In this document: positions 1 to 64,000 of the stretch, in pieces
Numbering within the stretch: position 1 is the first letter of the stretch
How the letters are laid out: every line of letters starts with the position of its first letter
Source: Chitinophaga niabensis
GTDB taxonomy: Bacteria > Bacteroidota > Bacteroidia > Chitinophagales > Chitinophagaceae
Assembly (NCBI GenBank): GCA_017849435.1
Contig: JAFIGY010000005.1
Span: 1-64,000 of the forward strand
Length of the DNA stretch: 64,000 nucleotides
Reading direction: 5' to 3'
Notes under the pieces: generated by a model
Told to the model about the DNA's origin: nothing
What the model saw: the letters and a program-made list of their open reading frames with translations, nothing else
Databases searched by the model: none
Program-made: the position numbers and the translations under genes

Positions 1-201
1 CTACATCGGGAAGGTCACTAACGGAGAATGGAAAATTGAAATAGAGGGGGATTAGCTCAGTTGGCTAGAGCGTCCCGACTACATCGGGAAGGTCACTAAC
101 GGAGAATGGAAAATTGAAATAGAGGGGGATTAGCTCAGTTGGCTAGAGCGTCCCGATTACATCGGGAAGGTCACTAACGGAGAATGGAAAATTGAAATAG
201 A
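1..201 (+). repeat. Tandem 78-bp repeat built from tRNA-Ala 5' half, palindrome and flank
   Basis: Units begin at 1, 79 and 157 with a period of 78 bases; the last runs into the intact tRNA gene at 202. Each complete unit has a 5' tRNA-Ala half (acceptor strand, D arm and GAGCG), then the palindrome TCCCGA-CTACA-TCGGGA (loop TTACA in the third unit) where the anticodon arm should be, then AGGTC and the same flank that precedes the real gene. The 3' half with the T arm is missing. The palindrome can fold as a 5-bp stem with a 7-base loop, mimicking an anticodon arm, but without U33. The units are almost identical, so the duplication is recent. The array may extend upstream of the window. Confidence 0.85.
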
Positions 202-275
<74 letters not shown>

Positions 276-284
276 CAAAAAAAG

Positions 285-316
285 AAATGCTCGACTACTG
301 TCGGGCATTTTGCTTT
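285..316 (+). terminator. Intrinsic terminator after tRNA-Ala
   Basis: An 11-bp stem (285-295 with 300-310, one G-U pair) has the loop TACT and is followed by TTGCTTTT. It lies just after the tRNA and separates it from the 3' pseudo-tRNA fragment. Confidence 0.8.
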
Positions 317-323
317 TAATCCC

Positions 324-376
324 ATAGCGTCCCGATCGCATCGGGAAGGTCACCGGTTCGACTCCGGTATCCTCCA
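324..376 (+). pseudogene. 3' fragment of tRNA-Ala carrying the palindrome in place of the anticodon arm
   Basis: AGCG is followed by the palindrome TCCCGA-TCGCA-TCGGGA (330-346) and then by an exact copy of the tRNA-Ala variable loop, T arm and 3' acceptor strand (347-376). It complements the 5' halves upstream: together they would form a whole tRNA-Ala with a substituted anticodon arm. The 5' half is absent, so it cannot form a tRNA. A run of nine T follows at 381-389. Confidence 0.75.
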
Positions 377-779
377 CGAATTTTTTTTTGGCAATTTCAA
401 CAAGCCAATGTAACCTTATAGGTTTGCCTTATCCCGAACACTTTTACCTGCGCTCCGCTTGTCAGTGATGCTACAAAACAGTAGAGTTTCCATATTCCAT
501 AGGCCGAAGGCCATTGAAAGGATCGCAAAATGGGCCGCACATTCCGTGCAGGATTCCGAGATATGGCATACGAATTTTCGCACGCTTTTTATTTTTTTCA
601 AGCTTCCTTTTTTTAAAAAAACCTTCTTCCGATTCTGCTCCTGGTACACCACACTACCCACCAGGCACAGCACTCCCCCACATTTTCAGCTCTTTAAAGC
701 CATAGTGTAAAGGTTCGAGGTTAAAAATTCCGCTATACGAAGTCTGGAGACTTCGTATAGCGGAGTGTGTTGCCTGGTA
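377..779. other. Intergenic region without a convincing gene
   Basis: About 400 bases rich in homopolymers (T9 at 381-389, T runs near 590-620). The short open frames on either strand show no domain, signal peptide or plausible start. The only structured element is the inverted repeat at 729-764. Confidence 0.6.
729..764. repeat. 17-bp perfect inverted repeat with GG centre
   Basis: Arms at 729-745 and 748-764 are perfectly complementary around GG and would fold into a very stable hairpin. It lies 16 bases beyond the stop of the minus-strand gene at 780, so it could act as its terminator, but no T tract follows. An alternative is an interspersed palindromic repeat; it resembles REP-type elements more than a standard terminator. 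Confidence 0.7.
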
Positions 780-2198
780 TCACTCATCAAAAACGATGGG
801 TATTTTCATCACAGATTTTACCTTTTTACCATTCTGTGTTGCAGGTTTCCATAAGGGCATTGTTTCAAATAAATCCATTATACTGTTGGCGTGTGTATAG
901 CCTTTGGGGTTATTGCCCATGTAGAATTTGAGATCATGGTCTTCACTGTCTATACTGTAGGGGGCACAGGTGCCATCTGGTTCCACGAAGAAGGCTACGA
1001 TAATCTTACCTTTTAACCGATTATCGGGCTCTATAAAAATGTATAAATTTTTGCTCAAGTAATCAGCAAGAGCCTTGTCGCCGCCAGGAAACTCTGCCCG
1101 GGCCATCAAGTTGCCCATAGCCAGGCCGACAGCAGGTGCTTCCGTCATGTTTTTTGCTATTTGGGCAAGTGAATCCTTACGCCGCTGAGCGTATATTTTT
1201 AGTTGTACGCGCGTAACATGGTCGCTGAATCCACCCGCAGTTTTGCCGGCTTCCTGATAAGCAGCGAGTGCTTTATATAAATCTTTGGGCTGCGTAGCCG
1301 TTCCCATTTCAAAGCGCCTCCCTATTTTATAATTATTTATCGCAGCATCATTTTTAGTATTATTCTCGGTCGGCACGTAATCGGGCAAATACAAACCTTT
1401 TACATCGTTGTAATAACCATTATGCAATTTTCTAAAGCCGGATGTTTGAAGAAAATTCTCCATTTGATTTACAAATGACCTTAAATCAATATACAAAATA
1501 CTAATACATTTTTCTCCGCAATACATTTTAAAACTATAGGAGTTATCAATTTTCCACGGCTTTACTGTGCATAGGAGCGAGTCTTTATCACAATGTAGCA
1601 TTGAGTTATTTTTGTCATACCAAACTTGTTGCGAATAATTTTTTTTATCCTTTTTTCTGGCAAGACCAGAATAGAACAATGTGCTCTTATTCGCGTTATC
1701 AGCCAAGGCTTGAAGCAAACTATCCATTGTATTATTTAATGCCTTTTCATTTCCGTTTAGTTGGTCATATTCTCTTTTTTTTGTGTATGCGGGTTGTAAA
1801 GCCTGCTCTGCATCTATCTTTATGGATAATATTTCGTTGTATTTTTCTTGAGGATAAGTGTTTTTATTTACATTGCCAAGTAACGCCTTTGATGTAATTA
1901 ACAGCCAAAGTCGGTTATTATAATTATCGGGATATGTATTTGACTGCGAGTTGTTGGCGCTCCATGCTTTTATACCTTCACTTACCGTTTTAATTAGAAG
2001 ATAAGTGGTCTTGATGGTTGGCTCTCCTAATTTTTTATTACAGTCATTTAGTGTCTTGTAACAATCCTGAAACTGTTGGGCTTCGTATTGCTCAACAGCT
2101 TTGCTGTACAATACTCTTGCTTCTTCTTCATTAGTTTGAGCCATTGTATTAATGGCGGCCAATAGCATAACCGAGCCAATGAAAACTGCCTTTTTCAT
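780..2198 (-). CDS. Exported protein with TonB C-terminal-like domain
   Basis: The protein has 472 residues. Residues 1-20 look like a signal peptide ending at an Ala-Gln cleavage site. Residues about 20-360 are mostly helical and TPR-like, without a family I can name. The last ~105 residues resemble the TonB C-terminal domain: an FPGGDKAL start, a VxFxVxPDG strand and MPLWKPATQNGKKV near the end, as in the many periplasmic TonB-C proteins of Bacteroidetes. There is no N-terminal TonB membrane anchor, so it is probably not an energy transducer. It lies 15 bases after the SPOR-like gene and is probably co-transcribed with it. Function is unknown; the domain call is moderately sure. Confidence 0.75.
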   Translation of the reverse strand: MKKAVFIGSVMLLAAINTMAQTNEEEARVLYSKAVEQYEAQQFQDCYKTLNDCNKKLGEPTIKTTYLLIKTVSEGIKAWSANNSQSNTYPDNYNNRLWLLITSKALLGNVNKNTYPQEKYNEILSIKIDAEQALQPAYTKKREYDQLNGNEKALNNTMDSLLQALADNANKSTLFYSGLARKKDKKNYSQQVWYDKNNSMLHCDKDSLLCTVKPWKIDNSYSFKMYCGEKCISILYIDLRSFVNQMENFLQTSGFRKLHNGYYNDVKGLYLPDYVPTENNTKNDAAINNYKIGRRFEMGTATQPKDLYKALAAYQEAGKTAGGFSDHVTRVQLKIYAQRRKDSLAQIAKNMTEAPAVGLAMGNLMARAEFPGGDKALADYLSKNLYIFIEPDNRLKGKIIVAFFVEPDGTCAPYSIDSEDHDLKFYMGNNPKGYTHANSIMDLFETMPLWKPATQNGKKVKSVMKIPIVFDE

Positions 2199-2213
2199 AA
2201 TTCACATTGTAGT

Positions 2214-3656
2214 TTAGTTATTCCAGAAATCGTCTTTGTTCTGTTTCTTTGCCGGAGTTGATGCATTGATAGGTGAGCCCTTTTCTTCTAAAGCTACTTC
2301 AGTTACGGAAAACCCCGCATTTATGGCATTTTTTCTGATGGTAGCTACGGCTTGTTTTGCCTCTGCCAAATTTGTAAAGTATCCATACACCCAATAATAA
2401 TTGTCTTTATTTTCGGGGTAATTTCCGAGCAGTTTTTTCTTTATTTTTTGTCGTAAATCAGAATACATCATCCATGTTCCGTCATTATACTTAGTAATTG
2501 GTACAGGGGAAAGCAGTCGAATGTTTTTGTTATCTCCTACACTTACATTCACATCAACAAAATAAAATCTTTCCCATGCTACATAATATACTGTTTGTAT
2601 GCCATCGGGGATCTGGTTGGTGGTTTTAACCTCGATATCATAATATGTACCGGCAATAGAAGCATTTATTTGACTTTCTTTAATTATGTTTTTTAGTCTT
2701 ATACGGTGTTCTTCTGCATATCTGTCAGCCTCTTCTTGTTCTCTCTGCCGCCGTTCTTCTTCCTCGTGTTCTTTTCTCTGCTTTTCCCCTTCCTGCGCCT
2801 GCTGCTGTCTTGCAGACTCTGCATCGCGTTGTGCCTGTCGTTGCTGTAAATAGTTTTGGGCTATATTTCCTAAATCATTTATTGTATTGTTTATTATTTG
2901 CTGTTGTTGTTGATTGTAGTTCTGCTGTTGCTGGTACTGCTGGGCGTAGTTGTTACTGTTAGTTGCTGTTCTTGTGGCAGCTTTATTATTTGTAACTGTC
3001 CCATTATACAGCGAGTTAGTGTTTTTGTTGTTAAAATTGCCGGGAGTATTTGTAGTATTCGTTTTATAGTAGCCCGCATTGGTTGCAGCATACCGTCCTT
3101 GTGTGGAGCTATTGTTGCTACCCGTACTCGTTGTTGTATTTGTTGCAGATGAAGAATTATTGGTTGATGATGTGTTGTCATTTTCAGTTACAGGTGTTAT
3201 AGATATACTGCTTAACTGCAATGTTCTTATTCTGTCGTATTTATAATCTGTTCTATCATTTGGGTTGGGGTAAACTTTATCTGTTTTGCAATCTTCGGAC
3301 TGTACCGTTCCAGTAAGGCCGTTATTGTCAAACAAATAATCACTTCCACCGATCGTTTTCCCGGCCTTGATTGTAACCTCTATTTTCACCGATACCGTAT
3401 TGCCACAATAAGTAACGGCATTCAAGCTCCCCTTTACCGATAATTTTTTTGTGGTAAGGTTACTGAGTTTTACAGTAAATTGTTGTCCTTCTAATCCTGC
3501 CCAGGTTTCTTTAAATAAATGCACATCTAATCCCTGAGCCTGAAAAGCAGATTGATTGGTTAATGTAAGTTCCTTCCATTTTTGTTCCTGGGCATTTAAT
3601 GCAGTTGTCATTAATGGGTATAGCACTAAAAGAAAAATTGTTTTCTTTCTGAACAT
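2214..3656 (-). CDS. Exported low-complexity protein with SPOR-like C-terminus
   Basis: The start at 3656 gives a clear signal peptide (MFRKKTIFLLVLYPLM...LNAQ); the frame stays open to 3749, but that longer start would bury it. The 480-residue protein has an N-terminal beta-rich part (about 25-160), a Ser/Thr/Asn-rich stretch (about 165-255), a Gln-rich and then Glu/Arg-rich coiled coil (about 255-335) and a C-terminal region with the pattern YWVYGYFTNLAEAKQAV, reminiscent of SPOR domains that bind denuded peptidoglycan. The stop lies 15 bases before the TonB-C-like gene, suggesting an operon of two envelope proteins. No function can be assigned. The repetitive middle may vary between strains. 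Confidence 0.75.
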   Translation of the reverse strand: MFRKKTIFLLVLYPLMTTALNAQEQKWKELTLTNQSAFQAQGLDVHLFKETWAGLEGQQFTVKLSNLTTKKLSVKGSLNAVTYCGNTVSVKIEVTIKAGKTIGGSDYLFDNNGLTGTVQSEDCKTDKVYPNPNDRTDYKYDRIRTLQLSSISITPVTENDNTSSTNNSSSATNTTTSTGSNNSSTQGRYAATNAGYYKTNTTNTPGNFNNKNTNSLYNGTVTNNKAATRTATNSNNYAQQYQQQQNYNQQQQQIINNTINDLGNIAQNYLQQRQAQRDAESARQQQAQEGEKQRKEHEEEERRQREQEEADRYAEEHRIRLKNIIKESQINASIAGTYYDIEVKTTNQIPDGIQTVYYVAWERFYFVDVNVSVGDNKNIRLLSPVPITKYNDGTWMMYSDLRQKIKKKLLGNYPENKDNYYWVYGYFTNLAEAKQAVATIRKNAINAGFSVTEVALEEKGSPINASTPAKKQNKDDFWNN

Positions 3657-3894
3657 AAAATTTGTTTTTAAAAGATCATCGTTGAAATCATTTGAATTGC
3701 ACCTTATTTGAAAAATCTTAATATTTGAGCGATTCTTGAAGAGTGCCAAATGCCCCTGTGCTTCTGTTTGTCACTGTGCAATCTGTGTCCAAATCTATAA
3801 TAATGCCGATCTGGCAGAAATAGTAATATGTTACTATTTTGAGGGCCTGGTGTACCTAAAAATTGCTATATTGGAATTCCAAAACATTTTTTCC

Positions 3895-4698
3895 ATGAGG
3901 AACCGTAATGCCCTGAACATCACCTATATGGGAAACCTGCAACAGGCATCGTATGCCAGCGAAGTGGCAGACACAGCTGATATTCAGAACCTGCTTGCGC
4001 AATTCAAAGGGTTGGGCAGACTGATGCAACATACTACTCCCATGTTTTATGTGATTGATTATTCCGCGCAGCAATATTTAATGATGACCAATGCGATACA
4101 AAATATTGCCGGCTATCATGCAAGGGACTTTTTAGAGTCGCGTTTAGAAAAAACAATAGATGTATATCACAAAGATGATTTTAGGATTTATAACCAACAG
4201 ATATTTGCAGGCAATGCCTCTTTTTTAAAGCAGACGCCGCAACAGGATCACCATCAATATGTCTTTTCCTATAATTTTCGCTTCTTGCGCCAGGACAAAA
4301 AGTTCGCTCATGTGCTTCAACGCAACTCTTATATTACATCCAAAGAAACCGGCCTCCCATTGTATAGCCTGGGAATGATTGTGGATATAACCGATTTTAA
4401 AGCTGATTCTGTAATGGTGCATACCATTGAAAGAATACAAGAAGGCGTTGATATGCCTTATATTCAAAAAATAAGTACCTGTTATTGTTTCCCGGACCTG
4501 GAAGACGCAATGCTTACCCGAAGGGAAAAAACAGTATTGCATTATTTAAGCGAAGGCTTCAGCAGTAAAGAGGTTGCAGACAGATTGTTCGTAAGCGAGC
4601 GTACCGTCGTCAATCACAAGCAAAACATGATGCGCAAAACCAACACCAAAAATATTACCGAGCTGGTTGCATTTGCAATCAGGAACCGGCTGATATGA
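3895..4698 (+). CDS. PAS-like sensor with LuxR-type DNA-binding domain
   Basis: The predicted 267-residue protein has an N-terminal half resembling a PAS fold (FYVIDYSAQQYLMMTNAIQNI, about residues 45-150) and a C-terminal LuxR/GerE helix-turn-helix (LTRREKTVLHYLSEGFSSKE, with VSERTVVNHKQNMMRK as second and recognition helices). There is no receiver domain, so it probably senses a ligand or redox state directly rather than being phosphorylated. The frame is open from 3736; the ATG at 3895 is chosen because upstream residues look non-coding, and the ATG at 3928 is also possible. It is divergent from the envelope gene pair at 3656 with about 240 bases between, so it may control them. Its 3' end overlaps the convergent hydrolase remnant by 20 bases. 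Confidence 0.85.
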   Translation: MRNRNALNITYMGNLQQASYASEVADTADIQNLLAQFKGLGRLMQHTTPMFYVIDYSAQQYLMMTNAIQNIAGYHARDFLESRLEKTIDVYHKDDFRIYNQQIFAGNASFLKQTPQQDHHQYVFSYNFRFLRQDKKFAHVLQRNSYITSKETGLPLYSLGMIVDITDFKADSVMVHTIERIQEGVDMPYIQKISTCYCFPDLEDAMLTRREKTVLHYLSEGFSSKEVADRLFVSERTVVNHKQNMMRKTNTKNITELVAFAIRNRLI

Positions 4699-5173
4699 AA
4701 ATTTCTTTTGCATATTGGTGAATCAAATCGGCTAATGACTCTGGCCGGTCCAGCTGTGGGCAATGGCTTGCCGCCGATATTTTAATAATTTCATCTCTCC
4801 ACGTCCCGATGGCAACCCGTTCCAGATAACCTGGGAATATGATTTTTTCTTCCGCTCCATGTATTATTGCAACAGGGTATTCAAGTTGTTCCAGGTTAGC
4901 TGCCTCATCACTCCATCCTCTCTTACTCATTGCAATACCTGACACCATACGAAAAACCGGGTCTGTATCCCGGAATGTTTGTGCATAAGCTGCTTTTACC
5001 GATGCTTCCATATGTGTCGCTACATCACCCATCAGCCCTTCCAGCGCTTTATTAGTCGGATTTGGTGTGAGATCGGCAACAACAACATATTCTTTCGTGA
5101 AAGATTGTGAGTATTCAACAACAAGACCATCAGAGACCAATAGCAGGGGAAAATTCTCATTGCAGACACTTTG
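4679..5173 (-). pseudogene. Truncated alpha/beta hydrolase, C-terminal part only
   Basis: The open frame runs from a stop at 5174-5176 to 4679 without a good ATG; the first candidate start is TTG at 5140. The coded 150-165 residues match the second half of alpha/beta hydrolases: cap helices, then PVAIIHGAEEKI (acid-strand region) and SHCPQLDRPESLADLIHQY, holding the catalytic His. The first half with the oxyanion region and the nucleophile elbow GxSxG is absent and is not found in other frames upstream. It is therefore most likely a 5'-deleted gene. A short functional protein cannot be excluded, but it would lack the nucleophile. Confidence 0.65.
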
Positions 5174-5365
5174 TCAAGGATAATTATAAAAACAATTCCG
5201 AAAAGATGCCTTTCTGTAGGTGGTACATCACCCCAAACCCCGCATTGTAAAAACCCGACAAAATGGATTGCCCGGGTAAATATACCAACCCGAAAAAGGT
5301 GATCTGGTTGTATTTAACGGCATTTTATCGTAGATTACTATTACCCCAAATAAAAAAGAATTCAT

Positions 5366-7129
5366 ATGAAACTTACGACTCCCATCGTCTTACTCATTAC
5401 TTCCCTATTCCCTGTCCTTTCATCAGCACAATCCAAACCGGCGCCAGAAAATTTTGTGGTAATGCTGGACGGGTATTATGATGAAGGCGCCCGTTTATCC
5501 CCGGTCTTTGCAACAGTGAATGGAGATAACAGGTTCAATGATCAACTCCCTGTCGACTTTACGGACAGCTATCGAAAGACACTGATTGCATACAATAAAA
5601 AATTCCTCACCCGTCTGCTCACTTTTAACCGGCAACACCTTAACCAGAACGATCAACTCAGCTATGATATCCTGAAATGGCGCCTTGAAACAACCCTGAA
5701 AGGACTCAGCCTGAGGGACAATCGAATGCCCTTCAATCAATTCCAGGGATTACCCCAATTTCTCGCTCAACTGGGAAGCGGCACCACCGGGCAGCCCTTT
5801 AAAACCGTTAAGGATTACGATAACTGGTTGAAACGTGCCGGCGCTTTTGCAGCCTGGTCAGACAGCGCTATCCTTTATTTCCGGAAAGGGATGAAAGAAC
5901 AGATCGTTTTGCCCAAAGTACTGGTCCTTAAAATGATCCCGCAACTGGAAAGCATGATAGCCGATGATCCCCGCAAAAGTATCTTCTACGGCCCTGTCAA
6001 CAATATGCCCGCGGATTTTCCCGATGCGGACAAGGCAAGACTGGCATCGGCTTATACAACGCTTATCCGGCAGACGATCGTTCCTTCTTATAAGAAGCTG
6101 GCGGATTTCCTCAAAACAGAATATTTGCCGGTGGCAAGAAGCAGCAGCGGCTGGAGTGCCCTGCCTGACGGAAAGAAAATGTATGCATTCCAGGTACTGC
6201 AAATAACCACCACGCAACAAACCCCTGAAGATATTTACCAAACCGGCCTTAAGGAAGTGAAACGGATAAAGGGAGAAATGGAAAAAGTAAAAGCTGCTGT
6301 CGGTTTTTCCGGCGATCTGAATGCTTTCTTCCACTATCTGCAAACCGATCCAAAATTCTTCCCTTACAAAACTCCGGATGAAGTATTGACGGATTATCGC
6401 AGCATCGAGCCAAAGATCGCCGCCGTTCTGAAGAAAATGTTCCTGCATTCACCCAAAACCGGCTTTGAGGTTCGCGCGACAGAAGCATTTCGTGCGGCTA
6501 CTTCTGCTGCTCAATATTTTCCCGGCGCACCGGATGGCAGCCGGCCGGGGATCTTCTACGTGCCCATTGTAGACGCCACTAAAACGGTTACCGCCAGGGA
6601 AAGTCTTTTCATCCACGAAGCAGTCCCAGGGCACCATTACCAGGTCATGCTGCAACGCGAAAACGATTCCCTACCGGCTTTCCGCCGCTTCGGAGGATTT
6701 ACGGCCTATATAGAAGGATGGGGTTTATATGCGGAAAGCCTTGGAAAAGAACTTGGTTTGTACAAAGATCCATATCAGTATATGCGTGCATTGGGCGATG
6801 AGATCCACAGAGCAATACGGCTGGTAGTGGACGTAGGCCTGCATGAAAAAGGCTGGACGCGGGAGCAGGCGATCCAATATACGATTGACAATGAGCCTGT
6901 AGAGGAGCAAAGAGCAATTTCCGAAACGGAGCGATATATGGCCATCCCGGCGCAGGCACTCGCCTACAAAACAGGCGGATTGAAAATACAGGCACTGCGC
7001 GCGAAATATGAAAAGCAGCTTGGCTCCCGCTTCAATATCGCCGCTTTCCACGACGCTATCCTGAAAGACGGCAGTCTGCCATTGGATATCCTGGAGAGAA
7101 AGATGGATGCCTGGGCCAGATTGCAATAA
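5366..7129 (+). CDS. DUF885 family exported metallopeptidase-like protein
   Basis: The 587-residue protein starts with a signal peptide (about 1-21, ending SSAQ). It matches the DUF885 family: the signature HEAVPGHHYQ (residues 417-426) is an HExxxGH zinc-site motif, and the downstream YIEGWGLYAESLG supplies the expected Glu. Family members are thought to be zinc-dependent carboxypeptidases or aminopeptidases acting outside the cytoplasm; the substrate is not predictable here. The length is typical. It is a single gene on the plus strand, separated by 74 bases from the sulfur transporter gene, whose regulatory site at 7141 begins right after its stop. Confidence 0.9.
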   Translation: MKLTTPIVLLITSLFPVLSSAQSKPAPENFVVMLDGYYDEGARLSPVFATVNGDNRFNDQLPVDFTDSYRKTLIAYNKKFLTRLLTFNRQHLNQNDQLSYDILKWRLETTLKGLSLRDNRMPFNQFQGLPQFLAQLGSGTTGQPFKTVKDYDNWLKRAGAFAAWSDSAILYFRKGMKEQIVLPKVLVLKMIPQLESMIADDPRKSIFYGPVNNMPADFPDADKARLASAYTTLIRQTIVPSYKKLADFLKTEYLPVARSSSGWSALPDGKKMYAFQVLQITTTQQTPEDIYQTGLKEVKRIKGEMEKVKAAVGFSGDLNAFFHYLQTDPKFFPYKTPDEVLTDYRSIEPKIAAVLKKMFLHSPKTGFEVRATEAFRAATSAAQYFPGAPDGSRPGIFYVPIVDATKTVTARESLFIHEAVPGHHYQVMLQRENDSLPAFRRFGGFTAYIEGWGLYAESLGKELGLYKDPYQYMRALGDEIHRAIRLVVDVGLHEKGWTREQAIQYTIDNEPVEEQRAISETERYMAIPAQALAYKTGGLKIQALRAKYEKQLGSRFNIAAFHDAILKDGSLPLDILERKMDAWARLQ

Positions 7130-7140
7130 CAATGCGGACG

Positions 7141-7185
7141 TGTAACCAAAGTCACATTCCTTCCGGCATTTGCGGCTGATTTTTG
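7141..7185 (+). promoter_or_regulatory. Crp-type site and GAnnTTTG promoter of the YeeE operon
   Basis: TGTAA-CCAAAG-TCACA at 7141-7156 is one base from the Crp consensus TGTGA-N6-TCACA. GATTTTTG at 7178-7185 resembles the Bacteroidetes -7 element TAnnTTTG. The distance from site centre to the -7 element is 29.5 bases and from centre to start codon 55.5. Two other transcripts of the module, at 10299-10343 and 11162-11206, show the same arrangement. The predicted binder is the Crp-family protein coded at 11219-11863. The activator-like position (about -43) is inferred. Confidence 0.7.
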
Positions 7186-7203
7186 CATCTTACCTGATGC
7201 AAT

Positions 7204-7770
7204 ATGAATATCATCGAACTCATCAAACAGCCCTGGCCCTGGTATATAGCAGGACCGCTCATCGGGCTTACCGTCCCTGCGTTACTGATTCTGGGCAACA
7301 AACACTTCGGGATTTCAGCCAATCTGCGGCATGCCTGCGCCACCTGCTTCCCGGCCAACATTCCCTTCTTCCAATACGATTATAAAAAAGAGATATGGAA
7401 CCTCTTCTTTATCGTGGGAATTTTCTTTGGCGGCTTCCTCACCACTACATTCCTCGCCAACCCGCTACCGGTCAAAATACACCCCGCACTGGCACAGGAA
7501 TTAGCAACATATGGCATTACCGACTTTTCAAACATGGTACCCCGGCAACTCTTCAACTGGGAAAATCTGCTATCGTTGCGCGGCATCCTGATGCTGGCGG
7601 GAGGCGGTTTCCTTGTCGGGTTCGGATCGAGGTACGCGGGTGGTTGTACCAGTGGTCACGCCATTATGGGATTAAGTGATCTGCAATGGCCTTCTCTCGT
7701 GGCAACCTGTTGCTTTATGGCCGGTGGATTTATAATGGCGAATCTTTTCCTTCCTTTTTTACTCGGATAA
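7204..7770 (+). CDS. YeeE/YedE family sulfur transporter, first subunit
   Basis: The 188-residue membrane protein has about four or five transmembrane segments and the family motif [16 protein letters not shown] near residue 145, whose cysteine is the conserved thiol proposed to relay a sulfur anion such as thiosulfate through the channel in YeeE/TsuA. It is half-length compared with E. coli YeeE (about 350 residues). The next gene, 11 bases downstream, supplies a second, different half, so the pair probably forms one transporter. It opens the sulfur module and has the Crp-type site upstream. The substrate (thiosulfate or another sulfur species) is inferred from family and context. Confidence 0.9.
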
Positions 7771-7781
7771 AACATTTCAGT

Positions 7782-8258
7782 ATGGATAATGAAATACGCT
7801 CGCAGGATACAATCTGCGTGAATGAATCGAAGCTTGAACACAAATGGTATCACAATGGGAAATACCTGGCTGTGGGTATCCTGTTCGGTATCGTGTTCGT
7901 GAAAGCGGAAGTGATCAGCTGGTTCCGGATACAGGAGATGTTCCGGCTGCAATCCTTCCACATGTACGGCGTTATTGGCTCTGCAATCATAACAGGAATG
8001 CTGTCTGTATGGCTGATCAAAAAGTACCGGATCAAAACGATCTATGGCGAGCCGATCACTTTCACCCGCAAAAAATTCAGCAAAGGACAGGTGATCGGAG
8101 GGCTGATCTTTGGTTTGGGATGGGGGCTCACCGGTGCTTGCCCGGGGCCACTGTTTGCGCAAATAGGGACCGGCGCCGTGGTAGTGAGCGTAGTAATATT
8201 GAGCGCGATTGCCGGCACCTGGGTATATGGACGATTCCGGGAAAAGTTGCCGCATTAA
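7782..8258 (+). CDS. YeeE/YedE-like transporter, second subunit (DUF6691 type)
   Basis: The start is set at the ATG at 7782, 11 bases after the preceding stop; the frame is open further upstream but would overlap the partner gene. The 158-residue protein has an N-terminal soluble stretch of about 25 residues, four hydrophobic segments and the motif GWGLTGACPGPLF with the conserved cysteine of the family. It is the usual partner of the shorter YeeE protein in Bacteroidetes and Proteobacteria sulfur clusters. The gene ends just before the strong hairpin at 8263-8291, convergent with the thioredoxin gene. Confidence 0.88.
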   Translation: MDNEIRSQDTICVNESKLEHKWYHNGKYLAVGILFGIVFVKAEVISWFRIQEMFRLQSFHMYGVIGSAIITGMLSVWLIKKYRIKTIYGEPITFTRKKFSKGQVIGGLIFGLGWGLTGACPGPLFAQIGTGAVVVSVVILSAIAGTWVYGRFREKLPH

Positions 8259-8291
8259 AAAAGAGGGTGTTTCAAAATAAGAAACACCCTC
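8255..8291 (-). terminator. Terminator hairpin between YeeE pair and thioredoxin
   Basis: A perfect 11-bp stem (8263-8273 with 8281-8291) has a 7-base loop. Read on the minus strand it is followed by six T (8257-8262), so it mainly terminates the thioredoxin operon; the hairpin can also slow the convergent YeeE transcript. Confidence 0.85.
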
Positions 8292-8306
8292 CTCCCCTCC
8301 TATGGA

Positions 8307-8603
8307 TCAGACATACTGCCGGATCAGCTGTTCCAGCTGCCGTGCTGGCACAACGCCCGCCTGACGCCATAGCACCTTCCCCTCCTTGAATAATATAAGC
8401 GTGGGAACACTCTGCACCTGGTAGGCAGCTGCCGCGGAAGGGTTCTTGTCCACATCCACTTTGATGATGGCCGCTGTTTCCCCTACGGTATCTTTCACTT
8501 CTTCCAATATGGGCGCCATCATTTTGCAGGGTCCGCACCAGGTGGCGAAAAAGTCCACCAGCACCGGTCTGCTGCTATTAATGATCTCTGAAAATGTTGC
8601 CAT
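8307..8603 (-). CDS. Thioredoxin
   Basis: The 98-residue protein, from the ATG at 8603, is a classic thioredoxin: FFATWCGPCK with the redox pair Cys23/Cys26 and the cis-proline loop SVPTLILFKEG. The frame continues upstream by nine codons overlapping the previous gene; the shorter start fits the family. It is the last gene of the MBL/rhodanese-DUF2892-thioredoxin operon. In this context it probably reduces persulfides or protein disulfides produced by the sulfur enzymes, which is an inference from neighbours; the general thiol-disulfide reductase activity is known for the family. Confidence 0.93.
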   Translation of the reverse strand: MATFSEIINSSRPVLVDFFATWCGPCKMMAPILEEVKDTVGETAAIIKVDVDKNPSAAAAYQVQSVPTLILFKEGKVLWRQAGVVPARQLEQLIRQYV

Positions 8604-8613
8604 GATATTCGTT

Positions 8614-8853
8614 TTATGATCGCGGATCACGATGCTTTACTTCTTCGTAGATGACTTCGTCATTACGGCTGTCAAAATTATTCGAACGCGGGAGGCTGCA
8701 ACATCCTGCATTCGCTAATGCCATTCCTGCAAAAAGAATGCCTATCGCACCGATGAAAATATTGTGCAGTGCGATACCCTGCGTAATGGCCAGGATACCC
8801 ATTCCCAGTCGTACCCACCGCATGAAATGCCAGTTACTGAATAGTCTTTTCAT
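8614..8853 (-). CDS. DUF2892 small membrane protein
   Basis: The 79-residue protein has two hydrophobic segments (about 13-28 and 33-50) with RLGMGILAITQGIAL and IGILFAGMALANAGCCSLP, the pattern of the DUF2892/YgaP membrane domain. That domain is often fused to or adjacent to rhodaneses, as here, where it follows the rhodanese-containing gene by 10 bases. The Cys-Cys pair after the second segment may carry a thiol function. The C-terminus is charged and soluble. It probably works at the membrane with the sulfur-transfer proteins of the operon; the molecular role is not known. Confidence 0.82.
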   Translation of the reverse strand: MKRLFSNWHFMRWVRLGMGILAITQGIALHNIFIGAIGILFAGMALANAGCCSLPRSNNFDSRNDEVIYEEVKHRDPRS

Positions 8854-8863
8854 GTATTGTATT

Positions 8864-10282
8864 TTAAAGTAAAGTAGTTGGACAAACGAAATCGCTCACC
8901 GTAAAAAGACCGCTTTCCCTGATAGCCTTGAATCCTCCGCTGACGTTCACCAGGTTATGATATCCCCTGGCGCGCAGAATGGAATTGAAGATCATGGAAC
9001 GATACCCTCCGGCACAGTGCACGTAATACTTCATTTTGTTGTCTATCCGCTCGAGATGTTCGTTGATGTAATCAAGTGGCAAACTCACCGCATCTGTCAC
9101 ATGTTCCGAAAAATGCTCGCTTGTTTTGCGCACATCGAGGATAACGGCGGCGGGATCTTCCCTGAGCCGCGCAGCCAGTTCCTGCGGTGAGACACTTTCA
9201 ATGTGGTCCAGCTCTTTTCCCGCGGCCGTCCAGGCATCAATACCTCCCTTCAAAAAACCGATGGTATGATCATATCCAACCCGCGCCAGCCGGGTAACGG
9301 TTTCTTCTTCCATTCCCGGATCTGTGATTAGCAAAATGGGCTGGGTGATGTCAGGGATGAGGGTGCCCACCCACGGAGCAAAGCTGCCGTCAATACCGAT
9401 ATTGATGGCATTAGGCACAAAGCCCTTTGCGAAAGTTTGTGGGTCACGGGTATCCAGCAAAAGAGCGCCGGTTTCATTAGCAATGCTCTCAAAAGCAGTG
9501 GCATCCAGCGCATGCAGTCCTCTCTCCAATACCTTGTCAATGCTGTCATATCCCTGTACGTTCATCAGAACGTTCAGCGGGAAATAAGCCGGCGGCGGCG
9601 TAAGGCCATCCGTCACCTTTTGGATAAAAGCATCCTTATCCATCGGCTGCAACGCATAGTTCACAACTTTCTGATGCCCGAGCGTATCTGTAGTTTCCCT
9701 GCTCATATGCTTACCGCAGGCAGATCCCGCGCCATGTGCCGGGTAAATGATAATGTCATCCGCCAGCGGCAGTATTTTCTCCCGCAGGGAATCATACAAG
9801 TGGCCGGCCAGTTTATCCTGCGTGAGATCGCCGGAAATCTTCTGCGCGAGGTCGGGGCGACCTACATCCCCGATGAACAGGGTATCTCCCGTAAACAATC
9901 CAATCGCTTTCCCTTCTTCATTTGCCAGCAGGAAACAGCTGCTTTCCATAGTATGACCTGGGGTATGTAATATCGTAAACCGCAGATCGCCGATCCGGAA
10001 AACTTCCCTGTCTTTTGCAACATACGCCTCAAAGCCAGGTTGCGCGGTAGGGCCATAAACAATAGTGGCACCGGTTTTACGAGCGAGATCTATATGCCCG
10101 CTTACGAAATCGGCGTGAAAATGTGTTTCAAAAATGTACTTGATCCTGGCGCCATCCTTTTCCGCACGCCGGATATAAGGATCCGTTTCACGAAGCGGGT
10201 CAATAACAACCGCCTCCCCTTTATGCTGGATGTAATAAGCGCCTTGCGCCAGGCAGCCGGTGTAGATCTGTTCAATTTGCAT
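8864..10282 (-). CDS. Metallo-beta-lactamase-fold protein with two rhodanese domains (persulfide dioxygenase-like)
   Basis: The start at 10282 (MQIEQIYTGCLAQGAY) is the usual family start. Residues 1-240 form an ETHE1/glyoxalase-II-like domain with the metal motif THFHADFVSGH (His54, His56, Asp58) and DTLFIGDVGRPDL, typical of persulfide dioxygenases. Residues about 255-355 form a rhodanese domain without an active-site cysteine (ITDPGMEEET where the loop should be). Residues about 370-472 form a second rhodanese with the active loop HCAGGYRS. Fusions of this kind oxidise or transfer sulfane sulfur. It heads the operon with DUF2892 and thioredoxin and has a Crp-type site about 54 bases upstream. 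Confidence 0.92.
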   Translation of the reverse strand: MQIEQIYTGCLAQGAYYIQHKGEAVVIDPLRETDPYIRRAEKDGARIKYIFETHFHADFVSGHIDLARKTGATIVYGPTAQPGFEAYVAKDREVFRIGDLRFTILHTPGHTMESSCFLLANEEGKAIGLFTGDTLFIGDVGRPDLAQKISGDLTQDKLAGHLYDSLREKILPLADDIIIYPAHGAGSACGKHMSRETTDTLGHQKVVNYALQPMDKDAFIQKVTDGLTPPPAYFPLNVLMNVQGYDSIDKVLERGLHALDATAFESIANETGALLLDTRDPQTFAKGFVPNAINIGIDGSFAPWVGTLIPDITQPILLITDPGMEEETVTRLARVGYDHTIGFLKGGIDAWTAAGKELDHIESVSPQELAARLREDPAAVILDVRKTSEHFSEHVTDAVSLPLDYINEHLERIDNKMKYYVHCAGGYRSMIFNSILRARGYHNLVNVSGGFKAIRESGLFTVSDFVCPTTLL

Positions 10283-10298
10283 GATTGAAAGTTTTAAA

Positions 10299-10343
10299 CA
10301 AATTTCGGGAAATGTAAGGGCAGGAAAGGTGACTATGGTCACA
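10299..10343 (-). promoter_or_regulatory. Crp-type site and GAnnTTTG promoter of the MBL/rhodanese operon
   Basis: On the minus strand TGTGA-CCATAG-TCACC lies at 10343-10328 and GAAATTTG at 10306-10299. The centre-to-box distance is 29.5 bases and centre-to-ATG 53.5, matching the sites at 7141 and 11206. It lies in the gap between this gene and the upstream TauE gene, so the operon can be transcribed separately. Confidence 0.72.
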
Positions 10344-10352
10344 TAAGCTACC

Positions 10353-11144
10353 TTATCTGATCAGTTCCGTGATGAGGATATAGACGCCCATCGCCATCAC
10401 GAACCAGCCGAACATCTTTTTCAACGGAGCATGATCGATCTTTCTGCCCAAAAAACCGCCAAGGAAAATACCTGCCGCAGCCAACAGGCTGATGCGAAAC
10501 AATAAAGGCCAGTCTATCGGATATTGCCCGAAATCCCCCGCAAATCCGATCAGGGAATTGAGCGTGATAATGAGCAATGAGGTGCCTACCGCTTTCTTCA
10601 TGGGTAACCGGACCACCATGATCAATGCCGGGATGAGAAGAAAGCCGCCTCCCGCGCCCAACAATCCCGTCACCAATCCAAGTCCCATCCCGTAAAGGAA
10701 CAACCGAACCCATTGATACGGCCCGGATGATGACTGCTCCGCGGTAAGCTGCTGCGGGCGGATCATGAATACAGCCGCCGCGATCATCAATACCGCCAAC
10801 AACACCATCGTCAGCATCGCCCTGGTAAGTGTAAACCCTGCAACGGTGAGGATCGTTTCCGGGATAGCCGGCATGAGGTATAAACGGGTGAAGAGCACGG
10901 TGAGAATGGAAGAAAAACCGAATAGTAATACGGCGGATACATGCACCTGCCGCTGGCGGTAACTGTTATAAGCGCCGATCATGCTGGTAAAACCAACCAC
11001 AAAAAGCGAGTAAGAAGTGGCCAGCGGCGGGGATATCCGGAAGAAATAGACAAGCACCGGTATTGTTAGTATAGAGCCTCCGCCACCTATCAGGCCGAGG
11101 GATAAACCGATCAGCACGGCGGCAGCATAACCCAGAATTTCCAT
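10353..11144 (-). CDS. TauE/SafE family sulfite/sulfur exporter
   Basis: The 263-residue protein has about eight hydrophobic segments and the family features LIGGGGSILTIPVLVYF near the N-terminus and GAGGGFLLIPALIMV at the start of the second repeat, the internal duplication typical of TauE/SafE (DUF81). Members export organosulfur anions or sulfite. In this cluster it probably removes sulfite made by the persulfide dioxygenase-like enzyme, an inference from context. It has its own Crp-type site upstream; its stop is only 10 bases from the regulatory site of the next operon. Confidence 0.92.
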   Translation of the reverse strand: MEILGYAAAVLIGLSLGLIGGGGSILTIPVLVYFFRISPPLATSYSLFVVGFTSMIGAYNSYRQRQVHVSAVLLFGFSSILTVLFTRLYLMPAIPETILTVAGFTLTRAMLTMVLLAVLMIAAAVFMIRPQQLTAEQSSSGPYQWVRLFLYGMGLGLVTGLLGAGGGFLLIPALIMVVRLPMKKAVGTSLLIITLNSLIGFAGDFGQYPIDWPLLFRISLLAAAGIFLGGFLGRKIDHAPLKKMFGWFVMAMGVYILITELIR

Positions 11145-11161
11145 TGCATACGGATTTTCTG

Positions 11162-11206
11162 CAAAGGTCCTGCCTCGTTCCTGCGAGAACGGTAACTTTT
11201 ATCACA
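11162..11206 (-). promoter_or_regulatory. Crp-type site and GAnnTTTG promoter of the TauE gene
   Basis: On the minus strand TGTGA-TAAAAG-TTACC lies at 11206-11191 and GACCTTTG at 11169-11162. Centre-to-box distance is 29.5 bases, identical to the sites at 7141 and 10343, and centre-to-ATG is 54.5. It sits between the TauE gene and the regulator gene at 11219. Confidence 0.68.
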
Positions 11207-11218
11207 AACGGGAAAATA

Positions 11219-11863
11219 TCAGGCCAGCCATTCGATGTAGTTCTTGTAGAGCGCTACTTTACCCTGATGCTCCATTTTTTTCAGCAACCGGGAAATAACC
11301 TCCCTTGAGCTGTTCAGGTCATTGGCAATCTCCTGATGTGTGATCCGCAATTGCCCGGAGCCGAGATCCTGTGTTTGTTTGCGGAGATAAAATTCGAGCC
11401 TTTCATCCATTGCGCGGAATGCGATACTGTCGATCACGGTGAGCAATTCCTCAAAGCGGGAACGGTAGGTTTCGAGAACGAAATAGTACCACGATCTGTA
11501 TTCCCTCATCAGTTCATCCATGATGCTGATGGGAATAGTGATCACCGTGGTGTCATCCACCGCTTTGGCCATGATCTCGCTTTTCTGCTGGCGCGTGGCG
11601 CAGATGATGGACAGCGCACAAGCGCTCCCCGGTTCCAGGTAGTACATAAAGAACTCCCCGCCCTCTTCTCCTTCCCTGTAAAGCTTTACGCGGCCTTCTG
11701 CAATGAGCATTGCAGAACGGAAATATTGACCTGTTTGCATCAACGTTTCCCCAGCCCTGAAATGCCGCAATTCCGCATGGCTTTCCAGCTTCGATCGCAA
11801 TGCGGTCTCAAATTGAGGGAAATGCTGCGCAAGATATGCTGATATGGATGCCTGATCTGACAT
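11219..11863 (-). CDS. Crp/Fnr family regulator of the sulfur module
   Basis: The 214-residue protein has a cyclic-nucleotide-binding-type beta roll (about 30-120), a dimer helix and a C-terminal winged helix with ITHQEIANDLNSSREVISRLLKK. The recognition helix carries R-E-x-x-x-R, the residues with which E. coli Crp reads TGTGA, in agreement with the three TGTGA-like sites in the module. The effector pocket does not show the cAMP arginine-serine motif clearly. A Cys pair in SACALSIICATRQQ could sense persulfide or redox state, but this is speculative. It is coded next to the genes it is predicted to control and has no such site itself. Confidence 0.9.
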   Translation of the reverse strand: MSDQASISAYLAQHFPQFETALRSKLESHAELRHFRAGETLMQTGQYFRSAMLIAEGRVKLYREGEEGGEFFMYYLEPGSACALSIICATRQQKSEIMAKAVDDTTVITIPISIMDELMREYRSWYYFVLETYRSRFEELLTVIDSIAFRAMDERLEFYLRKQTQDLGSGQLRITHQEIANDLNSSREVISRLLKKMEHQGKVALYKNYIEWLA

Positions 11864-11892
11864 ATTGCCAAGTTATCAAATTTCAACAAAAA

Positions 11893-11931
11893 AAGATCAT
11901 ACCCATTGCTGACAACAGCGGGTATGATCTT
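11893..11931 (-). terminator. Terminator of the YceI/membrane protein operon
   Basis: A 12-bp stem (11893-11904 with 11920-11931) stacks on an inner GCTG/CAGC stem. On the minus strand it is followed by seven T. It lies 22 bases after the stop at 11954 and just ahead of the Crp-family gene, so it isolates the two transcripts. Confidence 0.88.
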
Positions 11932-11953
11932 CAAATATTGTTCGGAAAGCAGG

Positions 11954-12349
11954 TTACGGTTGTTGCCGGATGAACAGCGGCTTCAGCGTGAACCAGGCCA
12001 GCGCCGGGAAGAAGTGCATTGGCACGGTCAGTCCCGGGAACAGTTCGGGCGCTTCCACATCCAGCGGCAGCTTGGCGGCGAATGGTCCCAGTATGCTCAC
12101 AAAAGTGAGGATCGTGAATACGAAATTGAACACGATCTCCCCTTTCCCTTTCAACCATTTGTTCAGCAGCCAGTATCCTACAGCGGCCAGCAGGCCTCCC
12201 GCGGTACTGGTGATCATGATACCCGCGGTGGTCGCTATTTTGGAAAAGTCCGCCCCCAGGGAATCGTGGTAAACTTTCGCGTAGATCAGGGAGGCTACAC
12301 CGGCCAGCGCGCCGGAGACGAATCCCAGTAAAAGTGCTCTTTTGAACAT
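11954..12349 (-). CDS. Four-helix membrane protein of unknown function
   Basis: The 131-residue protein is hydrophobic, with four predicted transmembrane segments (about 5-23, 38-62, 75-93 and 108-125). I recognise no family with certainty; small Gly/Ala-rich helices such as FVSGALAGVASLIY resemble the DUF6069/DUF4199-type membrane proteins. It lies 5 bases after the YceI gene at 12355 and is the last gene before a strong terminator, so it is co-transcribed with two YceI genes. A role in membrane electron or isoprenoid-related processes would be guesswork. Confidence 0.72.
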   Translation of the reverse strand: MFKRALLLGFVSGALAGVASLIYAKVYHDSLGADFSKIATTAGIMITSTAGGLLAAVGYWLLNKWLKGKGEIVFNFVFTILTFVSILGPFAAKLPLDVEAPELFPGLTVPMHFFPALAWFTLKPLFIRQQP

Positions 12350-12354
12350 GCGGT

Positions 12355-12891
12355 TTATTTTTTGGTTACAGGAACGGATAATTCGATCTTCACCATATCA
12401 TCCACGTCACCGCCCGGTTTACCGATCTTGAAATCGTTCCTGTTCACGGTAAAAGCGCCGGCAAAAGTGCCTTCGTTCCCTTTCTGCGCAAATGTAAAGG
12501 GAATACCGATCTCCTTCTTCTGCCCGTGCATCTCCAGTGTACCGGTGGCCAGGTAATTGTTACCATTCTTTGTGATCCGGGAAGAAGTGAATTTGATCAG
12601 CGGGAATTTGTCCGCCTCAAACCAATCCGACCCTTTTGCATGTTTGTTCTGCAAGCCGTTGCCGGTATTGATGGAAGCCACTTCAATGTTCATATCGAAC
12701 TTTGAAGCGCCCAGGTTTTTTTCATCAAAAGCGATATCGCCCTTGAGCGTTTTGAAAATGCCGGACACACCGGGATTGGAGAACTGCACATTGTAGTTGG
12801 TCTTGATCTGCCAACCCTGCGCGGCGGCTGTAAATGCAAACACTGCCGCGATTGCGAGCAGTGTTGCAAATGAAAAAATGACTCTTTTCAT
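12355..12891 (-). CDS. YceI family periplasmic protein (copy 1)
   Basis: The 178-residue protein has a signal peptide (1-24, ending TAAAQ) and the YceI lipocalin-like fold: WQIKTNYNVQFSNPG at the start, then KSNxxDxx-type strands with ASINTGNGLQNKHAKGSDWF, and EMHGQKKEIGIPFTF. YceI proteins bind isoprenoid lipids such as polyprenyl chains. It is only distantly similar to its neighbour at 12896, so the pair is an old duplication. Spacing of 4 bases to the upstream YceI gene shows co-transcription. Function beyond lipid binding is unknown. Confidence 0.9.
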   Translation of the reverse strand: MKRVIFSFATLLAIAAVFAFTAAAQGWQIKTNYNVQFSNPGVSGIFKTLKGDIAFDEKNLGASKFDMNIEVASINTGNGLQNKHAKGSDWFEADKFPLIKFTSSRITKNGNNYLATGTLEMHGQKKEIGIPFTFAQKGNEGTFAGAFTVNRNDFKIGKPGGDVDDMVKIELSVPVTKK

Positions 12892-12895
12892 TTTA

Positions 12896-13483
12896 TTATT
12901 CTTTAACGAATTCTAAATCAGCTTCCAGCGCAACGTCTTCTCCCAGCATGGCAGCAGGCATGGAAGTACCGATACCAAACTCAGAGCGTTTTACGATACC
13001 GCCTACTTTAAAGCCTACCATATCTTTCTTGCTGCGGGGGTGCTGCGTGGTACCTACCAATGTTGCATTCAGGGCTACTTCTTTGGTAACGCCATGCAGG
13101 GTAAGGTCGCCGGTCACCTTGTAATTGTTGCCGCTTACTTTCCTGAAAGATTTGCTTTTGAAAGTCATGGTCGGGAATTTCTCGGCATCAAAGAAATCAG
13201 GGCTCTTCAGGTGTTTGTCCCGCATTTCATTATCGGTGTTGATACCATTGACACCAGCAGTAAGTTCCACTTCAGCGCCGTCGAAATCGGCTTTGGCGGA
13301 TTTGATCACGGCTTTATACTCTTTGAAGTTGCCATGGAAGGTGTTGATGCCCATGTGCTGAACGCTGAAGCCCATTCTTGAGTGTACGGCATCCACATTC
13401 CAGGAAGCCGCATCCATAATAGTAAAGGAGAACAGCATGCATGCCGCTAATGCTGCTACTACGCTAAAAGTTGCTCTTTTCAT
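12896..13483 (-). CDS. YceI family periplasmic protein (copy 2)
   Basis: From the ATG at 13483 the 195-residue protein has a signal peptide (about 1-23) followed by a canonical YceI domain: WNVDAVHSRMGFSVQHMG, the loop GINTDNEMRDKHLKSPDFF and DLTLHGVTKEVAL. An ATG six codons upstream (13501) is in frame but weakens the signal peptide. It heads the operon YceI-YceI-membrane protein and is divergent from the HxlR regulator gene at 13631, with palindromes in the 147-base gap. A related YceI protein is coded at 38195. Expression under control of the HxlR protein is inferred from the divergent arrangement. Confidence 0.92.
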   Translation of the reverse strand: MKRATFSVVAALAACMLFSFTIMDAASWNVDAVHSRMGFSVQHMGINTFHGNFKEYKAVIKSAKADFDGAEVELTAGVNGINTDNEMRDKHLKSPDFFDAEKFPTMTFKSKSFRKVSGNNYKVTGDLTLHGVTKEVALNATLVGTTQHPRSKKDMVGFKVGGIVKRSEFGIGTSMPAAMLGEDVALEADLEFVKE

Positions 13484-13562
13484 ACTTTGTGTGTTTCTCA
13501 ATTTTCTGTTCAGGAATATACCCGGTTATACCAAGTTAACGCAAATCTACGTATCTTTACTA

Positions 13563-13610
13563 TACATTTGTAACTACAGTACAAAAATATATCGGTATAC
13601 TAAAGTATAC
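13563..13610 (+). promoter_or_regulatory. Promoter and palindromic operators ahead of the HxlR gene
   Basis: TACATTTG at 13563-13570 fits the -7 element TAnnTTTG. It overlaps the inverted repeat TTTGTA-N7-TACAAA (13567-13585), and a perfect palindrome GTATACT-AA-AGTATAC lies at 13595-13610, downstream of the predicted start of transcription. HxlR/DUF24 regulators bind such TA-rich palindromes; autorepression and control of the divergent YceI operon are the likely outcomes. Confidence 0.6.
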
Positions 13611-13630
13611 TATCAATAAACAAAAGGATC

Positions 13631-13993
13631 ATGGCTGTTTTAGAAAAAGAAATTGAAGCTGTAAAGCAATGTTCCACTCATTATGTACTTGCGGTGAATG
13701 ATGCCCTGAACGCGATCAGCGGCAAATGGAAACTGCCGATCATCGGCTGTCTGCTCTTCGGAAAGCAGCGTTTCAAGGAACTGGAACGGAATATCGACAA
13801 GATCACGCCCCGCATGCTGTCCAAGGAGCTGAAAGACCTGGAAATGCTGGGTATGGTGAAACGTACCGTGTTTGATACGATCCCCGTTACCGTTGAGTAC
13901 GAGCTTACCCGTTCCGGCAAATCCCTCCGCAAAGTGCTGGATGCGATGATGGAATGGGGAGTGCAGCACCGGAGGGAAACAATGGGAAGATAA
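13631..13993 (+). CDS. HxlR (DUF24) family transcriptional regulator
   Basis: The 120-residue protein matches HxlR regulators: an N-terminal Cys (Cys14) of the kind that senses oxidants or electrophiles in YodB/HypR-type members, then ALNAISGKWKLPIIGCLLFG, RFKELERNIDKITPRMLSKE and a wing EYELTRSGKSLRKVL. The protein should bind DNA as a dimer. It is divergent from two YceI genes and lies next to a palindromic operator. The gene ends in a bidirectional terminator shared with the efflux operon. The start is preceded by AAAGGATC, a mild ribosome-binding sequence. Confidence 0.92.
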   Translation: MAVLEKEIEAVKQCSTHYVLAVNDALNAISGKWKLPIIGCLLFGKQRFKELERNIDKITPRMLSKELKDLEMLGMVKRTVFDTIPVTVEYELTRSGKSLRKVLDAMMEWGVQHRRETMGR

Positions 13994-14014
13994 GAGGTAC
14001 CTTCCTGAAAACAT

Positions 14015-14052
14015 AAAGGGGAACAACATCTATCATGTGCTGCTCCCCTTTT
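14015..14052. terminator. Bidirectional terminator between HxlR and efflux genes
   Basis: AAAGGGGA at 14015-14022 pairs with TCCCCTTT at 14044-14051; the middle also has ACAT/ATGT pairs. T residues follow on both strands. It lies between convergent stops at 13993 and 14076. Confidence 0.75.
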
Positions 14053-14075
14053 CACTATTCCAGTCTTTGATTCGT

Positions 14076-15185
14076 TCACTTCTTTTGCGTCACGGCTGAC
14101 CCGTTCCTGATCTCGTCATTCGCCTTTTCTACTAAAACATCGCCTGCCGTAAGGTTTCCGAATATCTCCGTTTTCCCTTCTGCTTCCCGTCCTTTCCGTA
14201 TCGTCACCCATTCCGCTTTCTGGTCTTTTATCCTGATCACAAATATTTTTTCCGTGGAATTCACGACTGCCGAACCGGGCACTATAAACACACTGTCACT
14301 GGTGTTCAGTGGGATATTCACTTCTGCTACCATACCGGGCAGTAATTTCTTATCTGTATTCACAACATCCATCTCCACCCGCTGCGAGCGCAGGCGGCCG
14401 TCCAGCGCACCGGACAGGCGATTGATGGATGCTTTGAACGATTGCCCTGCGAGGGAGCGAATGGTGAAGGCGACCTCCTTCCTGTCTTTCAGGTAGGTCG
14501 TATATGCTTCGGGAACGGCTACGACTAAACGAAGTTTCTGTTGCTCCTGCAGGGTGAAGAGTGGCAATTCAGATCCCTTGCCGGACGGGCCCACATAAGC
14601 GCCGGCACTCACATTCCTCGCGCTGATCACACCGCCGAAAGGCGCGCGGATCTCGAGGTAGTTGCGGGTATCCGCTATTTCACGGTAAGCGGCGCGGGCA
14701 GCTTCCTGTTGTGCGTAATCCGATTTTTGTTTGGCGAACGCAAGGTCAAGGTCATTCTGCGAAACCGTACCGGGTGTGAGACTGGTTTCATGCAAACGAT
14801 CGTAATTCGCCTTGCTGGCCAGGTATATTGCTTCCTGCGAACGCAGTCTTGATTCGGCGCCGGCCAGCTGGGAATTGAGTTCCGGCGCTTCCATGGCAGC
14901 GAGCAGCTGCCCCGCTTTCACCGTAGAACCCACATCCACATACAGCTTTTTCACAAAACTGTTGACCTTGGCATATAGATCCACCTGCTGAAAAGCGATC
15001 AGTTCACCAGGCATTTTCAGGTTCGCGGAAAAGATGCCCTTTTGAAGCGCAAAGGTGGATACTGCCGTAGCAGGAGCCGCTTCGGTTTTGTGAGTATCCG
15101 GTTTGCTTTGCGAAACGCCGCAGCCGGATAGTACGGCGACTGCAAACAGCATCTGGCAGAGTGTTCTATTTGTTAGCGTGATCAT
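14076..15185 (-). CDS. RND efflux periplasmic adaptor (membrane fusion protein)
   Basis: The start at 15185 gives a lipoprotein signal with lipobox LSGC (369 residues). It has the HlyD/AcrA layout: an N-terminal beta strand, a lipoyl half with KVNSFVKKLYVDVGSTVKAG, a helical hairpin (about 95-165), a second lipoyl half EIRAPFGGVISARNVSAG and a beta-barrel ending VPGSAVVNSTEK. It connects the inner-membrane pump to the TolC-like channel. Its 5' end overlaps the RND gene by 20 bases, so translation is probably coupled. It is the last gene of the operon. Confidence 0.93.
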   Translation of the reverse strand: MITLTNRTLCQMLFAVAVLSGCGVSQSKPDTHKTEAAPATAVSTFALQKGIFSANLKMPGELIAFQQVDLYAKVNSFVKKLYVDVGSTVKAGQLLAAMEAPELNSQLAGAESRLRSQEAIYLASKANYDRLHETSLTPGTVSQNDLDLAFAKQKSDYAQQEAARAAYREIADTRNYLEIRAPFGGVISARNVSAGAYVGPSGKGSELPLFTLQEQQKLRLVVAVPEAYTTYLKDRKEVAFTIRSLAGQSFKASINRLSGALDGRLRSQRVEMDVVNTDKKLLPGMVAEVNIPLNTSDSVFIVPGSAVVNSTEKIFVIRIKDQKAEWVTIRKGREAEGKTEIFGNLTAGDVLVEKANDEIRNGSAVTQKK

Positions 15186-18100
15186 ACAAGGAGGGTATAA
15201 AATGTTTACTTTCTTTATCTTCAGGATCAAGGGATACGGATGCTATCGGCGCTTTCTTCATCACCATTGCGAATACAAGCGGCAACACGATCAGTGCAGC
15301 AAAGGTTGAAGCCACAAGGCCGCCGATCACTGCTCTTCCCAACGGTGATACCTGATCGCCGCCTTCGCCGTGACCGATCGCCATTGGGATCATCCCTACC
15401 ACCATCGCCAGGCTCGTCATCAATATCGGGCGGAGACGCAGAGCAGCCGCTTCTTTGGCAGACTCCAGCGAATCCCCGTTGTGCTTTCTCAGATGTTCCG
15501 CATTGGTGATCAACAATACCGCATTGGAAATAGATACGCCTACGGACATGATGATCCCCATGTAAGATTGCAGGTTCAGCGTGGAACCGGTAATAGTCAG
15601 CAACAGCAACGAGCCAAGGATCACCGCCGGAACGGTGGTGAGCACTACAAAGGAAACGCTGAACGACTGGAAGTTGGCGGCCAGCATCAGGAAGATCACT
15701 ACTACCGCTACCAGGAGGCCCGACTGCAGGCTGCTTAAAGTTTCCGTCAATGTGCTGGACAAGCCGATAGGTTCTATCGTCAACCCTCTGGGCAACTCAC
15801 CCAGCGATGCGATCGCGGCGCGAACATCGGTGGTGGCAGCGCCGAGGTCTTTATTATTCAGATTGGCGGTAACGGAAAGCATAGGCATGGCGCCCAGGTT
15901 ATCCGCTTCGCCATACGTTGTATCCGGTTTGATGGTCGCCACATCCGACAATACCGGTCGCGCTGCGTTCTTCATCAGCGGAATCTCCCCGATATCTTCG
16001 ATGCTCGCCATTTTGTTCTCCGGTATCTGTACCTGTACACTGTATGCCAGTCCTGATTTTTCATCCACCCACACATTCTTTTCCGTTAAACGGGAAGATG
16101 ACGTAGATGCGATCAGCGAGCGGGAAACGTCTGAGATATCTATTCCTAATTGCGCTGCGCGGGTACGATCCACTTCGATACGCACCGCAGGATATTTGGT
16201 GGATTGCATCAGCTGCACATCCCGGATGTAGGAGATCTCCCGCAACTTCTTCATCAGTTTCTCCGCATATTCTTCGCTCAGTTTCTTGTTCCTTCCGGAG
16301 AACCGCACTTCCACGGGCGTAGGAGAGCCCTGGCTGAGGATCTTGTCCGTCAGTTCTATCGGTTCAAAGGAAAGCTGCACATCCGGCAGTTTCTCTTTCA
16401 TTCTTGTCCGGATCCGTTCTTTCAGTTCATCGAGATCGGTGTGGTATTCTTTATTCAGGCTCACCTGCAACACCGCTTCGTGTGGACCGGGCATGAACAG
16501 GTAAATGGGGCTTACGGAGAACAGGGCCGGGTGCTGACCTACATAAGCAGAAGAAACGGAAACATTTTCTTTTCCTACCAGGTCTTCAATATTATGAATC
16601 ACCGCCAGTGTTTTCTCTTCCGTCCGTTCCATCCTCGTCCCCTCGGCCGCCCGCAACCTCATTTGGAACTGGCCGCCATTGGTCTTAGGCAATACATCCC
16701 GGCCGATATGCGTAAGCAGGAATACCGCGATACCGCTCACGATCACGAGATATCCGATCACAATGGGTTTGCGGTAAGGCATGATGCGGTTGAGCCAGCG
16801 CATGAAGCGGGCGCGGAATTTTTCGAAGCGGCTGATCTTGCCGTTCCGGTCACTGTCCGCCCTTTCTACCAGCGCTTTTTTCTGATCCCAGGTATCGCTT
16901 TCTTCGGCAATATTCGGTATCTCGATCACTTTGTGCCCTTTCATCAGCCAGTTCGCCATAATCGGCACGAACGTCTGCGCCAGAAAATAGGAAGTGATCA
17001 TAGAGAACCCGATCGCCAATGCCAGCGGCAGGAAGAGGGAACCGGGGATCCCTTTCATTGTAAATGCCGGTGCAAACACCGCGAGGATACAAAGTAGAAT
17101 CAGCAGTTTCGGGAACGCGATCTCCTTACAGGCGTCCCATATGGCAAGGGCCTTGGGTTTGCCCATATCAAAGTGCTGGTGGATATTCTCGATCGTTACC
17201 GTACTCTCGTCCACCAATATCCCGATTGCCAGGGCGAGGCCGCTCAGCGTCATGATATTGATCGTTTGGCCGAAGAGGCTCAGGAACAGTACACCGGAGA
17301 TGATGGAAACGGGAATGGTGAGGATTACGATGAGCGCACCGCGAAGGTCGCCGAGGAACAATACTACCATCAGGCCCGTCAGTATCGCACCGATGATCCC
17401 TTCGCTCATGAGACTCTTTACGGCGTTCATCACGTAGGTGGACTGGTCAAATTCATAAGAAAGGCTCACGTCTTCCGGCAGTTGCGCCTGCAGGCGCGGG
17501 ATCGCTTTCTTCAGAGATTGTACCACTTCCCAGGTAGAGGCATCCGCGGATTTAGCCACATTGAGGTATACAGAGCGTTTACCGTTCACCAGGGCATATC
17601 CGGCGGCGATATCTGCTCCGTCCTCTACTGTGGCTACATCGCGGAGATAAAGGTTCTGGACGCCACCTTTGAACAGCGGGATGTCCTCAAAATCTTTTAT
17701 GTTTCGTATAGTCGTGTTCGTGGGGGTGAGGTAGTTTTTGTCGCCGATGCGCACGTTGCCGGAGGGGGCGGACTGGTTATTCAGTCTCAATGCTTCCACC
17801 AGCTGATCCGGCGTGAGATGATGCACCCGCAATTGTTCCGGATCGGCCTTGATCACTACAGTGCGGATGTTCCCACCGAAAGGCGGGGGCGCCACGAGAC
17901 CGGGAATAGAAGTGAAAGAAGAACGCACATACACGTTCGCCATATCCATCAGTTCGTTATTCGTCCGTTTTTCGCTGCTGAGCACCAGCTCTCCCACAGG
18001 AAGGGTGGATGCATCAAAGCGGATGATAAAGGGCGGTTGCGATCCCGGTGGGAAGATGGCCTGCGCCCGGTTGCTGAAAGCGGAAACTTCCGCAGCGGCC

Positions 18101-18408
18101 TGGGCCATATTGGTACCTTCATAAAAGGTCAGCTTCATGAGCGTAAGACCCTGTATGTTCCTTGTTTCTATCGATTTCAGACCATTCACAAAGAGCAGGA
18201 TGTTCACATAGTTCTTGGCGAAGAAGGCTTCCATCTGGGTAGGCGTATAACCGCCGAAGGGGTGTGCAATATAGAGCACCGGCAGATCCAGTTTCGGGAA
18301 GATGTCCACTTTAACCTCCCGCACGGCTTTTATACCGAAAAAGATCAAGCCTGCCACCAGCACGAGGATGGTGATCGGTTTGCGCAGTGCGTTTCTGATG
18401 AGTCCCAT
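15166..18408 (-). CDS. RND family efflux pump inner-membrane transporter
   Basis: The 1080-residue protein has the standard RND layout: twelve transmembrane segments and two large periplasmic loops. The TM4 proton-relay region reads LALAIGILVDESTVTIEN (Asp400-Glu401 where many pumps have Asp-Asp). It belongs to the efflux (HAE1-like) group. The cytoplasmic loop after TM6 carries a perfect 12-residue EF-hand-type loop, D-S-D-R-N-G-K-I-S-R-F-E (residues 518-529, bases 16822-16857), which is unusual for this family. The substrate is not predictable. It is coded between the TolC-like and the adaptor genes, with 10 bases to the former. Confidence 0.94.
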   Translation of the reverse strand: MGLIRNALRKPITILVLVAGLIFFGIKAVREVKVDIFPKLDLPVLYIAHPFGGYTPTQMEAFFAKNYVNILLFVNGLKSIETRNIQGLTLMKLTFYEGTNMAQAAAEVSAFSNRAQAIFPPGSQPPFIIRFDASTLPVGELVLSSEKRTNNELMDMANVYVRSSFTSIPGLVAPPPFGGNIRTVVIKADPEQLRVHHLTPDQLVEALRLNNQSAPSGNVRIGDKNYLTPTNTTIRNIKDFEDIPLFKGGVQNLYLRDVATVEDGADIAAGYALVNGKRSVYLNVAKSADASTWEVVQSLKKAIPRLQAQLPEDVSLSYEFDQSTYVMNAVKSLMSEGIIGAILTGLMVVLFLGDLRGALIVILTIPVSIISGVLFLSLFGQTINIMTLSGLALAIGILVDESTVTIENIHQHFDMGKPKALAIWDACKEIAFPKLLILLCILAVFAPAFTMKGIPGSLFLPLALAIGFSMITSYFLAQTFVPIMANWLMKGHKVIEIPNIAEESDTWDQKKALVERADSDRNGKISRFEKFRARFMRWLNRIMPYRKPIVIGYLVIVSGIAVFLLTHIGRDVLPKTNGGQFQMRLRAAEGTRMERTEEKTLAVIHNIEDLVGKENVSVSSAYVGQHPALFSVSPIYLFMPGPHEAVLQVSLNKEYHTDLDELKERIRTRMKEKLPDVQLSFEPIELTDKILSQGSPTPVEVRFSGRNKKLSEEYAEKLMKKLREISYIRDVQLMQSTKYPAVRIEVDRTRAAQLGIDISDVSRSLIASTSSSRLTEKNVWVDEKSGLAYSVQVQIPENKMASIEDIGEIPLMKNAARPVLSDVATIKPDTTYGEADNLGAMPMLSVTANLNNKDLGAATTDVRAAIASLGELPRGLTIEPIGLSSTLTETLSSLQSGLLVAVVVIFLMLAANFQSFSVSFVVLTTVPAVILGSLLLLTITGSTLNLQSYMGIIMSVGVSISNAVLLITNAEHLRKHNGDSLESAKEAAALRLRPILMTSLAMVVGMIPMAIGHGEGGDQVSPLGRAVIGGLVASTFAALIVLPLVFAMVMKKAPIASVSLDPEDKESKHFIPSLYDHANK

Positions 18409-18418
18409 TTTATTGCTA

Positions 18419-19816
18419 TTAGAATTCGTTGATGAATAATCCGAAATTACCGATGGCGGCTGCTTTCAACAACAATGCCTGCCATACGTTGCTGTAAGCG
18501 ATCTCACGATCTGTTTCCGCCCGGTTGAGCGTATACAGCGCCTGCGTTACATCTACCAGCGTACTAAGCCCGTTACGGTACATCACGGTTTTCTGCAAAT
18601 AGGCTTCCGACGCGGCTTTTATCTGTATAGCTGCTTCCCGGTAATTGTCCAGCGCATTCTTCATCTTCGTATCCGCCAATACCACCTGCGCTTTCAACTG
18701 CTGATCCACTACTTCCATTTCGTTCTGCAGCGCTTTAGAGGTAAAATCCTGGGCCACAGACTGCTTCCTGACCCGCAGCGGGCTCGTGAGATTCCAGGTT
18801 ACGCCTACTCCTACCAGATAGTTGCTGCGGGTGGGTTTGATGCCTTCCCAGTAATCGTGCGTGAAAGCGGTCTGGTCCTGGGTGTATTCATTATGAAAAC
18901 CGGAAGCCCTTGTCTGTAAAACGCTGAACAGGCTAAAAGCCGGATAGTTCAGCGTTTTGATGTATTTCTCCTGTTCCCTGCTGAGCTGAATGCGACTCCT
19001 GTAATATTGTAACAACGGATGTGTATCGGTGTTCAGGCTGATGGTATCAGTTACCACGGATGGCAGCCGGCTGAGGAACACGGTGTCCAGCACAAAATCC
19101 CCCGGCGCCACGCCCATCAGCTGTGCCAAAAGGTTTGCCTGCTCCTGTTCAAGATCGCGGGCCCTGGTGAGCGCTATTTTCGCATTGGCCACTTCGGCAT
19201 TGGCGAGGGAGGAATCCACCCCGGCAATGAGCCCGTTCTTCACCCGGCGGGTGACCACGGAACGGAAGGTATCGGCGCGTTCGAGATTGCGCTCCCAGGA
19301 GCGGGTAAGGCGCTGGGCGGCGAGGAGATTGAGATAGGCCCCGGAAACCCTTACTTCGTGCCGGAACTGCTCCTGCTGCCAGTCACGCTCATCCCGCGCG
19401 GCCACGGAGACAGCAGTTTTGATCTTTTCCTTAGCACGACCAAAAGCGAAGAATTCCCAGTTGATGTTGGCGAGATACAGCGCTCCGAAGGCCGCATTCC
19501 AGTTCTGGGTTGGCAGCGGCACACCGGAAGAGGCCACGCCAAGGCCGCCGAAACCGTACAGCGGACCATTCTGGCCGTTGATAGTCCCGTAATCCTGTTG
19601 CGCGGAAACGCTCAGGTTCGGGAGATACTCCCGCTTCGACTGTTGAACGGTAGCTTTTGAAGCTTGCAGGTAATTGGCTTTGGCCTTGATTGTTCCGTAG
19701 TTGTTCAACGCTGTTTGCACAGCTTCCTTTATCGTCAGCGTTTGCGCCGCAGCGCCGGCTGTCTGTAAAAGGAACATGGATAGCAAAAGCAGATGAACAG
19801 GATAGCGTTTTGTCAT
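18419..19816 (-). CDS. TolC family outer-membrane efflux channel
   Basis: The 465-residue protein has a signal peptide (about 1-24) and the tandem outer-membrane efflux protein repeats: long heptad helices such as YLQASKATVQQSKREYLPNL (first repeat), with the second around residues 250-460 ending in a VTQALYTLNRAETDREIAYSN helix. It forms the trimeric outer-membrane duct of the pump coded by the next two genes. It lies 31 bases after the histidine kinase gene, so the sensor pair and pump are likely on one transcript. Confidence 0.93.
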   Translation of the reverse strand: MTKRYPVHLLLLSMFLLQTAGAAAQTLTIKEAVQTALNNYGTIKAKANYLQASKATVQQSKREYLPNLSVSAQQDYGTINGQNGPLYGFGGLGVASSGVPLPTQNWNAAFGALYLANINWEFFAFGRAKEKIKTAVSVAARDERDWQQEQFRHEVRVSGAYLNLLAAQRLTRSWERNLERADTFRSVVTRRVKNGLIAGVDSSLANAEVANAKIALTRARDLEQEQANLLAQLMGVAPGDFVLDTVFLSRLPSVVTDTISLNTDTHPLLQYYRSRIQLSREQEKYIKTLNYPAFSLFSVLQTRASGFHNEYTQDQTAFTHDYWEGIKPTRSNYLVGVGVTWNLTSPLRVRKQSVAQDFTSKALQNEMEVVDQQLKAQVVLADTKMKNALDNYREAAIQIKAASEAYLQKTVMYRNGLSTLVDVTQALYTLNRAETDREIAYSNVWQALLLKAAAIGNFGLFINEF

Positions 19817-19847
19817 CTTGAATCAGCGATTAATGGCATGGTTCAGC

Positions 19848-21170
19848 TCAAAGCTGAATTTTCTCATGCAAATAGCGCTCATCATTTTGAAGCAATTTTG
19901 AAGAAGCCTTCCCGGAAGGAAAGTTTATGACAATAATATGAAGTCCGGACGTATAATGATACTGTATCGCAAAGGCATTGAGGTCGCAGATTTGTTTTAC
20001 GATGGACAGGCCGATGCCGATGGAATTGTTGCAATGCGTCCCTTTCTTAAACCGCTGGAACATTTCTTCCGGCGGGCAGCCCGGAGGCCGGCCGGTGTTC
20101 TTCACAATCAGCACATCCCGGTTCAGGAGCACCTCGATGGAACCCGCCGGGATATTGTGGCGGATGGCATTGCTGATCAGGTTGTTCAGCAGGATGTCCA
20201 CCAGGGAAGCATGCAGCTTCACTTCCACGTTCTCTTCGATCTGGCTCCGGAGGGTGAGGGCCTTCAGCTGTACGAGGTCCGAGAAAGAGCGGAGCGTACT
20301 CTCTGCATAACGGCTCAGGTTCACCGTTTCCTGTGTCTCAAATTCCTTGTTCTCGAGTTTGGACAGTAGTACGAGCGAGCGGTTAATGCGGGTCAGCTTT
20401 TCCACGGAATTCTGCATGTCCACTATCAGCTTGGCCTGATGATCGTTGATATCGGACTCAGACAGCAGCTCCAGCTTGCTGCGGATGATGGCCAGCGGCG
20501 TTTGCAGTTCATGGGACGCGTTCTCCGAGAATTCTTTCAGGGAAGCGTAATCATCTATCGCCTTGTCCGTCATCTTCTTCACAAAGCAATTCAGCTCCCG
20601 GAATTCCTTGGTGGTGGTGTTAGGCAGCTCGATCCTTTTCTTGGACTTGAGCGTAAATCCCTGCAGTTTCTTCATAGTACCGTAAAAAGGCGCCAGTACA
20701 AAACGGGAGATCAGCCGCGCCGTTAGCACCACAAGCCCTATGAGAATAATGAGCTTCCACATGATGGACGTCCTCAACCCCAGGAGTATTTGTTCAGAGC
20801 GCGTGACATAGTCCCCGGACGTAATCTTGTAATACTGTCCGTTGATGTTGTGATAAGACGTGACGGTGATCTTGCGGTCATTATCCTTCAGTTCCGGATC
20901 ATGGGTGACGTCTTTTTCGGTGATCTCGAAGGGTTCCCCGGGCAAAGCGCTCACCGGCATGACGTCTATCTTGCAGCCCTGGCTATAGTCGCCGGGGCGC
21001 TCTCCTTTCCGCAGCTGCTCCGCCACCCGCGTGTTCACATGCTTGAGCCGCTCCACCGCTGCCTTGTCAATTTCGTTCTTGATACTGCGATACGTAATGA
21101 AGCTGTTGAGCGGCAGGATCAAAAGTGTGATGCTCAGAAACCAGAGCGTATACTTGTCAACCAGTTTCAT
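19848..21170 (-). CDS. Sensor histidine kinase of the efflux operon
   Basis: The 440-residue protein has two transmembrane segments (about 8-26 and 137-158) framing a small periplasmic sensor of about 110 residues with one Cys. The HisKA box is FSENASHELQTPLAIIRSKL (His220), the N box LLNNLISNAIRHN and the G box SIGIGLSIVKQIC. It should phosphorylate the response regulator coded just upstream (29-base gap). The stimulus is unknown; by position it controls the TolC-RND-adaptor genes. Confidence 0.93.
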   Translation of the reverse strand: MKLVDKYTLWFLSITLLILPLNSFITYRSIKNEIDKAAVERLKHVNTRVAEQLRKGERPGDYSQGCKIDVMPVSALPGEPFEITEKDVTHDPELKDNDRKITVTSYHNINGQYYKITSGDYVTRSEQILLGLRTSIMWKLIILIGLVVLTARLISRFVLAPFYGTMKKLQGFTLKSKKRIELPNTTTKEFRELNCFVKKMTDKAIDDYASLKEFSENASHELQTPLAIIRSKLELLSESDINDHQAKLIVDMQNSVEKLTRINRSLVLLSKLENKEFETQETVNLSRYAESTLRSFSDLVQLKALTLRSQIEENVEVKLHASLVDILLNNLISNAIRHNIPAGSIEVLLNRDVLIVKNTGRPPGCPPEEMFQRFKKGTHCNNSIGIGLSIVKQICDLNAFAIQYHYTSGLHIIVINFPSGKASSKLLQNDERYLHEKIQL

Positions 21171-21199
21171 CTGTTAATATTTATGAGAGGTCGATGATA

Positions 21200-21883
21200 T
21201 TATTGCTTAGAGGTGTTGAATTTATATCCCAGGCCATACACGGTACCGATATAATCCGTGCCGCTGGCCGCGCTGATCTTCTTCCTGATATTCTTGACGT
21301 GCTGATAAACGAAATCGAAATTAGCGAGATTGTCTGTATAATCGCCCCAAAGATGTGCGGCGATGGACTGCCGGGAGAGTACCCGGTTCTTGTTCACGAG
21401 GAAGTAAAGTAACAGATCAAACTCCTTACGCGTCATATCCAGCAAATGCCCGTTGACCCTCGCTTCCAGCGTATCGATATTCAGACTGATCTCGTTGAAT
21501 GCAATGATGTTGCTACCATTGAGCATTTTGCGGCGGTAGATGGCCCGCAAACGAGCATGCAGTTCGGGAAGATGAAAGGGTTTGGTAAGATAATCGTCCG
21601 CGCCTTCTTCCAGTCCGGCAACCTTATCATCCAGCGAATTCTTGGCGGAAAGAATGAGGATGCTGCTCTGAATACGTTCCATGCGCATAAAGGAAAGGAT
21701 ATCCAGACCATTCCCGTCCGGCAGCATGATATCCAGCAGCACACAATCATACTGAAAGGAAATGAGCTTATCCTGCGCATCCCTGACGTTGTAGCTTACT
21801 TCGCAGATATACCCTTCTCTCCCCAGGAAGTCGGAAATACTGCTGGCCAGTTCTTCGTTATCCTCTATCAGCAACACTTTCAT
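21200..21883 (-). CDS. OmpR-type response regulator of the efflux operon
   Basis: The 227-residue protein has a receiver domain with the acidic pair Glu7-Asp8, phospho-acceptor Asp51 (CVLLDIMLPDG) and Lys in YLTKPF, and a C-terminal winged helix (MTRKEFDLLLYFLVNKNRVL, then VYGLGYKF). It is the first gene of the predicted operon regulator-kinase-TolC-RND-adaptor. Three tandem 11-base repeats begin 8 bases before its start codon and are a good candidate for its own binding site. Confidence 0.95.
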   Translation of the reverse strand: MKVLLIEDNEELASSISDFLGREGYICEVSYNVRDAQDKLISFQYDCVLLDIMLPDGNGLDILSFMRMERIQSSILILSAKNSLDDKVAGLEEGADDYLTKPFHLPELHARLRAIYRRKMLNGSNIIAFNEISLNIDTLEARVNGHLLDMTRKEFDLLLYFLVNKNRVLSRQSIAAHLWGDYTDNLANFDFVYQHVKNIRKKISAASGTDYIGTVYGLGYKFNTSKQ

Positions 21884-21891
21884 ATGTTTTG

Positions 21892-21924
21892 CAAATTACA
21901 CACAAATTTGAAGCAAATTTGAAG
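21892..21924 (-). promoter_or_regulatory. Three tandem 11-bp direct repeats, likely response-regulator site
   Basis: On the plus strand CAAATTTGAAG occurs twice head to tail (21903-21913 and 21914-21924), preceded by the degenerate copy CAAATTACACA (21892-21902). An 11-base period places each copy on the same face of the helix, as for OmpR/PhoB boxes. They lie directly before the response regulator gene. Confidence 0.6.
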
Positions 21925-22013
21925 GCCCGCATAAACGGTTGACTAACAATAAAAAACATATTGTTCAGTATTCTAGCACAGGATTTGTATACACCCCTTG
22001 TAAAACCCTTAAC

Positions 22014-22925
22014 ATGAGATCATATGTACTGATCATATCTATGGCCATGCTGTGCTTTGCCTGCGCCGGACCTTCTGCTGAAAAAAAGAAACCGGGAGGC
22101 GACAGCCGGGCATTGAGCACCATGACCAATGCAGCGGATATCTCCACCTACGTCGGCCACATCGATGAGAAAGCAGGTACCCAATACCGTATGCTGGCCA
22201 TGCATGATTACGGGCAAAATGATCAGTCATCCGGCGTGGTGGCTGTTTTTACAAATACGAACCGGCCGTTGCGTGTTTATCTTTACCCGGAGGGGCGTGG
22301 GACGGACTTCTCCACGGAAACCTGGATCTACCTGGATTCTCTCAGTGGCAAAACCGTGCTGCTCCGCGAAATGATCACCAGCGATAAAGAAGTGAAAGAG
22401 AACAGTTTTTATTTTGGTCAGGATACTCTCCTGCACGCGGAAACCCGCGCGGCGGCAAATGTTTCGGCCCTTGAGCATGCGGCTTTCACCCCTTATGTTC
22501 CATCATCTCCCCTAACGGATTCTCACCTCAAACCCGCGCAGGTGGATACGCTTGTGCAGCAGGTAATAAGCGCCGTGAGAGCAGACCGCAAAGACCTCAG
22601 CCCCGCAGCGAACGAGATGCGCCGGCAGGGGGCTTCCCACTGGGGCACCGGCAACGAACCGGGATGGATGCTGGCTGTGATCCCACACCAGAAGATCGTT
22701 TTCCATACCAATTACGGGCAGGACAAATTTGAATTCCCTTACGCCGATGCACAGAAAGGGAACGACGATGCCACGGAATTCACTACTAACGAGAACGGGC
22801 ATACGCTTTCCGTAAAGTTCGAGAATAAGGTTTGTTCGGATGATGCGGATGCCGTACATCCGATGACAGTAACGGTGAAGATGGATGGGAAAACGTTCCG
22901 GGGGTGCGGACAATCTTTATACTAG
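22014..22925 (+). CDS. Lipoprotein with COG3650-like C-terminal domain
   Basis: The start at 22014 gives a lipoprotein signal (lipobox CFAC; 303 residues). The C-terminal ~90 residues resemble the COG3650 domain found beside HslJ-type proteins: GNEPGWMLAV at its start, the strand pattern GHTLSVKFENKVCSDD and the closing FRGCGQSLY, with two cysteines that could form a disulfide. The N-terminal half (about 40-190) has no family I recognise. It is divergent from the two-component/efflux operon, so it may belong to the same envelope-stress response. It ends at a strong bidirectional terminator shared with dsbD. Confidence 0.8.
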   Translation: MRSYVLIISMAMLCFACAGPSAEKKKPGGDSRALSTMTNAADISTYVGHIDEKAGTQYRMLAMHDYGQNDQSSGVVAVFTNTNRPLRVYLYPEGRGTDFSTETWIYLDSLSGKTVLLREMITSDKEVKENSFYFGQDTLLHAETRAAANVSALEHAAFTPYVPSSPLTDSHLKPAQVDTLVQQVISAVRADRKDLSPAANEMRRQGASHWGTGNEPGWMLAVIPHQKIVFHTNYGQDKFEFPYADAQKGNDDATEFTTNENGHTLSVKFENKVCSDDADAVHPMTVTVKMDGKTFRGCGQSLY

Positions 22926-22942
22926 GTGTAATGTTCCCATAA

Positions 22943-22973
22943 AAAAGGGCTGAACGGATGGTTCAGCCCTTTT
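22943..22973. terminator. Bidirectional terminator between lipoprotein gene and dsbD
   Basis: GGGCTGAAC (22947-22955) pairs with GTTCAGCCC (22961-22969) around GGATG, extended by A/T pairs on both sides so that each strand ends in a T run. The convergent stops lie at 22925 and 22977. Confidence 0.93.
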
Positions 22974-22976
22974 ATT

Positions 22977-24983
22977 TTATTTACTTACTTTCCTGAATGC
23001 ATCCAGGCCAGACTTCAACCAGTTTGCATACTGCTGGATATCCGGCGTATATGCCACCGGGAAGGTGAGCAGTTTTTCATCCGGACTGATCAGCGCATAC
23101 ATGGGCTGAGAGTTGTTGACGAAGTTCACGGATTGCATGGTAGCATATTTGTTACCGATGGTAACGATCTGCTTCTGGCGGCCGTCTTCAAAGGTGTGCA
23201 GGAATTGTTGTTCTTCCGGCAGATTCTTTTTATCGTCCACGTACAGGGAAACGAGGATATAGTTATCCTTGATGAGGCTGTGCACCTCGGGATCTGTCCA
23301 TACGTTTTCCTCCATGTTGCGGCAGTTCACGCAGGCCCAGCCGGTGAAATCGATGAGGATCGGTTTATTCTGCTGTTTTGCGAGCGCCAGCGCTTTATCG
23401 TAATCATTCACCACATCCGGCTCCACGGCTCCTTTTTCGTGAGCGCTGTTCCCATACCAGCTGTAAGACAATGGCGGCGCGAAACCGCTCATGAGCTTCA
23501 GTTTGGCGTATTTTGTGTTGGTCACGCCGGGGATCAGGTAAAGGGTGAATGCGCCGAAGAGCAATATGAAGAAGATGCGGATCTTGCTGAATTTCTTCAC
23601 GGGACTGTCGTGCGGGAAACGGATCACGCCCAGCAGGTACAGTGTCAGCAGCAGACCGATGAGGATCCAGACGGCGAAGAAAGTTTCGCGGTGGAGGATG
23701 CCCCAGTGCATTACGAGGTCAGCATTGGAGAGGAATTTCACGGCCAGCGCCAGTTCAACGAAGCCAAGCACTACTTTCACGGAAGTAAGCCATCCGCCGG
23801 ACTTTGGCAGGGAGCTCAGCCAGTTGGGGAACATGGCGAACAATGCGAAAGGCAATGCGAGGGATACCCCGAAACCGGCCATACCTGCCGTCAGGAGCCA
23901 GGCGCCGCCGTCAGAGTTGAGTGACCCGGCCAGCAGGGAGCCCAGGATGGGGCCTGTACAGGAGAAGGATACCACTACCAGCGTGAGCGCCATAAAGAAG
24001 ATACCGATCAGGGTACCTTTGTTGGCCTTGGAATCTGCCTTGCTGGCCAATCCGCTCGGCAGCGTAATCTCGTACAATCCGAAGAAAGACAATGCGAATA
24101 CCACGAACACCGCGAAGAAGAAAACATTCAGCCAGACGTTGGTGGAAATGTTATTGAATATCTCCGGTTCGGCTGCGCCTGCAATATGGAAAGGCACACT
24201 GAACAATATGTAGATCAGGAAGATGAAGAAACCGTACATCGAGGCATTGAAAATACCTTTCTTCTTATCCTGCGCGCTCTTCGTAAAGAATGACACCGTC
24301 AGCGGTATCATCGGGAACACACAGGGTGTTACCAGCGCCACCAGGCCGCCGAGGAAACCAAGCAGGAAAATGAACCAGGGATTTGTTTCTCCCTCACTGC
24401 CGATCCCTCCCACTTTGTTCACGGGGTTCTTCAGATCGATGCTGCTGCGTTTCAGCTTGCCGGCTTCTTCCGCGTTTGCCTGCAAACCGCCGGCCGCAGC
24501 GGCCAGGTTACCGGATGCATCTGCTTTAAAGCGGAAAGCCGTTTCTTCCGGGTTGATCTCCTCCCCTTTGATGACCATGCAGTTGATGGAGCCTTTGATA
24601 TCTTCAGCAGGACCATTATACTTTACAGCGGCCTGCAGGTCTACTTCGTTCTCAAAATATTTGACGGACAGGTTATCCAGTACCGGCTCCTTCGCTTCTT
24701 TCAGGGAACCGGCTTCTTTGATACCGGTGAGTGTAACACGGGTAGCGCTCAGACTGTCGAACACCACGCGTGTATTCGGTTCATCATCACTCATGGTGGC
24801 GGAGAACAGTTTCCAGCCGGGAGCGATGGTAGCTTTAAAATGCAGGATATATTCTCCCGCTGCTTTCTTTTCTGCGGTATAAGCCCATTTTACCTGTTTA
24901 GGGATACTATCCGCGTCCTGTGCCTGTGCTGCCGGTTGCAATATCAGCAGGAGGCCCGTCATCAGTAATAGCAAGTACTTCAT
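22977..24983 (-). CDS. dsbD: DsbD-like thiol:disulfide interchange protein
   Basis: The 668-residue protein has a signal peptide, an N-terminal DsbD-N-like domain (about 30-160), eight or nine transmembrane segments with the conserved cysteines in TPCVFPMIPLTVSFF and SFSCTGPILGSLL, and a C-terminal thioredoxin domain with WACVNCRNMEE. DsbD passes electrons from cytoplasmic thioredoxin across the membrane to periplasmic thiol proteins. Its N-domain keeps only one of the usual two cysteines (SINCMVIKGEEINPEE), so this domain alone may not carry a disulfide. Two stand-alone N-domain proteins with both cysteines are coded just upstream. Confidence 0.92.
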   Translation of the reverse strand: MKYLLLLMTGLLLILQPAAQAQDADSIPKQVKWAYTAEKKAAGEYILHFKATIAPGWKLFSATMSDDEPNTRVVFDSLSATRVTLTGIKEAGSLKEAKEPVLDNLSVKYFENEVDLQAAVKYNGPAEDIKGSINCMVIKGEEINPEETAFRFKADASGNLAAAAGGLQANAEEAGKLKRSSIDLKNPVNKVGGIGSEGETNPWFIFLLGFLGGLVALVTPCVFPMIPLTVSFFTKSAQDKKKGIFNASMYGFFIFLIYILFSVPFHIAGAAEPEIFNNISTNVWLNVFFFAVFVVFALSFFGLYEITLPSGLASKADSKANKGTLIGIFFMALTLVVVSFSCTGPILGSLLAGSLNSDGGAWLLTAGMAGFGVSLALPFALFAMFPNWLSSLPKSGGWLTSVKVVLGFVELALAVKFLSNADLVMHWGILHRETFFAVWILIGLLLTLYLLGVIRFPHDSPVKKFSKIRIFFILLFGAFTLYLIPGVTNTKYAKLKLMSGFAPPLSYSWYGNSAHEKGAVEPDVVNDYDKALALAKQQNKPILIDFTGWACVNCRNMEENVWTDPEVHSLIKDNYILVSLYVDDKKNLPEEQQFLHTFEDGRQKQIVTIGNKYATMQSVNFVNNSQPMYALISPDEKLLTFPVAYTPDIQQYANWLKSGLDAFRKVSK

Positions 24984-25022
24984 ATATATGATAGACTTAA
25001 CGGAATGTAAAAATCAATATGC

Positions 25023-25053
25023 AAAAAACGAGCTCTTTCCGTGAAAGAACTCG
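25023..25053 (-). terminator. Terminator after the DsbD-N-like genes
   Basis: A stem of 11 pairs with one C-A mismatch (25029-25039 with 25043-25053) and a three-base loop is followed on the minus strand by six T. It separates the small redox genes from dsbD. Confidence 0.78.
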
Positions 25054-25094
25054 TTCCTGCTATGTTTTCAATCATTTGATGCGAGTGGTGTTCC

Positions 25095-25553
25095 TTATTT
25101 AGCGCCGCCTATGTTCACGGTAAAGGGCACCTCGACTGACGGCAGACATTGATGGTCATCACATACCATAAATTCCACAGCGCCTTTCAATTTGGTAGCA
25201 GCCTTTCCTTTTACGTTCACCGTTTGAACAAAAGCAACGGCGTTCTCATAATACTTCAACTCGGAATTGTAGTTCTTGTCAAACATCTTTTGCAGCTTGC
25301 CGTTTTCCTTCACCTTACCATTTAAAGTGAGGAGCGGGTTTTTAGTGAATTTGAAAGAAGTGGGGATCGGACCTTCGCCTGCCTCCTGTGCATACATATG
25401 CCAGCCTTTGTCGATCGTGGCTTTCGCCGTTAATTCATATACCTGGGCACTTACTTTCTTTGATGAAAACTCCCATTTCACGGGGTTCTCCACCTGCGCC
25501 ATTGCCAGTACCGGCAAAGCAAACATGCAAAGTGCGATGAACAGTTTTTTCAT
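25095..25553 (-). CDS. Stand-alone DsbD N-domain-like redox protein (copy 1)
   Basis: The 152-residue protein has a signal peptide (1-19, ending LAMAQ) and a fold like the N-terminal domain of DsbD: WEFSSKKVSAQVYELT, GWHMYAQEAGEGPIPTSFKF and FMVCDDHQCLPSVEVPF. The two cysteines (C-x4-C) are the pair that exchanges disulfides with the membrane domain and with client proteins. It is about 87% identical by eye to the next gene, with the same length, a recent tandem duplication. It probably acts as periplasmic electron carrier for the DsbD coded downstream. Confidence 0.88.
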   Translation of the reverse strand: MKKLFIALCMFALPVLAMAQVENPVKWEFSSKKVSAQVYELTAKATIDKGWHMYAQEAGEGPIPTSFKFTKNPLLTLNGKVKENGKLQKMFDKNYNSELKYYENAVAFVQTVNVKGKAATKLKGAVEFMVCDDHQCLPSVEVPFTVNIGGAK

Positions 25554-25580
25554 ACTTTTTCCTCGTTGGTTGACAGATGT

Positions 25581-26039
25581 TTATTTACCACCGCCTACGT
25601 TCACGGTAAAAGGAATCTCGCTTGGCGGCAGACATTGATGGTCGTCACATACCATGAATTCCACAGCGCCTTTCAATTTGGTAGCTGCCTTTCCTTTTAC
25701 GTTCACCGTTTGAACAAAAGCAACGGTGTTCTCATAATATTTCAACTCGGAATTGAAGTTCTTGTCAAAAGCCTTGTGCAGTTTGCCGCTTTCCTTCACT
25801 TTACCATTTAAAGTGAGGAGCGGGTTCTTGGTGAATTTGAAGGAAGTGGGGATCGGGCCTTCGCCTGCATCCTGTGCATACAGGTGCCAGCCTTTGTCGA
25901 TCGTGGCTTTTGCCATTACTTCATACACCTGGTCACTTATTTTCTTTGATGAAAACTCCCATTTCACGGGATTCTCCACTTGTGCCTTTGCCAATACCGG
26001 CAAGGCAAACACGCAAAGTGCGATGAACAGTTTTTTCAT
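25581..26039 (-). CDS. Stand-alone DsbD N-domain-like redox protein (copy 2)
   Basis: This 152-residue paralogue of the 25095 gene has the same signal peptide and the motif FMVCDDHQCLPPSEIPF. About 19-20 residues differ, most conservatively, and some cluster at the putative client surface (M90A, Q88H, Y94F). The two copies lie 27 bases apart and 36 bases after purQ. As both keep the cysteine pair, both are probably functional; different clients or simple dosage are possible. Because the DNA is highly similar, unequal recombination could vary copy number. Confidence 0.88.
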   Translation of the reverse strand: MKKLFIALCVFALPVLAKAQVENPVKWEFSSKKISDQVYEVMAKATIDKGWHLYAQDAGEGPIPTSFKFTKNPLLTLNGKVKESGKLHKAFDKNFNSELKYYENTVAFVQTVNVKGKAATKLKGAVEFMVCDDHQCLPPSEIPFTVNVGGGK

Positions 26040-26075
26040 AATTCTTTTTTCTGGTTGGTTGATTGGTGATGGTTC

Positions 26076-26768
26076 TTAATTGTTATTGATCAGGCTTTGG
26101 AAGATCAGCTGCCCGTCCCGGTTACCCAGTATTTCACTGGATGCTCTTTCGGGGTGCGGCATCATTCCAAATACATTTTTCTCCTTGTTACTGATACCGG
26201 CAATATTGCGGATGGCACCATTGGGGTTAGCAGATTCAACAATGTTGCCAAACTCATCGCAATAGCGGAAAAGCACCTGGTTGTGCTTGAAAAGCTCTTC
26301 CAAAGTGGCATCGTCCGCATAATACCTGCCTTCGCCATGCGCGATGGGGATCATGAGGGGGCGGCCGGTCACTTCTTTGGTAATGGAAGCGTGCGGATTC
26401 TCGCTTTTCATGTAGATATTCTTGCAGATGAATTGCTGGTTCTGGTTCTTCAGCAATGCACCGGGCAACAGACCTGCTTCACAGAGTATCTGGAAACCGT
26501 TGCAAACACCGATCACACGGCCGCCTTTCTTCGCGAACTCCACCACACTCTGCATCATGGGGCTAAACTTGGCAATGGCGCCGCAACGCAGGTAATCGCC
26601 ATAAGAAAAGCCGCCGGGCAGCAGGATGCAATCTTCCGTACTGAACATGCTCAGATCCTTGTCTTTATGCCAGAGGGCAATCACGTCCTGGTTGAGGTCG
26701 TAACGCAGGGCATCTATCATGTCCTGATCGCAGTTAGAGCCGGGAAAGGTAACAACACCGAATTTCAT
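26076..26768 (-). CDS. purQ: Phosphoribosylformylglycinamidine synthase, glutaminase subunit
   Basis: The 230-residue protein is the class I glutamine amidotransferase subunit of FGAM synthase, which supplies ammonia for the fourth step of purine synthesis. The nucleophile is Cys89 (IGVCNGFQIL), with PGGFSYGDYLRCG for the oxyanion region and the C-terminal MPHPERA holding the catalytic His/Glu. The length fits the stand-alone PurQ of bacteria that use the small PurL/PurS form. A complete promoter lies upstream. The following DsbD-N-like genes start 36 bases downstream, so read-through is possible although the functions are unrelated. Confidence 0.96.
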   Translation of the reverse strand: MKFGVVTFPGSNCDQDMIDALRYDLNQDVIALWHKDKDLSMFSTEDCILLPGGFSYGDYLRCGAIAKFSPMMQSVVEFAKKGGRVIGVCNGFQILCEAGLLPGALLKNQNQQFICKNIYMKSENPHASITKEVTGRPLMIPIAHGEGRYYADDATLEELFKHNQVLFRYCDEFGNIVESANPNGAIRNIAGISNKEKNVFGMMPHPERASSEILGNRDGQLIFQSLINNN

Positions 26769-26801
26769 ATATCTATCTACATTAATTTATCTTGAAAAGA
26801 A

Positions 26802-26831
26802 CAAAATTACTTAGCCTTGGGGAATTTACAA
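26802..26831 (-). promoter_or_regulatory. Bacteroidetes-type promoter of purQ
   Basis: On the minus strand TTG (26831-26829) is followed after exactly 19 bases by TAATTTTG (26809-26802), matching TTG-N19-TAnnTTTG. The start codon at 26768 lies 33 bases further. Confidence 0.65.
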
Positions 26832-26871
26832 TAACCATTCATCAGTTTTATGATTCCGCTAACATCGAAGG

Positions 26872-27858
26872 CTAGTGTGAAAAATACTGCATTACAATGA
26901 CATATATCAAAATGATCACATGTATCGCCCCTGCGATGCCATTATTGGTGATCGTCCAGAACACATTCCCGACGAACATAGACACAGGCAGCATGGCCAG
27001 CACCCAGTAATTCGGGGAAAAATGCCCGCCGCCGCTGAAGAAAGGGATGAACATGGCCACCAGTACATATACCCCGGCAGCTACCCAGATCTTCCGTCCC
27101 TGGATCAACATTTTCTTGAAAGTCCGCTGCAGCATGAGCCAGCCGATCACGAAGAACAGCAGGCTGACGATCAGCGCGCCCCAAACCTTGTAATCTGTAA
27201 TCAGGGGCAGGTGAAAACTGATACGTGGCAGCTGTTCTATAAGCCCGAGGCGGTCTGTCAGGAAAAAATAAGTGCCGAGAAGGTAGAAGGGGCAGATCAG
27301 TCCGAGCAATCCGATGATCCACTCCGCCAGCCGAAATGCGCGCATGATCAGGAGGCTGATGAACAGCAGCACCACAAAGAGCACGGCGGGAAAATAGAAC
27401 AATCCCCCTATCCCGAGCGCAAACCCGATGTTAAAAGCCACATCCCGCGCGGAAGAGCGCATATACAGGTCCGTAATCCCTGAAAATATCCAGAGCATGA
27501 TGGTATTCAGCAGCAATGCCGGCGAAAAAACGTTCCAGCCTTCCAGCAGGGAAGTGAAGAGCAGGTAGCTCATGGCCGGCAGATAGGTATCTTTCGAAAA
27601 AAGGCGGTGATTATTGATGATGCGGGTGAGCAACAGGGCCTGCAGGAATTGCAGCATGATAGCCAGACTGGTAAAGAGAAAAGGGCTTTTCCCCACCACC
27701 CCTTCCAGCCAGTGTGTGAGCAGGTTGTACACCAGCCCCTCAGACCCGTCTGCCTGGTAAGAGGACGGATGGATGAGGTAGTAGCATTTAACGAACAGCG
27801 TGTAGAGGAACAGTAGCAGTACCGTCAGCGGGTTGCCTGATCTGAAAAATCGTATCAC
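26872..27858 (-). CDS. Polytopic membrane protein (DUF6427-like)
   Basis: The 328-residue protein is almost wholly hydrophobic with about nine or ten transmembrane segments and short polar loops; the N-terminus (MIRFFRSGNPLTVLLLF) is typical of a Bacteroidetes family named DUF6427. There are no catalytic motifs and function is unknown. It follows the exported-protein gene at 27874 by 15 bases on the same strand and is probably co-transcribed with it. A 103-base gap and a separate promoter come before purQ. Confidence 0.75.
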   Translation of the reverse strand: MIRFFRSGNPLTVLLLFLYTLFVKCYYLIHPSSYQADGSEGLVYNLLTHWLEGVVGKSPFLFTSLAIMLQFLQALLLTRIINNHRLFSKDTYLPAMSYLLFTSLLEGWNVFSPALLLNTIMLWIFSGITDLYMRSSARDVAFNIGFALGIGGLFYFPAVLFVVLLFISLLIMRAFRLAEWIIGLLGLICPFYLLGTYFFLTDRLGLIEQLPRISFHLPLITDYKVWGALIVSLLFFVIGWLMLQRTFKKMLIQGRKIWVAAGVYVLVAMFIPFFSGGGHFSPNYWVLAMLPVSMFVGNVFWTITNNGIAGAIHVIILIYVIVMQYFSH

Positions 27859-27873
27859 GGTGCAAAGGTGTAA

Positions 27874-29388
27874 TTAAAAGTCAATTTTAGCAAAGCAAAT
27901 ATAATTCCGGTAAATACACGGAATGATCACGGTGCGACCGCTGATCTGCTTGCCATACCGGGGCATCCAGGTGAACCCTTTATCCAGGTTACGCAGCGTG
28001 GGCATGCGGTTCACCTTGCCATCCGGACCAATGGTATTTTCTGATAGTACGTATTGCCGGCGATCCAGTTCATTAAAGAGGAAATGCAGCTCGCTGCCCA
28101 CGTTTACCAACATATAGCTCAGGTAAAGGTCAGCACCGTCGTCAAACTGACTTTTATGCACGAAGTTGCTGTATTGCATTTCGCCGGTCTCGTCAAAAGA
28201 GAGAATGGCCACGTTATCGTAATGATAACGGGTACCCTGCATGTCGTTCCACCCATAGGGGTTGTAGTAGTACGGGGAATAAGGGGAATAATAGTATGGA
28301 TAAAAGCTGCCATAGGAGCCGTACATATAGTTCCAGCGATTCCAGGGCGTTGTGCGGGAAGTAGTATAGTAAGCTTCCGCCGTGAGCAGGAAGCCGCCGT
28401 TCCTGGTGTTGATGATCTTGCGGATGAAATAGTCGTTGAAAGCGGAGGAAGTGGATGATTCGCCGCGGGCGCTTTGTTTGAGTTCCGGTGAGAAGGTCGT
28501 CAGTTTTTCAAATAGCCGTTCCCGTTTGGCGTAATCCAATCGCAGCATATACAATCCTTCTACATTTCCCCGCTTCTGTTTGTAATAGAATGCCGTGATG
28601 AGTGCTTTTTTCTCCTGGTTATTCAGTTTCAGCTTCACCTCATCCAGCAGGAGGCCCTTGGTTTCGAAGGGTTGTACCTCAAAGTCATCCACCGTGGCAC
28701 GTTTGATCACTACATTGCCGCTGGTGATATAATCGCGGTTGCTGGTCCGTTCCAGTTTGGTGAAGAGCAGGTCCCCGTCATTATTCAGGTGAAAATTGCC
28801 GAGGAAATGACGTTTGCTTTCCATGGGCAGGGACACCCGGCTGTTATTGACGAGATTAAAGCTGCTGTCGTACAGGAAGGTGTAGAAAACATGGTTATCT
28901 TCCTTATCCTGATTGATCTTGTACACGAGTATCCGGTTCCTGTCTTCGGATATCTCCACGGAATACACTTTATTCTCCTTGGTGTAATTCCCGATGCGGG
29001 TGGAGTCCACCATCTGTGGCGCTCCGGTGAGTGTGCCGTTCCCATTGAGCACGCCACAATAGCTGTATACGGCGTCTTTCTTCTGGAACTGGTAGATCAT
29101 CAGCGCCCTGTCAGGATACGCCACAAAATCCACGCTGATAAGTTTTTTCGGTAAAAAGTCCAGCCGCACACGATCTTTCAGTTGCATACCGTTATCATAT
29201 ACGGAGATGTGATAATCGCCGCGGTCGGCTTTATAGACAAGGATGTTCCCTGCTATTCTGCCCACGATCTCGAATTCGGTGGTTTTGTAATCATCCCGTT
29301 CCGGTTCGGAATAGGTCACTTTCTGAGCGGAAGCAGTTAAACCGCACAACACGAACGTAACAACCTGCAGCATATAGCGGATACGCAT
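27874..29388 (-). CDS. Exported protein of unknown function with Tyr/Pro-rich loop
   Basis: From the ATG at 29388 (MRIRYMLQVV; an ATG two codons earlier is equally possible) the protein has 504 residues with a signal peptide ending TASAQ. The rest is beta-rich, with regular strand patterns such as FYTFLYDSSFNLVNNSRV that suggest a propeller or similar fold. Residues about 355-390 form a striking Tyr/Pro/Ser-rich segment (GSFYPYYYSPYSPYYYNPY). There are no T9SS sorting signals or lipobox, so the product is probably periplasmic. I do not recognise the family. It pairs with the membrane protein gene downstream. Confidence 0.72.
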   Translation of the reverse strand: MRIRYMLQVVTFVLCGLTASAQKVTYSEPERDDYKTTEFEIVGRIAGNILVYKADRGDYHISVYDNGMQLKDRVRLDFLPKKLISVDFVAYPDRALMIYQFQKKDAVYSYCGVLNGNGTLTGAPQMVDSTRIGNYTKENKVYSVEISEDRNRILVYKINQDKEDNHVFYTFLYDSSFNLVNNSRVSLPMESKRHFLGNFHLNNDGDLLFTKLERTSNRDYITSGNVVIKRATVDDFEVQPFETKGLLLDEVKLKLNNQEKKALITAFYYKQKRGNVEGLYMLRLDYAKRERLFEKLTTFSPELKQSARGESSTSSAFNDYFIRKIINTRNGGFLLTAEAYYTTSRTTPWNRWNYMYGSYGSFYPYYYSPYSPYYYNPYGWNDMQGTRYHYDNVAILSFDETGEMQYSNFVHKSQFDDGADLYLSYMLVNVGSELHFLFNELDRRQYVLSENTIGPDGKVNRMPTLRNLDKGFTWMPRYGKQISGRTVIIPCIYRNYICFAKIDF

Positions 29389-29574
29389 GGGCAATTATTT
29401 AAGATTTGATATAGGATAAACGTTCAACATGCTTGTTTTATGCATGCTTCTGCTCCAAACCTACACGAAAATTATCTTATTGCAAAGTGCCGCGGGATGA
29501 TGGGCCTATATTTCATGCGACCGCGATTTATTGCGTATTTTTAGGCTGTATATTTTCAAAAAGCTGGCATAATC

Positions 29575-30504
29575 ATGATGGACACGGTTTTAATCACGGG
29601 GGGCACCGGACTGGTGGGCCAGGCGCTGACGACGTTTTTGTTGGAAAAGGGATACAAGGTCATCATCCTTACCCGAAAGAAACTGCGTTCAGACGATCCA
29701 CACCTGCAATATGCCCTTTGGGACCCCTCCCGCAAGCTATTGGATACCACTGCCTTGCAGCAGGCAGATCATATCATTCACCTCGCCGGCGCCAACGTGG
29801 CGGACAAAAGATGGACCACTTCCCGGAAGAAAGAGATCGCGGACAGCCGGATACAGAGCGCCCGCCTGCTCTTCGAGCGGCTCCGCGACACGCCCAATAA
29901 AGTGCGTAAAGTGATCAGCGCTTCCGCTACCGGATACTACGGCGCGTTCAACGGTGATGTCTTCACCGAAACCGATCCCCCGGCCCGGGACTACCTCGGT
30001 AACACCTGCAAGGACTGGGAAGACAGCATCCGCCAAATGGAAACCCTCGGTAAACACGTGGTTATTCTGCGGACAGGATTAGTGCTCAGCCTGAAAGGCG
30101 GCGTGATCCGGGAATTCTACCAGCCACTCCGGCTGGGATTTGCCACCATCATGGGCGGCGGCGAACAATGGGTCAGCTGGATCCATCTGCAGGACCTGGT
30201 ACGGATCTATTATGCTGCCATTGTGAACGACCAGATGCAGGGCGCGTATAACGCTGTGGCCCCTCATCCTGTCACCAACAAGGATCTTGTGTTATCGCTC
30301 GCGCGCATTGCCAAAGGGAAAAGTTTCGTCACCATGCATGTACCGGCATTTGTCCTTCAGGTGGCCGTTGGAGAGATGAGCGTGGAAGTGCTGAAAAGTG
30401 TAAAAGTTTCTTCAGAAAAAATCCGGCAAACGGGGTTCCAGTTTTCCTATCCTGAAGTGGAGGAAGCGTTGGAACAGATACTGAGTGCAGCGAGAAAAAA
30501 ATGA
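29575..30504 (+). CDS. TIGR01777-type NAD-dependent epimerase/dehydratase
   Basis: The 309-residue protein starts with a Rossmann motif (VLITGGTGLVGQAL) and has HLAGANVADKRWT, SASATGYYG and the C-terminal DUF1731-like part (FVTMHVPAFVLQVAVGEM), all typical of the YfcH/TIGR01777 family of short-chain epimerase-like proteins. A second ATG follows the first directly. Members bind NADP; the physiological substrate is not known. It is a single gene on the plus strand, convergent with pabB (stops 30504 and 30533). Confidence 0.92.
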   Translation: MMDTVLITGGTGLVGQALTTFLLEKGYKVIILTRKKLRSDDPHLQYALWDPSRKLLDTTALQQADHIIHLAGANVADKRWTTSRKKEIADSRIQSARLLFERLRDTPNKVRKVISASATGYYGAFNGDVFTETDPPARDYLGNTCKDWEDSIRQMETLGKHVVILRTGLVLSLKGGVIREFYQPLRLGFATIMGGGEQWVSWIHLQDLVRIYYAAIVNDQMQGAYNAVAPHPVTNKDLVLSLARIAKGKSFVTMHVPAFVLQVAVGEMSVEVLKSVKVSSEKIRQTGFQFSYPEVEEALEQILSAARKK

Positions 30505-30532
30505 CCGGTAAGTGAGCGAGCTGGTTCAATAT

Positions 30533-31825
30533 TTACCTGGCGAGCCCCAACACCTCTTTTAACGCCTTCGCTTTCAACAGACATTCCTCCCATTCTTTTT
30601 GCGGATCGCTGTAGAACGTAATAGCAGAGCCGGTTTGAAAGGATGCATATTTGTTCTCCGCATTGTACAGGATGCTCCGGATCACTACGTTGAAATCGAA
30701 ATCCCCTTCCGGCGTGATGTAGCCGACTGCCCCGGAAAACAATCCCCTTCTGGTCTTTTCATACTGTTCGATCAGTTCCATCACCCGTACTTTGGGTGCA
30801 CCGGTCATGGAGCCCATTGGGAAAGCGTGGCGAATGGCGTCCGTGAAATGGAAGCGTTCATCCAGTGTAGCCGTTACCGTTGATATCATGTGATGCACCT
30901 GGGGGAAGGTATAGATCCCGAACAGTTCTTCCACCTGTACACTGCCTTGTACGGCCGTGCGGGAGAGGTCGTTGCGAACGAGGTCTACGATCATTACATT
31001 TTCCGAGCGTTCCTTGGGGCTGGTTTGCAGGGCGAGCCGGAGGGATTTGTCGGTGGAGGGTTCCGGAGAACGCCGGGCCGTTCCTTTGATAGGCTGGGAG
31101 ATCAGTTTGCGCCCTTCCTTACGCAGGAATCGTTCCGGGCTGGAGCAGAGCAGATATTGCCCGCCGATGCGGTAATAGGCTGCGAAAGGCGCGGGGGAAA
31201 GGTGGTTGAGGCGGGTGAAGAGCGCCTGGGGGTGAGGAAGGATGGTTTCCGCGAATTGTTCCCGACAAAAATTCACCTCGTAGCAATCACCTTTGCGAAT
31301 ATGTTCCTGCAGGGTTTTCACGGCATCCAGGTATTGCTGCCGGCCCATTCTGGCCTGTAGTGCAGCGGGTTGTTCCGCGGCTATGGAGGTGGGGCGCTCC
31401 TGTTGGCAAGCTTCCAGTATACTCCGTGCATCCGTTTCCGTGAGTGCATCTCCGCTGATCGTGAGCGTGCTTTCCTGCAGGCGAAGGAGATACCGGGGGC
31501 GGAAAAAGAAAAGATCCGGAAACCCCACACCATCGGGATGACCGGAAGTCAATCGCTCCGTTTCATTCTTGAGATCATATCCCAGGTGGCCGAACAGCCA
31601 GCCCGGACGAGCGGAATGGAATTGCTTCAACTGTTCAAACGCAGTACCGGCGGAACATTTCAGCACTTCCTCTGCATCAGCAGCCAGCCACGCTTCCGCG
31701 CGCTGCCCCGCAAGGTGGTATTCATTGCTGTCCAAAAAACAACAAATGTTGAACCGGTTCCCCCAGCTCAACATTTGTTGTTTGAATGCGCTTATATTAT
31801 TTACAGAAAAACTGTATGAAGGCAC
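30533..31825 (-). CDS. pabB: Aminodeoxychorismate synthase component I-like protein
   Basis: The 430-residue protein belongs to the chorismate-binding enzymes. The C-terminal domain has GDCYEVNFCREQF, SPERFLRKEGRKLISQPIKGT, DLVRNDLSR and AFPMGSMTGAPKVR, fitting PabB, which makes 4-amino-4-deoxychorismate for folate; the PIKGT lysine is the nucleophile region of PabB, whereas anthranilate synthases have a different pattern there. The N-terminal domain is divergent. A 16-bp inverted repeat lies in the coding sequence 42-88 bases after the start. The gene follows the acidic protein gene by 9 bases. Confidence 0.88.
   Translation of the reverse strand: MPSYSFSVNNISAFKQQMLSWGNRFNICCFLDSNEYHLAGQRAEAWLAADAEEVLKCSAGTAFEQLKQFHSARPGWLFGHLGYDLKNETERLTSGHPDGVGFPDLFFFRPRYLLRLQESTLTISGDALTETDARSILEACQQERPTSIAAEQPAALQARMGRQQYLDAVKTLQEHIRKGDCYEVNFCREQFAETILPHPQALFTRLNHLSPAPFAAYYRIGGQYLLCSSPERFLRKEGRKLISQPIKGTARRSPEPSTDKSLRLALQTSPKERSENVMIVDLVRNDLSRTAVQGSVQVEELFGIYTFPQVHHMISTVTATLDERFHFTDAIRHAFPMGSMTGAPKVRVMELIEQYEKTRRGLFSGAVGYITPEGDFDFNVVIRSILYNAENKYASFQTGSAITFYSDPQKEWEECLLKAKALKEVLGLAR
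31737..31783 (-). repeat. 16-bp perfect inverted repeat inside the 5' part of pabB
   Basis: Arms at 31752-31737 and 31783-31768 are exact complements separated by 15 bases. In the mRNA this forms a strong hairpin shortly after the start codon, within codons for residues about 15-30. It is not flanked by T runs. Confidence 0.75.
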
Positions 31826-31834
31826 GTTTACGGA

Positions 31835-32377
31835 TTAGAAATCATCATCATCGTCATCAAACCGGTCGTTAAAGAGGTCCATGTCCTTGAACTCGTCATC
31901 AAAGTCCAGATCGTCATCATCCCCGGTTTTCTTGCTGCTGGGGCGGCCGCGCTTGTTCTTCGTTTTGGGCATGTCAAACTCTTCGAAATCAGGATCATAA
32001 TCTTCGTCCTCACCTTTTTCCCATTCATCTTCTTCATCCTCATCATCTATATCGTCATCATCGTCGTCATCGTCATCATCCTTCTTCTTTTTCCCTGCGG
32101 GTTTGGCAGCTTTCTTAGCGCCTCTTTTCGGAGCATCTTCATCATCTTCTTCTTCATCATCGTCATCATCATCCTCCTCTTTTTTCCGGGGTTTTGAAGC
32201 GGGTTTATCTGATTTTTGAGAAGCAGCAGACTTCCGGGGAGTTTCCTCCTCGCTCTCCTCATCATCCTCATCCACTTCCTTCTTAGGCTTAGCGCTGGCC
32301 TTCTTTTCAGAAGCGTTGTCAGTCTTCGCAGAAGTAGTCTTTTTAGTCTCTTTTTCTTTATCAGATTTTGATTTCAT
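31835..32377 (-). CDS. Very acidic, disordered protein with an AT-hook-like motif
   Basis: The 180-residue protein is Lys/Ser/Ala-rich at the N-terminus (about 1-55) and then alternates Asp/Glu runs (up to ten Asp) with Lys-rich spacers; it ends in DDDDDDF. It is surely unstructured. NKRGRPSSKK (about residues 141-150) matches the GRP core of an AT-hook, which binds the minor groove of AT-rich DNA, so a nucleoid or histone-like role is possible. The coding DNA is a degenerate (GAT/GAC) triplet repeat and may change length by slippage. It lies between purA and pabB, 9 bases from the latter. Confidence 0.75.
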   Translation of the reverse strand: MKSKSDKEKETKKTTSAKTDNASEKKASAKPKKEVDEDDEESEEETPRKSAASQKSDKPASKPRKKEEDDDDDDEEEDDEDAPKRGAKKAAKPAGKKKKDDDDDDDDDDIDDEDEEDEWEKGEDEDYDPDFEEFDMPKTKNKRGRPSSKKTGDDDDLDFDDEFKDMDLFNDRFDDDDDDF

Positions 32378-32473
32378 AATGGTACGTTACTTAATATTAC
32401 TTGCGTAAAGTTTTAACAGTTTTTTCTATTAGCCAAATTTTTTTTTGACTGTTTTTTTAGTATTTTTTTTACT

Positions 32474-33736
32474 TTACTTTTCCAGTATCTGATCCCTTCC
32501 AGGGCCGTTGGACACGTATTTTACGGGTATGCCGAGATAGCTCTCCACAAAAGATAAGAATTTTTTCATTTCCGGCGGCAGGGTATTATAAGTGTTGCTT
32601 GCAGCTGTTGGAGTTGACCAGCCGGGGAAGCTTTCCACCACGGGTTTGATACTCAATCCATTGAGCTGATAGGGCATCTCTTTCGTTTGCTTTCCGTTTA
32701 TTTCATATGCAGTACAGGCTTCTACTGTATCAAAAGCGTCAAGCACATCGCTTTTCGTCATCACCAGCTGGGTCACGCCACTGAGCATACAAGTGTAATC
32801 CAACGCTACCAGGTCTATCCAACCGCAACGACGGGGACGGCCGGTAGTGGCGCCAAATTCATGGCCCGCCTGGCGAAGTGCTTCACCGGTTGTATTTTCC
32901 AGCTCGGTGGGAAAAGGTCCGCTACCCACTCGGGTGCAGTAAGCCTTTGTAACACCGATTACTTCGCTGATCCATTTGGGAGCAATACCCAGACCGGTGC
33001 AAACGCCGGCGGAGATGGTATTGGAAGAGGTAACGAAGGGATAGGTACCGAAATCAACATCCAGCATACTACCTTGCGCACCTTCTGCCAGTACTTTTTT
33101 TCCGGCTTTCAAATGCTCGTTCAGCCAATATTCCCCGCTCACGATATTCATTTGTCGCAGGAATTCTACCGCCTCAAAGAACTCTTTCTCCCATTCGCTG
33201 ATATCTTCACTGAAATCGTAATTAGACAGCAGTTGCAGGTGTTTGGTCTTCAGTTTGGCGTACGCCTGTTCAAAGTCCGGATGCAGCACATCTCCCACCC
33301 GCAGGCCGTTCCGCCCGGTTTTATCCATGTAGGCCGGACCGATGCCCTTCAGCGTGGAGCCGATCTTCTCCTGCCCTTTCGCCAGCTCGGAAGCTTTGTC
33401 CAGCGCACGATGCGTGGGAACGATGATATGCGTTTTTTCAGCAATGAATAGATTCTTTTTCAGGTCGATGCCCAATTCCGTTATCTTCTCACATTCTTTC
33501 CTGAAAGTGACGGGGTCCAGTACCACACCGTTCCCGATGAGGTTAAGGGTATTGGAATGGAATACACCGGAAGGGATCGTATGGAGCACTACCTTCTGGT
33601 TGTTAACGTAAAGGGTATGCCCGGCGTTAGGCCCACCCTGGAAACGGGCGATGATATCATATTTGCCCGCAAAATAATCTACGATCTTTCCCTTGCCCTC
33701 ATCGCCCCATTGCAGCCCCAGCAGAACATCTACCAT
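32474..33736 (-). CDS. purA: Adenylosuccinate synthetase
   Basis: The start at 33736 (MVDVLLGLQWGDEGKGK) places the GTP-binding GDEGKGK loop where the family has it; an upstream in-frame ATG at 33772 would add 12 odd residues. The 420-residue protein has the IMP-binding GPAYMDK and TGRPRRCGW motifs. It converts IMP and aspartate to adenylosuccinate using GTP. A Bacteroidetes-type promoter sits in the 94-base gap after the RelA/SpoT gene. Many relatives have a fur gene between these two; none is present here. Confidence 0.96.
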   Translation of the reverse strand: MVDVLLGLQWGDEGKGKIVDYFAGKYDIIARFQGGPNAGHTLYVNNQKVVLHTIPSGVFHSNTLNLIGNGVVLDPVTFRKECEKITELGIDLKKNLFIAEKTHIIVPTHRALDKASELAKGQEKIGSTLKGIGPAYMDKTGRNGLRVGDVLHPDFEQAYAKLKTKHLQLLSNYDFSEDISEWEKEFFEAVEFLRQMNIVSGEYWLNEHLKAGKKVLAEGAQGSMLDVDFGTYPFVTSSNTISAGVCTGLGIAPKWISEVIGVTKAYCTRVGSGPFPTELENTTGEALRQAGHEFGATTGRPRRCGWIDLVALDYTCMLSGVTQLVMTKSDVLDAFDTVEACTAYEINGKQTKEMPYQLNGLSIKPVVESFPGWSTPTAASNTYNTLPPEMKKFLSFVESYLGIPVKYVSNGPGRDQILEK

Positions 33737-33769
33737 TGTTGAATTGTGATTTACAGTTAAAAAGAGGAG

Positions 33770-33801
33770 CAAAAATAAGGCGATTGAATGAATTGTGCCA
33801 A
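33770..33801 (-). promoter_or_regulatory. Bacteroidetes-type promoter of purA
   Basis: On the minus strand TTG (33801-33799) and TATTTTTG (33777-33770) are separated by 21 bases, close to the TTG-N19-TAnnTTTG consensus, 33 bases before the purA start. Confidence 0.5.
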
Positions 33802-33830
33802 TTGTTCCTCTAATTGTTCAAAAAACAGCG

Positions 33831-36068
33831 CTAATCTTCCAGCCTGCTGATGCTCTGAATGCCCTCCAGGGCCTTCAGACGGTCCACCAGCTCCTCCAGC
33901 TCATCCTTATCATGCACGAACACCTTGATCAGCCCCTCGAACAGTCCTTCTTTGGACTCAATAGTAAGACCGGCAATGTTGATCTTCAGTTCGCCGGAAA
34001 TGATATTGGTGATCTTGTGAATAACGCCTACATCGTCCATCCCCACAATACGGAGGCCGGTGAGGAAGGAGATCTCCCGGTTCTTCACCCATTTTGTTTT
34101 CACCACCCGGTGCCCGTAGTGGGCCAGCAGCTGGGCGGCATTGGGGCAATTGGTACGGTGTATCTTGAGCCCTTCGCTGGCGGTGATGAACCCGAATACG
34201 TCGTCGCCGGGAATCGGCCTGCAGCAGTTGGCCAGCTTGTAGGCGATCTTGTCAGAGCTCTCCCCGAAAATGATCAGCTCCGCATCCTTCTTGGACGGCT
34301 GTTTCGTATGCTGCTCTTCCACCACAGCGGGTTCCGGCAGCTTCACCGGCTTGGGCGGCTCCAGCTTGTCCCCCAATACATGGAACTGCTTGAGTTCCTT
34401 CAGATCGATGTTCCGTACGGCGATCTGGTAGTAAAGGTCCAGCGGGGAAGGTTGTTTATAGAACTGCACCAGCTCATTGATATTGTGCTGGCTGGCTGAA
34501 ACTTTCATATGATCCAGCTTCCGCTCCAGCTGCTCTTTTCCGTCCATGGCCACTTTCCGCTTCTCTTCCTTGAGCGCGTCCTTGATCTTGCTTTTGGCTT
34601 TAGCCGTGAGCACAAAGTTCAGCCAGTCTTCCGAAGGTTTCTGTTTGTTGGAAGTAATGATTTCCACCTGGTCTCCACTACGGAGTTTGTGGCTGAGGGG
34701 CACCAGCTTGTAGTTCACCTTGGCGCCGATACACTTGTTCCCCACGGCGCTGTGGATGGAATAAGCGAAATCCAGCGCAGTGGAGCCCACCGGCAATATT
34801 TTGAGATCGCCTTTCGGGGTGTACACATAGATCTCTTCCGTGAAGAGGTTGCTTTTGAAATCAGCAAGGAAGTCCAGGGTATTGGAATCCGGACTGTTCA
34901 GTATCTCCCGTATCTGGCTGAACCATTGTTCAAATTTGGATTCCTGTACGCTCTGATTCCCTTCCTTGTACCGCCAGTGTGCCGCCACCCCTTTTTCTGC
35001 ATAATCGTTCATACGCTTACTGCGGATCTGTACTTCCACCCATTTCCCGTTCGGCCCCATCACGGTTACGTGCAGGGCTTCATAGCCGTTGCTTTTGGGA
35101 TTGCTGAGCCAGTCGCGGGTGCGCTCGGGGCTGGGGTGATAAAAATCGGTAATGATGGAATATACCTTCCAGCATTCCGCCTTCTCTTTTTCCACCTGCG
35201 TATCCAGGATGATACGGATCGCAAACAGGTCGTACACTTCCTCGAACTGCACCCCTTTTGTTTTGATCTTGTTCCAGATGGAATGAATGCTTTTGGGGCG
35301 GCCGAATATCTCAAAATGAAAGCCCTCTTCCTGGAGCACTTCTTTGATAGGCTTGATGAATTCGTTGATATAGCGGGTACGCTCGCGCTTGGTCTCCTTC
35401 AACCGCTTGGCGATCTCACGGTATTTGTCCTGCTCCGTGTATTTCATCGCCAGGTCTTCCATTTCGCTTTTGATGATGTACAAACCCAGGCGATGTGCCA
35501 GCGGGGCATATACGAACACCGTTTCGGAAGCAATCTTCAGCTGTTTCTCCCGGCTCATACTGTCCAGCGTCCGCATGTTGTGCAGGCGGTCCGCCAGCTT
35601 GATCAGGATCACGCGGGGGTCGTCCGCCAGGGTGAGGAGTATTTTCTTGAAATTTTCCGCCTGTGTGGTGCTGGTATTGGAGTCGATCACCGTGGATATC
35701 TTGGTGAGCCCGTCCACAATATGCGCGATCTCGGAACCGAATTCCCTTTCCACATCTTCCAGCGTCACTTCGGTATCCTCCACGGTATCGTGCAGGAGAG
35801 CGCAAATGGCGGAACGCACCCCCAACCCGATCTCTTCCACGGTGATCTGGGCCACCGCGAGGGGGTGTAGGATGTAGGGTTCTCCGGATTTACGACGCAT
35901 ATCCTTATGCGCATCTGCAGCCATTTCGAACGCCGTACGCACCAGTTCCCGGTCTCCCTTCTTGAGACGGGGCTTCAATGCGCGCAGCAAGGCCCGGTAA
36001 TGCCGGACGATCTCTTTCTTTTCCTGCTCTTCGTTGAGGGTATATTTTTGAACGGTCACTGTTTCCAT
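33831..36068 (-). CDS. rsh: Bifunctional (p)ppGpp synthetase/hydrolase, RelA/SpoT family
   Basis: The 745-residue protein has the full long-RSH layout: HD hydrolase (about 45-195, with LLHDTVEDTEV), synthetase (about 235-370, FGRPKSIHSIWNKIKTKG and NGYEALHVTV), TGS (about 395-460), a conserved Cys motif (LANCCRPIPGDDVFGFI) and a C-terminal ACT domain (about 670-745). The hydrolase residues are intact, so it can both make and degrade the alarmone in response to starvation. It is the first gene of the run rsh-purA-acidic protein-pabB on the minus strand. Confidence 0.95.
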   Translation of the reverse strand: METVTVQKYTLNEEQEKKEIVRHYRALLRALKPRLKKGDRELVRTAFEMAADAHKDMRRKSGEPYILHPLAVAQITVEEIGLGVRSAICALLHDTVEDTEVTLEDVEREFGSEIAHIVDGLTKISTVIDSNTSTTQAENFKKILLTLADDPRVILIKLADRLHNMRTLDSMSREKQLKIASETVFVYAPLAHRLGLYIIKSEMEDLAMKYTEQDKYREIAKRLKETKRERTRYINEFIKPIKEVLQEEGFHFEIFGRPKSIHSIWNKIKTKGVQFEEVYDLFAIRIILDTQVEKEKAECWKVYSIITDFYHPSPERTRDWLSNPKSNGYEALHVTVMGPNGKWVEVQIRSKRMNDYAEKGVAAHWRYKEGNQSVQESKFEQWFSQIREILNSPDSNTLDFLADFKSNLFTEEIYVYTPKGDLKILPVGSTALDFAYSIHSAVGNKCIGAKVNYKLVPLSHKLRSGDQVEIITSNKQKPSEDWLNFVLTAKAKSKIKDALKEEKRKVAMDGKEQLERKLDHMKVSASQHNINELVQFYKQPSPLDLYYQIAVRNIDLKELKQFHVLGDKLEPPKPVKLPEPAVVEEQHTKQPSKKDAELIIFGESSDKIAYKLANCCRPIPGDDVFGFITASEGLKIHRTNCPNAAQLLAHYGHRVVKTKWVKNREISFLTGLRIVGMDDVGVIHKITNIISGELKINIAGLTIESKEGLFEGLIKVFVHDKDELEELVDRLKALEGIQSISRLED

Positions 36069-36076
36069 GCTAAATC

Positions 36077-36084
36077 CAAAATTA
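36077..36084 (-). promoter_or_regulatory. Likely -7 element of the RelA/SpoT gene
   Basis: TAATTTTG on the minus strand matches TAnnTTTG. It is only 8 bases from the start codon, so the transcript would be almost leaderless; no clear -33 element is seen. Confidence 0.35.
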
Positions 36085-36185
36085 CGAAATCGACGGCAGT
36101 ATAAGAAGGGGCAGGGAACAGCCGAATCATAGGAAGCCCCTCAGGCCCTTATGTTATAAATATTTTTAAAATTGGCAAAAAAAGA

Positions 36186-36193
36186 TACCTTTG
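36186..36193 (+). promoter_or_regulatory. Likely -7 element of tRNA-Leu
   Basis: TACCTTTG matches TAnnTTTG and lies 24 bases before the mature tRNA 5' end. The -33 region is AT-rich without an exact TTTG at the usual spacing. Confidence 0.5.
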
Positions 36194-36217
36194 CAGTCCT
36201 TTAAAATAGGGCCGCAC

Positions 36218-36299
36218 GCGGGTGTGGTGAAATTGGTAGACACGCCAGACTTAGGATCTGGTGCTTCACGGCATGGGGGTTCGAGTCCCTCCACCCGCA
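36218..36299 (+). tRNA. tRNA-Leu (anticodon TAG)
   Basis: The 82-base type II tRNA has acceptor GCGGGTG/CACCCGC, anticodon stem CCAGA/TCTGG with loop CTTAGGA (anticodon TAG), an extended variable arm (GCTTCACGGC) and T arm GGGGG/TCCCT-type with TTCGAGT. Discriminator is A at 36299. The gene is followed at once by an intrinsic terminator. Confidence 0.95.
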
Positions 36300-36302
36300 C
36301 AA

Positions 36303-36333
36303 AAAAAGCGACAAACACGGTTTGTCGCTTTTT
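36303..36333 (+). terminator. Intrinsic terminator after tRNA-Leu
   Basis: AAAGCGACAAA (36305-36315) pairs with TTTGTCGCTTT (36321-36331) around CACGG, flanked by further A/T pairs and a T run. It may also terminate the convergent gene at 36351. Confidence 0.92.
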
Positions 36334-36350
36334 ATTTGGAAAGACCTCGT

Positions 36351-37292
36351 TTATTTCAAAGCGATCAACAAAGCCACTAAGCCCCCTACAATCGCATATG
36401 CTCCCAAAACCCTGTACGGCATCGTCTTATCTGAACGCCTCTCCTTAAAAAACGCTTTCTTCACCACATCATGCCCTTCCACGTTCTTCAACGCCGCGAT
36501 AATCTCCCGGTTGTTTCCCGCTGCATGAAAGATCAAATTGCGATGGGCAGGAAAATCCTCCGCAAGCCGGAAGAAATATTCCGGTCTTTCAGCGGCAACA
36601 CGCTGCACCACCGTTCCAAAATACCAGCTTTGCGAGCGGTATTCGCACGGCAATTGCGTCAGACTATCCTTCAGCGTGCCATAATCAAGTGAACGGACAT
36701 TCTGAACGAGGTAACCGGATAATTCCACACGCCTGTCCTGCACAACACATATGCTGTCTTTCAGCTTCTTTAACTGCTCATCTGCCAGTATCCGGAATTG
36801 CTTATGATCCGTTTCCTTCCCCGCCAGTACCCGCCAGCCGGCAAAGCCCTCTCTGAATGAATGATGATTCAGCGGATATTTTTTGTTCAGTACATCGCTC
36901 ATTTTGAAATATTGACCGAGATAGTAGGCATTATTCAGATCGTTGTTCGCCACATTGATATGTTCAGACGTAGCCAACTGCCGTCTTACGGTTTTCTTAT
37001 CTCCGGTGATCAGATACAGTTGATCGTTCTCCCGAACGATCCGGCTGTGTTTACCTTCGTAAATACCATCCGTACGCTTTTCCAGTGTATCTGTGCTTAC
37101 GATGGCACTTCCTCTCCCTGCTTTATCCAGGTAAATCCCCATTTTATAAACACTACCGCCGGTGCTTGTCAGATCCACATAATAACGTTGTTTCTTTCCG
37201 TTCGTCTGCAACAGCCGGTTTTCTGTGTCGCCCTGCGCTGACACCGGCAGGCAATTTGTGAACGCGAATAAAGTTGCGATGAAGTATTTCAT
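36351..37292 (-). CDS. Exported protein of unknown function with C-terminal membrane helix
   Basis: The 313-residue protein has a signal peptide (1-19, ending VSAQ) and a single hydrophobic helix at the very C-terminus (VLGAYAIVGGLVALLIAL). The middle is mixed alpha/beta without motifs that I recognise. It would be anchored in the inner membrane facing the periplasm. It is a lone gene between tRNA-Leu and the Crp/Fnr-type regulator gene at 37488, from which it is divergent. No function can be suggested. Confidence 0.72.
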   Translation of the reverse strand: MKYFIATLFAFTNCLPVSAQGDTENRLLQTNGKKQRYYVDLTSTGGSVYKMGIYLDKAGRGSAIVSTDTLEKRTDGIYEGKHSRIVRENDQLYLITGDKKTVRRQLATSEHINVANNDLNNAYYLGQYFKMSDVLNKKYPLNHHSFREGFAGWRVLAGKETDHKQFRILADEQLKKLKDSICVVQDRRVELSGYLVQNVRSLDYGTLKDSLTQLPCEYRSQSWYFGTVVQRVAAERPEYFFRLAEDFPAHRNLIFHAAGNNREIIAALKNVEGHDVVKKAFFKERRSDKTMPYRVLGAYAIVGGLVALLIALK

Positions 37293-37487
37293 AGATCGTC
37301 AGATATTTGAGTAAATATTCCTAACAGGTTTCCTGGCGATAAATATAAAAAGTCCGATGTTACATGGGTATATGCTCTCTTTCATTTTAACACACTATTA
37401 GGCTTTCTTGAAAACTTTCCGGGAAGCGAAGTACGCGTAGAACAGCCGGTTGAAAAATGATGTATATTTAAGTCACAAGGCCAGGAG

Positions 37488-38078
37488 ATGGGAACACACG
37501 ATACATTATTCGATTATATAAGCCGCTACGCTGCCACGCCGCTTACCAGCGAAGAAAAAGACACGATCCGGCAGGTTTTTCTGCCGAAGAAACTGAGAAA
37601 GAAACAATACTTTTTGCAGGAAGGGGTTGTATGCAAATACTCCGGCTTTATCGTGAAAGGCGCTATGCGTCAATATAGTGTAGACGAGAAGGGAGTGGAG
37701 CATGTAACAGGGCTTTTCATCGAGAACTGGTGGGTCACCGACCTGGAGAGTTTTACCATGCTTACCCCCTCGATATACAATATCGATGCTTGGGAAGACA
37801 CCGAATTGTTGCAGATCTCGCAAGCCGATACCCTTGCTTACCTCAACCCCATCCCGGCAATACAGGAACTGTCGAAACAGCTTACCGATAACCACACTTT
37901 CGCCCTTCACAAAAGACTGCATTCTTCCATTACAGATTCCGCAGAAAAACGTTACGAGGTATTAGCCAATGCCTATCCTGAATTCCTGCAACGTTTTCCG
38001 CAACACGTCATTGCCTCCTATCTGGGCGTGACGAAAGAAACCCTCAGCCGCATCTGCAGCCGCGCCGTCAGAAAATAA
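37488..38078 (+). CDS. Crp/Fnr family regulator with FNR-like recognition helix
   Basis: The 196-residue protein has an N-terminal beta-roll (about 25-120) and a short winged-helix C-terminus (FPQHVIASYLGVTKETLSRICSR). The recognition helix has E-T-L-S-R, like the E-T-I-S-R of FNR that reads TTGAT half-sites; the four N-terminal cysteines of FNR are absent, so it is not an iron-sulfur oxygen sensor. A TTGA-N6-TCAA site lies in the gap right after it, upstream of YceI and the luciferase-like gene, which it may control. It is clearly different from the Crp-like protein at 11219. Confidence 0.9.
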   Translation: MGTHDTLFDYISRYAATPLTSEEKDTIRQVFLPKKLRKKQYFLQEGVVCKYSGFIVKGAMRQYSVDEKGVEHVTGLFIENWWVTDLESFTMLTPSIYNIDAWEDTELLQISQADTLAYLNPIPAIQELSKQLTDNHTFALHKRLHSSITDSAEKRYEVLANAYPEFLQRFPQHVIASYLGVTKETLSRICSRAVRK

Positions 38079-38092
38079 TTGACATTTATCAA
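38079..38092 (+). promoter_or_regulatory. FNR-like palindrome upstream of YceI/luciferase-like genes
   Basis: TTGAC-ATTT-ATCAA differs by one base from the FNR box TTGAT-N4-ATCAA. It starts directly after the regulator's stop codon and lies about 53 bases before a CATCTTTG -7-like element (38139-38146), a position suited to activation from upstream. Confidence 0.5.
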
Positions 38093-38194
38093 CGCTTTTT
38101 CCCATCATTTGTCATCGTTTCCAACCTCCCGCATGACGCATCTTTGTATCGTCAATACAACAGATCGTACAGCATAAAATAAAAACTATATACA

Positions 38195-38719
38195 ATGGCA
38201 ACGTACAAGATTGACCCGGTACACTCACTCATCGGGTTCAAAGTGAAGCATCTGATGATCTCTACCGTCAACGGTAAGTTCGACCAGTTTGATGCAACAA
38301 TCGAAAGCGACAAACCTGATTTCTCCAACCTGAAAGTCTATTTCGAGGCCAAAACCAACAGCATCAATACAAACAACGAGCAACGGGATGCGCATCTGCA
38401 AAGCCCCGATTTCCTGCACGCGGAAAAATACCCGGTGCTTAGCTTCCTTTCCACCGGAGTGGAAAAGCATAACGAGGAAACCTTCGTCCTGAAAGGTGAT
38501 CTTAGTTTACGCGGGGTGACCAAACCTGTGGCTTTAAATGTTATATTTAACGGTATAACAAATGCCTGGGATGAATCAAGGGCAGGATTTGAAGCGTCTG
38601 CAAAGATCAGCCGCAAGGATTTCGGGCTTTCCTGGAACAATGTGACGGAGGCCGGCGGCCTGATCGTTGGGGATGAAGTGCAGATACAGCTGGAAGCGGA
38701 ATTTGTAAAGCAGGCATAA
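38195..38719 (+). CDS. YceI family protein without signal peptide
   Basis: The 174-residue protein is a canonical YceI domain (ATYKIDPVHSLIGFKVKHL, the SINTNNEQRDAHLQSPDF loop and DLSLRGVTKPVALN), but it starts right at the domain and has no signal peptide, unlike the copies at 12355 and 12896; it should be cytoplasmic. The family binds isoprenoid or other lipids. It lies 16 bases before the luciferase-like gene, so the two are co-transcribed, and next to a Crp/Fnr-type regulator. The cytoplasmic form with an oxidoreductase partner suggests binding of a lipophilic cofactor or substrate, which is speculation. Confidence 0.92.
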   Translation: MATYKIDPVHSLIGFKVKHLMISTVNGKFDQFDATIESDKPDFSNLKVYFEAKTNSINTNNEQRDAHLQSPDFLHAEKYPVLSFLSTGVEKHNEETFVLKGDLSLRGVTKPVALNVIFNGITNAWDESRAGFEASAKISRKDFGLSWNNVTEAGGLIVGDEVQIQLEAEFVKQA

Positions 38720-38735
38720 GTAAAAGGAGGAATTT

Positions 38736-39761
38736 ATGGAAATAGGGATAGACAGTTTTGCAGCCACCGGAGCGCAGGATAATCCGCTCAATGCAAAGGA
38801 GAACATGCTGGCGATGGAGGCCCTGCTGGGAAGGATCGCGCATGCAGATCAGGCCGGACTTCATGTATTCGGCGTAGGCGAACACCACCGTAAAGAATTC
38901 CTGGACTCGGCGCCACCAGTGATACTGGCGGCGGCCGCTACCCGCACAAAGCATATCCGCTTAACCAGTGCCGTGTCTGTATTAAGCGCGGCGGACCCGG
39001 TGCGGATATTCCAGGAATACGCCACGCTCGATATCATTTCAAAAGGCCGGGTGGAGATTGTTGCAGGAAGAGGATCCTTCATCGATGCCTTTCCTTTGTT
39101 CGGATACGACCTGAATGATTACGACGAGCTGTTCGAGGAAAAAATAAAACTGCTGCTTACCATTCGCGATCACGAGAACGTAACATGGAAAGGCCGCTTC
39201 CGGCCGGCACTGCACAATCAGCCCGTATATCCGCGCCCGGTACAGGACCCACTGCCGGTCTGGATCGGCGTAGGCGGTACTCCCGAATCATTTGTACGGG
39301 CGGGCGTGCTGGGTGTACCACTCATGGTGGCGATCATCGGTGGGGAAACGCATCGGTTCCGTCCGTTGATCGATCTCTACCGCGAAGCGGGAAAGAAGGC
39401 AGGGCATGCGCCGGAGAAATTGAAAGTCGGCCTTCACTCGTTGGGTTATGTTGCAGAAAGTACACAGCAGGCGATGGATGAATTCTATCCCGGTTATGAA
39501 AAGATATTCAACAGGATTGGAAAAGAACGTGGCTGGCCGCCCGTGTCCAGAGCGCAGTTCGAAGCGCAGTGCGGTCCCCGCGGCGCTTACATCATCGGCA
39601 ACCCGGAAGATGTAGCCGCCAAGATACTGCGCCATAGCGAAGCGCTGGGCGGTATTACAAGGCTTACCTTCCAGATGGATAATGCAGAACTGAACAATGA
39701 GCAGCTCCTTCGGTCGATTGAACTGATCGGTAACAGGGTGATCCCGTTAGTAAACGGTTAG
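38736..39761 (+). CDS. Luciferase-like flavin-dependent oxidoreductase (LLM class)
   Basis: The 341-residue protein has the bacterial-luciferase TIM-barrel pattern: IGIDSFAATG, VFGVGEHHRKEF, TSAVSVLSAADPVRIFQEYA and GRVEIVAGRGSFIDAFPLFG. Such enzymes use FMNH2 or F420H2; the substrate is unknown. The start is preceded by AAAGGAGG at a 5-base distance, a textbook Shine-Dalgarno sequence that is rare in this phylum and in this window. It is the second gene after YceI. Its end overlaps the convergent, frameshifted lipoprotein gene by 4 bases. Confidence 0.92.
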   Translation: MEIGIDSFAATGAQDNPLNAKENMLAMEALLGRIAHADQAGLHVFGVGEHHRKEFLDSAPPVILAAAATRTKHIRLTSAVSVLSAADPVRIFQEYATLDIISKGRVEIVAGRGSFIDAFPLFGYDLNDYDELFEEKIKLLLTIRDHENVTWKGRFRPALHNQPVYPRPVQDPLPVWIGVGGTPESFVRAGVLGVPLMVAIIGGETHRFRPLIDLYREAGKKAGHAPEKLKVGLHSLGYVAESTQQAMDEFYPGYEKIFNRIGKERGWPPVSRAQFEAQCGPRGAYIIGNPEDVAAKILRHSEALGGITRLTFQMDNAELNNEQLLRSIELIGNRVIPLVNG

Positions 39762-40378
39762 CACTCCATTTTGGTCACCTCCCACCTGGAAAAATGATTG
39801 GCCAGGTCTCCTGCATTCGCGATCACATAAATGCTGTTATTCAATTCCGAAAACCGGTCAGCATCCGTGCTTCTTTTATTAGCGTAAGGCAGGGATCACC
39901 GTTGTTATCTTTTCTCAGGATGATCTGGCCGGGTTCCTTTTTGTGAACGGCAATGCTGAGACCGGTGAACAGGAATGGCTGATGCTTCGATTCCTGCCTG
40001 ATGTCCAGCGAAACCGGGTTGGAACAGACGATGTCTTTTTTCTTCCCGGTCATGTCAAGCCTGACGAGCGCCATATTCATGATGAATTGGTTGTAGGACC
40101 GGCATAGCACATATACATCCTTTTCATGCTCCACCTTTAATGCAATGGCTTTAACACCTTTGTCAATACCAACGATCTCAAGGTTGAGGCCGTAGGACCA
40201 TTCCATTTCGCCTTTCTGATTGAAGCAAAATAAAAAGTTGGTTGTTGAAGGATCGGATCTCCCCGGTGGTGTTGTAGTTGTTTTCGTCATAGAACGCTCT
40301 GACGGCAGGTTTTTTCGGTTGGCAGGATGTAAGGAAAAAGGGAATTGCTGCGAGTAAAACGAAGATGGTGCTTTTCAT
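39758..40378 (-). pseudogene. Frameshifted lipoprotein gene
   Basis: A lipoprotein start at 40378 (MKSTIFVLLAAIPFFLTSC) continues to NNYNTTGEIRS and then stops in that frame at 40178. A second frame continues sensibly from about 40240 (NFLFCFNQKGEMEWSYGLNL) down to about 39870, and a third carries on to the stop at 39758 (FSELNNSIYVIANAGDLANH). Joined, they give one protein of about 200 residues. Two shifts, near 40230-40245 (by a T5 tract) and near 39860-39890, therefore break the gene. Sequencing error is an alternative. The protein family is not recognised; the beta-rich repeats recall a small propeller-type lipoprotein. Confidence 0.6.
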
Positions 40379-40477
40379 GGTATATCCGTCGGTTATGAGA
40401 TGGGCGCTAAAGATAATAATAGCTTTAATATGTCAGGAAATTCGCACCCGTCCTGCTACAGGTAACCTTAAAATGAC

Positions 40478-40485
40478 TACCTTTG
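40478..40485 (+). promoter_or_regulatory. Likely -7 element ahead of structured RNA
   Basis: TACCTTTG matches TAnnTTTG exactly. The first strong hairpin begins at 40492, where transcription would be expected to start. No clear -33 element is visible. Confidence 0.45.
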
Positions 40486-40490
40486 CGACC

Positions 40491-40703
40491 GCTGGAAAGA
40501 AGTGAGTTATATATATAATATATAAACACGTCTTTCCCAGGGAAGAATTCCAATATTTAAGCAGCGTCTTAGCATGAGTTTGCTGCCAACGCTACACCCG
40601 GCCTGCTAAAAAGGCAGGAATCATTCCCCTTTCCGCGCATGGCACAATCTTCGCAGATATAGTGCTTCACAGACCGGAACAAGCTTGTATATTCTGTGTT
40701 TTT
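40491..40703 (+). ncRNA. Candidate structured non-coding RNA upstream of tig
   Basis: The 345-base gap before tig has no protein gene but a dense set of hairpins: a long one at 40492-40540 (CTGG-AAAGA pairs with TCTTTCCCAG, GTG with CAC, and an eight-pair AT stem at the tip), GCAGC/GCTGC at 40561-40586, CCTGC/GCAGG at 40602-40618, GCAC-x-ATCT/AGAT-xxx-GTGC at 40642-40665, and a terminator-like CACAGA/TCTGTG stem at 40668-40698 followed by five T. With the -7 element before it, this reads as a ~210-base RNA. Alternatives are a long tig leader. I cannot assign an RNA family. Confidence 0.5.
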
Positions 40704-40723
40704 AATACATTAACAAATAACAA

Positions 40724-42097
40724 ATGGCAACCGTAACCAGAGAGAACATTGGTTTATTAAATGATAAGATCACTGTGAAAGTGAGCCAGGAAGATTACCT
40801 TCCCAACTTCGAGAAAGCTGTAAAGCATTATTCCAAAAACGCCAGCATTCCCGGCTTCCGCAAAGGACAGGTACCTGCCGGCATGATCAAAAAGATGAGC
40901 GGCCAGGCCCTTTTTGCCGATGAAGTGCTGAAAACCGTGGAAAAAGAACTGATGGGCTACCTCCAACAGGAAAAACTCGACATCTTCGCACAACCCTTGT
41001 CCCTGGACACGGAAGCTAAAAATTTCAATTACTCCGAACCCGCTGAATACGACTTCAGCTTCGAAGTGGGCCTGAAACCCGCTTTCGATGTAACCCCGCT
41101 CAATGGCAAAACTTCGCTCACCCGTTACAACGTTACCGTTTCCGACGAGATGGTAAACCAGGAGATCGAACGTCTGCAGCTGAAAGGCGGCAAGATGCTG
41201 GAACCAGAGACCATCACTTCTGAAGACAACGTGCTGAGTCTGGAATTTCAGGAAAGCGATGCCAAAGGCAATATCGCGGAAGGAGCTGAAAAGAAAGAGA
41301 ATTCCCTTCTGCTGAAATACTTCACACCCGCCATTCAGGAAAAACTCCAGGGGAAAAAAGCCGGAGACACCCTCGTGATCCAGCTGTCCAAAGCCTTCGA
41401 CAAAGAGCGCCTGGAATTCCTCGCGAAAGACCTGGGCTTTGATGCCAACGATAAAGAAGCGGTGAAGAAATATTATCAGCTGACCATCACCAAGGTAGGA
41501 CTGATCGAGAAAAGAGAACTGAACGAAGAGTTCTTCAAAGAAGTATACCCCGGTCAGGATATCACCACAGAAGAAGCATTCAGGGCAAAACTGAGCGAAG
41601 AGATCGGTAAATACTGGAAACAGGAAGCTACCAATCATCTTCATAACGACCTGTTCGAAACCCTGGTGCATGAAACACCGATCGAGCTTCCGAAAGAATT
41701 CCTCAAACGCTGGCTCCAGAAAGGCGGCGAAAAACCCAAGTCCGCAGAAGAAGCCGATCACGAATACCCGCATTTCGACCATCAGCTGCGCTGGACGCTC
41801 ATCAGCGACAAACTGATCCGTGATAATTCCATCGAAGTTTCCTTCGAAGAACTGAAAGAGAGCGCCCGTGCCAAGATCCTGAGCTATTACGGTATTGGTA
41901 ACGAGCAGGCAGAGTGGCTGGACAGCTACCTGGAACGCCTCCTGCAGGATGAAAAATACGTGGATCAGACTTATCGTGAAATGATCACCCAAAAGCTGTT
42001 CGACTGGGCTGAAACAAAGGTGAAGATCAAAGAAGAGGAAGTATCTGCAGAAGAATTTGTAAAATTACCTCATAAACATCACCATCATGAACATTAA
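40724..42097 (+). CDS. tig: Trigger factor chaperone with His-rich tail
   Basis: The 457-residue protein has the N-terminal ribosome-binding domain with GFRKGQVPAGMIKK, a degenerate central peptidyl-prolyl isomerase domain (about 150-250) and the C-terminal chaperone domain. It binds nascent chains at the ribosome exit. The last residues (LPHKHHHHEH) form a His-rich tail that could bind nickel or zinc; its codons overlap the start of clpP by 11 bases, so translation of the two is probably coupled. The order tig-clpP-clpX is the conserved protein-quality-control operon. Confidence 0.94.
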   Translation: MATVTRENIGLLNDKITVKVSQEDYLPNFEKAVKHYSKNASIPGFRKGQVPAGMIKKMSGQALFADEVLKTVEKELMGYLQQEKLDIFAQPLSLDTEAKNFNYSEPAEYDFSFEVGLKPAFDVTPLNGKTSLTRYNVTVSDEMVNQEIERLQLKGGKMLEPETITSEDNVLSLEFQESDAKGNIAEGAEKKENSLLLKYFTPAIQEKLQGKKAGDTLVIQLSKAFDKERLEFLAKDLGFDANDKEAVKKYYQLTITKVGLIEKRELNEEFFKEVYPGQDITTEEAFRAKLSEEIGKYWKQEATNHLHNDLFETLVHETPIELPKEFLKRWLQKGGEKPKSAEEADHEYPHFDHQLRWTLISDKLIRDNSIEVSFEELKESARAKILSYYGIGNEQAEWLDSYLERLLQDEKYVDQTYREMITQKLFDWAETKVKIKEEEVSAEEFVKLPHKHHHHEH

Positions 42098-42794
42098 TAA
42101 CGAATTCCGCAAGTATGCCATCCATCACCGCGGCATCAGCAGCCTCGTGGTGGACAGCTACGCTAAGCATCACATCAACTCACTGACGCCTTATATCATC
42201 GAGGAACGTCAGCTGAACGTAACGCAGATGGACGTATTCTCCCGCCTGATGGCTGATCGCATCATCTTCCTGGGTGACCCTGTGAACGACTACGTTGCGA
42301 ACGTGATCACTGCACAGTTGCTGTTCCTGGAATCAGCAGACCGCAACCGCGACATCCAGATGTATATCAACAGTCCCGGCGGCAGCGTGTACGCAGGCCT
42401 CGGCATCTATGATACCATGCAGATCGTATCCCCCGAGATCGCCACCATCTGTACCGGTATGGCCGCCTCCTTCGGCGCTGTACTGCTTGTAGCCGGCCAG
42501 AAAGGGAAACGCACCGCGCTGAAACACGCCCGTGTAATGATCCACCAGCCGCATGGCGGCGCGGAAGGCCAGACCTCCGACATCGAGATCACCGCACGCG
42601 AGTTCGTAAAGCTGAAAAAAGAGCTGAACGAGATCATCGCCACCCACAGTAACCAGCCGGTGAAAAAAGTGGAGAAGGATGCGGACCGCGACTACTGGAT
42701 GACTGCCGATGAAGCCAAAGAATACGGCATTATCGACGATGTGCTGGAGAAAAATCCGAAAAAGAAAGCCGGCGAGAACGGCAATCCGCAATAA
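42087..42794 (+). CDS. clpP: ATP-dependent Clp protease proteolytic subunit
   Basis: The 235-residue protein has the ClpP catalytic triad region: Ser128 in GMAASFGAVLL, His153 in VMIHQPHGG and the Asp in DRDYWMTADEAKEYG. The N-terminus is about 20-30 residues longer than typical ClpP, so a propeptide may be removed. Fourteen subunits form the protease barrel that ClpX feeds. The start codon lies within the tig 3' end. A hairpin follows 18 bases after the stop and may reduce read-through to clpX. Confidence 0.96.
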   Translation: MNINNEFRKYAIHHRGISSLVVDSYAKHHINSLTPYIIEERQLNVTQMDVFSRLMADRIIFLGDPVNDYVANVITAQLLFLESADRNRDIQMYINSPGGSVYAGLGIYDTMQIVSPEIATICTGMAASFGAVLLVAGQKGKRTALKHARVMIHQPHGGAEGQTSDIEITAREFVKLKKELNEIIATHSNQPVKKVEKDADRDYWMTADEAKEYGIIDDVLEKNPKKKAGENGNPQ

Positions 42795-42812
42795 TGCATC
42801 TTTTTATGATCC

Positions 42813-42844
42813 GCAAGCCTCCCTCCTCAAAAAGGGAGGCTTGC
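42813..42844 (+). terminator. Hairpin between clpP and clpX
   Basis: GCAAGCCTCCCT (42813-42824) pairs perfectly with AGGGAGGCTTGC (42833-42844). Only a short T-rich stretch follows (TTGTTAAT), so it is a weak terminator or attenuator. A TAGTTTTG -7 element at 42912-42919 could start clpX transcription on its own. Confidence 0.65.
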
Positions 42845-42965
42845 TTGTTAATGAGCTTAAAAGGATGTTAAAATCCCCGGAGCGAACCCCGCTGTTACGG
42901 GTGAAAATCCTTAGTTTTGTATCCCCCTGACAGGGAAACCGCAATCTCATATTAAAAAATTTTAG

Positions 42966-44204
42966 ATGAAAGATTCCAAAATACGCTGTTCGTTCTGCAA
43001 CCGGAACAAAGATGAAGTGAGGATATTGATCGCCGGAGCAGAAGGGCATATTTGTGAAAACTGCGTAGCCAATGCACAGGAGATCATTGAGCAGGAGCTG
43101 ATGACGGCGGATACCAAGAAAGTTACTCCCTCTCATTTTGTGCCGAAAGTGGCCAAGCCGCTTGAGATCAAAAAGTTCCTGGATGAATATGTGATCGGGC
43201 AGGAAGATGCGAAGAAGATCCTTGCCGTAGCGGTGTACAACCACTACAAACGACTGAACCAGCAGGTAACGGAAGATGATGTGGAGATCGAAAAGAGCAA
43301 CCTCATCATGGTAGGCGAAACCGGTACCGGTAAAACCCTGCTCGCCAAGTCCATTGCAAAACTGCTGAACGTTCCCTTTACCATTGTAGACGCCACCGTA
43401 TTCACCGAAGCCGGTTATGTGGGCGAAGATGTGGAAAGTATCCTCACCCGCCTGCTGCAGGTTTGTAATTACGATGTGGAAGCGGCAGAAAGAGGGATCG
43501 TATATATCGATGAGATCGACAAGATCGCGCGTAAAAGCGACAATCCTTCCATCACCCGCGATGTAAGCGGCGAAGGTGTGCAGCAGGGCCTGCTGAAACT
43601 CCTGGAAGGTACGGAAGTGCTGGTACCTCCGCAGGGCGGCCGCAAGCACCCGGAACAAAAGCTGATCAAGGTGAACACCCAAAACATCCTCTTCATCTGC
43701 GGAGGCGCGTTCGACGGAGTGGACCGTATCATCAGCCGCCGTATCCAGACGCATTCCATCGGATTCACGGTGAACAAGGAAAAAGAAGAAGACGCCCGCA
43801 AACACATTCTGCGGTATGTGAACTCCCAGGACCTGAAACAGTTCGGCCTCATTCCCGAGCTGCTCGGCCGTTTGCCGGTGGTGACTTACCTCAATACACT
43901 GGACAAGGATGCGTTGACGGACATCCTCACCAAACCGCGCAACGCCCTCGTAAAGCAATACAAGAAACTGTTCAAGGTAGAAGGCATCGATCTGCAAATT
44001 GCGGATGATGCGATCGAATATATTGTGGACAAAGCTTTGGAATATAAGCTGGGCGCACGCGGACTCCGGTCCATCTGCGAAGTGGTGCTGGCTGATGCCA
44101 TGTTCCACCTCCCGTCCACAGACGAAAAAACATTCGTGCTGACGCGCACTTACGCTGAAGAGAAACTGGAGAAAAGCACGCTTGTTACTTTAAAAGTAGC
44201 CTAA
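42966..44204 (+). CDS. clpX: ATP-dependent Clp protease ATP-binding subunit
   Basis: The 412-residue protein has the N-terminal zinc-binding domain (Cys8, Cys11, Cys30, Cys33), the Walker A motif [11 protein letters not shown], Walker [12 protein letters not shown], and the SIGF loop with which ClpX docks on ClpP. It unfolds tagged proteins and passes them to ClpP. It can have its own promoter (TAGTTTTG at 42912-42919) besides read-through from clpP. The gene is followed by a small helical protein gene 10 bases downstream. Confidence 0.97.
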
Positions 44205-44214
44205 ATCTTTACCC

Positions 44215-44550
44215 ATGCAAGAACTCATCCAACAACTGAAAGACAAGGTCGGCCTCACGGAAGACCAGGCATCACAGGCCATCAACACTGTGAAGGATTT
44301 TGTGAAAAGCAAACTCCCGGCCGCTATTGCGGGGAATGTGGACAACTGGTTCGCCGGACTTGGCACCACTCCCGAGCAACCCAAAAAAGCAGGCCTGATG
44401 GATCAGGCGGAAGATTTCCTGGAAGGCGCGTCAGATAAAATGGAAGACTGGGCGGAGAAAGCGAAAGATAAAGCGAGCGATATCATGAAAGAAGCAAAGG
44501 ACAAGCTCTCCCATCTCTTTGACGGCGGTAAAAGCGACGAAAAAAAATAA
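44215..44550 (+). CDS. Small helical protein of unknown function
   Basis: The 111-residue protein is cytoplasmic. The first ~45 residues (LTEDQASQAINTVKDFVKSK, then PAAIAGNVDNWFAG) resemble helical domains such as DUF2267/DUF2780, and the second half is an amphipathic, Lys/Asp-rich repeat of 11-residue type (MEDWAEKAKDKASDIMKEAK) as in stress-related LEA/YtxH-like proteins. It lies 10 bases after clpX and before a perfect terminator, so it is co-transcribed with clpX. A stress-protective role is an inference. Confidence 0.75.
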   Translation: MQELIQQLKDKVGLTEDQASQAINTVKDFVKSKLPAAIAGNVDNWFAGLGTTPEQPKKAGLMDQAEDFLEGASDKMEDWAEKAKDKASDIMKEAKDKLSHLFDGGKSDEKK

Positions 44551-44568
44551 CATTGATACAAAGATTTG

Positions 44569-44602
44569 AAACATAGGGACTGAAAATTTCAGTCCCTATG
44601 TT
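44569..44602 (+). terminator. Terminator of the tig-clpP-clpX transcript
   Basis: Arms CATAGGGACTGAAA and TTTCAGTCCCTATG are exact complements around a short A/T loop, with A before and TTTT after. Confidence 0.93.
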
Positions 44603-45210
44603 TTATCATAACATTACAGTTCCTCCAGCACTCCCCCCACTCCATCAAAACCACCAGGCGCATCAATTTCTTCGGCATCCCGTTTTTGTTCACCTATCCG
44701 TCCATCGCCAGCCCATAGGCGATCCGAAGGCAGGCTTCAAACTGTCGTGCGGGCGTTACCGTTAACCCTGAACACCACCGGCTGTTTTGTGCCCGGGTTG
44801 AAGAAGAGCTGTTGTTGATATAACGGCACTTCTGCCGTTCCACCCCCAGGCAGAAAGAGAATTTTTTTTCCCGGAGGCCCGGCTCTCCATTTCAGTATTT
44901 TCCGCAGCATGTTGATATGATTTTTGAGCAAAGTTATCCCGCGTTACCCCGATGACTGGTAAGCTAAACGGATAAACATATACGAAAAACGGATTTTGCG
45001 GCTTTGGGGAAGATGTGCAGGCGATGCAATGAGGCACAATCAACTCAGACGGGCACAACTCCAAAAGAAAACCGCCTCGATTGAGGCGGCTTTACATGGA
45101 GTAGAAATTTTCTCGATCTTTCTGTTTTGTTTTAGGTTGATAAATTGGTAAGGAAAGTAATTAACCCAAATTTAACTTTCTGTTTACAATTTTCCATCAC
45201 ACTAATGTGT
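44603..45210. other. Intergenic stretch with a possible gene remnant
   Basis: There is no complete gene in about 600 bases. On the minus strand around 44740-44850 a fragment (EVPLYQQQLFFNPGTKQPVV) recalls the C-terminal beta domain of secreted hydrolases but soon stops; it may be a decayed gene. A hairpin CCGCCTC/GAGGCGG at 45072-45089 is followed on the minus strand by TTTTCTTTT and looks like a minus-strand terminator. Nothing else is supported. Confidence 0.45.
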
Positions 45211-45269
45211 AAAAATAAAAAAAAAGTAAAAAAACCGAAGGCTGTCCTGCTAAGTTTTAGCAGGACAGC
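45211..45269 (-). terminator. Terminator of the aldehyde dehydrogenase gene
   Basis: A 13-bp perfect stem (45241-45253 with 45257-45269) has a three-base loop. On the minus strand it is followed by a very T-rich stretch (45234-45211). It lies 14 bases after the stop at 45284. Confidence 0.9.
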
Positions 45270-45283
45270 TACTTTACAATTGG

Positions 45284-46912
45284 TTAAAAAATATACTTTG
45301 TTGAAAGAAAATTGGAAGATTGTTCGCTTACGATCTGATTAATCAGGGCTTTGTTCTCTTCCGTCTGCTTCGTGGCCACGAGGGAGCGGATAGAAAACGC
45401 GCGCAAGGCATCTGAAACGGAAAGCGTAGCCTCTGCGGAATCTTTCCTGCCGGTGAAGGGGAAAATATCCGGTCCGCGCTGGCACTGGCAGTTGATGTTC
45501 ACGCGGCTCACCTGGTTGATCAGCGGATCGATGAGCGACGCCAGTTCCGCGGCATCATTGGTGAAAAGGCTCACCTGCTGGCCATGATCCGAAGCAATCA
45601 GGTATTCGATCGGCGTTTCAATGCTTTCAAAAGGCAGTACCGGGATCACAGGACCGAATTGTTCTTCGCGGTAGAGCTTCATTTTTTCATTCACCGGGTA
45701 TACAACGGCAGGATATACAAACGATGCATTCGCTGCTCCGCCATGCGCATTCATCACTTTGGCGCCGTGTGCTGCCGCATCCGCCACGCAGCTCTGTAAA
45801 TAGCCCGGTTTATGCGGTTCCGGCAGCGGTGTGAGGAACACATCCTTCTCCCAGGGCATCCCGAATTTCAGCTGTGCCACCGCGGCACTCAACTTATCAA
45901 GAAAAGCATCCGCCACCTGTTTATGCACGAAAATTATCTTGATAGCGGTACAACGCTGCCCGTTGAAGGACAAAGATCCCAGCACACATTCTTTCACCGC
46001 GAGATCAATATCCGCTTTTTCCGTAATGATGGCGGCATTCTTCGCATCCAGCCCGAGAATGGCACGGAGGCGGTTCACTTTCGGGTGCATCTTCTTCAGC
46101 TGGTTCGCCACCTTGCTGGAGCCGATAAGTGTGAGCACATTGATCCTGCCGGATTCCATCAGCGGTGCGATGATCACGTTACCGCGACCATAGATCGTGT
46201 TCACCACCCCTTTCGGGAAGCATTCGCGGAAGGCTTCCAGTAAGGGGTAATGCAAGAGGGTGCCATGTTTCGGAGGTTTGAAGAGCAGTGTGTTCCCCAT
46301 GATGAGCGCGGGGATGAGGGTGGTGAAGGTTTCATTCAGCGGATAGTTGAAGGGTCCCATGCACAGTACCACGCCCAGCGGAGAGCGGCGTATCTGGCCG
46401 ATGATGCCCTGCTCTATCGCGAAGCGGGAAGACTGGCGGTCGAGGTCTTTCAACGCATCGATGGTAGCATTGATATACTCCACCGTGCGGTCAAATTCTT
46501 TCACCGAGTCCGCATAGGATTTCCCGATTTCCCACATGATCAACTGTACTACTTCTTTCTTCTTCGCGATCATCTTGCCCGTGAATTTCTCCACACAGGC
46601 GATGCGCTCCCCTACCGTCATGGTAGGCCATTCTCCACGCCCATCGCGGTAAGCGTTTACAGCCGCATCCAGGGAAGACATCGCCTCTTCCGCTCCACAG
46701 AGCGGATAAGAGCCGATCACCTTCCTTTCAAGGCCTTTCTCTGTTTTGATGCATACGGGAGACAAGACCGTATGCACTTCTCCATTCCATGTTTTCATAA
46801 CGCCATCAGAGAGGTATTCCTTCTGATGCACCTCCGCTTCCAGCCTGAACTCCGCAGGGACGTCCGCTGCAGCCGGAAAGAGAAGGCCGAGTTGTTCTTC
46901 TAAAGTGGTCAT
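45284..46912 (-). CDS. gapN: GapN-like NADP-dependent aldehyde dehydrogenase
   Basis: The 542-residue protein belongs to the aldehyde dehydrogenase superfamily and resembles non-phosphorylating glyceraldehyde-3-phosphate dehydrogenase: FNYPLNETFTTLIPALIMG, the catalytic cysteine in SFNGQRCTA, and CQCQRGPDIFPFTGRKDSAE near the C-terminus. GapN oxidises glyceraldehyde-3-phosphate to 3-phosphoglycerate and makes NADPH. The usual general-base segment ELGGK reads GLDAK here, so the conserved Glu is missing. It is about 40 residues longer than typical GapN. It is divergent from the SusC gene, with two LacI-type palindromes between. Confidence 0.85.
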   Translation of the reverse strand: MTTLEEQLGLLFPAAADVPAEFRLEAEVHQKEYLSDGVMKTWNGEVHTVLSPVCIKTEKGLERKVIGSYPLCGAEEAMSSLDAAVNAYRDGRGEWPTMTVGERIACVEKFTGKMIAKKKEVVQLIMWEIGKSYADSVKEFDRTVEYINATIDALKDLDRQSSRFAIEQGIIGQIRRSPLGVVLCMGPFNYPLNETFTTLIPALIMGNTLLFKPPKHGTLLHYPLLEAFRECFPKGVVNTIYGRGNVIIAPLMESGRINVLTLIGSSKVANQLKKMHPKVNRLRAILGLDAKNAAIITEKADIDLAVKECVLGSLSFNGQRCTAIKIIFVHKQVADAFLDKLSAAVAQLKFGMPWEKDVFLTPLPEPHKPGYLQSCVADAAAHGAKVMNAHGGAANASFVYPAVVYPVNEKMKLYREEQFGPVIPVLPFESIETPIEYLIASDHGQQVSLFTNDAAELASLIDPLINQVSRVNINCQCQRGPDIFPFTGRKDSAEATLSVSDALRAFSIRSLVATKQTEENKALINQIVSEQSSNFLSTKYIF

Positions 46913-47021
46913 TTATAACGTGATTGAGTGAACGATACTTGATAAGCTTTCCATATCGGAGACAAAATAATATGACTGTTTGGTAATTTCATATTGAAAG
47001 AATATATTTATTGTGCGATCT

Positions 47022-47035
47022 TGCAAACGATTGCT
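47022..47035. promoter_or_regulatory. Imperfect LacI-type palindrome
   Basis: TGCAAACGATTGCT differs at two positions from the perfect palindrome at 47189. It is 110 bases upstream of the gapN-like start and 361 bases before the SusC start. Confidence 0.45.
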
Positions 47036-47188
47036 AAAAAATTACCGTTTTTATCAACTTAAATCAATTGCCAACAATAGGGACTTGAAGTCTCTGCCAC
47101 GAACTAAAACTGATTTCTTGACCACAAAATGAGGTGTTACGTCTATAGTCCGCAGTCGAAACTGCCTGACAAATTTCCACCATTTTTA

Positions 47189-47202
47189 TGCAAACGTTTG
47201 CA
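47189..47202. promoter_or_regulatory. Perfect LacI-family operator palindrome
   Basis: TGCAAACGTTTGCA is a perfect 14-base palindrome with the central CG typical of LacI/PurR/CcpA family operators. It lies 181 bases before the SusC start. No LacI-family gene is in the window, so the regulator is coded elsewhere. Confidence 0.6.
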
Positions 47203-47382
47203 GTAAAAATAAGAAGGCGCATCTCATTTTAAAAACTTTGATACAAAAATGTTCCGTTATGCTGCTCTGTCCGGATGCGGTATGCTTCCTGCATTATCCC
47301 GCGGAAGCCCCGTCTGTTCCTCATCTCAGTTGATTCTTTCCGAAAAAAAGGAACTATACCTGTAATCGTTAAACAATTACCA

Positions 47383-50300
47383 ATGATAAAAAAACTACTC
47401 TTTATCAATGGCTTCCTGCTGGCGGTATTCTGCGCGCATCAGGCATCCGCGCAGAACCAGGCCCCTAATGAACAGAGGCCCGCATCCTCCTCGCAGTCCC
47501 ACAGCCATGAGATCAAAGGCACTGTTACAGACACCACGGGCATGCCGCTTCCCGGCGTTACCATTGGTGTGAAAGGAAAGCCCTCCGTAGGTACCGTTAC
47601 GGACCCGAACGGCCGCTTTATTCTCCAGGTGCCGGATAATGCTTCGATCGTGGTGAGCATGATCGGTTTTATTCCACAGGAACTTGTTGTCGGCAAGCTG
47701 ACATCGTTCAATGTTCTACTGAAATCTTCCGTGAACAGCCTCAACGAAACAGTAGTGGTGGCTTACGGTTCACAGAAAAAGAAAGAAGTGGTAGGTTCTG
47801 TAACGTCCATCAATGTGGCGGACCTGAAAGTACCCTCCAGTAATCTTACCACAGCCCTCGCCGGACGCGCGGCGGGCCTGATCGCCTACCAGCGCAGCGG
47901 AGAACCGGGGAATGACAATGCGGACTTCTTTGTGCGCGGCGTTACCACCTTCGGCTATAAAAAAGACCCGCTGATCCTCATCGACGGCGTGGAGCTGACC
48001 ACTGAAGACCTCGCCCGCCTGCGGCCTGACGACATCGAGAGCTTCTCCATCATGAAAGACGCCACCTCCACCGCACTCTACGGCGCAAGGGGCGCCAACG
48101 GGGTAATCCTCATCACTACCAAAAAAGGTAAGCAGGGACCTGCCAAACTCAGCATGATGGTAGAGAATGCGTTCTCTTCCCCAACCAAAAAAATACAGCT
48201 GGCAGATCCCATCAAGTATATGAAAATGGAGAACGAAGCGTATCTCACCCGGAACCCCCTGAACGAGCTGCCTTACCCGGAAGAGAAGATCGAGCAGACG
48301 GGGAAAGGCAATCCATACTACTATCCGGCTACCGACTGGCAGAAGGAATTGCTCCGGAACTATACCACCACACAGCGTGCAGGCATCAACGTTAGTGGCG
48401 GCGGTACTGTTGCCCGTTACTATGTATCCGCCAACTACACAAGAGACAATGGTATTTTTAAGGTGGACAAACGGAATAACTTCAACAGCAATATCAAGAT
48501 CAACCGTTATTCCCTGCGCGCGAACGTGGACATCGACCTGACCAAAACAACCACCTTGTCCGTCCGCACCAACGGCACATTCGACGATTACAAAGGCCCC
48601 ATCCCCAGCGGTACCACCTCCGGCGGCGCCCTGATGTACTACAACATCATGCACTCCAACCCGGTAAGGTTCCCTGCCTATTATCCCGCGGATGCCGATC
48701 ACCAGTATGTAAAGCATATCATGTTCGGCAATGATGGGGAAACCGGCAACTTCATGAACCCTTACGCTTTAATGGTGTCAGGTTACCGGGACGAATCCCG
48801 CTCACAGATGAGTGCTCAGGTGGAGATCAAGCAGCAGCTGGACTTCCTGATACCGGGCCTCTATTTCCGTACCATGGCCAATGCCAACCGTCTCGCGAAA
48901 TTCAACGTCTCCAGAGCATACATGCCTTTCTGGTATAAAGCGGTATCCTACAACAAACTGGAAGACACCTATTCACTGATCCAGCTGAATCCGAACACTG
49001 GTACGGAATACCTGAACTATCTGCCCGGGGACAGGGACATGACCTCTTCTTTCTATTGGGAGTCCGCCCTCAACTATGGCAAAACTATCGGCGCGCATAG
49101 CATCAGCGCCATGTTGATCAACATCCTGCGCAGCACCATCACGCCCGCCGGCGTATCCCTGCAGCAGTCACTTCCCAAGCGGAACTCAGGTCTTTCCGGC
49201 AGGCTAACGTATAACTATGACTCCCGTTACTTTGCGGAGTTCAACTTTGGCTACAACGGATCCGAGCGTTTCTACAAAACGCACCGCTTCGGCTTCTTCC
49301 CCTCTGCGGGTGTAGCCTGGGCTATTTCCAACGAAAAATTCTTTGAGCCTTTCCGTAACAAGGTGGATAATATGAAACTGCGCGCCACCTATGGTCTTGT
49401 AGGGAACGATGCCATTGGTAGCGATGAAGACCGTTTCTTCTACCTGTCTGAAGTGAATCCCAACAACAGTAACAGAGGCGCTACTTTCGGCAGAGACAAT
49501 GGTTATTTCCGGCCGGGGTATTCTACCAGCCGCTATGCCAATACAGAGATCACCTGGGAAAAATCTTACCAGAGCAACGTTGCCCTGGAAGTGAACCTGA
49601 AGAACGGTGTAAGCTTTGTGGGCGAATATTACACTTCCCGCCGGAAAGACATCCTGATGACCCGTACGGAATACACCACCATGGGCCTTGCAGCGGACTC
49701 CCGGGCGAATTTGGGCGAAGCATCCGGCCGTGGGGTAGACCTTACGCTGAACTATACCAAACAGTTCAGAAGAGACCTTTCAGTGGAACTGATGAGCAAC
49801 TTCACCTATGCCACAAGCCGGTTCGAGAAATACGAAGAGCCCGATTACCTGTCCAAAGAAAGATACCGTTCCCGGGTAGGATATCCCATCACCCAGCAAT
49901 GGGGCTACATCGCAGAAAGGCTCTTCATCGATGATAAGGAAGCGCTGAACGCGCCACGGCAGAATTTCGGGGAATACATGGGCGGCGACATCAAGTATAC
50001 AGATGTGAACGGCGATGGCCAGATCACTTCTGCCGACATGGTGCCGATCGGATATCCCACAACGCCGGAGATCGTGTACGGATTCGGTTTCTCCGCCAGG
50101 TACAAATCTTTTGACCTCTCCGCTTTCTTCCAGGGCTCCGCTCGCTCTTCTTTCTGGATGGATGCAGTGAATACCTCTCCCTTCAACAACCAGACGCAAT
50201 TGCTCAAAGCGTATGCGGACAATCACTGGTCTGAAGACAACCGCAACATCTATGCCCTCTGGCCCAGGCTGAGTCCTACCCTCGTTACCAACAACACGCA

Positions 50301-50544
50301 GAGGAATACCTGGTTCATGCGGGATGGCGCTTTCCTCCGTCTCAAACAGGTAGAGCTGGGTTATGCGCTGCCTAAACAATTCCAGCGCAAGTTGAGAGCC
50401 AGCAGCTGCCGGATCTACGTTAACGGCACCAACCTGTTGCTGCTCTCCGGCTTCAAACTCTGGGATGTAGAAATGGGCGGCAACGGTCTCGCTTACCCGA
50501 TCCAGAAAGTGATCAATGTGGGATTAAGAGTTGGGTTCAACTGA
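47383..50544 (+). CDS. SusC/RagA family TonB-linked outer-membrane transporter
   Basis: The start at 47383 (MIKKLLFINGFLLAV) gives a signal peptide ending QASAQ; the frame is open further upstream but without one. The 1053-residue protein has a carboxypeptidase-like repeat (GTVTDTTGMPLPGVTIGVKG), the TonB box region (LNETVVVAYGSQKKKE), a plug with LIDGVELTTEDLARLRPDDI and SIMKDATSTALYGARGANG, and a long beta-barrel. It takes up oligosaccharides or other nutrients together with the SusD-like protein 23 bases downstream. There is no STN domain, so no anti-sigma signalling is expected. Confidence 0.95.
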   Translation: MIKKLLFINGFLLAVFCAHQASAQNQAPNEQRPASSSQSHSHEIKGTVTDTTGMPLPGVTIGVKGKPSVGTVTDPNGRFILQVPDNASIVVSMIGFIPQELVVGKLTSFNVLLKSSVNSLNETVVVAYGSQKKKEVVGSVTSINVADLKVPSSNLTTALAGRAAGLIAYQRSGEPGNDNADFFVRGVTTFGYKKDPLILIDGVELTTEDLARLRPDDIESFSIMKDATSTALYGARGANGVILITTKKGKQGPAKLSMMVENAFSSPTKKIQLADPIKYMKMENEAYLTRNPLNELPYPEEKIEQTGKGNPYYYPATDWQKELLRNYTTTQRAGINVSGGGTVARYYVSANYTRDNGIFKVDKRNNFNSNIKINRYSLRANVDIDLTKTTTLSVRTNGTFDDYKGPIPSGTTSGGALMYYNIMHSNPVRFPAYYPADADHQYVKHIMFGNDGETGNFMNPYALMVSGYRDESRSQMSAQVEIKQQLDFLIPGLYFRTMANANRLAKFNVSRAYMPFWYKAVSYNKLEDTYSLIQLNPNTGTEYLNYLPGDRDMTSSFYWESALNYGKTIGAHSISAMLINILRSTITPAGVSLQQSLPKRNSGLSGRLTYNYDSRYFAEFNFGYNGSERFYKTHRFGFFPSAGVAWAISNEKFFEPFRNKVDNMKLRATYGLVGNDAIGSDEDRFFYLSEVNPNNSNRGATFGRDNGYFRPGYSTSRYANTEITWEKSYQSNVALEVNLKNGVSFVGEYYTSRRKDILMTRTEYTTMGLAADSRANLGEASGRGVDLTLNYTKQFRRDLSVELMSNFTYATSRFEKYEEPDYLSKERYRSRVGYPITQQWGYIAERLFIDDKEALNAPRQNFGEYMGGDIKYTDVNGDGQITSADMVPIGYPTTPEIVYGFGFSARYKSFDLSAFFQGSARSSFWMDAVNTSPFNNQTQLLKAYADNHWSEDNRNIYALWPRLSPTLVTNNTQRNTWFMRDGAFLRLKQVELGYALPKQFQRKLRASSCRIYVNGTNLLLLSGFKLWDVEMGGNGLAYPIQKVINVGLRVGFN

Positions 50545-50567
50545 TTTAAATCTTAAAAGTGTAAAGA

Positions 50568-52490
50568 ATGAAACGACAAAATATATTCCGTATCGCGTTG
50601 TGGATGTTGCTGGTACTGCCTTATATGGTTTCCTGCAGGAAGTACCTGGATATTGTGCCGGACAACGTGCCAACGCTCGATAACGCTTTCACCATGAGGA
50701 AAGAAGCGGAAAAATATCTTTTCACCTGTTATTCCTACCTGCCCAAGTCCGGCAGTTCTACGGATAACCCGGCATTCTATGCGGGAGACGAAGTGTCCCT
50801 CATCTGGCCCTTTGGCGTGGCGGCGCTGCAACCCGCAGCCTATCGCATTCCCCGGGGCGGGCAGAATGTGGTGAATCCGTATAGCAATTTCTGGGATGGT
50901 GTGAACCAGGCACAACCATTGTACCGCGGGTTGAGGGATTGCAACATCTTCCTCGATAATATCGGCAAGGTACCGGATATGTCTGCCGATGAAAAGAAAC
51001 GCTGGATCGCGGAAGTCAAATTCCTGAAAGCTTATTACCATTTCTACCTGGTGCGCCTGTACGGCCCTGTTCCACTGGCAAAGACCAACCAGCCGGTAGA
51101 TGCAGAACCCTCTGCAGTAAAAGTATACCGTTCACCTGTTGATTCCTGCTTCAATTACATTGTAGGGCTGATCGATGAAGCGAAGGACGATCTGCCTACC
51201 CTGCTCTCCAACGAAACGGACGAGCTGGGCCGCATCACCAAACCCATCGCACTGGCCATCAAAGCCAGGATACTGGTAACTGCTGCCAGCCCGCTCTTCA
51301 ATGGCAATGGAGACTACACAACGTATGTTGACAATCGCGGTGTGAAACTGTTCAATACCACGAAAGACAATAACAAATGGGTATTGGCAGTGAACGCCTG
51401 TAAGGAAGCGATTGATCTTTGCCATGAAGTAGGGCTCAAACTTTACACCTACAAGCAGGATATTGCGCAGTATACCCTCGCTCCCGAAACCATTACACAA
51501 ATGAGCATCCGCAATGCCGTTGCACAAAAATGGAACACAGAGATCATCTGGGGCAATACCAACAGCATGGCAGGCGATCTGCAGACAAAATGTTTTCCCC
51601 GCGGCATCGATGTTTCCGTGTCGGACAATACTACTCCGCAGGGACAGATTGCGCCGCCGCTGAAAATCGTGGAGATGTTCTATTCGAAAAACGGTGTTCC
51701 CATCAGTGAGGACAAAACATGGAATTACGCCAACAGGTACAGCATCCTTCGCACGGCTGTAGCTTCAGAAAAATATAACCTTGAACCGGGTTATACGACT
51801 TCTTACCTGCACTTCGACCGGGAGAACCGCTTCTACGCCTGTCTTGGTTTTGACGGAGGCAAATGGTATGGTCAGGGTAAGTACGATGATAACTCCATTT
51901 TCACGATCAAAGCGAAGAAAGCACAACCGGCTTCCCAGGTGGTGCAGGCATCCTATTCCACCACCGGTTACTGGGTGAAGAAGCTGGTGCATTTCCAGAA
52001 TGCCATCACCTCCACTTCCTACACCACGCAAACTTATCCCTGGCCGGAAATGAGGCTGGCAGACCTGTATCTGTTGTACTCAGAAGCATTGAATGAGAAA
52101 GACGGTCCCACTGCAGAAACCCTCAAATGGATCAACCTTGTAAGGGCCAGAGCGGGATTGACCACCGTAGAAGACTCCTGGACGAATTATTCCACCAATC
52201 CCTCCGCTTACCAGGGCAAGGACGGATTCCGGCAGATCATACACAGGGAACGTTTGATAGAACTTGCGTTCGAGGGCAGCCGTTTCTACGATGTGCGCCG
52301 CTGGAAAGAGGCGATGGAATTGTTCAACCAGTCCATCTCCGGCTGGGATATCTCGCAGCCTACGGAAGCTGCTTATTATCGGCCTAAACTGATCTTTAAC
52401 CAGGTATTTACCCTGAAAGATTATTTCTGGCCGATAAGGGAGAGTAATACCAACATTAACAGAAACCTGGTACAATCTCCCGGATGGTAA
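50568..52490 (+). CDS. SusD/RagB family nutrient-binding lipoprotein
   Basis: The 640-residue protein has a lipoprotein signal (lipobox MVSC) and the SusD pattern: CRKYLDIVPDNVPTLDNAFT, helical TPR-like repeats with AEVKFLKAYYHFYLVRLYGP, IKARILVTAASPLFNGNGDY and the C-terminal HRERLIELAFEGSRFYDVRRW. It sits on the outer-membrane surface as the lid of the SusC transporter and gives substrate specificity. The ligand cannot be read from sequence. Two more surface lipoproteins with carbohydrate-binding-like domains follow. Confidence 0.95.
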   Translation: MKRQNIFRIALWMLLVLPYMVSCRKYLDIVPDNVPTLDNAFTMRKEAEKYLFTCYSYLPKSGSSTDNPAFYAGDEVSLIWPFGVAALQPAAYRIPRGGQNVVNPYSNFWDGVNQAQPLYRGLRDCNIFLDNIGKVPDMSADEKKRWIAEVKFLKAYYHFYLVRLYGPVPLAKTNQPVDAEPSAVKVYRSPVDSCFNYIVGLIDEAKDDLPTLLSNETDELGRITKPIALAIKARILVTAASPLFNGNGDYTTYVDNRGVKLFNTTKDNNKWVLAVNACKEAIDLCHEVGLKLYTYKQDIAQYTLAPETITQMSIRNAVAQKWNTEIIWGNTNSMAGDLQTKCFPRGIDVSVSDNTTPQGQIAPPLKIVEMFYSKNGVPISEDKTWNYANRYSILRTAVASEKYNLEPGYTTSYLHFDRENRFYACLGFDGGKWYGQGKYDDNSIFTIKAKKAQPASQVVQASYSTTGYWVKKLVHFQNAITSTSYTTQTYPWPEMRLADLYLLYSEALNEKDGPTAETLKWINLVRARAGLTTVEDSWTNYSTNPSAYQGKDGFRQIIHRERLIELAFEGSRFYDVRRWKEAMELFNQSISGWDISQPTEAAYYRPKLIFNQVFTLKDYFWPIRESNTNINRNLVQSPGW

Positions 52491-52534
52491 GCCGCCGTTC
52501 ATTCATCTGCAATTCATCATTAAAAATATTCTGT

Positions 52535-53734
52535 ATGAACAGATACCTCTTTTTCTCCCTGTTTTTTGTTTCGTTCCTGTGGGTTTCCTGCAAGGAAAAA
52601 GACATGCTGGTATACAAGGACGATGGTGCGCCGGCTCCCGGCCCTGTCACCAATCTGAAGCTGACCAGCACACCGGGTGGTGCCGTTATCACTTATACGC
52701 TTCCCAAGGATCCGAACCTGCTTTACGTGAAAGCCGTATATGAACTGAAGTCGGGTGTTTCCGCCGAAGCGAAGTCTTCTACCTATAACGATACCCTCAC
52801 GATCGGCGGATACGGCGATACCCTTCAGCACGAGGTGAAAGTATATACCGTGGGTAAAAATGAGAAAGCGTCCCAGCCGGTTTCCATTACCTTCAAGCCG
52901 CTCAGGCCACCTGTTTACAGCATGTTCGCTTCGCTCAGTCTCGTGGAGACTTTTAGTGGCGCGAACGTGTCTTTCAAAAATCCCGATGAAGCGCCGCTGG
53001 CTATTGTGCTGATGGCGGACAGTACCGGCCGTGGCGACTGGGCAATTGCCAACACCTATTACACAGCCGCACCTTCCGGGTCTTTCTCCGTGCGCGGGTT
53101 TGACACCACCGAACACAAATTCGGCGTTTACATCAGGGACCGTTGGAATAATAAGTCAGACACCCTCATCAAAAAACTCAAACCGCTTTACGAAACCGCC
53201 ATTGACCGCAGCGGATTCAAGGAGGTACAGCTGCTGGGCGACAACTATGCCCCTCACAGCTGGTCCGGTGTTACCGCCCGCGTGATGTCTTTCATGTGGA
53301 ACAATGTGTGGAACAGCGATAATGACTGCTTCCATACCAAAACCGGTGATCCGAAAATGCCGCTCTCATTTACGTTCGATATGGGCGCAACCAATCTCCT
53401 GAGCCGCTTCAAGTTCTATCATCGCAGCGGCAGCAGTGGTGCTTATGTAGGCGGAGACCCCAAGATATTCGAGATATGGGGCAGCAATAATCCTTCTCCT
53501 GACGGCAGCTGGGGCAGCTGGCAACTGCTTGGCACTTTCAACTCTGTCAAACCCTCTGGCCCGGGTGCTGTTACCACGGAAGACAAGAATTTCGCGTGCG
53601 TGCAAGGCGAAGATTTTGATTTTCCGATAGACATTCCTCCGGTGAGATACCTGCGGTTCAGGGTACTGGACACCTGGGGCGGGTTCCAGTACATCTACAT
53701 CTCGGAGCTGAAATTCTGGGGGATCAAGAAATAA
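52535..53734 (+). CDS. Surface lipoprotein with DUF4959/DUF5126/DUF5000-type domains
   Basis: From the ATG at 52535 the 399-residue protein has a lipoprotein signal (lipobox WVSC). An N-terminal fibronectin-like DUF4959 domain (about 30-130, GPVTNLKLTSTPGGAVITYT) is followed by a DUF5126-like part (about 130-240) and a C-terminal F5/8-type discoidin (DUF5000-like) domain with SWSGVTARVMSFMWNNVWNS and YLRFRVLDTWGGFQY. It is the third gene of the Sus-type locus and probably binds glycan at the cell surface. An ATG 17 codons upstream is possible but overlaps the SusD gene. Confidence 0.85.
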   Translation: MNRYLFFSLFFVSFLWVSCKEKDMLVYKDDGAPAPGPVTNLKLTSTPGGAVITYTLPKDPNLLYVKAVYELKSGVSAEAKSSTYNDTLTIGGYGDTLQHEVKVYTVGKNEKASQPVSITFKPLRPPVYSMFASLSLVETFSGANVSFKNPDEAPLAIVLMADSTGRGDWAIANTYYTAAPSGSFSVRGFDTTEHKFGVYIRDRWNNKSDTLIKKLKPLYETAIDRSGFKEVQLLGDNYAPHSWSGVTARVMSFMWNNVWNSDNDCFHTKTGDPKMPLSFTFDMGATNLLSRFKFYHRSGSSGAYVGGDPKIFEIWGSNNPSPDGSWGSWQLLGTFNSVKPSGPGAVTTEDKNFACVQGEDFDFPIDIPPVRYLRFRVLDTWGGFQYIYISELKFWGIKK

Positions 53735-53765
53735 TTGAATGTATCATCACTTAAAATCAGAACCG

Positions 53766-54848
53766 ATGCGAAAATATGCAATACACTGCCTGGTATGCGT
53801 GATAGCAGCACTGCTATTGGCAGCTTGCAGTAAAATGGATAAAACATTCAAAGATTATGTGGTGCCCGGCGGAGTTACCTATACAGGCAAAGTCACCAAT
53901 GTGCAGGTTTTCTCCGGCCGCGAAAGGATCAAGCTGGCGTGGATCAGGGGAACCGATCCGAATGTGACCAAAGCCATTATTTACTGGAACAATAATGCAG
54001 ATTCTGCAGTGGTTCCCATTAAGCAGGGCACTCCGCAGGATACTATCAGCGTGCTGATCGACAAGCTGAAAGAAGGTACTTACAATTTCAGTATCTATAC
54101 TGCCGATGATTTCGGTCATCGTTCCATCCGCGTGGATGCACAGGGCAGAAGCTGCGGCGCCGGCTATCAGTCATCTCTGCTGATCAGGCCACTGGCCACC
54201 TCCACCCCTATCGCGAAGGATGCGCTGCTTTCTTTCATGGCGGCAGATACTTCTTCCGTGACGGAGGTCAATTATACGGACGAGAACAACAAAGCGCAGA
54301 CGGTTTACCTGTCCCATAAACAGGATAAGATACAGTTGCTGAATGTGAAGCCCGGATCCGCCTACACCTTCCGGTCTGTATTCCTCCCCTCCAAACCGGC
54401 GCTTGATTCTTTCTATACAGATTTTGCAACAGGGGTTATTCCCGCCAATCTTGCTATAGGAAAAACAATAACGGCCAGCAGTGAAGTAGCGGGAAGCATT
54501 GCCGCCAATCTGATCGACAGGGACCTCACCTCATTCTGGGCGCCAACGGCCGCTGACCGCACGGATGACAAGAAAGTGTCGGTAACCATTGACCTTAAAA
54601 CAGCACAGACCTTCAACCAGGTAAAGCAATACTGGAGGAAAGGCTCGGAGTTTATTGCAAGCTACAAGATCCAGGGGTCAGACAATGGTACTACCTGGAA
54701 GGACCTGTTCTCAAAAACAACCGGTCCGGGGTCCACAGAGGACGTGACTTTCACGGCTGCCACCAATCGCTATGTACGTATTGAATTTACGATAGGTACA
54801 ACGGATGGTGAAGTAAACATCAATGAAATAGAGATTTACAAGAACTAA
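53766..54848 (+). CDS. Surface lipoprotein with DUF4998 and discoidin (F5/8 type C) domains
   Basis: From the ATG at 53766 the 360-residue protein has a lipoprotein signal (lipobox LAAC). The DUF4998 domain (about 30-220, with GRERIKLAWIRGTDPNVTKA) is followed by a discoidin-like C-terminus (about 225-360: ASSEVAGSIAANLIDRDLTS, KVSVTIDLKTAQTFNQVKQY). Such proteins accompany SusC/SusD pairs and hold carbohydrate at the surface. It is the last gene of the locus, which has no glycoside hydrolase. A strong terminator follows. Confidence 0.85.
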   Translation: MRKYAIHCLVCVIAALLLAACSKMDKTFKDYVVPGGVTYTGKVTNVQVFSGRERIKLAWIRGTDPNVTKAIIYWNNNADSAVVPIKQGTPQDTISVLIDKLKEGTYNFSIYTADDFGHRSIRVDAQGRSCGAGYQSSLLIRPLATSTPIAKDALLSFMAADTSSVTEVNYTDENNKAQTVYLSHKQDKIQLLNVKPGSAYTFRSVFLPSKPALDSFYTDFATGVIPANLAIGKTITASSEVAGSIAANLIDRDLTSFWAPTAADRTDDKKVSVTIDLKTAQTFNQVKQYWRKGSEFIASYKIQGSDNGTTWKDLFSKTTGPGSTEDVTFTAATNRYVRIEFTIGTTDGEVNINEIEIYKN

Positions 54849-54870
54849 GCCCTGTTTATCCTTTTTACCG

Positions 54871-54905
54871 GAAACGGCCTCAAATCGAGGCCGTTTCTTT
54901 TTTTA
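54871..54905. terminator. Terminator at the end of the Sus-type locus
   Basis: GAAACGGCCTC (54871-54881) pairs with GAGGCCGTTTC (54887-54897), followed by an eight-base T-rich tail that overlaps the stop of the convergent acyl-CoA dehydrogenase gene. Confidence 0.93.
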
Positions 54906-56045
54906 TTTCTTTAACGCCTCCCTGGCGATCACGATCTTCTGTATCTCTGACGTTCCCTCCCCGATGGTGCACAGCTTCGCATCCCGGTAGTATTTCTCCA
55001 CAGGAAAATCTTTCGTATAACCGTATCCGCCGAAGATCTGCACGGCATCGTTTGCGGTGCTGACTGCTACTTCGGAAGCGTAGTATTTCGCCATAGCTGC
55101 CTGTTGCGTCATGGGCAGGTGTTTGTTCTTCATGTCCGCGGCCTGCAGTGTGAGTAATTCCGCCGCGGCGATCTGGGTATGCATGTCCGCCAGTTTGAAA
55201 GAGATGCCCTGGAAGTTGGAGATGGGCTGATCAAACTGGTGGCGCTCCTGGGAATATTTCAAAGCGGCATCGTAAGCGCCTTTCGCGATACCGAGGGACA
55301 GCGCTGCGATGGAGATGCGACCGCCGTCCAGCACTTTCATGGACTGGATGAAGCCATCTCCTTCTTTACCCAACATATTCTCCTCCGGGATACGGCAATT
55401 GTCGAAGATCATTTCCGCTGTTTCAGAGGCGCGCATCCCGAGTTTGTTCTCTTTCTTGCCGCCGCTGAAGCCGGGCGTACCGCGCTCTACCACAAATGTG
55501 CTCATCCCGTGACTGTCCCGCAGCGCGCCCGTGCGGGCGATCACTACAGCCACATTCCCGCTCTTGCCGTGCGTGATCCAGCATTTGGTACCGTTGAGCA
55601 CCCATTCGTTCCCTTCTTTCCGCGCGGTGCATTTCATGTTCATGGCATCGGAACCGGTATTCGGTTCTGTGAGTCCCCATGCGCCGATCCATTCGCCGGT
55701 GGCGAGTTTGGGAAGATATTTCTGTTTCTGCGCTTCATTGCCGAATTGGAGGATGTGGCCGGTGCAAAGAGAATTGTGTGCAGCCACGCTTAATCCGATC
55801 GCACCGCAAAAACGCGCGATCTCACTGATAACGGTTACGTATTCAAGGTACCCGAGGCCGGAACCGCCGTACTCTTCCGGTACCAGCACACCCATCAGGC
55901 CGAGCGCTCCCAGTTTTTTAAACAGTTCCGCAGGGAAGGTCTGCGATTCATCCCATTCGATCACATGGGGCTGGATGTGCGTTTTTCCGAAGTCCCGGAT
56001 CACTTGCGCGATCTGTTGTTGCATGTCCGTTGGCTGAAAGTTCAT
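54903..56045 (-). CDS. Acyl-CoA dehydrogenase
   Basis: The 380-residue protein has the family motifs: GAWGLTEPNTGSDAM for FAD and substrate, MKCTARKEGNEWVLNG, the C-terminal QIFGGYGYTKDFPVEKYYRD and the catalytic Glu in IGEGTSEIQK. It oxidises an acyl-CoA to the enoyl-CoA, passing electrons to an electron-transfer flavoprotein. The chain length or branched-chain specificity is not certain. It is the last gene of the porX-led run, 15 bases after the helix-hairpin-helix protein gene. Confidence 0.95.
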   Translation of the reverse strand: MNFQPTDMQQQIAQVIRDFGKTHIQPHVIEWDESQTFPAELFKKLGALGLMGVLVPEEYGGSGLGYLEYVTVISEIARFCGAIGLSVAAHNSLCTGHILQFGNEAQKQKYLPKLATGEWIGAWGLTEPNTGSDAMNMKCTARKEGNEWVLNGTKCWITHGKSGNVAVVIARTGALRDSHGMSTFVVERGTPGFSGGKKENKLGMRASETAEMIFDNCRIPEENMLGKEGDGFIQSMKVLDGGRISIAALSLGIAKGAYDAALKYSQERHQFDQPISNFQGISFKLADMHTQIAAAELLTLQAADMKNKHLPMTQQAAMAKYYASEVAVSTANDAVQIFGGYGYTKDFPVEKYYRDAKLCTIGEGTSEIQKIVIAREALKK

Positions 56046-56060
56046 AACCAGAATTTGAGT

Positions 56061-56777
56061 TTATTTGACCAACAAGTATTTTTCAATTTTACGATAAATG
56101 GAATCATCTACCAAAGCAACGTCCCGGAGTGCTTCCACCTGCCTGAAAGGCCCGTGGTTATTGCGATAACGTATGATCACCCGGGCCAGTTTCGTGCGGA
56201 TATATGGATGATCGGCCAAAGATTTTTCATCTGTATCGTTGAGATCGATCTTTCTTAGAGAAACATCACCCAGTTGTAACAAAGGTTGAATTTTTTTAAA
56301 TACGGAATCCGCCAGTCCATACGTTTCCCCCACCTGCTCCACCGTATGGAACCCGCCGAGCCGTTCCCGGAACTTCACGATCCTCCGGGCCAGTACAGTC
56401 CCGATGCCGGGGAGGCGATCCCATTGCAGGGTGTCTGCAGTGTTGACGTCCAGTAAAAATTTTCTGCGCTCACGGGAAGGCCGCTCATATCGCCGAAAGC
56501 TGTCTTTCCGCCATTCCGGGCGGGGAGAAAAGCGGGGATAATGTTTTTTATACCGATGCGCCCGCACTTCCGCCGAATCCCGCATGATCTTCTCCAGCTG
56601 TAAAGCGGTATCGTGGAAGCCGGTGGTATCTGTACGGTCTGCAGCGGGGAAATAGTAATTGAGTGTGTAGGGAATGCAGCGGATCAGGATGATCAGGCCT
56701 GCCAGGCAGGCGATACCGATACGTTCACGACGGGAAAAGGAGCAATACTCCGAAAAGGGATGTTTTGGCACAAACAA
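56061..56777 (-). CDS. Membrane-anchored helix-hairpin-helix (ComEA-like) protein
   Basis: The 238-residue protein has one transmembrane helix near residues 19-37 and two helix-hairpin-helix repeats in the C-terminal 120 residues: DRLPGIGTVLARRIVKFRER (GIG hairpin intact) and a second, weaker copy ADHPYIRTKLARVIIRYRN. ComEA-type proteins bind incoming DNA in the periplasm during natural transformation. A linker rich in Arg lies between anchor and domain. The Bacteroidetes proteins of this type are not well studied. It is co-transcribed with the beta-lactamase-fold gene (42-base gap). Confidence 0.85.
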   Translation of the reverse strand: MFVPKHPFSEYCSFSRRERIGIACLAGLIILIRCIPYTLNYYFPAADRTDTTGFHDTALQLEKIMRDSAEVRAHRYKKHYPRFSPRPEWRKDSFRRYERPSRERRKFLLDVNTADTLQWDRLPGIGTVLARRIVKFRERLGGFHTVEQVGETYGLADSVFKKIQPLLQLGDVSLRKIDLNDTDEKSLADHPYIRTKLARVIIRYRNNHGPFRQVEALRDVALVDDSIYRKIEKYLLVK

Positions 56778-56819
56778 TGGAATTGATTCTACAAGGAAGT
56801 TCGTGATTTTTATTCATGT

Positions 56820-57581
56820 TCACAAATCCACTTCCAATCCATCATACGCCAGCGCCATACCGGGCGGCAGCAGGGGGTTCACTTCCGCATGCAATCCCAG
56901 CTGGTGGCTGATATGCGTAAAATACACCTGCGGCACTTCCAGCTCCTTCCCCAGCGCCACGGCTTCATCCAGTGTGAAATGCGAGATGTGTTTTTCACGG
57001 CGGAGCGCGTTTAACACCAGTACTTTCGAGCCTTTGATTTTTTCCTTCTCCTCCGGCGCGATGTAGTTCGCATCGGTGATATAAGTGAAATCCCCAAAGC
57101 GGAAACCCAGCACCGGCATCTTGTGATGCATCACGTTGACGGGGATGAACTGCAGGCCGTTGATGGAAAAAGGATCATCCATGATGGTACGCAGATTCAG
57201 TTCCGGGATACCGGGATATTTGAAATCCGCGAAGGCATAGGAGAATTCGCGGATGATCACGTTCTGGGAAAAATCGGAGGCGTAGATATCGATGGCCTGC
57301 TGCTGGAAATAGTTGAAAGCACGGATATCGTCCATTCCGGCGATGTGATCTTTATGAGAATGTGTGATGATCACGGCCTCGAGGTGTTTGATGCCCGCAC
57401 GGAGCATCTGGTAGCGGAAATCCGGCGTGGTGTCTATCACGATGTTGCCCGCATCGGAATGGATGAGGATACTGCTGCGCAGGCGCTTATCCCGCGCATC
57501 CTGAGAAGCGCAGACGTGGCAGGGGCAGGCAATAACCGGTACGCCCTGCGAAGTGCCCGTTCCGAGGAATGTTACTTTCAA
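56820..57581 (-). CDS. Metallo-beta-lactamase-fold hydrolase (PhnP-like)
   Basis: The 253-residue protein has an N-terminal FLGTGTSQGVPVIACPCHVC and the metal motif THSHKDHIAGMDD, as in PhnP and related phosphodiesterases; the CPCHVC stretch corresponds to an extra structural zinc site. FRYQMLRAGIKHLEAVIITH and the closing LAYDGLEVDL fit the family. It probably cleaves cyclic phosphodiesters, but the substrate is not certain here as there are no phosphonate genes nearby. It lies 8 bases after the small gene at 57590. Confidence 0.9.
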   Translation of the reverse strand: MKVTFLGTGTSQGVPVIACPCHVCASQDARDKRLRSSILIHSDAGNIVIDTTPDFRYQMLRAGIKHLEAVIITHSHKDHIAGMDDIRAFNYFQQQAIDIYASDFSQNVIIREFSYAFADFKYPGIPELNLRTIMDDPFSINGLQFIPVNVMHHKMPVLGFRFGDFTYITDANYIAPEEKEKIKGSKVLVLNALRREKHISHFTLDEAVALGKELEVPQVYFTHISHQLGLHAEVNPLLPPGMALAYDGLEVDL

Positions 57582-57589
57582 GTGCGTAA

Positions 57590-57901
57590 TTATTCAGGTG
57601 TTTCGGTAGGGGTTCGCTCGCCGGCGTCCTCCGCGTTCCTGTTGTCCATTACCTGGCGGTAAAGTTTTTGGGACTCGGGGGTGAGGAAGCCTTCTTCCAG
57701 CGTAATGGCGGGAAGGATGTCGATCAGCGTGTTGATCCGCCCTTCCACATTCAGGAACTTGTTGATCACCACTACCTTCTTGTGCTCCAGCACACAATAG
57801 CCGGAGTTGAAAGTTCCCTTCTCGTACCGCAAAATGTACTTCGCTTCCTCGAAAATCTTCTCCAGCTTCGCCAAATTGTGGGGCGTACTCTTCAGGTTCA
57901 T
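57590..57901 (-). CDS. Small conserved protein of unknown function next to porX
   Basis: The 103-residue protein is alpha/beta with LEKIFEEAKYILRYEKGTFN, CVLEHKKVVVINKFLNVEGR and a Pro/Thr-rich tail. No signal peptide is seen, so it is cytoplasmic. It lies 25 bases after porX and 8 bases before the beta-lactamase-fold gene. I recognise it only as a Bacteroidetes type of protein without known function. Confidence 0.8.
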   Translation of the reverse strand: MNLKSTPHNLAKLEKIFEEAKYILRYEKGTFNSGYCVLEHKKVVVINKFLNVEGRINTLIDILPAITLEEGFLTPESQKLYRQVMDNRNAEDAGERTPTETPE

Positions 57902-57926
57902 GATTCCTCCTTTTTATTTAGATCCG

Positions 57927-59480
57927 CTACTTGCTCACCATCCTGGCCACGGGAACGATGATCTCCTCGAGGGAAATACCGCCGTGCTGGAAGGTATTGC
58001 GATAGTAGTTCACGAAATAGTTATAGTTGTTGGGATAGCAAAGATATCCGTCTTCGCGGGCAAAGATATAAGAAGAATTGACATTCGGCTTCGGCAGCCC
58101 GGCTTCCCGCGGATCGCGGAAAGCTAAAACTTCTTTGGGGTCGTAGTTCAGGTTGCGGCCGTGCTTGTATCGGAGGTTGGTAGTGGTCTGTTTGTCCCCG
58201 ATCACTTTCACCGGCGTTTTCACCCGCACACTCCCATGATCCGTGGCTACAATGAGATTGATTTTCCTGTCCGCCACCCGCTTCAATGCCTGGTGCAGCG
58301 GAGAATGTTCAAACCAGCTGGCGGTGATGGAGCGATAGGATATTTCATCGCCTGCGAGTTCCTTGAGCACTTCCATTTCCGTGCGGGCATGGCTGAGCAT
58401 ATCCACGAAGTTATACACGATCACGTTCAGCGGATAGTCGAGCAGGTTATGGATGTTATTCAACAGGTGCTGTCCGTCGGCATGATTGGTCACTTTCGTA
58501 TAGGAAAAACGGTTATCCATCTTCAATCGCGACAATTGTGCCGCCAGGAACGTTTCTTCATGCAGGTTCTTCCCTCCTTCTTCATCATCGTTCTTCCATT
58601 CCTGCGGGAATTTCGCTTCGATGTCTACCGGCATCATTCCCGCGAAAATGGCGTTGCGGCTGTATTGTGTGGAGGTGGGCAGGATGCTGTAGAACGTATC
58701 TTCTTCCACCATACGGAAAGATTCGAGGAAGATCGGCTGTATCGCTTTCCATTGGTCGTAGCGGAGATTATCGATCAGGATGAAGAAGTTGGAGGCGGAG
58801 GGGTCCAGGTAAGGTATCACCTTCTGAGCAAAGAGCGTATGGCTCATTACGGGGGCATCTTTGGTTTTGGGATGCATCCAGTCCGAATAATTCCTGCTGA
58901 TATATTTCGCGAACTCCGTGTTGGCCTCGGCTTTCTGCGACTGCAGCACTTCGATCATTTCCGGGCTGTCGCTTTTGCTCATTTCCATTTCCCAGTACAC
59001 CAGCTTCCGGTAGATATCCGCCCACTCCGCATGGTTGGGATTATCGTTGAGGGCCATGAAGAGCGTGCGGAACTGCTGCTGGTAAGCCGTAGTGGTCTTT
59101 TCCGCCACCAGCCGCTTGTTATCGATGATCTTCTTGAGGGACAGCAGTACCTGGTTGGGGTTCACCGGTTTGATGAGATAGTCCGTGATCTGCGAGCCGA
59201 TCGCTTCATCCATCACATTCTCCGCTTCGTTCCGGGTGATCATCACCACCGGTATCTGCTGATCCATTTCCTTGATGCGCGCCAGCGTTTCCAGTCCGGT
59301 GATCCCGGGCATGGATTCATCCAGCAGCACCACATCCACGATATTATCTTTCAGGAACTCCAGCGCATCGTATCCATTGGTAAGGGCGGAGACTTTATAA
59401 CCTTTGCTTTCCAAAAAAATGATCTGGGATTTCAGGGACTCTATTTCATCGTCTACCCAAAGTATATTGATTTGATTCAT
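57927..59480 (-). CDS. porX: PorX-type response regulator with PglZ/alkaline phosphatase-like domain
   Basis: The 517-residue protein has an N-terminal receiver domain (Asp10/Asp11, phospho-acceptor Asp54 in VVLLDESMPG, Lys in LIKPVNP) and, instead of a DNA-binding domain, a C-terminal PglZ domain of the alkaline-phosphatase superfamily (about 200-517, with ILIDNLRYDQWKAI, ATDHGSVRVKTP and YKHGRNLNY). This is the structure of PorX, which with the kinase PorY controls the type IX secretion system in Porphyromonas and relatives; it can hydrolyse phosphodiesters. It heads a five-gene run ending at 54903. Confidence 0.95.
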   Translation of the reverse strand: MNQINILWVDDEIESLKSQIIFLESKGYKVSALTNGYDALEFLKDNIVDVVLLDESMPGITGLETLARIKEMDQQIPVVMITRNEAENVMDEAIGSQITDYLIKPVNPNQVLLSLKKIIDNKRLVAEKTTTAYQQQFRTLFMALNDNPNHAEWADIYRKLVYWEMEMSKSDSPEMIEVLQSQKAEANTEFAKYISRNYSDWMHPKTKDAPVMSHTLFAQKVIPYLDPSASNFFILIDNLRYDQWKAIQPIFLESFRMVEEDTFYSILPTSTQYSRNAIFAGMMPVDIEAKFPQEWKNDDEEGGKNLHEETFLAAQLSRLKMDNRFSYTKVTNHADGQHLLNNIHNLLDYPLNVIVYNFVDMLSHARTEMEVLKELAGDEISYRSITASWFEHSPLHQALKRVADRKINLIVATDHGSVRVKTPVKVIGDKQTTTNLRYKHGRNLNYDPKEVLAFRDPREAGLPKPNVNSSYIFAREDGYLCYPNNYNYFVNYYRNTFQHGGISLEEIIVPVARMVSK

Positions 59481-59659
59481 CTATTACAAATTACTTAATT
59501 ATGAGACTTATAATGCATTTCGTTCAAAAATCATTCCCTAACGGCTGCTCAAGATAGGGGTGATCTGCCTTCGCGAGCGTCCTATCCCGACAAAAATTTG
59601 TTAAAATATTGACTGTCACGCACTACCTTTCCGCCGGTGAAAGTTACGTTCAAAGCCGT

Positions 59660-59667
59660 AGCTTTGC
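59660..59667 (+). promoter_or_regulatory. Likely -7 element of the HD-domain gene
   Basis: TAGCTTTG matches TAnnTTTG and lies 24 bases before the start codon at 59692. No clear -33 element is seen. Confidence 0.45.
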
Positions 59668-59691
59668 ATGGATAGTTTATAAAAAATCAGC

Positions 59692-60918
59692 ATGACTGAG
59701 CGCAAAAGAAAGATTGTAAACGACCCTGTTCACGGGTTCATTACCATCGATCATCCATTGATTTTCAGCCTGATCTCCCACCCATTCTACCAGCGGTTGC
59801 GCCGGATCCACCAGATGGCTCTTGCCAACATGGTTTACCCCGGCGCCATGCACACCCGGTTCCATCACAGCATGGGGGCTTACCACCTGATGAGCTGCGC
59901 CCTCAGTGAACTCAGGGGAAAAGGGGCGGATATTACTGAAGGAGAAGAGGTGGCTGCAAAAATGGCTATATTATTGCATGATATCGGTCACGGGCCTTAT
60001 TCACATGCACTGGAACATACGCTTGTTGAGGGCGTTTCCCATGAGGAAATATCCCAGTTACTGATCCAGAGCCTGAACCGGGAGATGAATGGCGCGCTGG
60101 ACCTTACCCTGGCGATCTTCAACGACCGGTACCCGAAGAAGTTCCTCCATCAGCTGGTTTCCAGCCAGCTGGATGTGGACCGGATGGATTATCTGAGCCG
60201 GGACAGTTTCTACACCGGGGTTTCCGAAGGCGTGATCAGCTACGACCGTATCCTCAAGATGCTGGTGGTGCATAATGGCGAGCTGATGGTGGAAGAGAAG
60301 GGCATCTATTCGATAGAGAAGTTCATTGTGGCAAGGCGGCTGATGTACTGGCAGGTATACCTGCACAAGACCGTGCTCAGCGCGGAGAACATGCTGGTGC
60401 AGATCCTCTTGCGGGCTAAGGCACTGGCATCCAGGGGAATAGAACTTTTCGCCTCCCCGGCGTTACGGTATTTCCTGTACCGGCATGTTGGGCGGGAGGA
60501 ATTTGTGCGGGATGAGGAATGCCTTCGGCAGTTCTGCCTGCTCGATGATTATGATATTATGGGCGCCATTAAGGTCTGGGGGCGGCATGAGGACAAGGTG
60601 CTCAGCCTTCTTTGTACCTGGCTGGCGAACCGGGAGCTTTTCAAGGTCACGCTCAGCAACGAGCCGTTTGATGCCGGGCTGCTGGCCGAATGGAAAGGGA
60701 AAGTGCGGGAAAAATGGGGGTTGACGGATGAGGAGGCCGATTATCTCGTATTTACAGATACGGCCAGCCTCAAGGCATACGATGTAATGGACGAAAAGAT
60801 CAATATTTTATTTAAGGATGGCACAGTGCGGGATATTTCCTCTATCGATAATGCCCTTGTATCGCATACTTTGGCAAGACCGATAAAAAAATTCTACATT
60901 TGTCATCCAAAAATCTAG
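59692..60918 (+). CDS. HD-domain phosphohydrolase (dNTPase-like)
   Basis: The 408-residue protein has a typical HD domain in the first 180 residues: RRIHQMALANMVYPGAMHTR, FHHSMGAYHLM and AILLHDIGHGPYSHALEHT supply the metal ligands, and VSSQLDVDRMDYLSRDSFY the later Asp. It resembles the YwfO/SAMHD1-like group of dNTP triphosphohydrolases. It probably hydrolyses deoxynucleoside triphosphates or a related nucleotide. It is followed by lpxD with about 90 bases between. Confidence 0.93.
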   Translation: MTERKRKIVNDPVHGFITIDHPLIFSLISHPFYQRLRRIHQMALANMVYPGAMHTRFHHSMGAYHLMSCALSELRGKGADITEGEEVAAKMAILLHDIGHGPYSHALEHTLVEGVSHEEISQLLIQSLNREMNGALDLTLAIFNDRYPKKFLHQLVSSQLDVDRMDYLSRDSFYTGVSEGVISYDRILKMLVVHNGELMVEEKGIYSIEKFIVARRLMYWQVYLHKTVLSAENMLVQILLRAKALASRGIELFASPALRYFLYRHVGREEFVRDEECLRQFCLLDDYDIMGAIKVWGRHEDKVLSLLCTWLANRELFKVTLSNEPFDAGLLAEWKGKVREKWGLTDEEADYLVFTDTASLKAYDVMDEKINILFKDGTVRDISSIDNALVSHTLARPIKKFYICHPKI

Positions 60919-61009
60919 GCTAACAACGTTTTATACGAACTTAACATGTTAGAGATTACATTCATATTATCCGGAGACGGCCTGGAGGGTAACATTTCAA
61001 CTAAAAACT

Positions 61010-62080
61010 ATGCAATTTAGCGCATTACAGCTGGCTACCATTCTGAATGGTAAGCTGGAAGGAGACCCGGAAGTGAAGGTGCACAATATCGCCAAGATCG
61101 AGGAAGCAGGGGAAGGCATGTTAAGTTTCATCGCCAACCCCAAATACGAAGAATTCATCTATACCACACAGGCATCCATTCTCATCGTGAATGACTCCCT
61201 GGTGGTGGAACGGGCGATCAAGCCGACACTTATCCGTGTGAAAGATGCTTACAGTGCTTTTGCGCTGTTGCTGGAGCAATACCAGAAAATGGTGGGGCCC
61301 GGAGCCAAAACCGGCATTCAGCAGCCCTCCCATGTGCCCGCTTCCGTTAAAATAGGGCAGGGTGTGTTCATCGGCGCATTTGCCTACCTCGGCGAAAATG
61401 TGGAGCTGGGCGATCATGTGAAAATTTACCCCGGCGTATACCTGGGTGACAATGTCAAGATACAGAGCGGCTCTATCCTGTATCCCGGGGTGAAGGTTTA
61501 TGACAACTGCGTGGTGGGCAATCGTGTGATTCTGCATGCCGGCTGCGTGATCGGCGGGGACGGCTTCGGATTTGCACCGCAGCCGGATGGTACTTATAAG
61601 AAAGTGCCGCAGGTAGGGAACGTGGTTATTCACGACGATGTGGAGATTGGCGCCAATACTACAATAGATCGCGCCACAATGGGCGCTACCGTGATCCATG
61701 CGGGCGTGAAGCTGGACAATCTCATCCAGATCGCGCATAATGTAGAGATCGGGCATAACACCGTTATTGCGGCGCAAACGGGCATTTCCGGCAGCACCAA
61801 GATCGGGAAGAACTGCGTGATCGGCGGCCAGGTGGGCATCGTAGGGCATATCCAGATCGCGGATGGCACCAGGATCAATGCCCAGAGCGGTCTTTCCAAA
61901 TCCATCACCTCTCCCAATACGGCATTAACCGGCTCTCCTGCCTATGATTATAAAAGTTCGCTGAAAAGTCAGGCAATTTTTAGAAATTTGCCGGAACTTG
62001 AAAAGCGCGTGAAAGAGCTGGAGGACATGGTGAAGCAACTCCTCGCAGAAAAGGCGGGCATGGATAATGCTTTACGGTAA
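61010..62080 (+). CDS. lpxD: UDP-3-O-acyl-glucosamine N-acyltransferase
   Basis: The 356-residue protein has an N-terminal uridine-binding domain (about 1-100) and a left-handed beta helix of hexapeptide repeats (about 105-310) with the catalytic His in [11 protein letters not shown], and a C-terminal helix. It adds the second acyl chain in lipid A synthesis. It is the first gene of lpxD-lpxC/fabZ-lpxA. A 24-codon open frame starting at 60946 overlaps its start by 11 bases and may be a leader; that is uncertain. Confidence 0.96.
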
Positions 62081-62115
62081 CAGAGTTTTAAACGAATCAG
62101 AATACGAAGCTAATA

Positions 62116-63531
62116 ATGATGGAAAATCAGCAGCAGAACCAACAGACGCTGAAAGGGACTGTAACCATTTCGGGGGTTGGTTTGCACACAGGAGCACATG
62201 TGAATATGACCCTTAAGCCGGCAATGCCCGGCTTCGGTATTAAATTCCAGCGCATTGACCTGCCTGATCAGCCGATCGTAAAGGCGGATGTGGATTATGT
62301 AGTGGACACCGCCCGTGGCACAACCCTGGAACATAACGGCGCCCGCGTAAGCACGGTTGAACATATACTGGCCGCCATGGTAGGCATGGGGGTTGACAAT
62401 GCACTGATAGAACTGAACGGCCCGGAGATCCCCATTATGGACGGAAGCTCCATGCCTTTCATTGAAGCTATTGAGGAAGCGGGCGTACAGGAGCAGGATG
62501 CCAAAAAGATCTGGTATTCGATCGACACCAATATCAATTACTACGATGAGGTGAAGAAAGTAGAGATGGTGGCACTACCGGCCGTTGACTACCGCATCAC
62601 CGCGCTCATCGACTTCAATTCCCAGGTGCTTGGCACACAACACGCCAATCTGAAGAGCCTGGCCGAATTCAAAAAAGAGATCGCGCCCTGCCGCACTTTT
62701 GTATTCCTGCACGAACTGGAATACCTGCTGGCGAACAACCTTATCAAAGGCGGCGATATCAACAACGCGATTGTGGTGGTGGACCGCCCGGTGACGGAAG
62801 ATGAGCTGAAGCGGCTGGCCCGGGCTTTTGACCGCGAGCACATGTCCGTACAACAACGGGAAGGCATCCTCAACAATGCGGAACTGCACTTCCCCAACGA
62901 ACCCGCGCGCCACAAGCTGCTGGACATTGTAGGAGACCTCGCCCTCATCGGCTATCCCATCAAGGCGCATATCATCGCCAACCGGCCCGGCCACGCTTCC
63001 AATGTGGAGTTCGCCCGCCGCATCAAGCAATACATCAAGAAGAACAAGCATAATAAAGACGTTCCCATCTACGATCCCAACCAGCCCGCGATCTATGATA
63101 TCAACCGGATCGTGCGCACCCTGCCGCACCGCTACCCGATGCTGCTGGTGGACAAGATCATTGAACTGAGCGACACCCGCGTGGTAGGCGTGAAGAACGT
63201 CACTTTCAACGAACAGATCTTCCAGGGTCACTTCCCGGGAAACCCTGTGATGCCCGGCGTACTGATATGTGAGGCGCTGGCACAGGTGGGCGGTATCCTC
63301 GCCCTCAATCCTATGCCGGATCCCGAGAACTATGACACCTACTTCCTGAAGATCGACAATTGTAAATTCAAACAAAAGGTATTACCCGGCGATACCATGG
63401 TGCTGAAGATGGAACTTCTGAGTCCCATCCGCAGAGGTCTGGTAGAAATGCGTGGTACAGCGTTCGTAGGCAACAAAGTTGTCACCGAAGCAGACATGGT
63501 TGCTCAAATTATTAAACGCGAAGGAAAATAA
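62116..63531 (+). CDS. lpxC/fabZ: Bifunctional UDP-3-O-acyl-GlcNAc deacetylase / 3-hydroxyacyl-ACP dehydratase
   Basis: The 471-residue protein is a fusion known from Bacteroidetes. Residues 1-310 are LpxC with the zinc-site motifs [18 protein letters not shown] and [16 protein letters not shown]; residues about 325-471 are FabZ with [13 protein letters not shown] and [20 protein letters not shown], holding the catalytic His and Glu. LpxC makes the committed step of lipid A, FabZ the dehydration in fatty-acid synthesis; they compete for the hydroxyacyl pool, so fusion may balance the two. It follows lpxD by 35 bases and is 4 bases from lpxA. Confidence 0.97.
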
Positions 63532-63535
63532 CAGC

Positions 63536-64000
63536 ATGATTCATCCGCTCACGTACATTCACCCGGACGCCAAAGTTGCGCCAAACGTAAAGATCGACCC
63601 GTTCACCGTTATCCATAAAAATGTCGAGATCGGGGAAGGCACCTGGATCGGTTCCAATGTAACCATCATGGAAGGCGCCCGCATCGGCAAGAACTGCCGC
63701 ATCTTCCCGGGCGCTGTTATTTCCGCCATCCCGCAGGACCTCAAATTCGAAGGAGAGGATACCACCGTGGAGATCGGCAATAATACCACCATCCGCGAAT
63801 ACGTGACCATTAACCGCGGTACCAAAGACCGCTGGAAAACCTCTATCGGCAACAACTGCCTGATCATGGCGTACAGCCATATCGCGCACGACTGCCATGT
63901 AGGCGACAATTGCGTGTTCTCCAACAACACCACCCTCGCCGGCCACATCACCGTAGGCGATCACGTGGTACTGGCCGGTATGGTAGCCGTGCAACAGTTC
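63536..64000 (+). CDS. lpxA: UDP-N-acetylglucosamine acyltransferase (partial, 3' end outside window)
   Basis: The first 155 codons are present and the frame is open at the window end. The protein starts [20 protein letters not shown] and has hexapeptide repeats and the catalytic-His motif [12 protein letters not shown] expected for LpxA, which begins lipid A synthesis by acylating UDP-GlcNAc. It starts 4 bases after the lpxC/fabZ stop, so the three genes form one operon. Confidence 0.95.

Follow-up and report, generated by a model that had tools for sequence, protein, structure and literature searches.

Class II CRP promoters of Escherichia coli contain a TGTGA-N6-TCACA palindrome that is centred at -41.5 and replaces the upstream promoter element, and CRP itself carries an RExxxR recognition helix. 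Class II activation needs this fixed position of -41.5, whereas repression tolerates many positions. As far as the available text of the respective reports goes, operons for enzymes like those described below are induced by sulfide in Acinetobacter baumannii, in which BigR controls a persulfide dioxygenase (PDO) and YeeE/YedE proteins, and FisR controls a PDO, SQR, and TauE (PMC7315123). CstR and SqrR, which control persulfide enzymes, possess a pair of cysteines that become linked by di- to tetrasulfide bridges (PMC9774590). PgRsp of Porphyromonas gingivalis, a Crp/Fnr protein of 207 aa, is a heme-binding redox regulator that acts on hmu, bcp, and its own promoter (PMC6955866). The sulfide or persulfide sensors in the portion of the literature available were repressors or a sigma-54 activator, and these came from Proteobacteria and Firmicutes.

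Within 7141–11863, the window, i.e., the whole stretch of 64,000 nucleotides that was analysed, encoded a YeeE/YedE transporter in two halves and a TauE/SafE exporter, together with a PDO, a thioredoxin, a small protein, and a Crp/Fnr regulator. PDO, YeeE/YedE, and TauE proteins also belong to the BigR and FisR regulons (PMC7315123, available text), but the regulators differ: BigR is a repressor of the ArsR family and FisR an activator of the sigma-54 kind, whereas the one found here is of the Crp family; a known module would therefore be under a different regulator. The locus resembles class II CRP promoters of E. coli in its palindrome, its predicted centre at -41.5, its RExxxR helix, and the replacement of the upstream element. 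On the other hand, it differs from them in that the -7 box of Bacteroidota (nAnnTTTG) takes the place of a -10 hexamer and that the cAMP contacts are not conserved, and its regulon is local, lying beside the regulator's own gene. Taken as a whole, a local class II Crp activator of the persulfide module that responds to reactive sulfur is the probable explanation.

Gene layout, sites, and predicted promoters

The source genome comprised 5.0 Mb in 23 contigs. The genes of the module were the following:

7204..7770, + strand: YeeE/YedE half 1 (Sulf_transp, PF04143)
7782..8258, + strand: YeeE/YedE half 2 (DUF6691 / Sulf_transp)
8307..8603, - strand: thioredoxin (TIGR01068 above cut-off), presumed final gene of the PDO transcript
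8614..8853, - strand: small protein (79 aa) of membrane-like appearance, without a Pfam match
8864..10282, - strand: PDO with rhodanese domains (Lactamase_B and two Rhodanese stretches)
10353..11144, - strand: exporter of the TauE/SafE family (PF01925)
11219..11863, - strand: Crp/Fnr-family regulator (C82-x5-C88 near the cNMP pocket; recognition helix REVISR)

The name PDO for 8864–10282 is our assumption drawn from the domain layout, and DUF2892 served as our presumptive working label for the small protein, which no Pfam match backed. The genes would form three units, presumably operons: the two YeeE halves; PDO, the small protein, and thioredoxin; and TauE. Each unit was preceded by a palindrome and a box:

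7141..7156, + strand: Crp-type palindrome TGTAACCAAAGTCACA, upstream of the YeeE pair, predicted centre at -41.5
7178..7185, + strand: -7 box GATTTTTG, predicted transcript start at about 7190
10328..10343, - strand: Crp-type palindrome TGTGACCATAGTCACC, upstream of PDO
10299..10306, - strand: -7 box GAAATTTG, predicted transcript start at about 10294
11191..11206, - strand: Crp-type palindrome TGTGATAAAAGTTACC, upstream of TauE and directly past the regulator's stop codon
11162..11169, - strand: -7 box GACCTTTG, predicted transcript start at about 11157

The predicted leaders were 14, 12, and 13 bases long for the starts near 7190, 10294, and 11157, respectively. The preliminary description had reported a constant spacing and an RExxxR helix, and recomputation from the coordinates agreed: the distance from the palindrome centre to the first base of GAnnTTTG was 29.5 in all three sites, that from the centre to the ATG was 55.5, 53.5, and 54.5 for the sites at 7141, 10328, and 11191, and the helix of the regulator reads SSREVISR. 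The TAnnTTTG box recognized by sigma-A in Flavobacterium psychrophilum is reported, in the available text, to lie at -12 to -5 (PMC9723704). With the first base of the box at -12 and the palindrome centre 29.5 bases further upstream, the centre falls at -41.5. Counted from the predicted starts, this position fits a class II Crp-dependent promoter.

The pattern TGTRA-N6-TYACM had four matches in the window (one palindrome being counted on both strands) compared with 0.76 expected, and one of 100 window shuffles reached four. The probability of at least three half-site matches within this 4 kb was approximately 4e-5. In the whole genome, the pattern alone gave 89 matches (79 distinct places, 10 on both strands) vs. 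39 for the reversed pattern; as the palindrome is this common, it was dropped as evidence on its own. When GAnnTTTG was required downstream, as the preliminary description had suggested for a genome scan, with an allowed gap of 15–21, exactly three matches were found in 5.0 Mb, all of them in the module and with an identical gap, and the reversed control gave none in the same 5.0 Mb. The second YeeE (contig C12) and the second PDO (C16) of the genome had no site within 200 bases, and the site pattern had no match upstream of the regulator's own gene (11219–11863).

Conservation of the sites among relatives of the regulator

Relatives of the regulator were retrieved from named bacterial genomes by a search that demanded a similar recognition helix; at least 589 stretches matched, at least 587 relatives were confirmed, and the loci of the best 80 were taken together with flanks of up to 7 kb. 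The closest named relatives among the matches listed were from Chitinophaga, Pelobium, Pedobacter, and other Bacteroidota, and the 80 loci (here and below, the best 80 of at least 587) belonged to Chitinophaga, Pedobacter, Dyadobacter, Flavobacterium, Niastella, and others within Bacteroidota. By tblastn, TauE was detected in 67 and PDO in 69 of these 80 loci, YeeE half 1 in 30, and half 2 in 29. A match of at least 100 residues to the start of the PDO protein was present in 59 of the 80, and a shortened query of 68 aa for the small protein matched in nine.

A site with at most one mismatch occurred upstream of TauE, PDO, or YeeE in 102 of 151 regions of the 80 best loci (21 of the 151 inferred starts were non-ATG and were kept in the count), compared with 7.8% of 20,000 random windows under the same criterion. 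Sites preceded TauE in 54/61, PDO in 39/62, and YeeE in 9/28 upstream regions, leaving 49 of the 151 regions without one. Of the 102 regions with a site, 72 had TTTG at +33.5 relative to the centre and five at +34.5, and no other offset was seen more than twice. After dereplication, the +33.5 offset was retained in 53 of 74 regions (75% similarity) and 41 of 61 (65%); at 75%, five regions had +34.5 and at most two any other offset. The distance from the centre to the start codon ranged from 42.5 to 112.5 in the relatives whereas that to the box was constant; therefore, the fixed box distance is no by-product. The alignment of upstream regions, another check suggested earlier, thus bore out both site and spacing, and the predicted arrangement is conserved in relatives from many genera.

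A scan of the same 80 loci (best 80 of at least 587) that ignored gene identity gave 90 matches compared with one for the reversed pattern. Seventy-eight of the 90 preceded genes overlapping tblastn hits, namely TauE (41), PDO (32, including 28 long and four short genes), YeeE (4), and Crp (1). Of the 12 matches elsewhere, four lay, judging by look, before single rhodanese genes, two before outer-membrane-efflux-like genes, and one before a YgaP-like small protein. Autoregulation as a rule was rejected, because only one of the 80 Crp genes (best 80 of at least 587) had the pattern within 220 bases upstream.

The preliminary description had also proposed that GA instead of TA in the -7 box might make the promoters dependent on the activator. 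This part did not survive the comparison: in the 53 dereplicated sites, the first base was free (G 18, C 17, T 11, and A 7) and only the A in second position was fixed (52/53), and GA as a special signature was rejected on account of this freedom. Activator dependence nevertheless remains plausible, and it is better argued from the palindrome, which spans -49 to -34 and so would adjoin or overlap the -33 element, and from how seldom TTG occurs near -33 (3/53 dereplicated sites). The free first base of the box and the rare TTG make the promoters look weak by themselves. A repressor released by sulfur, as for BigR, SqrR, and CstR, which the available text of PMC9774590 terms repressors, would equally cover the -33 region with its palindrome. 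This reading is quite unlikely for two reasons: the constant -41.5 is what class II activation requires, repression being tolerant of position, and a promoter that looks weak alone argues against it. The regulator most likely acts as an activator. A Crp dimer would bind TGTGAC-N4-GTCACA at -41.5 of the three promoters, over the -33 region, and the bound regulator would help the main sigma factor to use the weak nAnnTTTG box.

The fixed-distance pattern was further searched in 40 whole genomes, the source genome included, and 60 matches were found vs. 12 for the reversed pattern; hence perhaps a fifth of the matches are background. Among the genes downstream of the matches at 30 fetched loci, PDO, TauE, and YeeE were recognized by resemblance, and Pfam identified OsmC, a peroxiredoxin of the 1-Cys type, a pyridine-nucleotide-disulfide oxidoreductase, and a YgaP-like membrane protein; apart from the Pfam-scanned ones, the names rest on resemblance. 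Other genes that followed a match were alpha/beta hydrolases, which formed a set of their own, together with some genes that had no evident link to sulfur. Of 296 genomes of the phylum, 110 contained the pattern and roughly 55 (counted by eye) its reversed form; the excess lay in the class of the window, and outside this class both patterns looked alike, the matches there resembling background.

Sixty YeeE/PDO loci, drawn from 50 YeeE and 72 PDO matches in the 40 related genomes, were compared according to the presence of the regulator, which was scored as absent if the best E in the genome was above 1e-20. Sites were found at 13 of 44 genes in regulator-bearing genomes vs. 0 of 16 in regulator-less genomes (Fisher p = 0.013), and the 0/16 result is partly confounded with operon-internal genes and paralogue groups. 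The sites in genomes G035 and G037 were weak or distant from the gene, and without the doubtful site in G037 the ratio was 12/44 (p = 0.025). Locus L257, situated at the end of its contig, did not pass the frame check and was counted as siteless. Thirty-one of the 44 genes were siteless despite a regulator in the genome; these and the 49 siteless regions of the 80-locus set are explained in part by operon-internal genes or other paralogue groups. Taken together, the sequence data give good support to a local class II Crp regulon for persulfide handling that is conserved in relatives, and the regulator encoded at 11219–11863 very probably acts on the three promoters, presumably by direct binding.

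The putative sensor pocket and the proposed signal

The regulator scored above cut-off for PF00027 (44.7 bits), PF13545 (36.7), and PF00325 (29.1), and the 50 Foldseek matches listed were all of the Crp/Fnr family, e.g., CRP, NtcA, Vfr, and FNR. Both the cNMP-binding fold and the Crp-type HTH were present, which places the protein in the Crp/Fnr superfamily. It has no N-terminal cysteine cluster, and identity with FNR (4Fe-4S) was rejected; C82 and C88 are its sole cysteines. C82, C88, E70, and S95 were invariant in all 80 best relatives (of at least 587), as were R187, S191, and R192, although the conservation of the latter three and of the RExxxR helix was built in because the search for relatives demanded them. 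In a second set of homologues, in which 26 of 28 were readable (L029 and L053 were left out), C82 was present in 26/26 and C88 in 19/26. Proteins without C88 in genomes G016, G017, G022, and G023 adjoined a PDO gene that carried the site; thus, the cysteine pair is not essential for the link to sulfur, and C88 as an essential sensor residue is weakened.

Profile alignment placed the cysteines in what we take to be the phosphate-binding cassette of CRP, with a gap at E72 (4BH9). The structure model had a mean pLDDT of 86.5 and a pTM of 0.63; in it, C82 stands just ahead of helix 83–91 and C88 within this helix, a stretch of low confidence (pLDDT 68 for residues 81–90). In CRP, E72 and R82 contact cAMP, and S83 does likewise. 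A cAMP-responsive CRP that places the module under catabolite control would agree with the Crp fold, the RExxxR helix, and the TGTGA site, and the invariant S95 could be the counterpart of S83. However, E72 had no counterpart, and the two candidate columns for R82 (93 and 94) contained Arg in only one and three of the 80 best relatives (of at least 587), respectively, which makes cAMP control of the module unlikely. Moreover, the exact fixed-distance pattern had four matches in the genome, unlike a global regulon, with the sites at other distances unsorted by gene. Overall, this explanation is very improbable.

The best solved relative by both sequence and fold was 3DV8 of Eubacterium rectale, which has a C-x5-C at the aligned place but comes from another phylum. 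PgRsp is similar to the module regulator in size, its Cys76 is seemingly at the same place, and 3DV8 was its modelling template; it differs in binding heme, and the available text of the study describes no sulfur module (PMC6955866). A heme- or redox-sensing activator like PgRsp or CooA, with sulfur genes that answer oxidative or gas stress instead of persulfide itself, has the following in its favour: PgRsp is a heme-binding Bacteroidota Crp/Fnr protein modelled on the very structure that is the regulator's best solved relative, its Cys76, Met78, and His85 match the C, +2, and +9 spacing in the C88-less relatives (a kinship deduced from spacing), and peroxiredoxin and OsmC genes carry sites in relatives. 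Against this, the +9 position held K, R, Q, E, or S, and never His, in all of the best 80 relatives (of at least 587), single replacements of Cys76, Met78, or His85 left the heme spectra of PgRsp unchanged according to the text available (PMC6955866), and 78 of the 90 site matches at the 80 best loci preceded module genes. Such an activator is unlikely.

The invariant pocket cysteines in the best 80 relatives suggest a sensor of reactive sulfur. We favour persulfide or polysulfide as the signal with modest confidence, and cysteine chemistry at Cys82/88 as the means of sensing only tentatively. Reactive sulfur would be sensed via Cys82, in most members together with Cys88, at the place where CRP holds cAMP, and a sulfur load would then induce the genes for oxidizing persulfide, transporting sulfur, and exporting sulfite/thiosulfate. 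CstR and SqrR differ from this regulator, as they have unrelated folds and are repressors (PMC9774590, available text), whereas the Cx5C here lies in a Crp pocket and its second cysteine is missing in some distant members. No Crp/Fnr regulator of persulfide genes in Bacteroidota was recognized by title or start of abstract among the matches listed from the open-licence literature, which is a weak absence. The regulator possibly represents a Crp-fold family of sulfur sensors that is common in Bacteroidota, and perhaps occurs in Firmicutes (3DV8), with a persulfide-trap pocket (one invariant Cys, usually a second six residues on) and class II activation where other phyla use ArsR, CsoR, or sigma-54 regulators. 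It would point to a separate solution for sulfur sensing, common in Bacteroidota, and to a clean class II geometry (-41.5) in a phylum whose promoters follow a code of their own.

Other Crp proteins of the genome and a fourth site

The genome had 15 matches to the cNMP domain, 14 with a full-length reading, and three of the 15 possessed the RExxxR helix: the module regulator, a protein on contig C2, and one on C7. Among these cNMP-domain proteins, only the module regulator had C-x5-C in the pocket; another had C-x5-C in an N-terminal cysteine cluster. That the spacing agreement arose by chance, or that the palindromes serve another Crp paralogue, gains something from the abundance of the palindrome alone (89 genome matches) and from the two further RExxxR proteins. 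Nevertheless, site and spacing were conserved, none of the 16 tested genes had a site where the regulator was absent, and a site of its own adjoins one of the two paralogues. Chance is very unlikely because of the three exact genome matches and their conservation in relatives, in accordance with the earlier judgement on spacing, and the reading as a whole is extremely improbable. A single Crp-type regulator for the three neighbouring sulfur promoters, as first proposed, was supported by the conservation of the sites, the 0/16 result, and the restriction of the helix to 3/15 proteins.

The regulon had been described as self-contained. This holds for the version with GAnnTTTG, which was found only at the module, but not for the relaxed fixed-distance pattern (A for GA), which had four matches in the genome, three in the module and one on C2. 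The fourth site, TGTGATTGAGATCACG, precedes at the same distance an alpha/beta hydrolase beside the RExxxR Crp protein of C2. Because this second Crp/hydrolase pair shares the geometry, the latter may be typical of Crp proteins throughout Bacteroidota; other Crp regulons of the phylum would then be readable from sequence, and the Crp/hydrolase pair would be the first example. Cross-talk between the module and the C2 system is possible, and the inner bases differ between the module sites and the hydrolase site. The combination of Crp, site, and hydrolase recurs in relatives, e.g., in G004, and Crp with the site was found in G022.

Crp-type proteins outside the module

Crp-type or Crp-like proteins encoded elsewhere in the genome of C. 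niabensis include:

G000:C2 (own genome), about 282020-283420, locus L169: second Crp-type protein, with the helix RETLSR, and an alpha/beta hydrolase
Window 37479-38066, + strand: further Crp-like protein, whose cNMP domain scores weakly (30 bits)

The L169 pair carries TGTGATTGAGATCACG ... TATTTTTG, in which the geometry of palindrome and box is identical to that of the module, and the alpha/beta hydrolase with its own site was found again in further genomes of the genus. The Crp-like protein at window 37479-38066 lacks the RExxxR helix. A tandem pair of YceI-like genes (window 12355-13501) follows the module in the window.

Sites in related genomes

In Chitinophaga rupis (L080) and at locus L057, a single perfect palindrome separates the divergent regulator and YeeE genes, which is the only case of a regulator with the pattern ahead of its own gene among the best 80 of its 587 confirmed relatives in named genomes. 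Another intergenic region contained divergent matches:

G014:C1:5433839-5433967, locus L177: region flanked by a pyridine-nucleotide-disulfide oxidoreductase gene on one side and by a YeeE copy on the other

This YeeE copy contained internal stops. In Flavobacterium MAGs, a site was located ahead of a gene that resembles an outer-membrane efflux gene and was named by this appearance (L108:7928 and L118:6831); this suggests an export step in some regulons.

Recurrent matches and fragmented genes

A 45-mer (TGTGAATACCATTACG...) that fits the site pattern occurs in nearly identical copies across many genomes of family f20, and may represent conserved coding sequence instead of a promoter:

G060, G064, G107, G123 and others of family f20: genomes with the 45-mer

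At two other loci (L120 and L147), tblastn matches to the persulfide dioxygenase were split over several frames, as if these genes were broken or misassembled.
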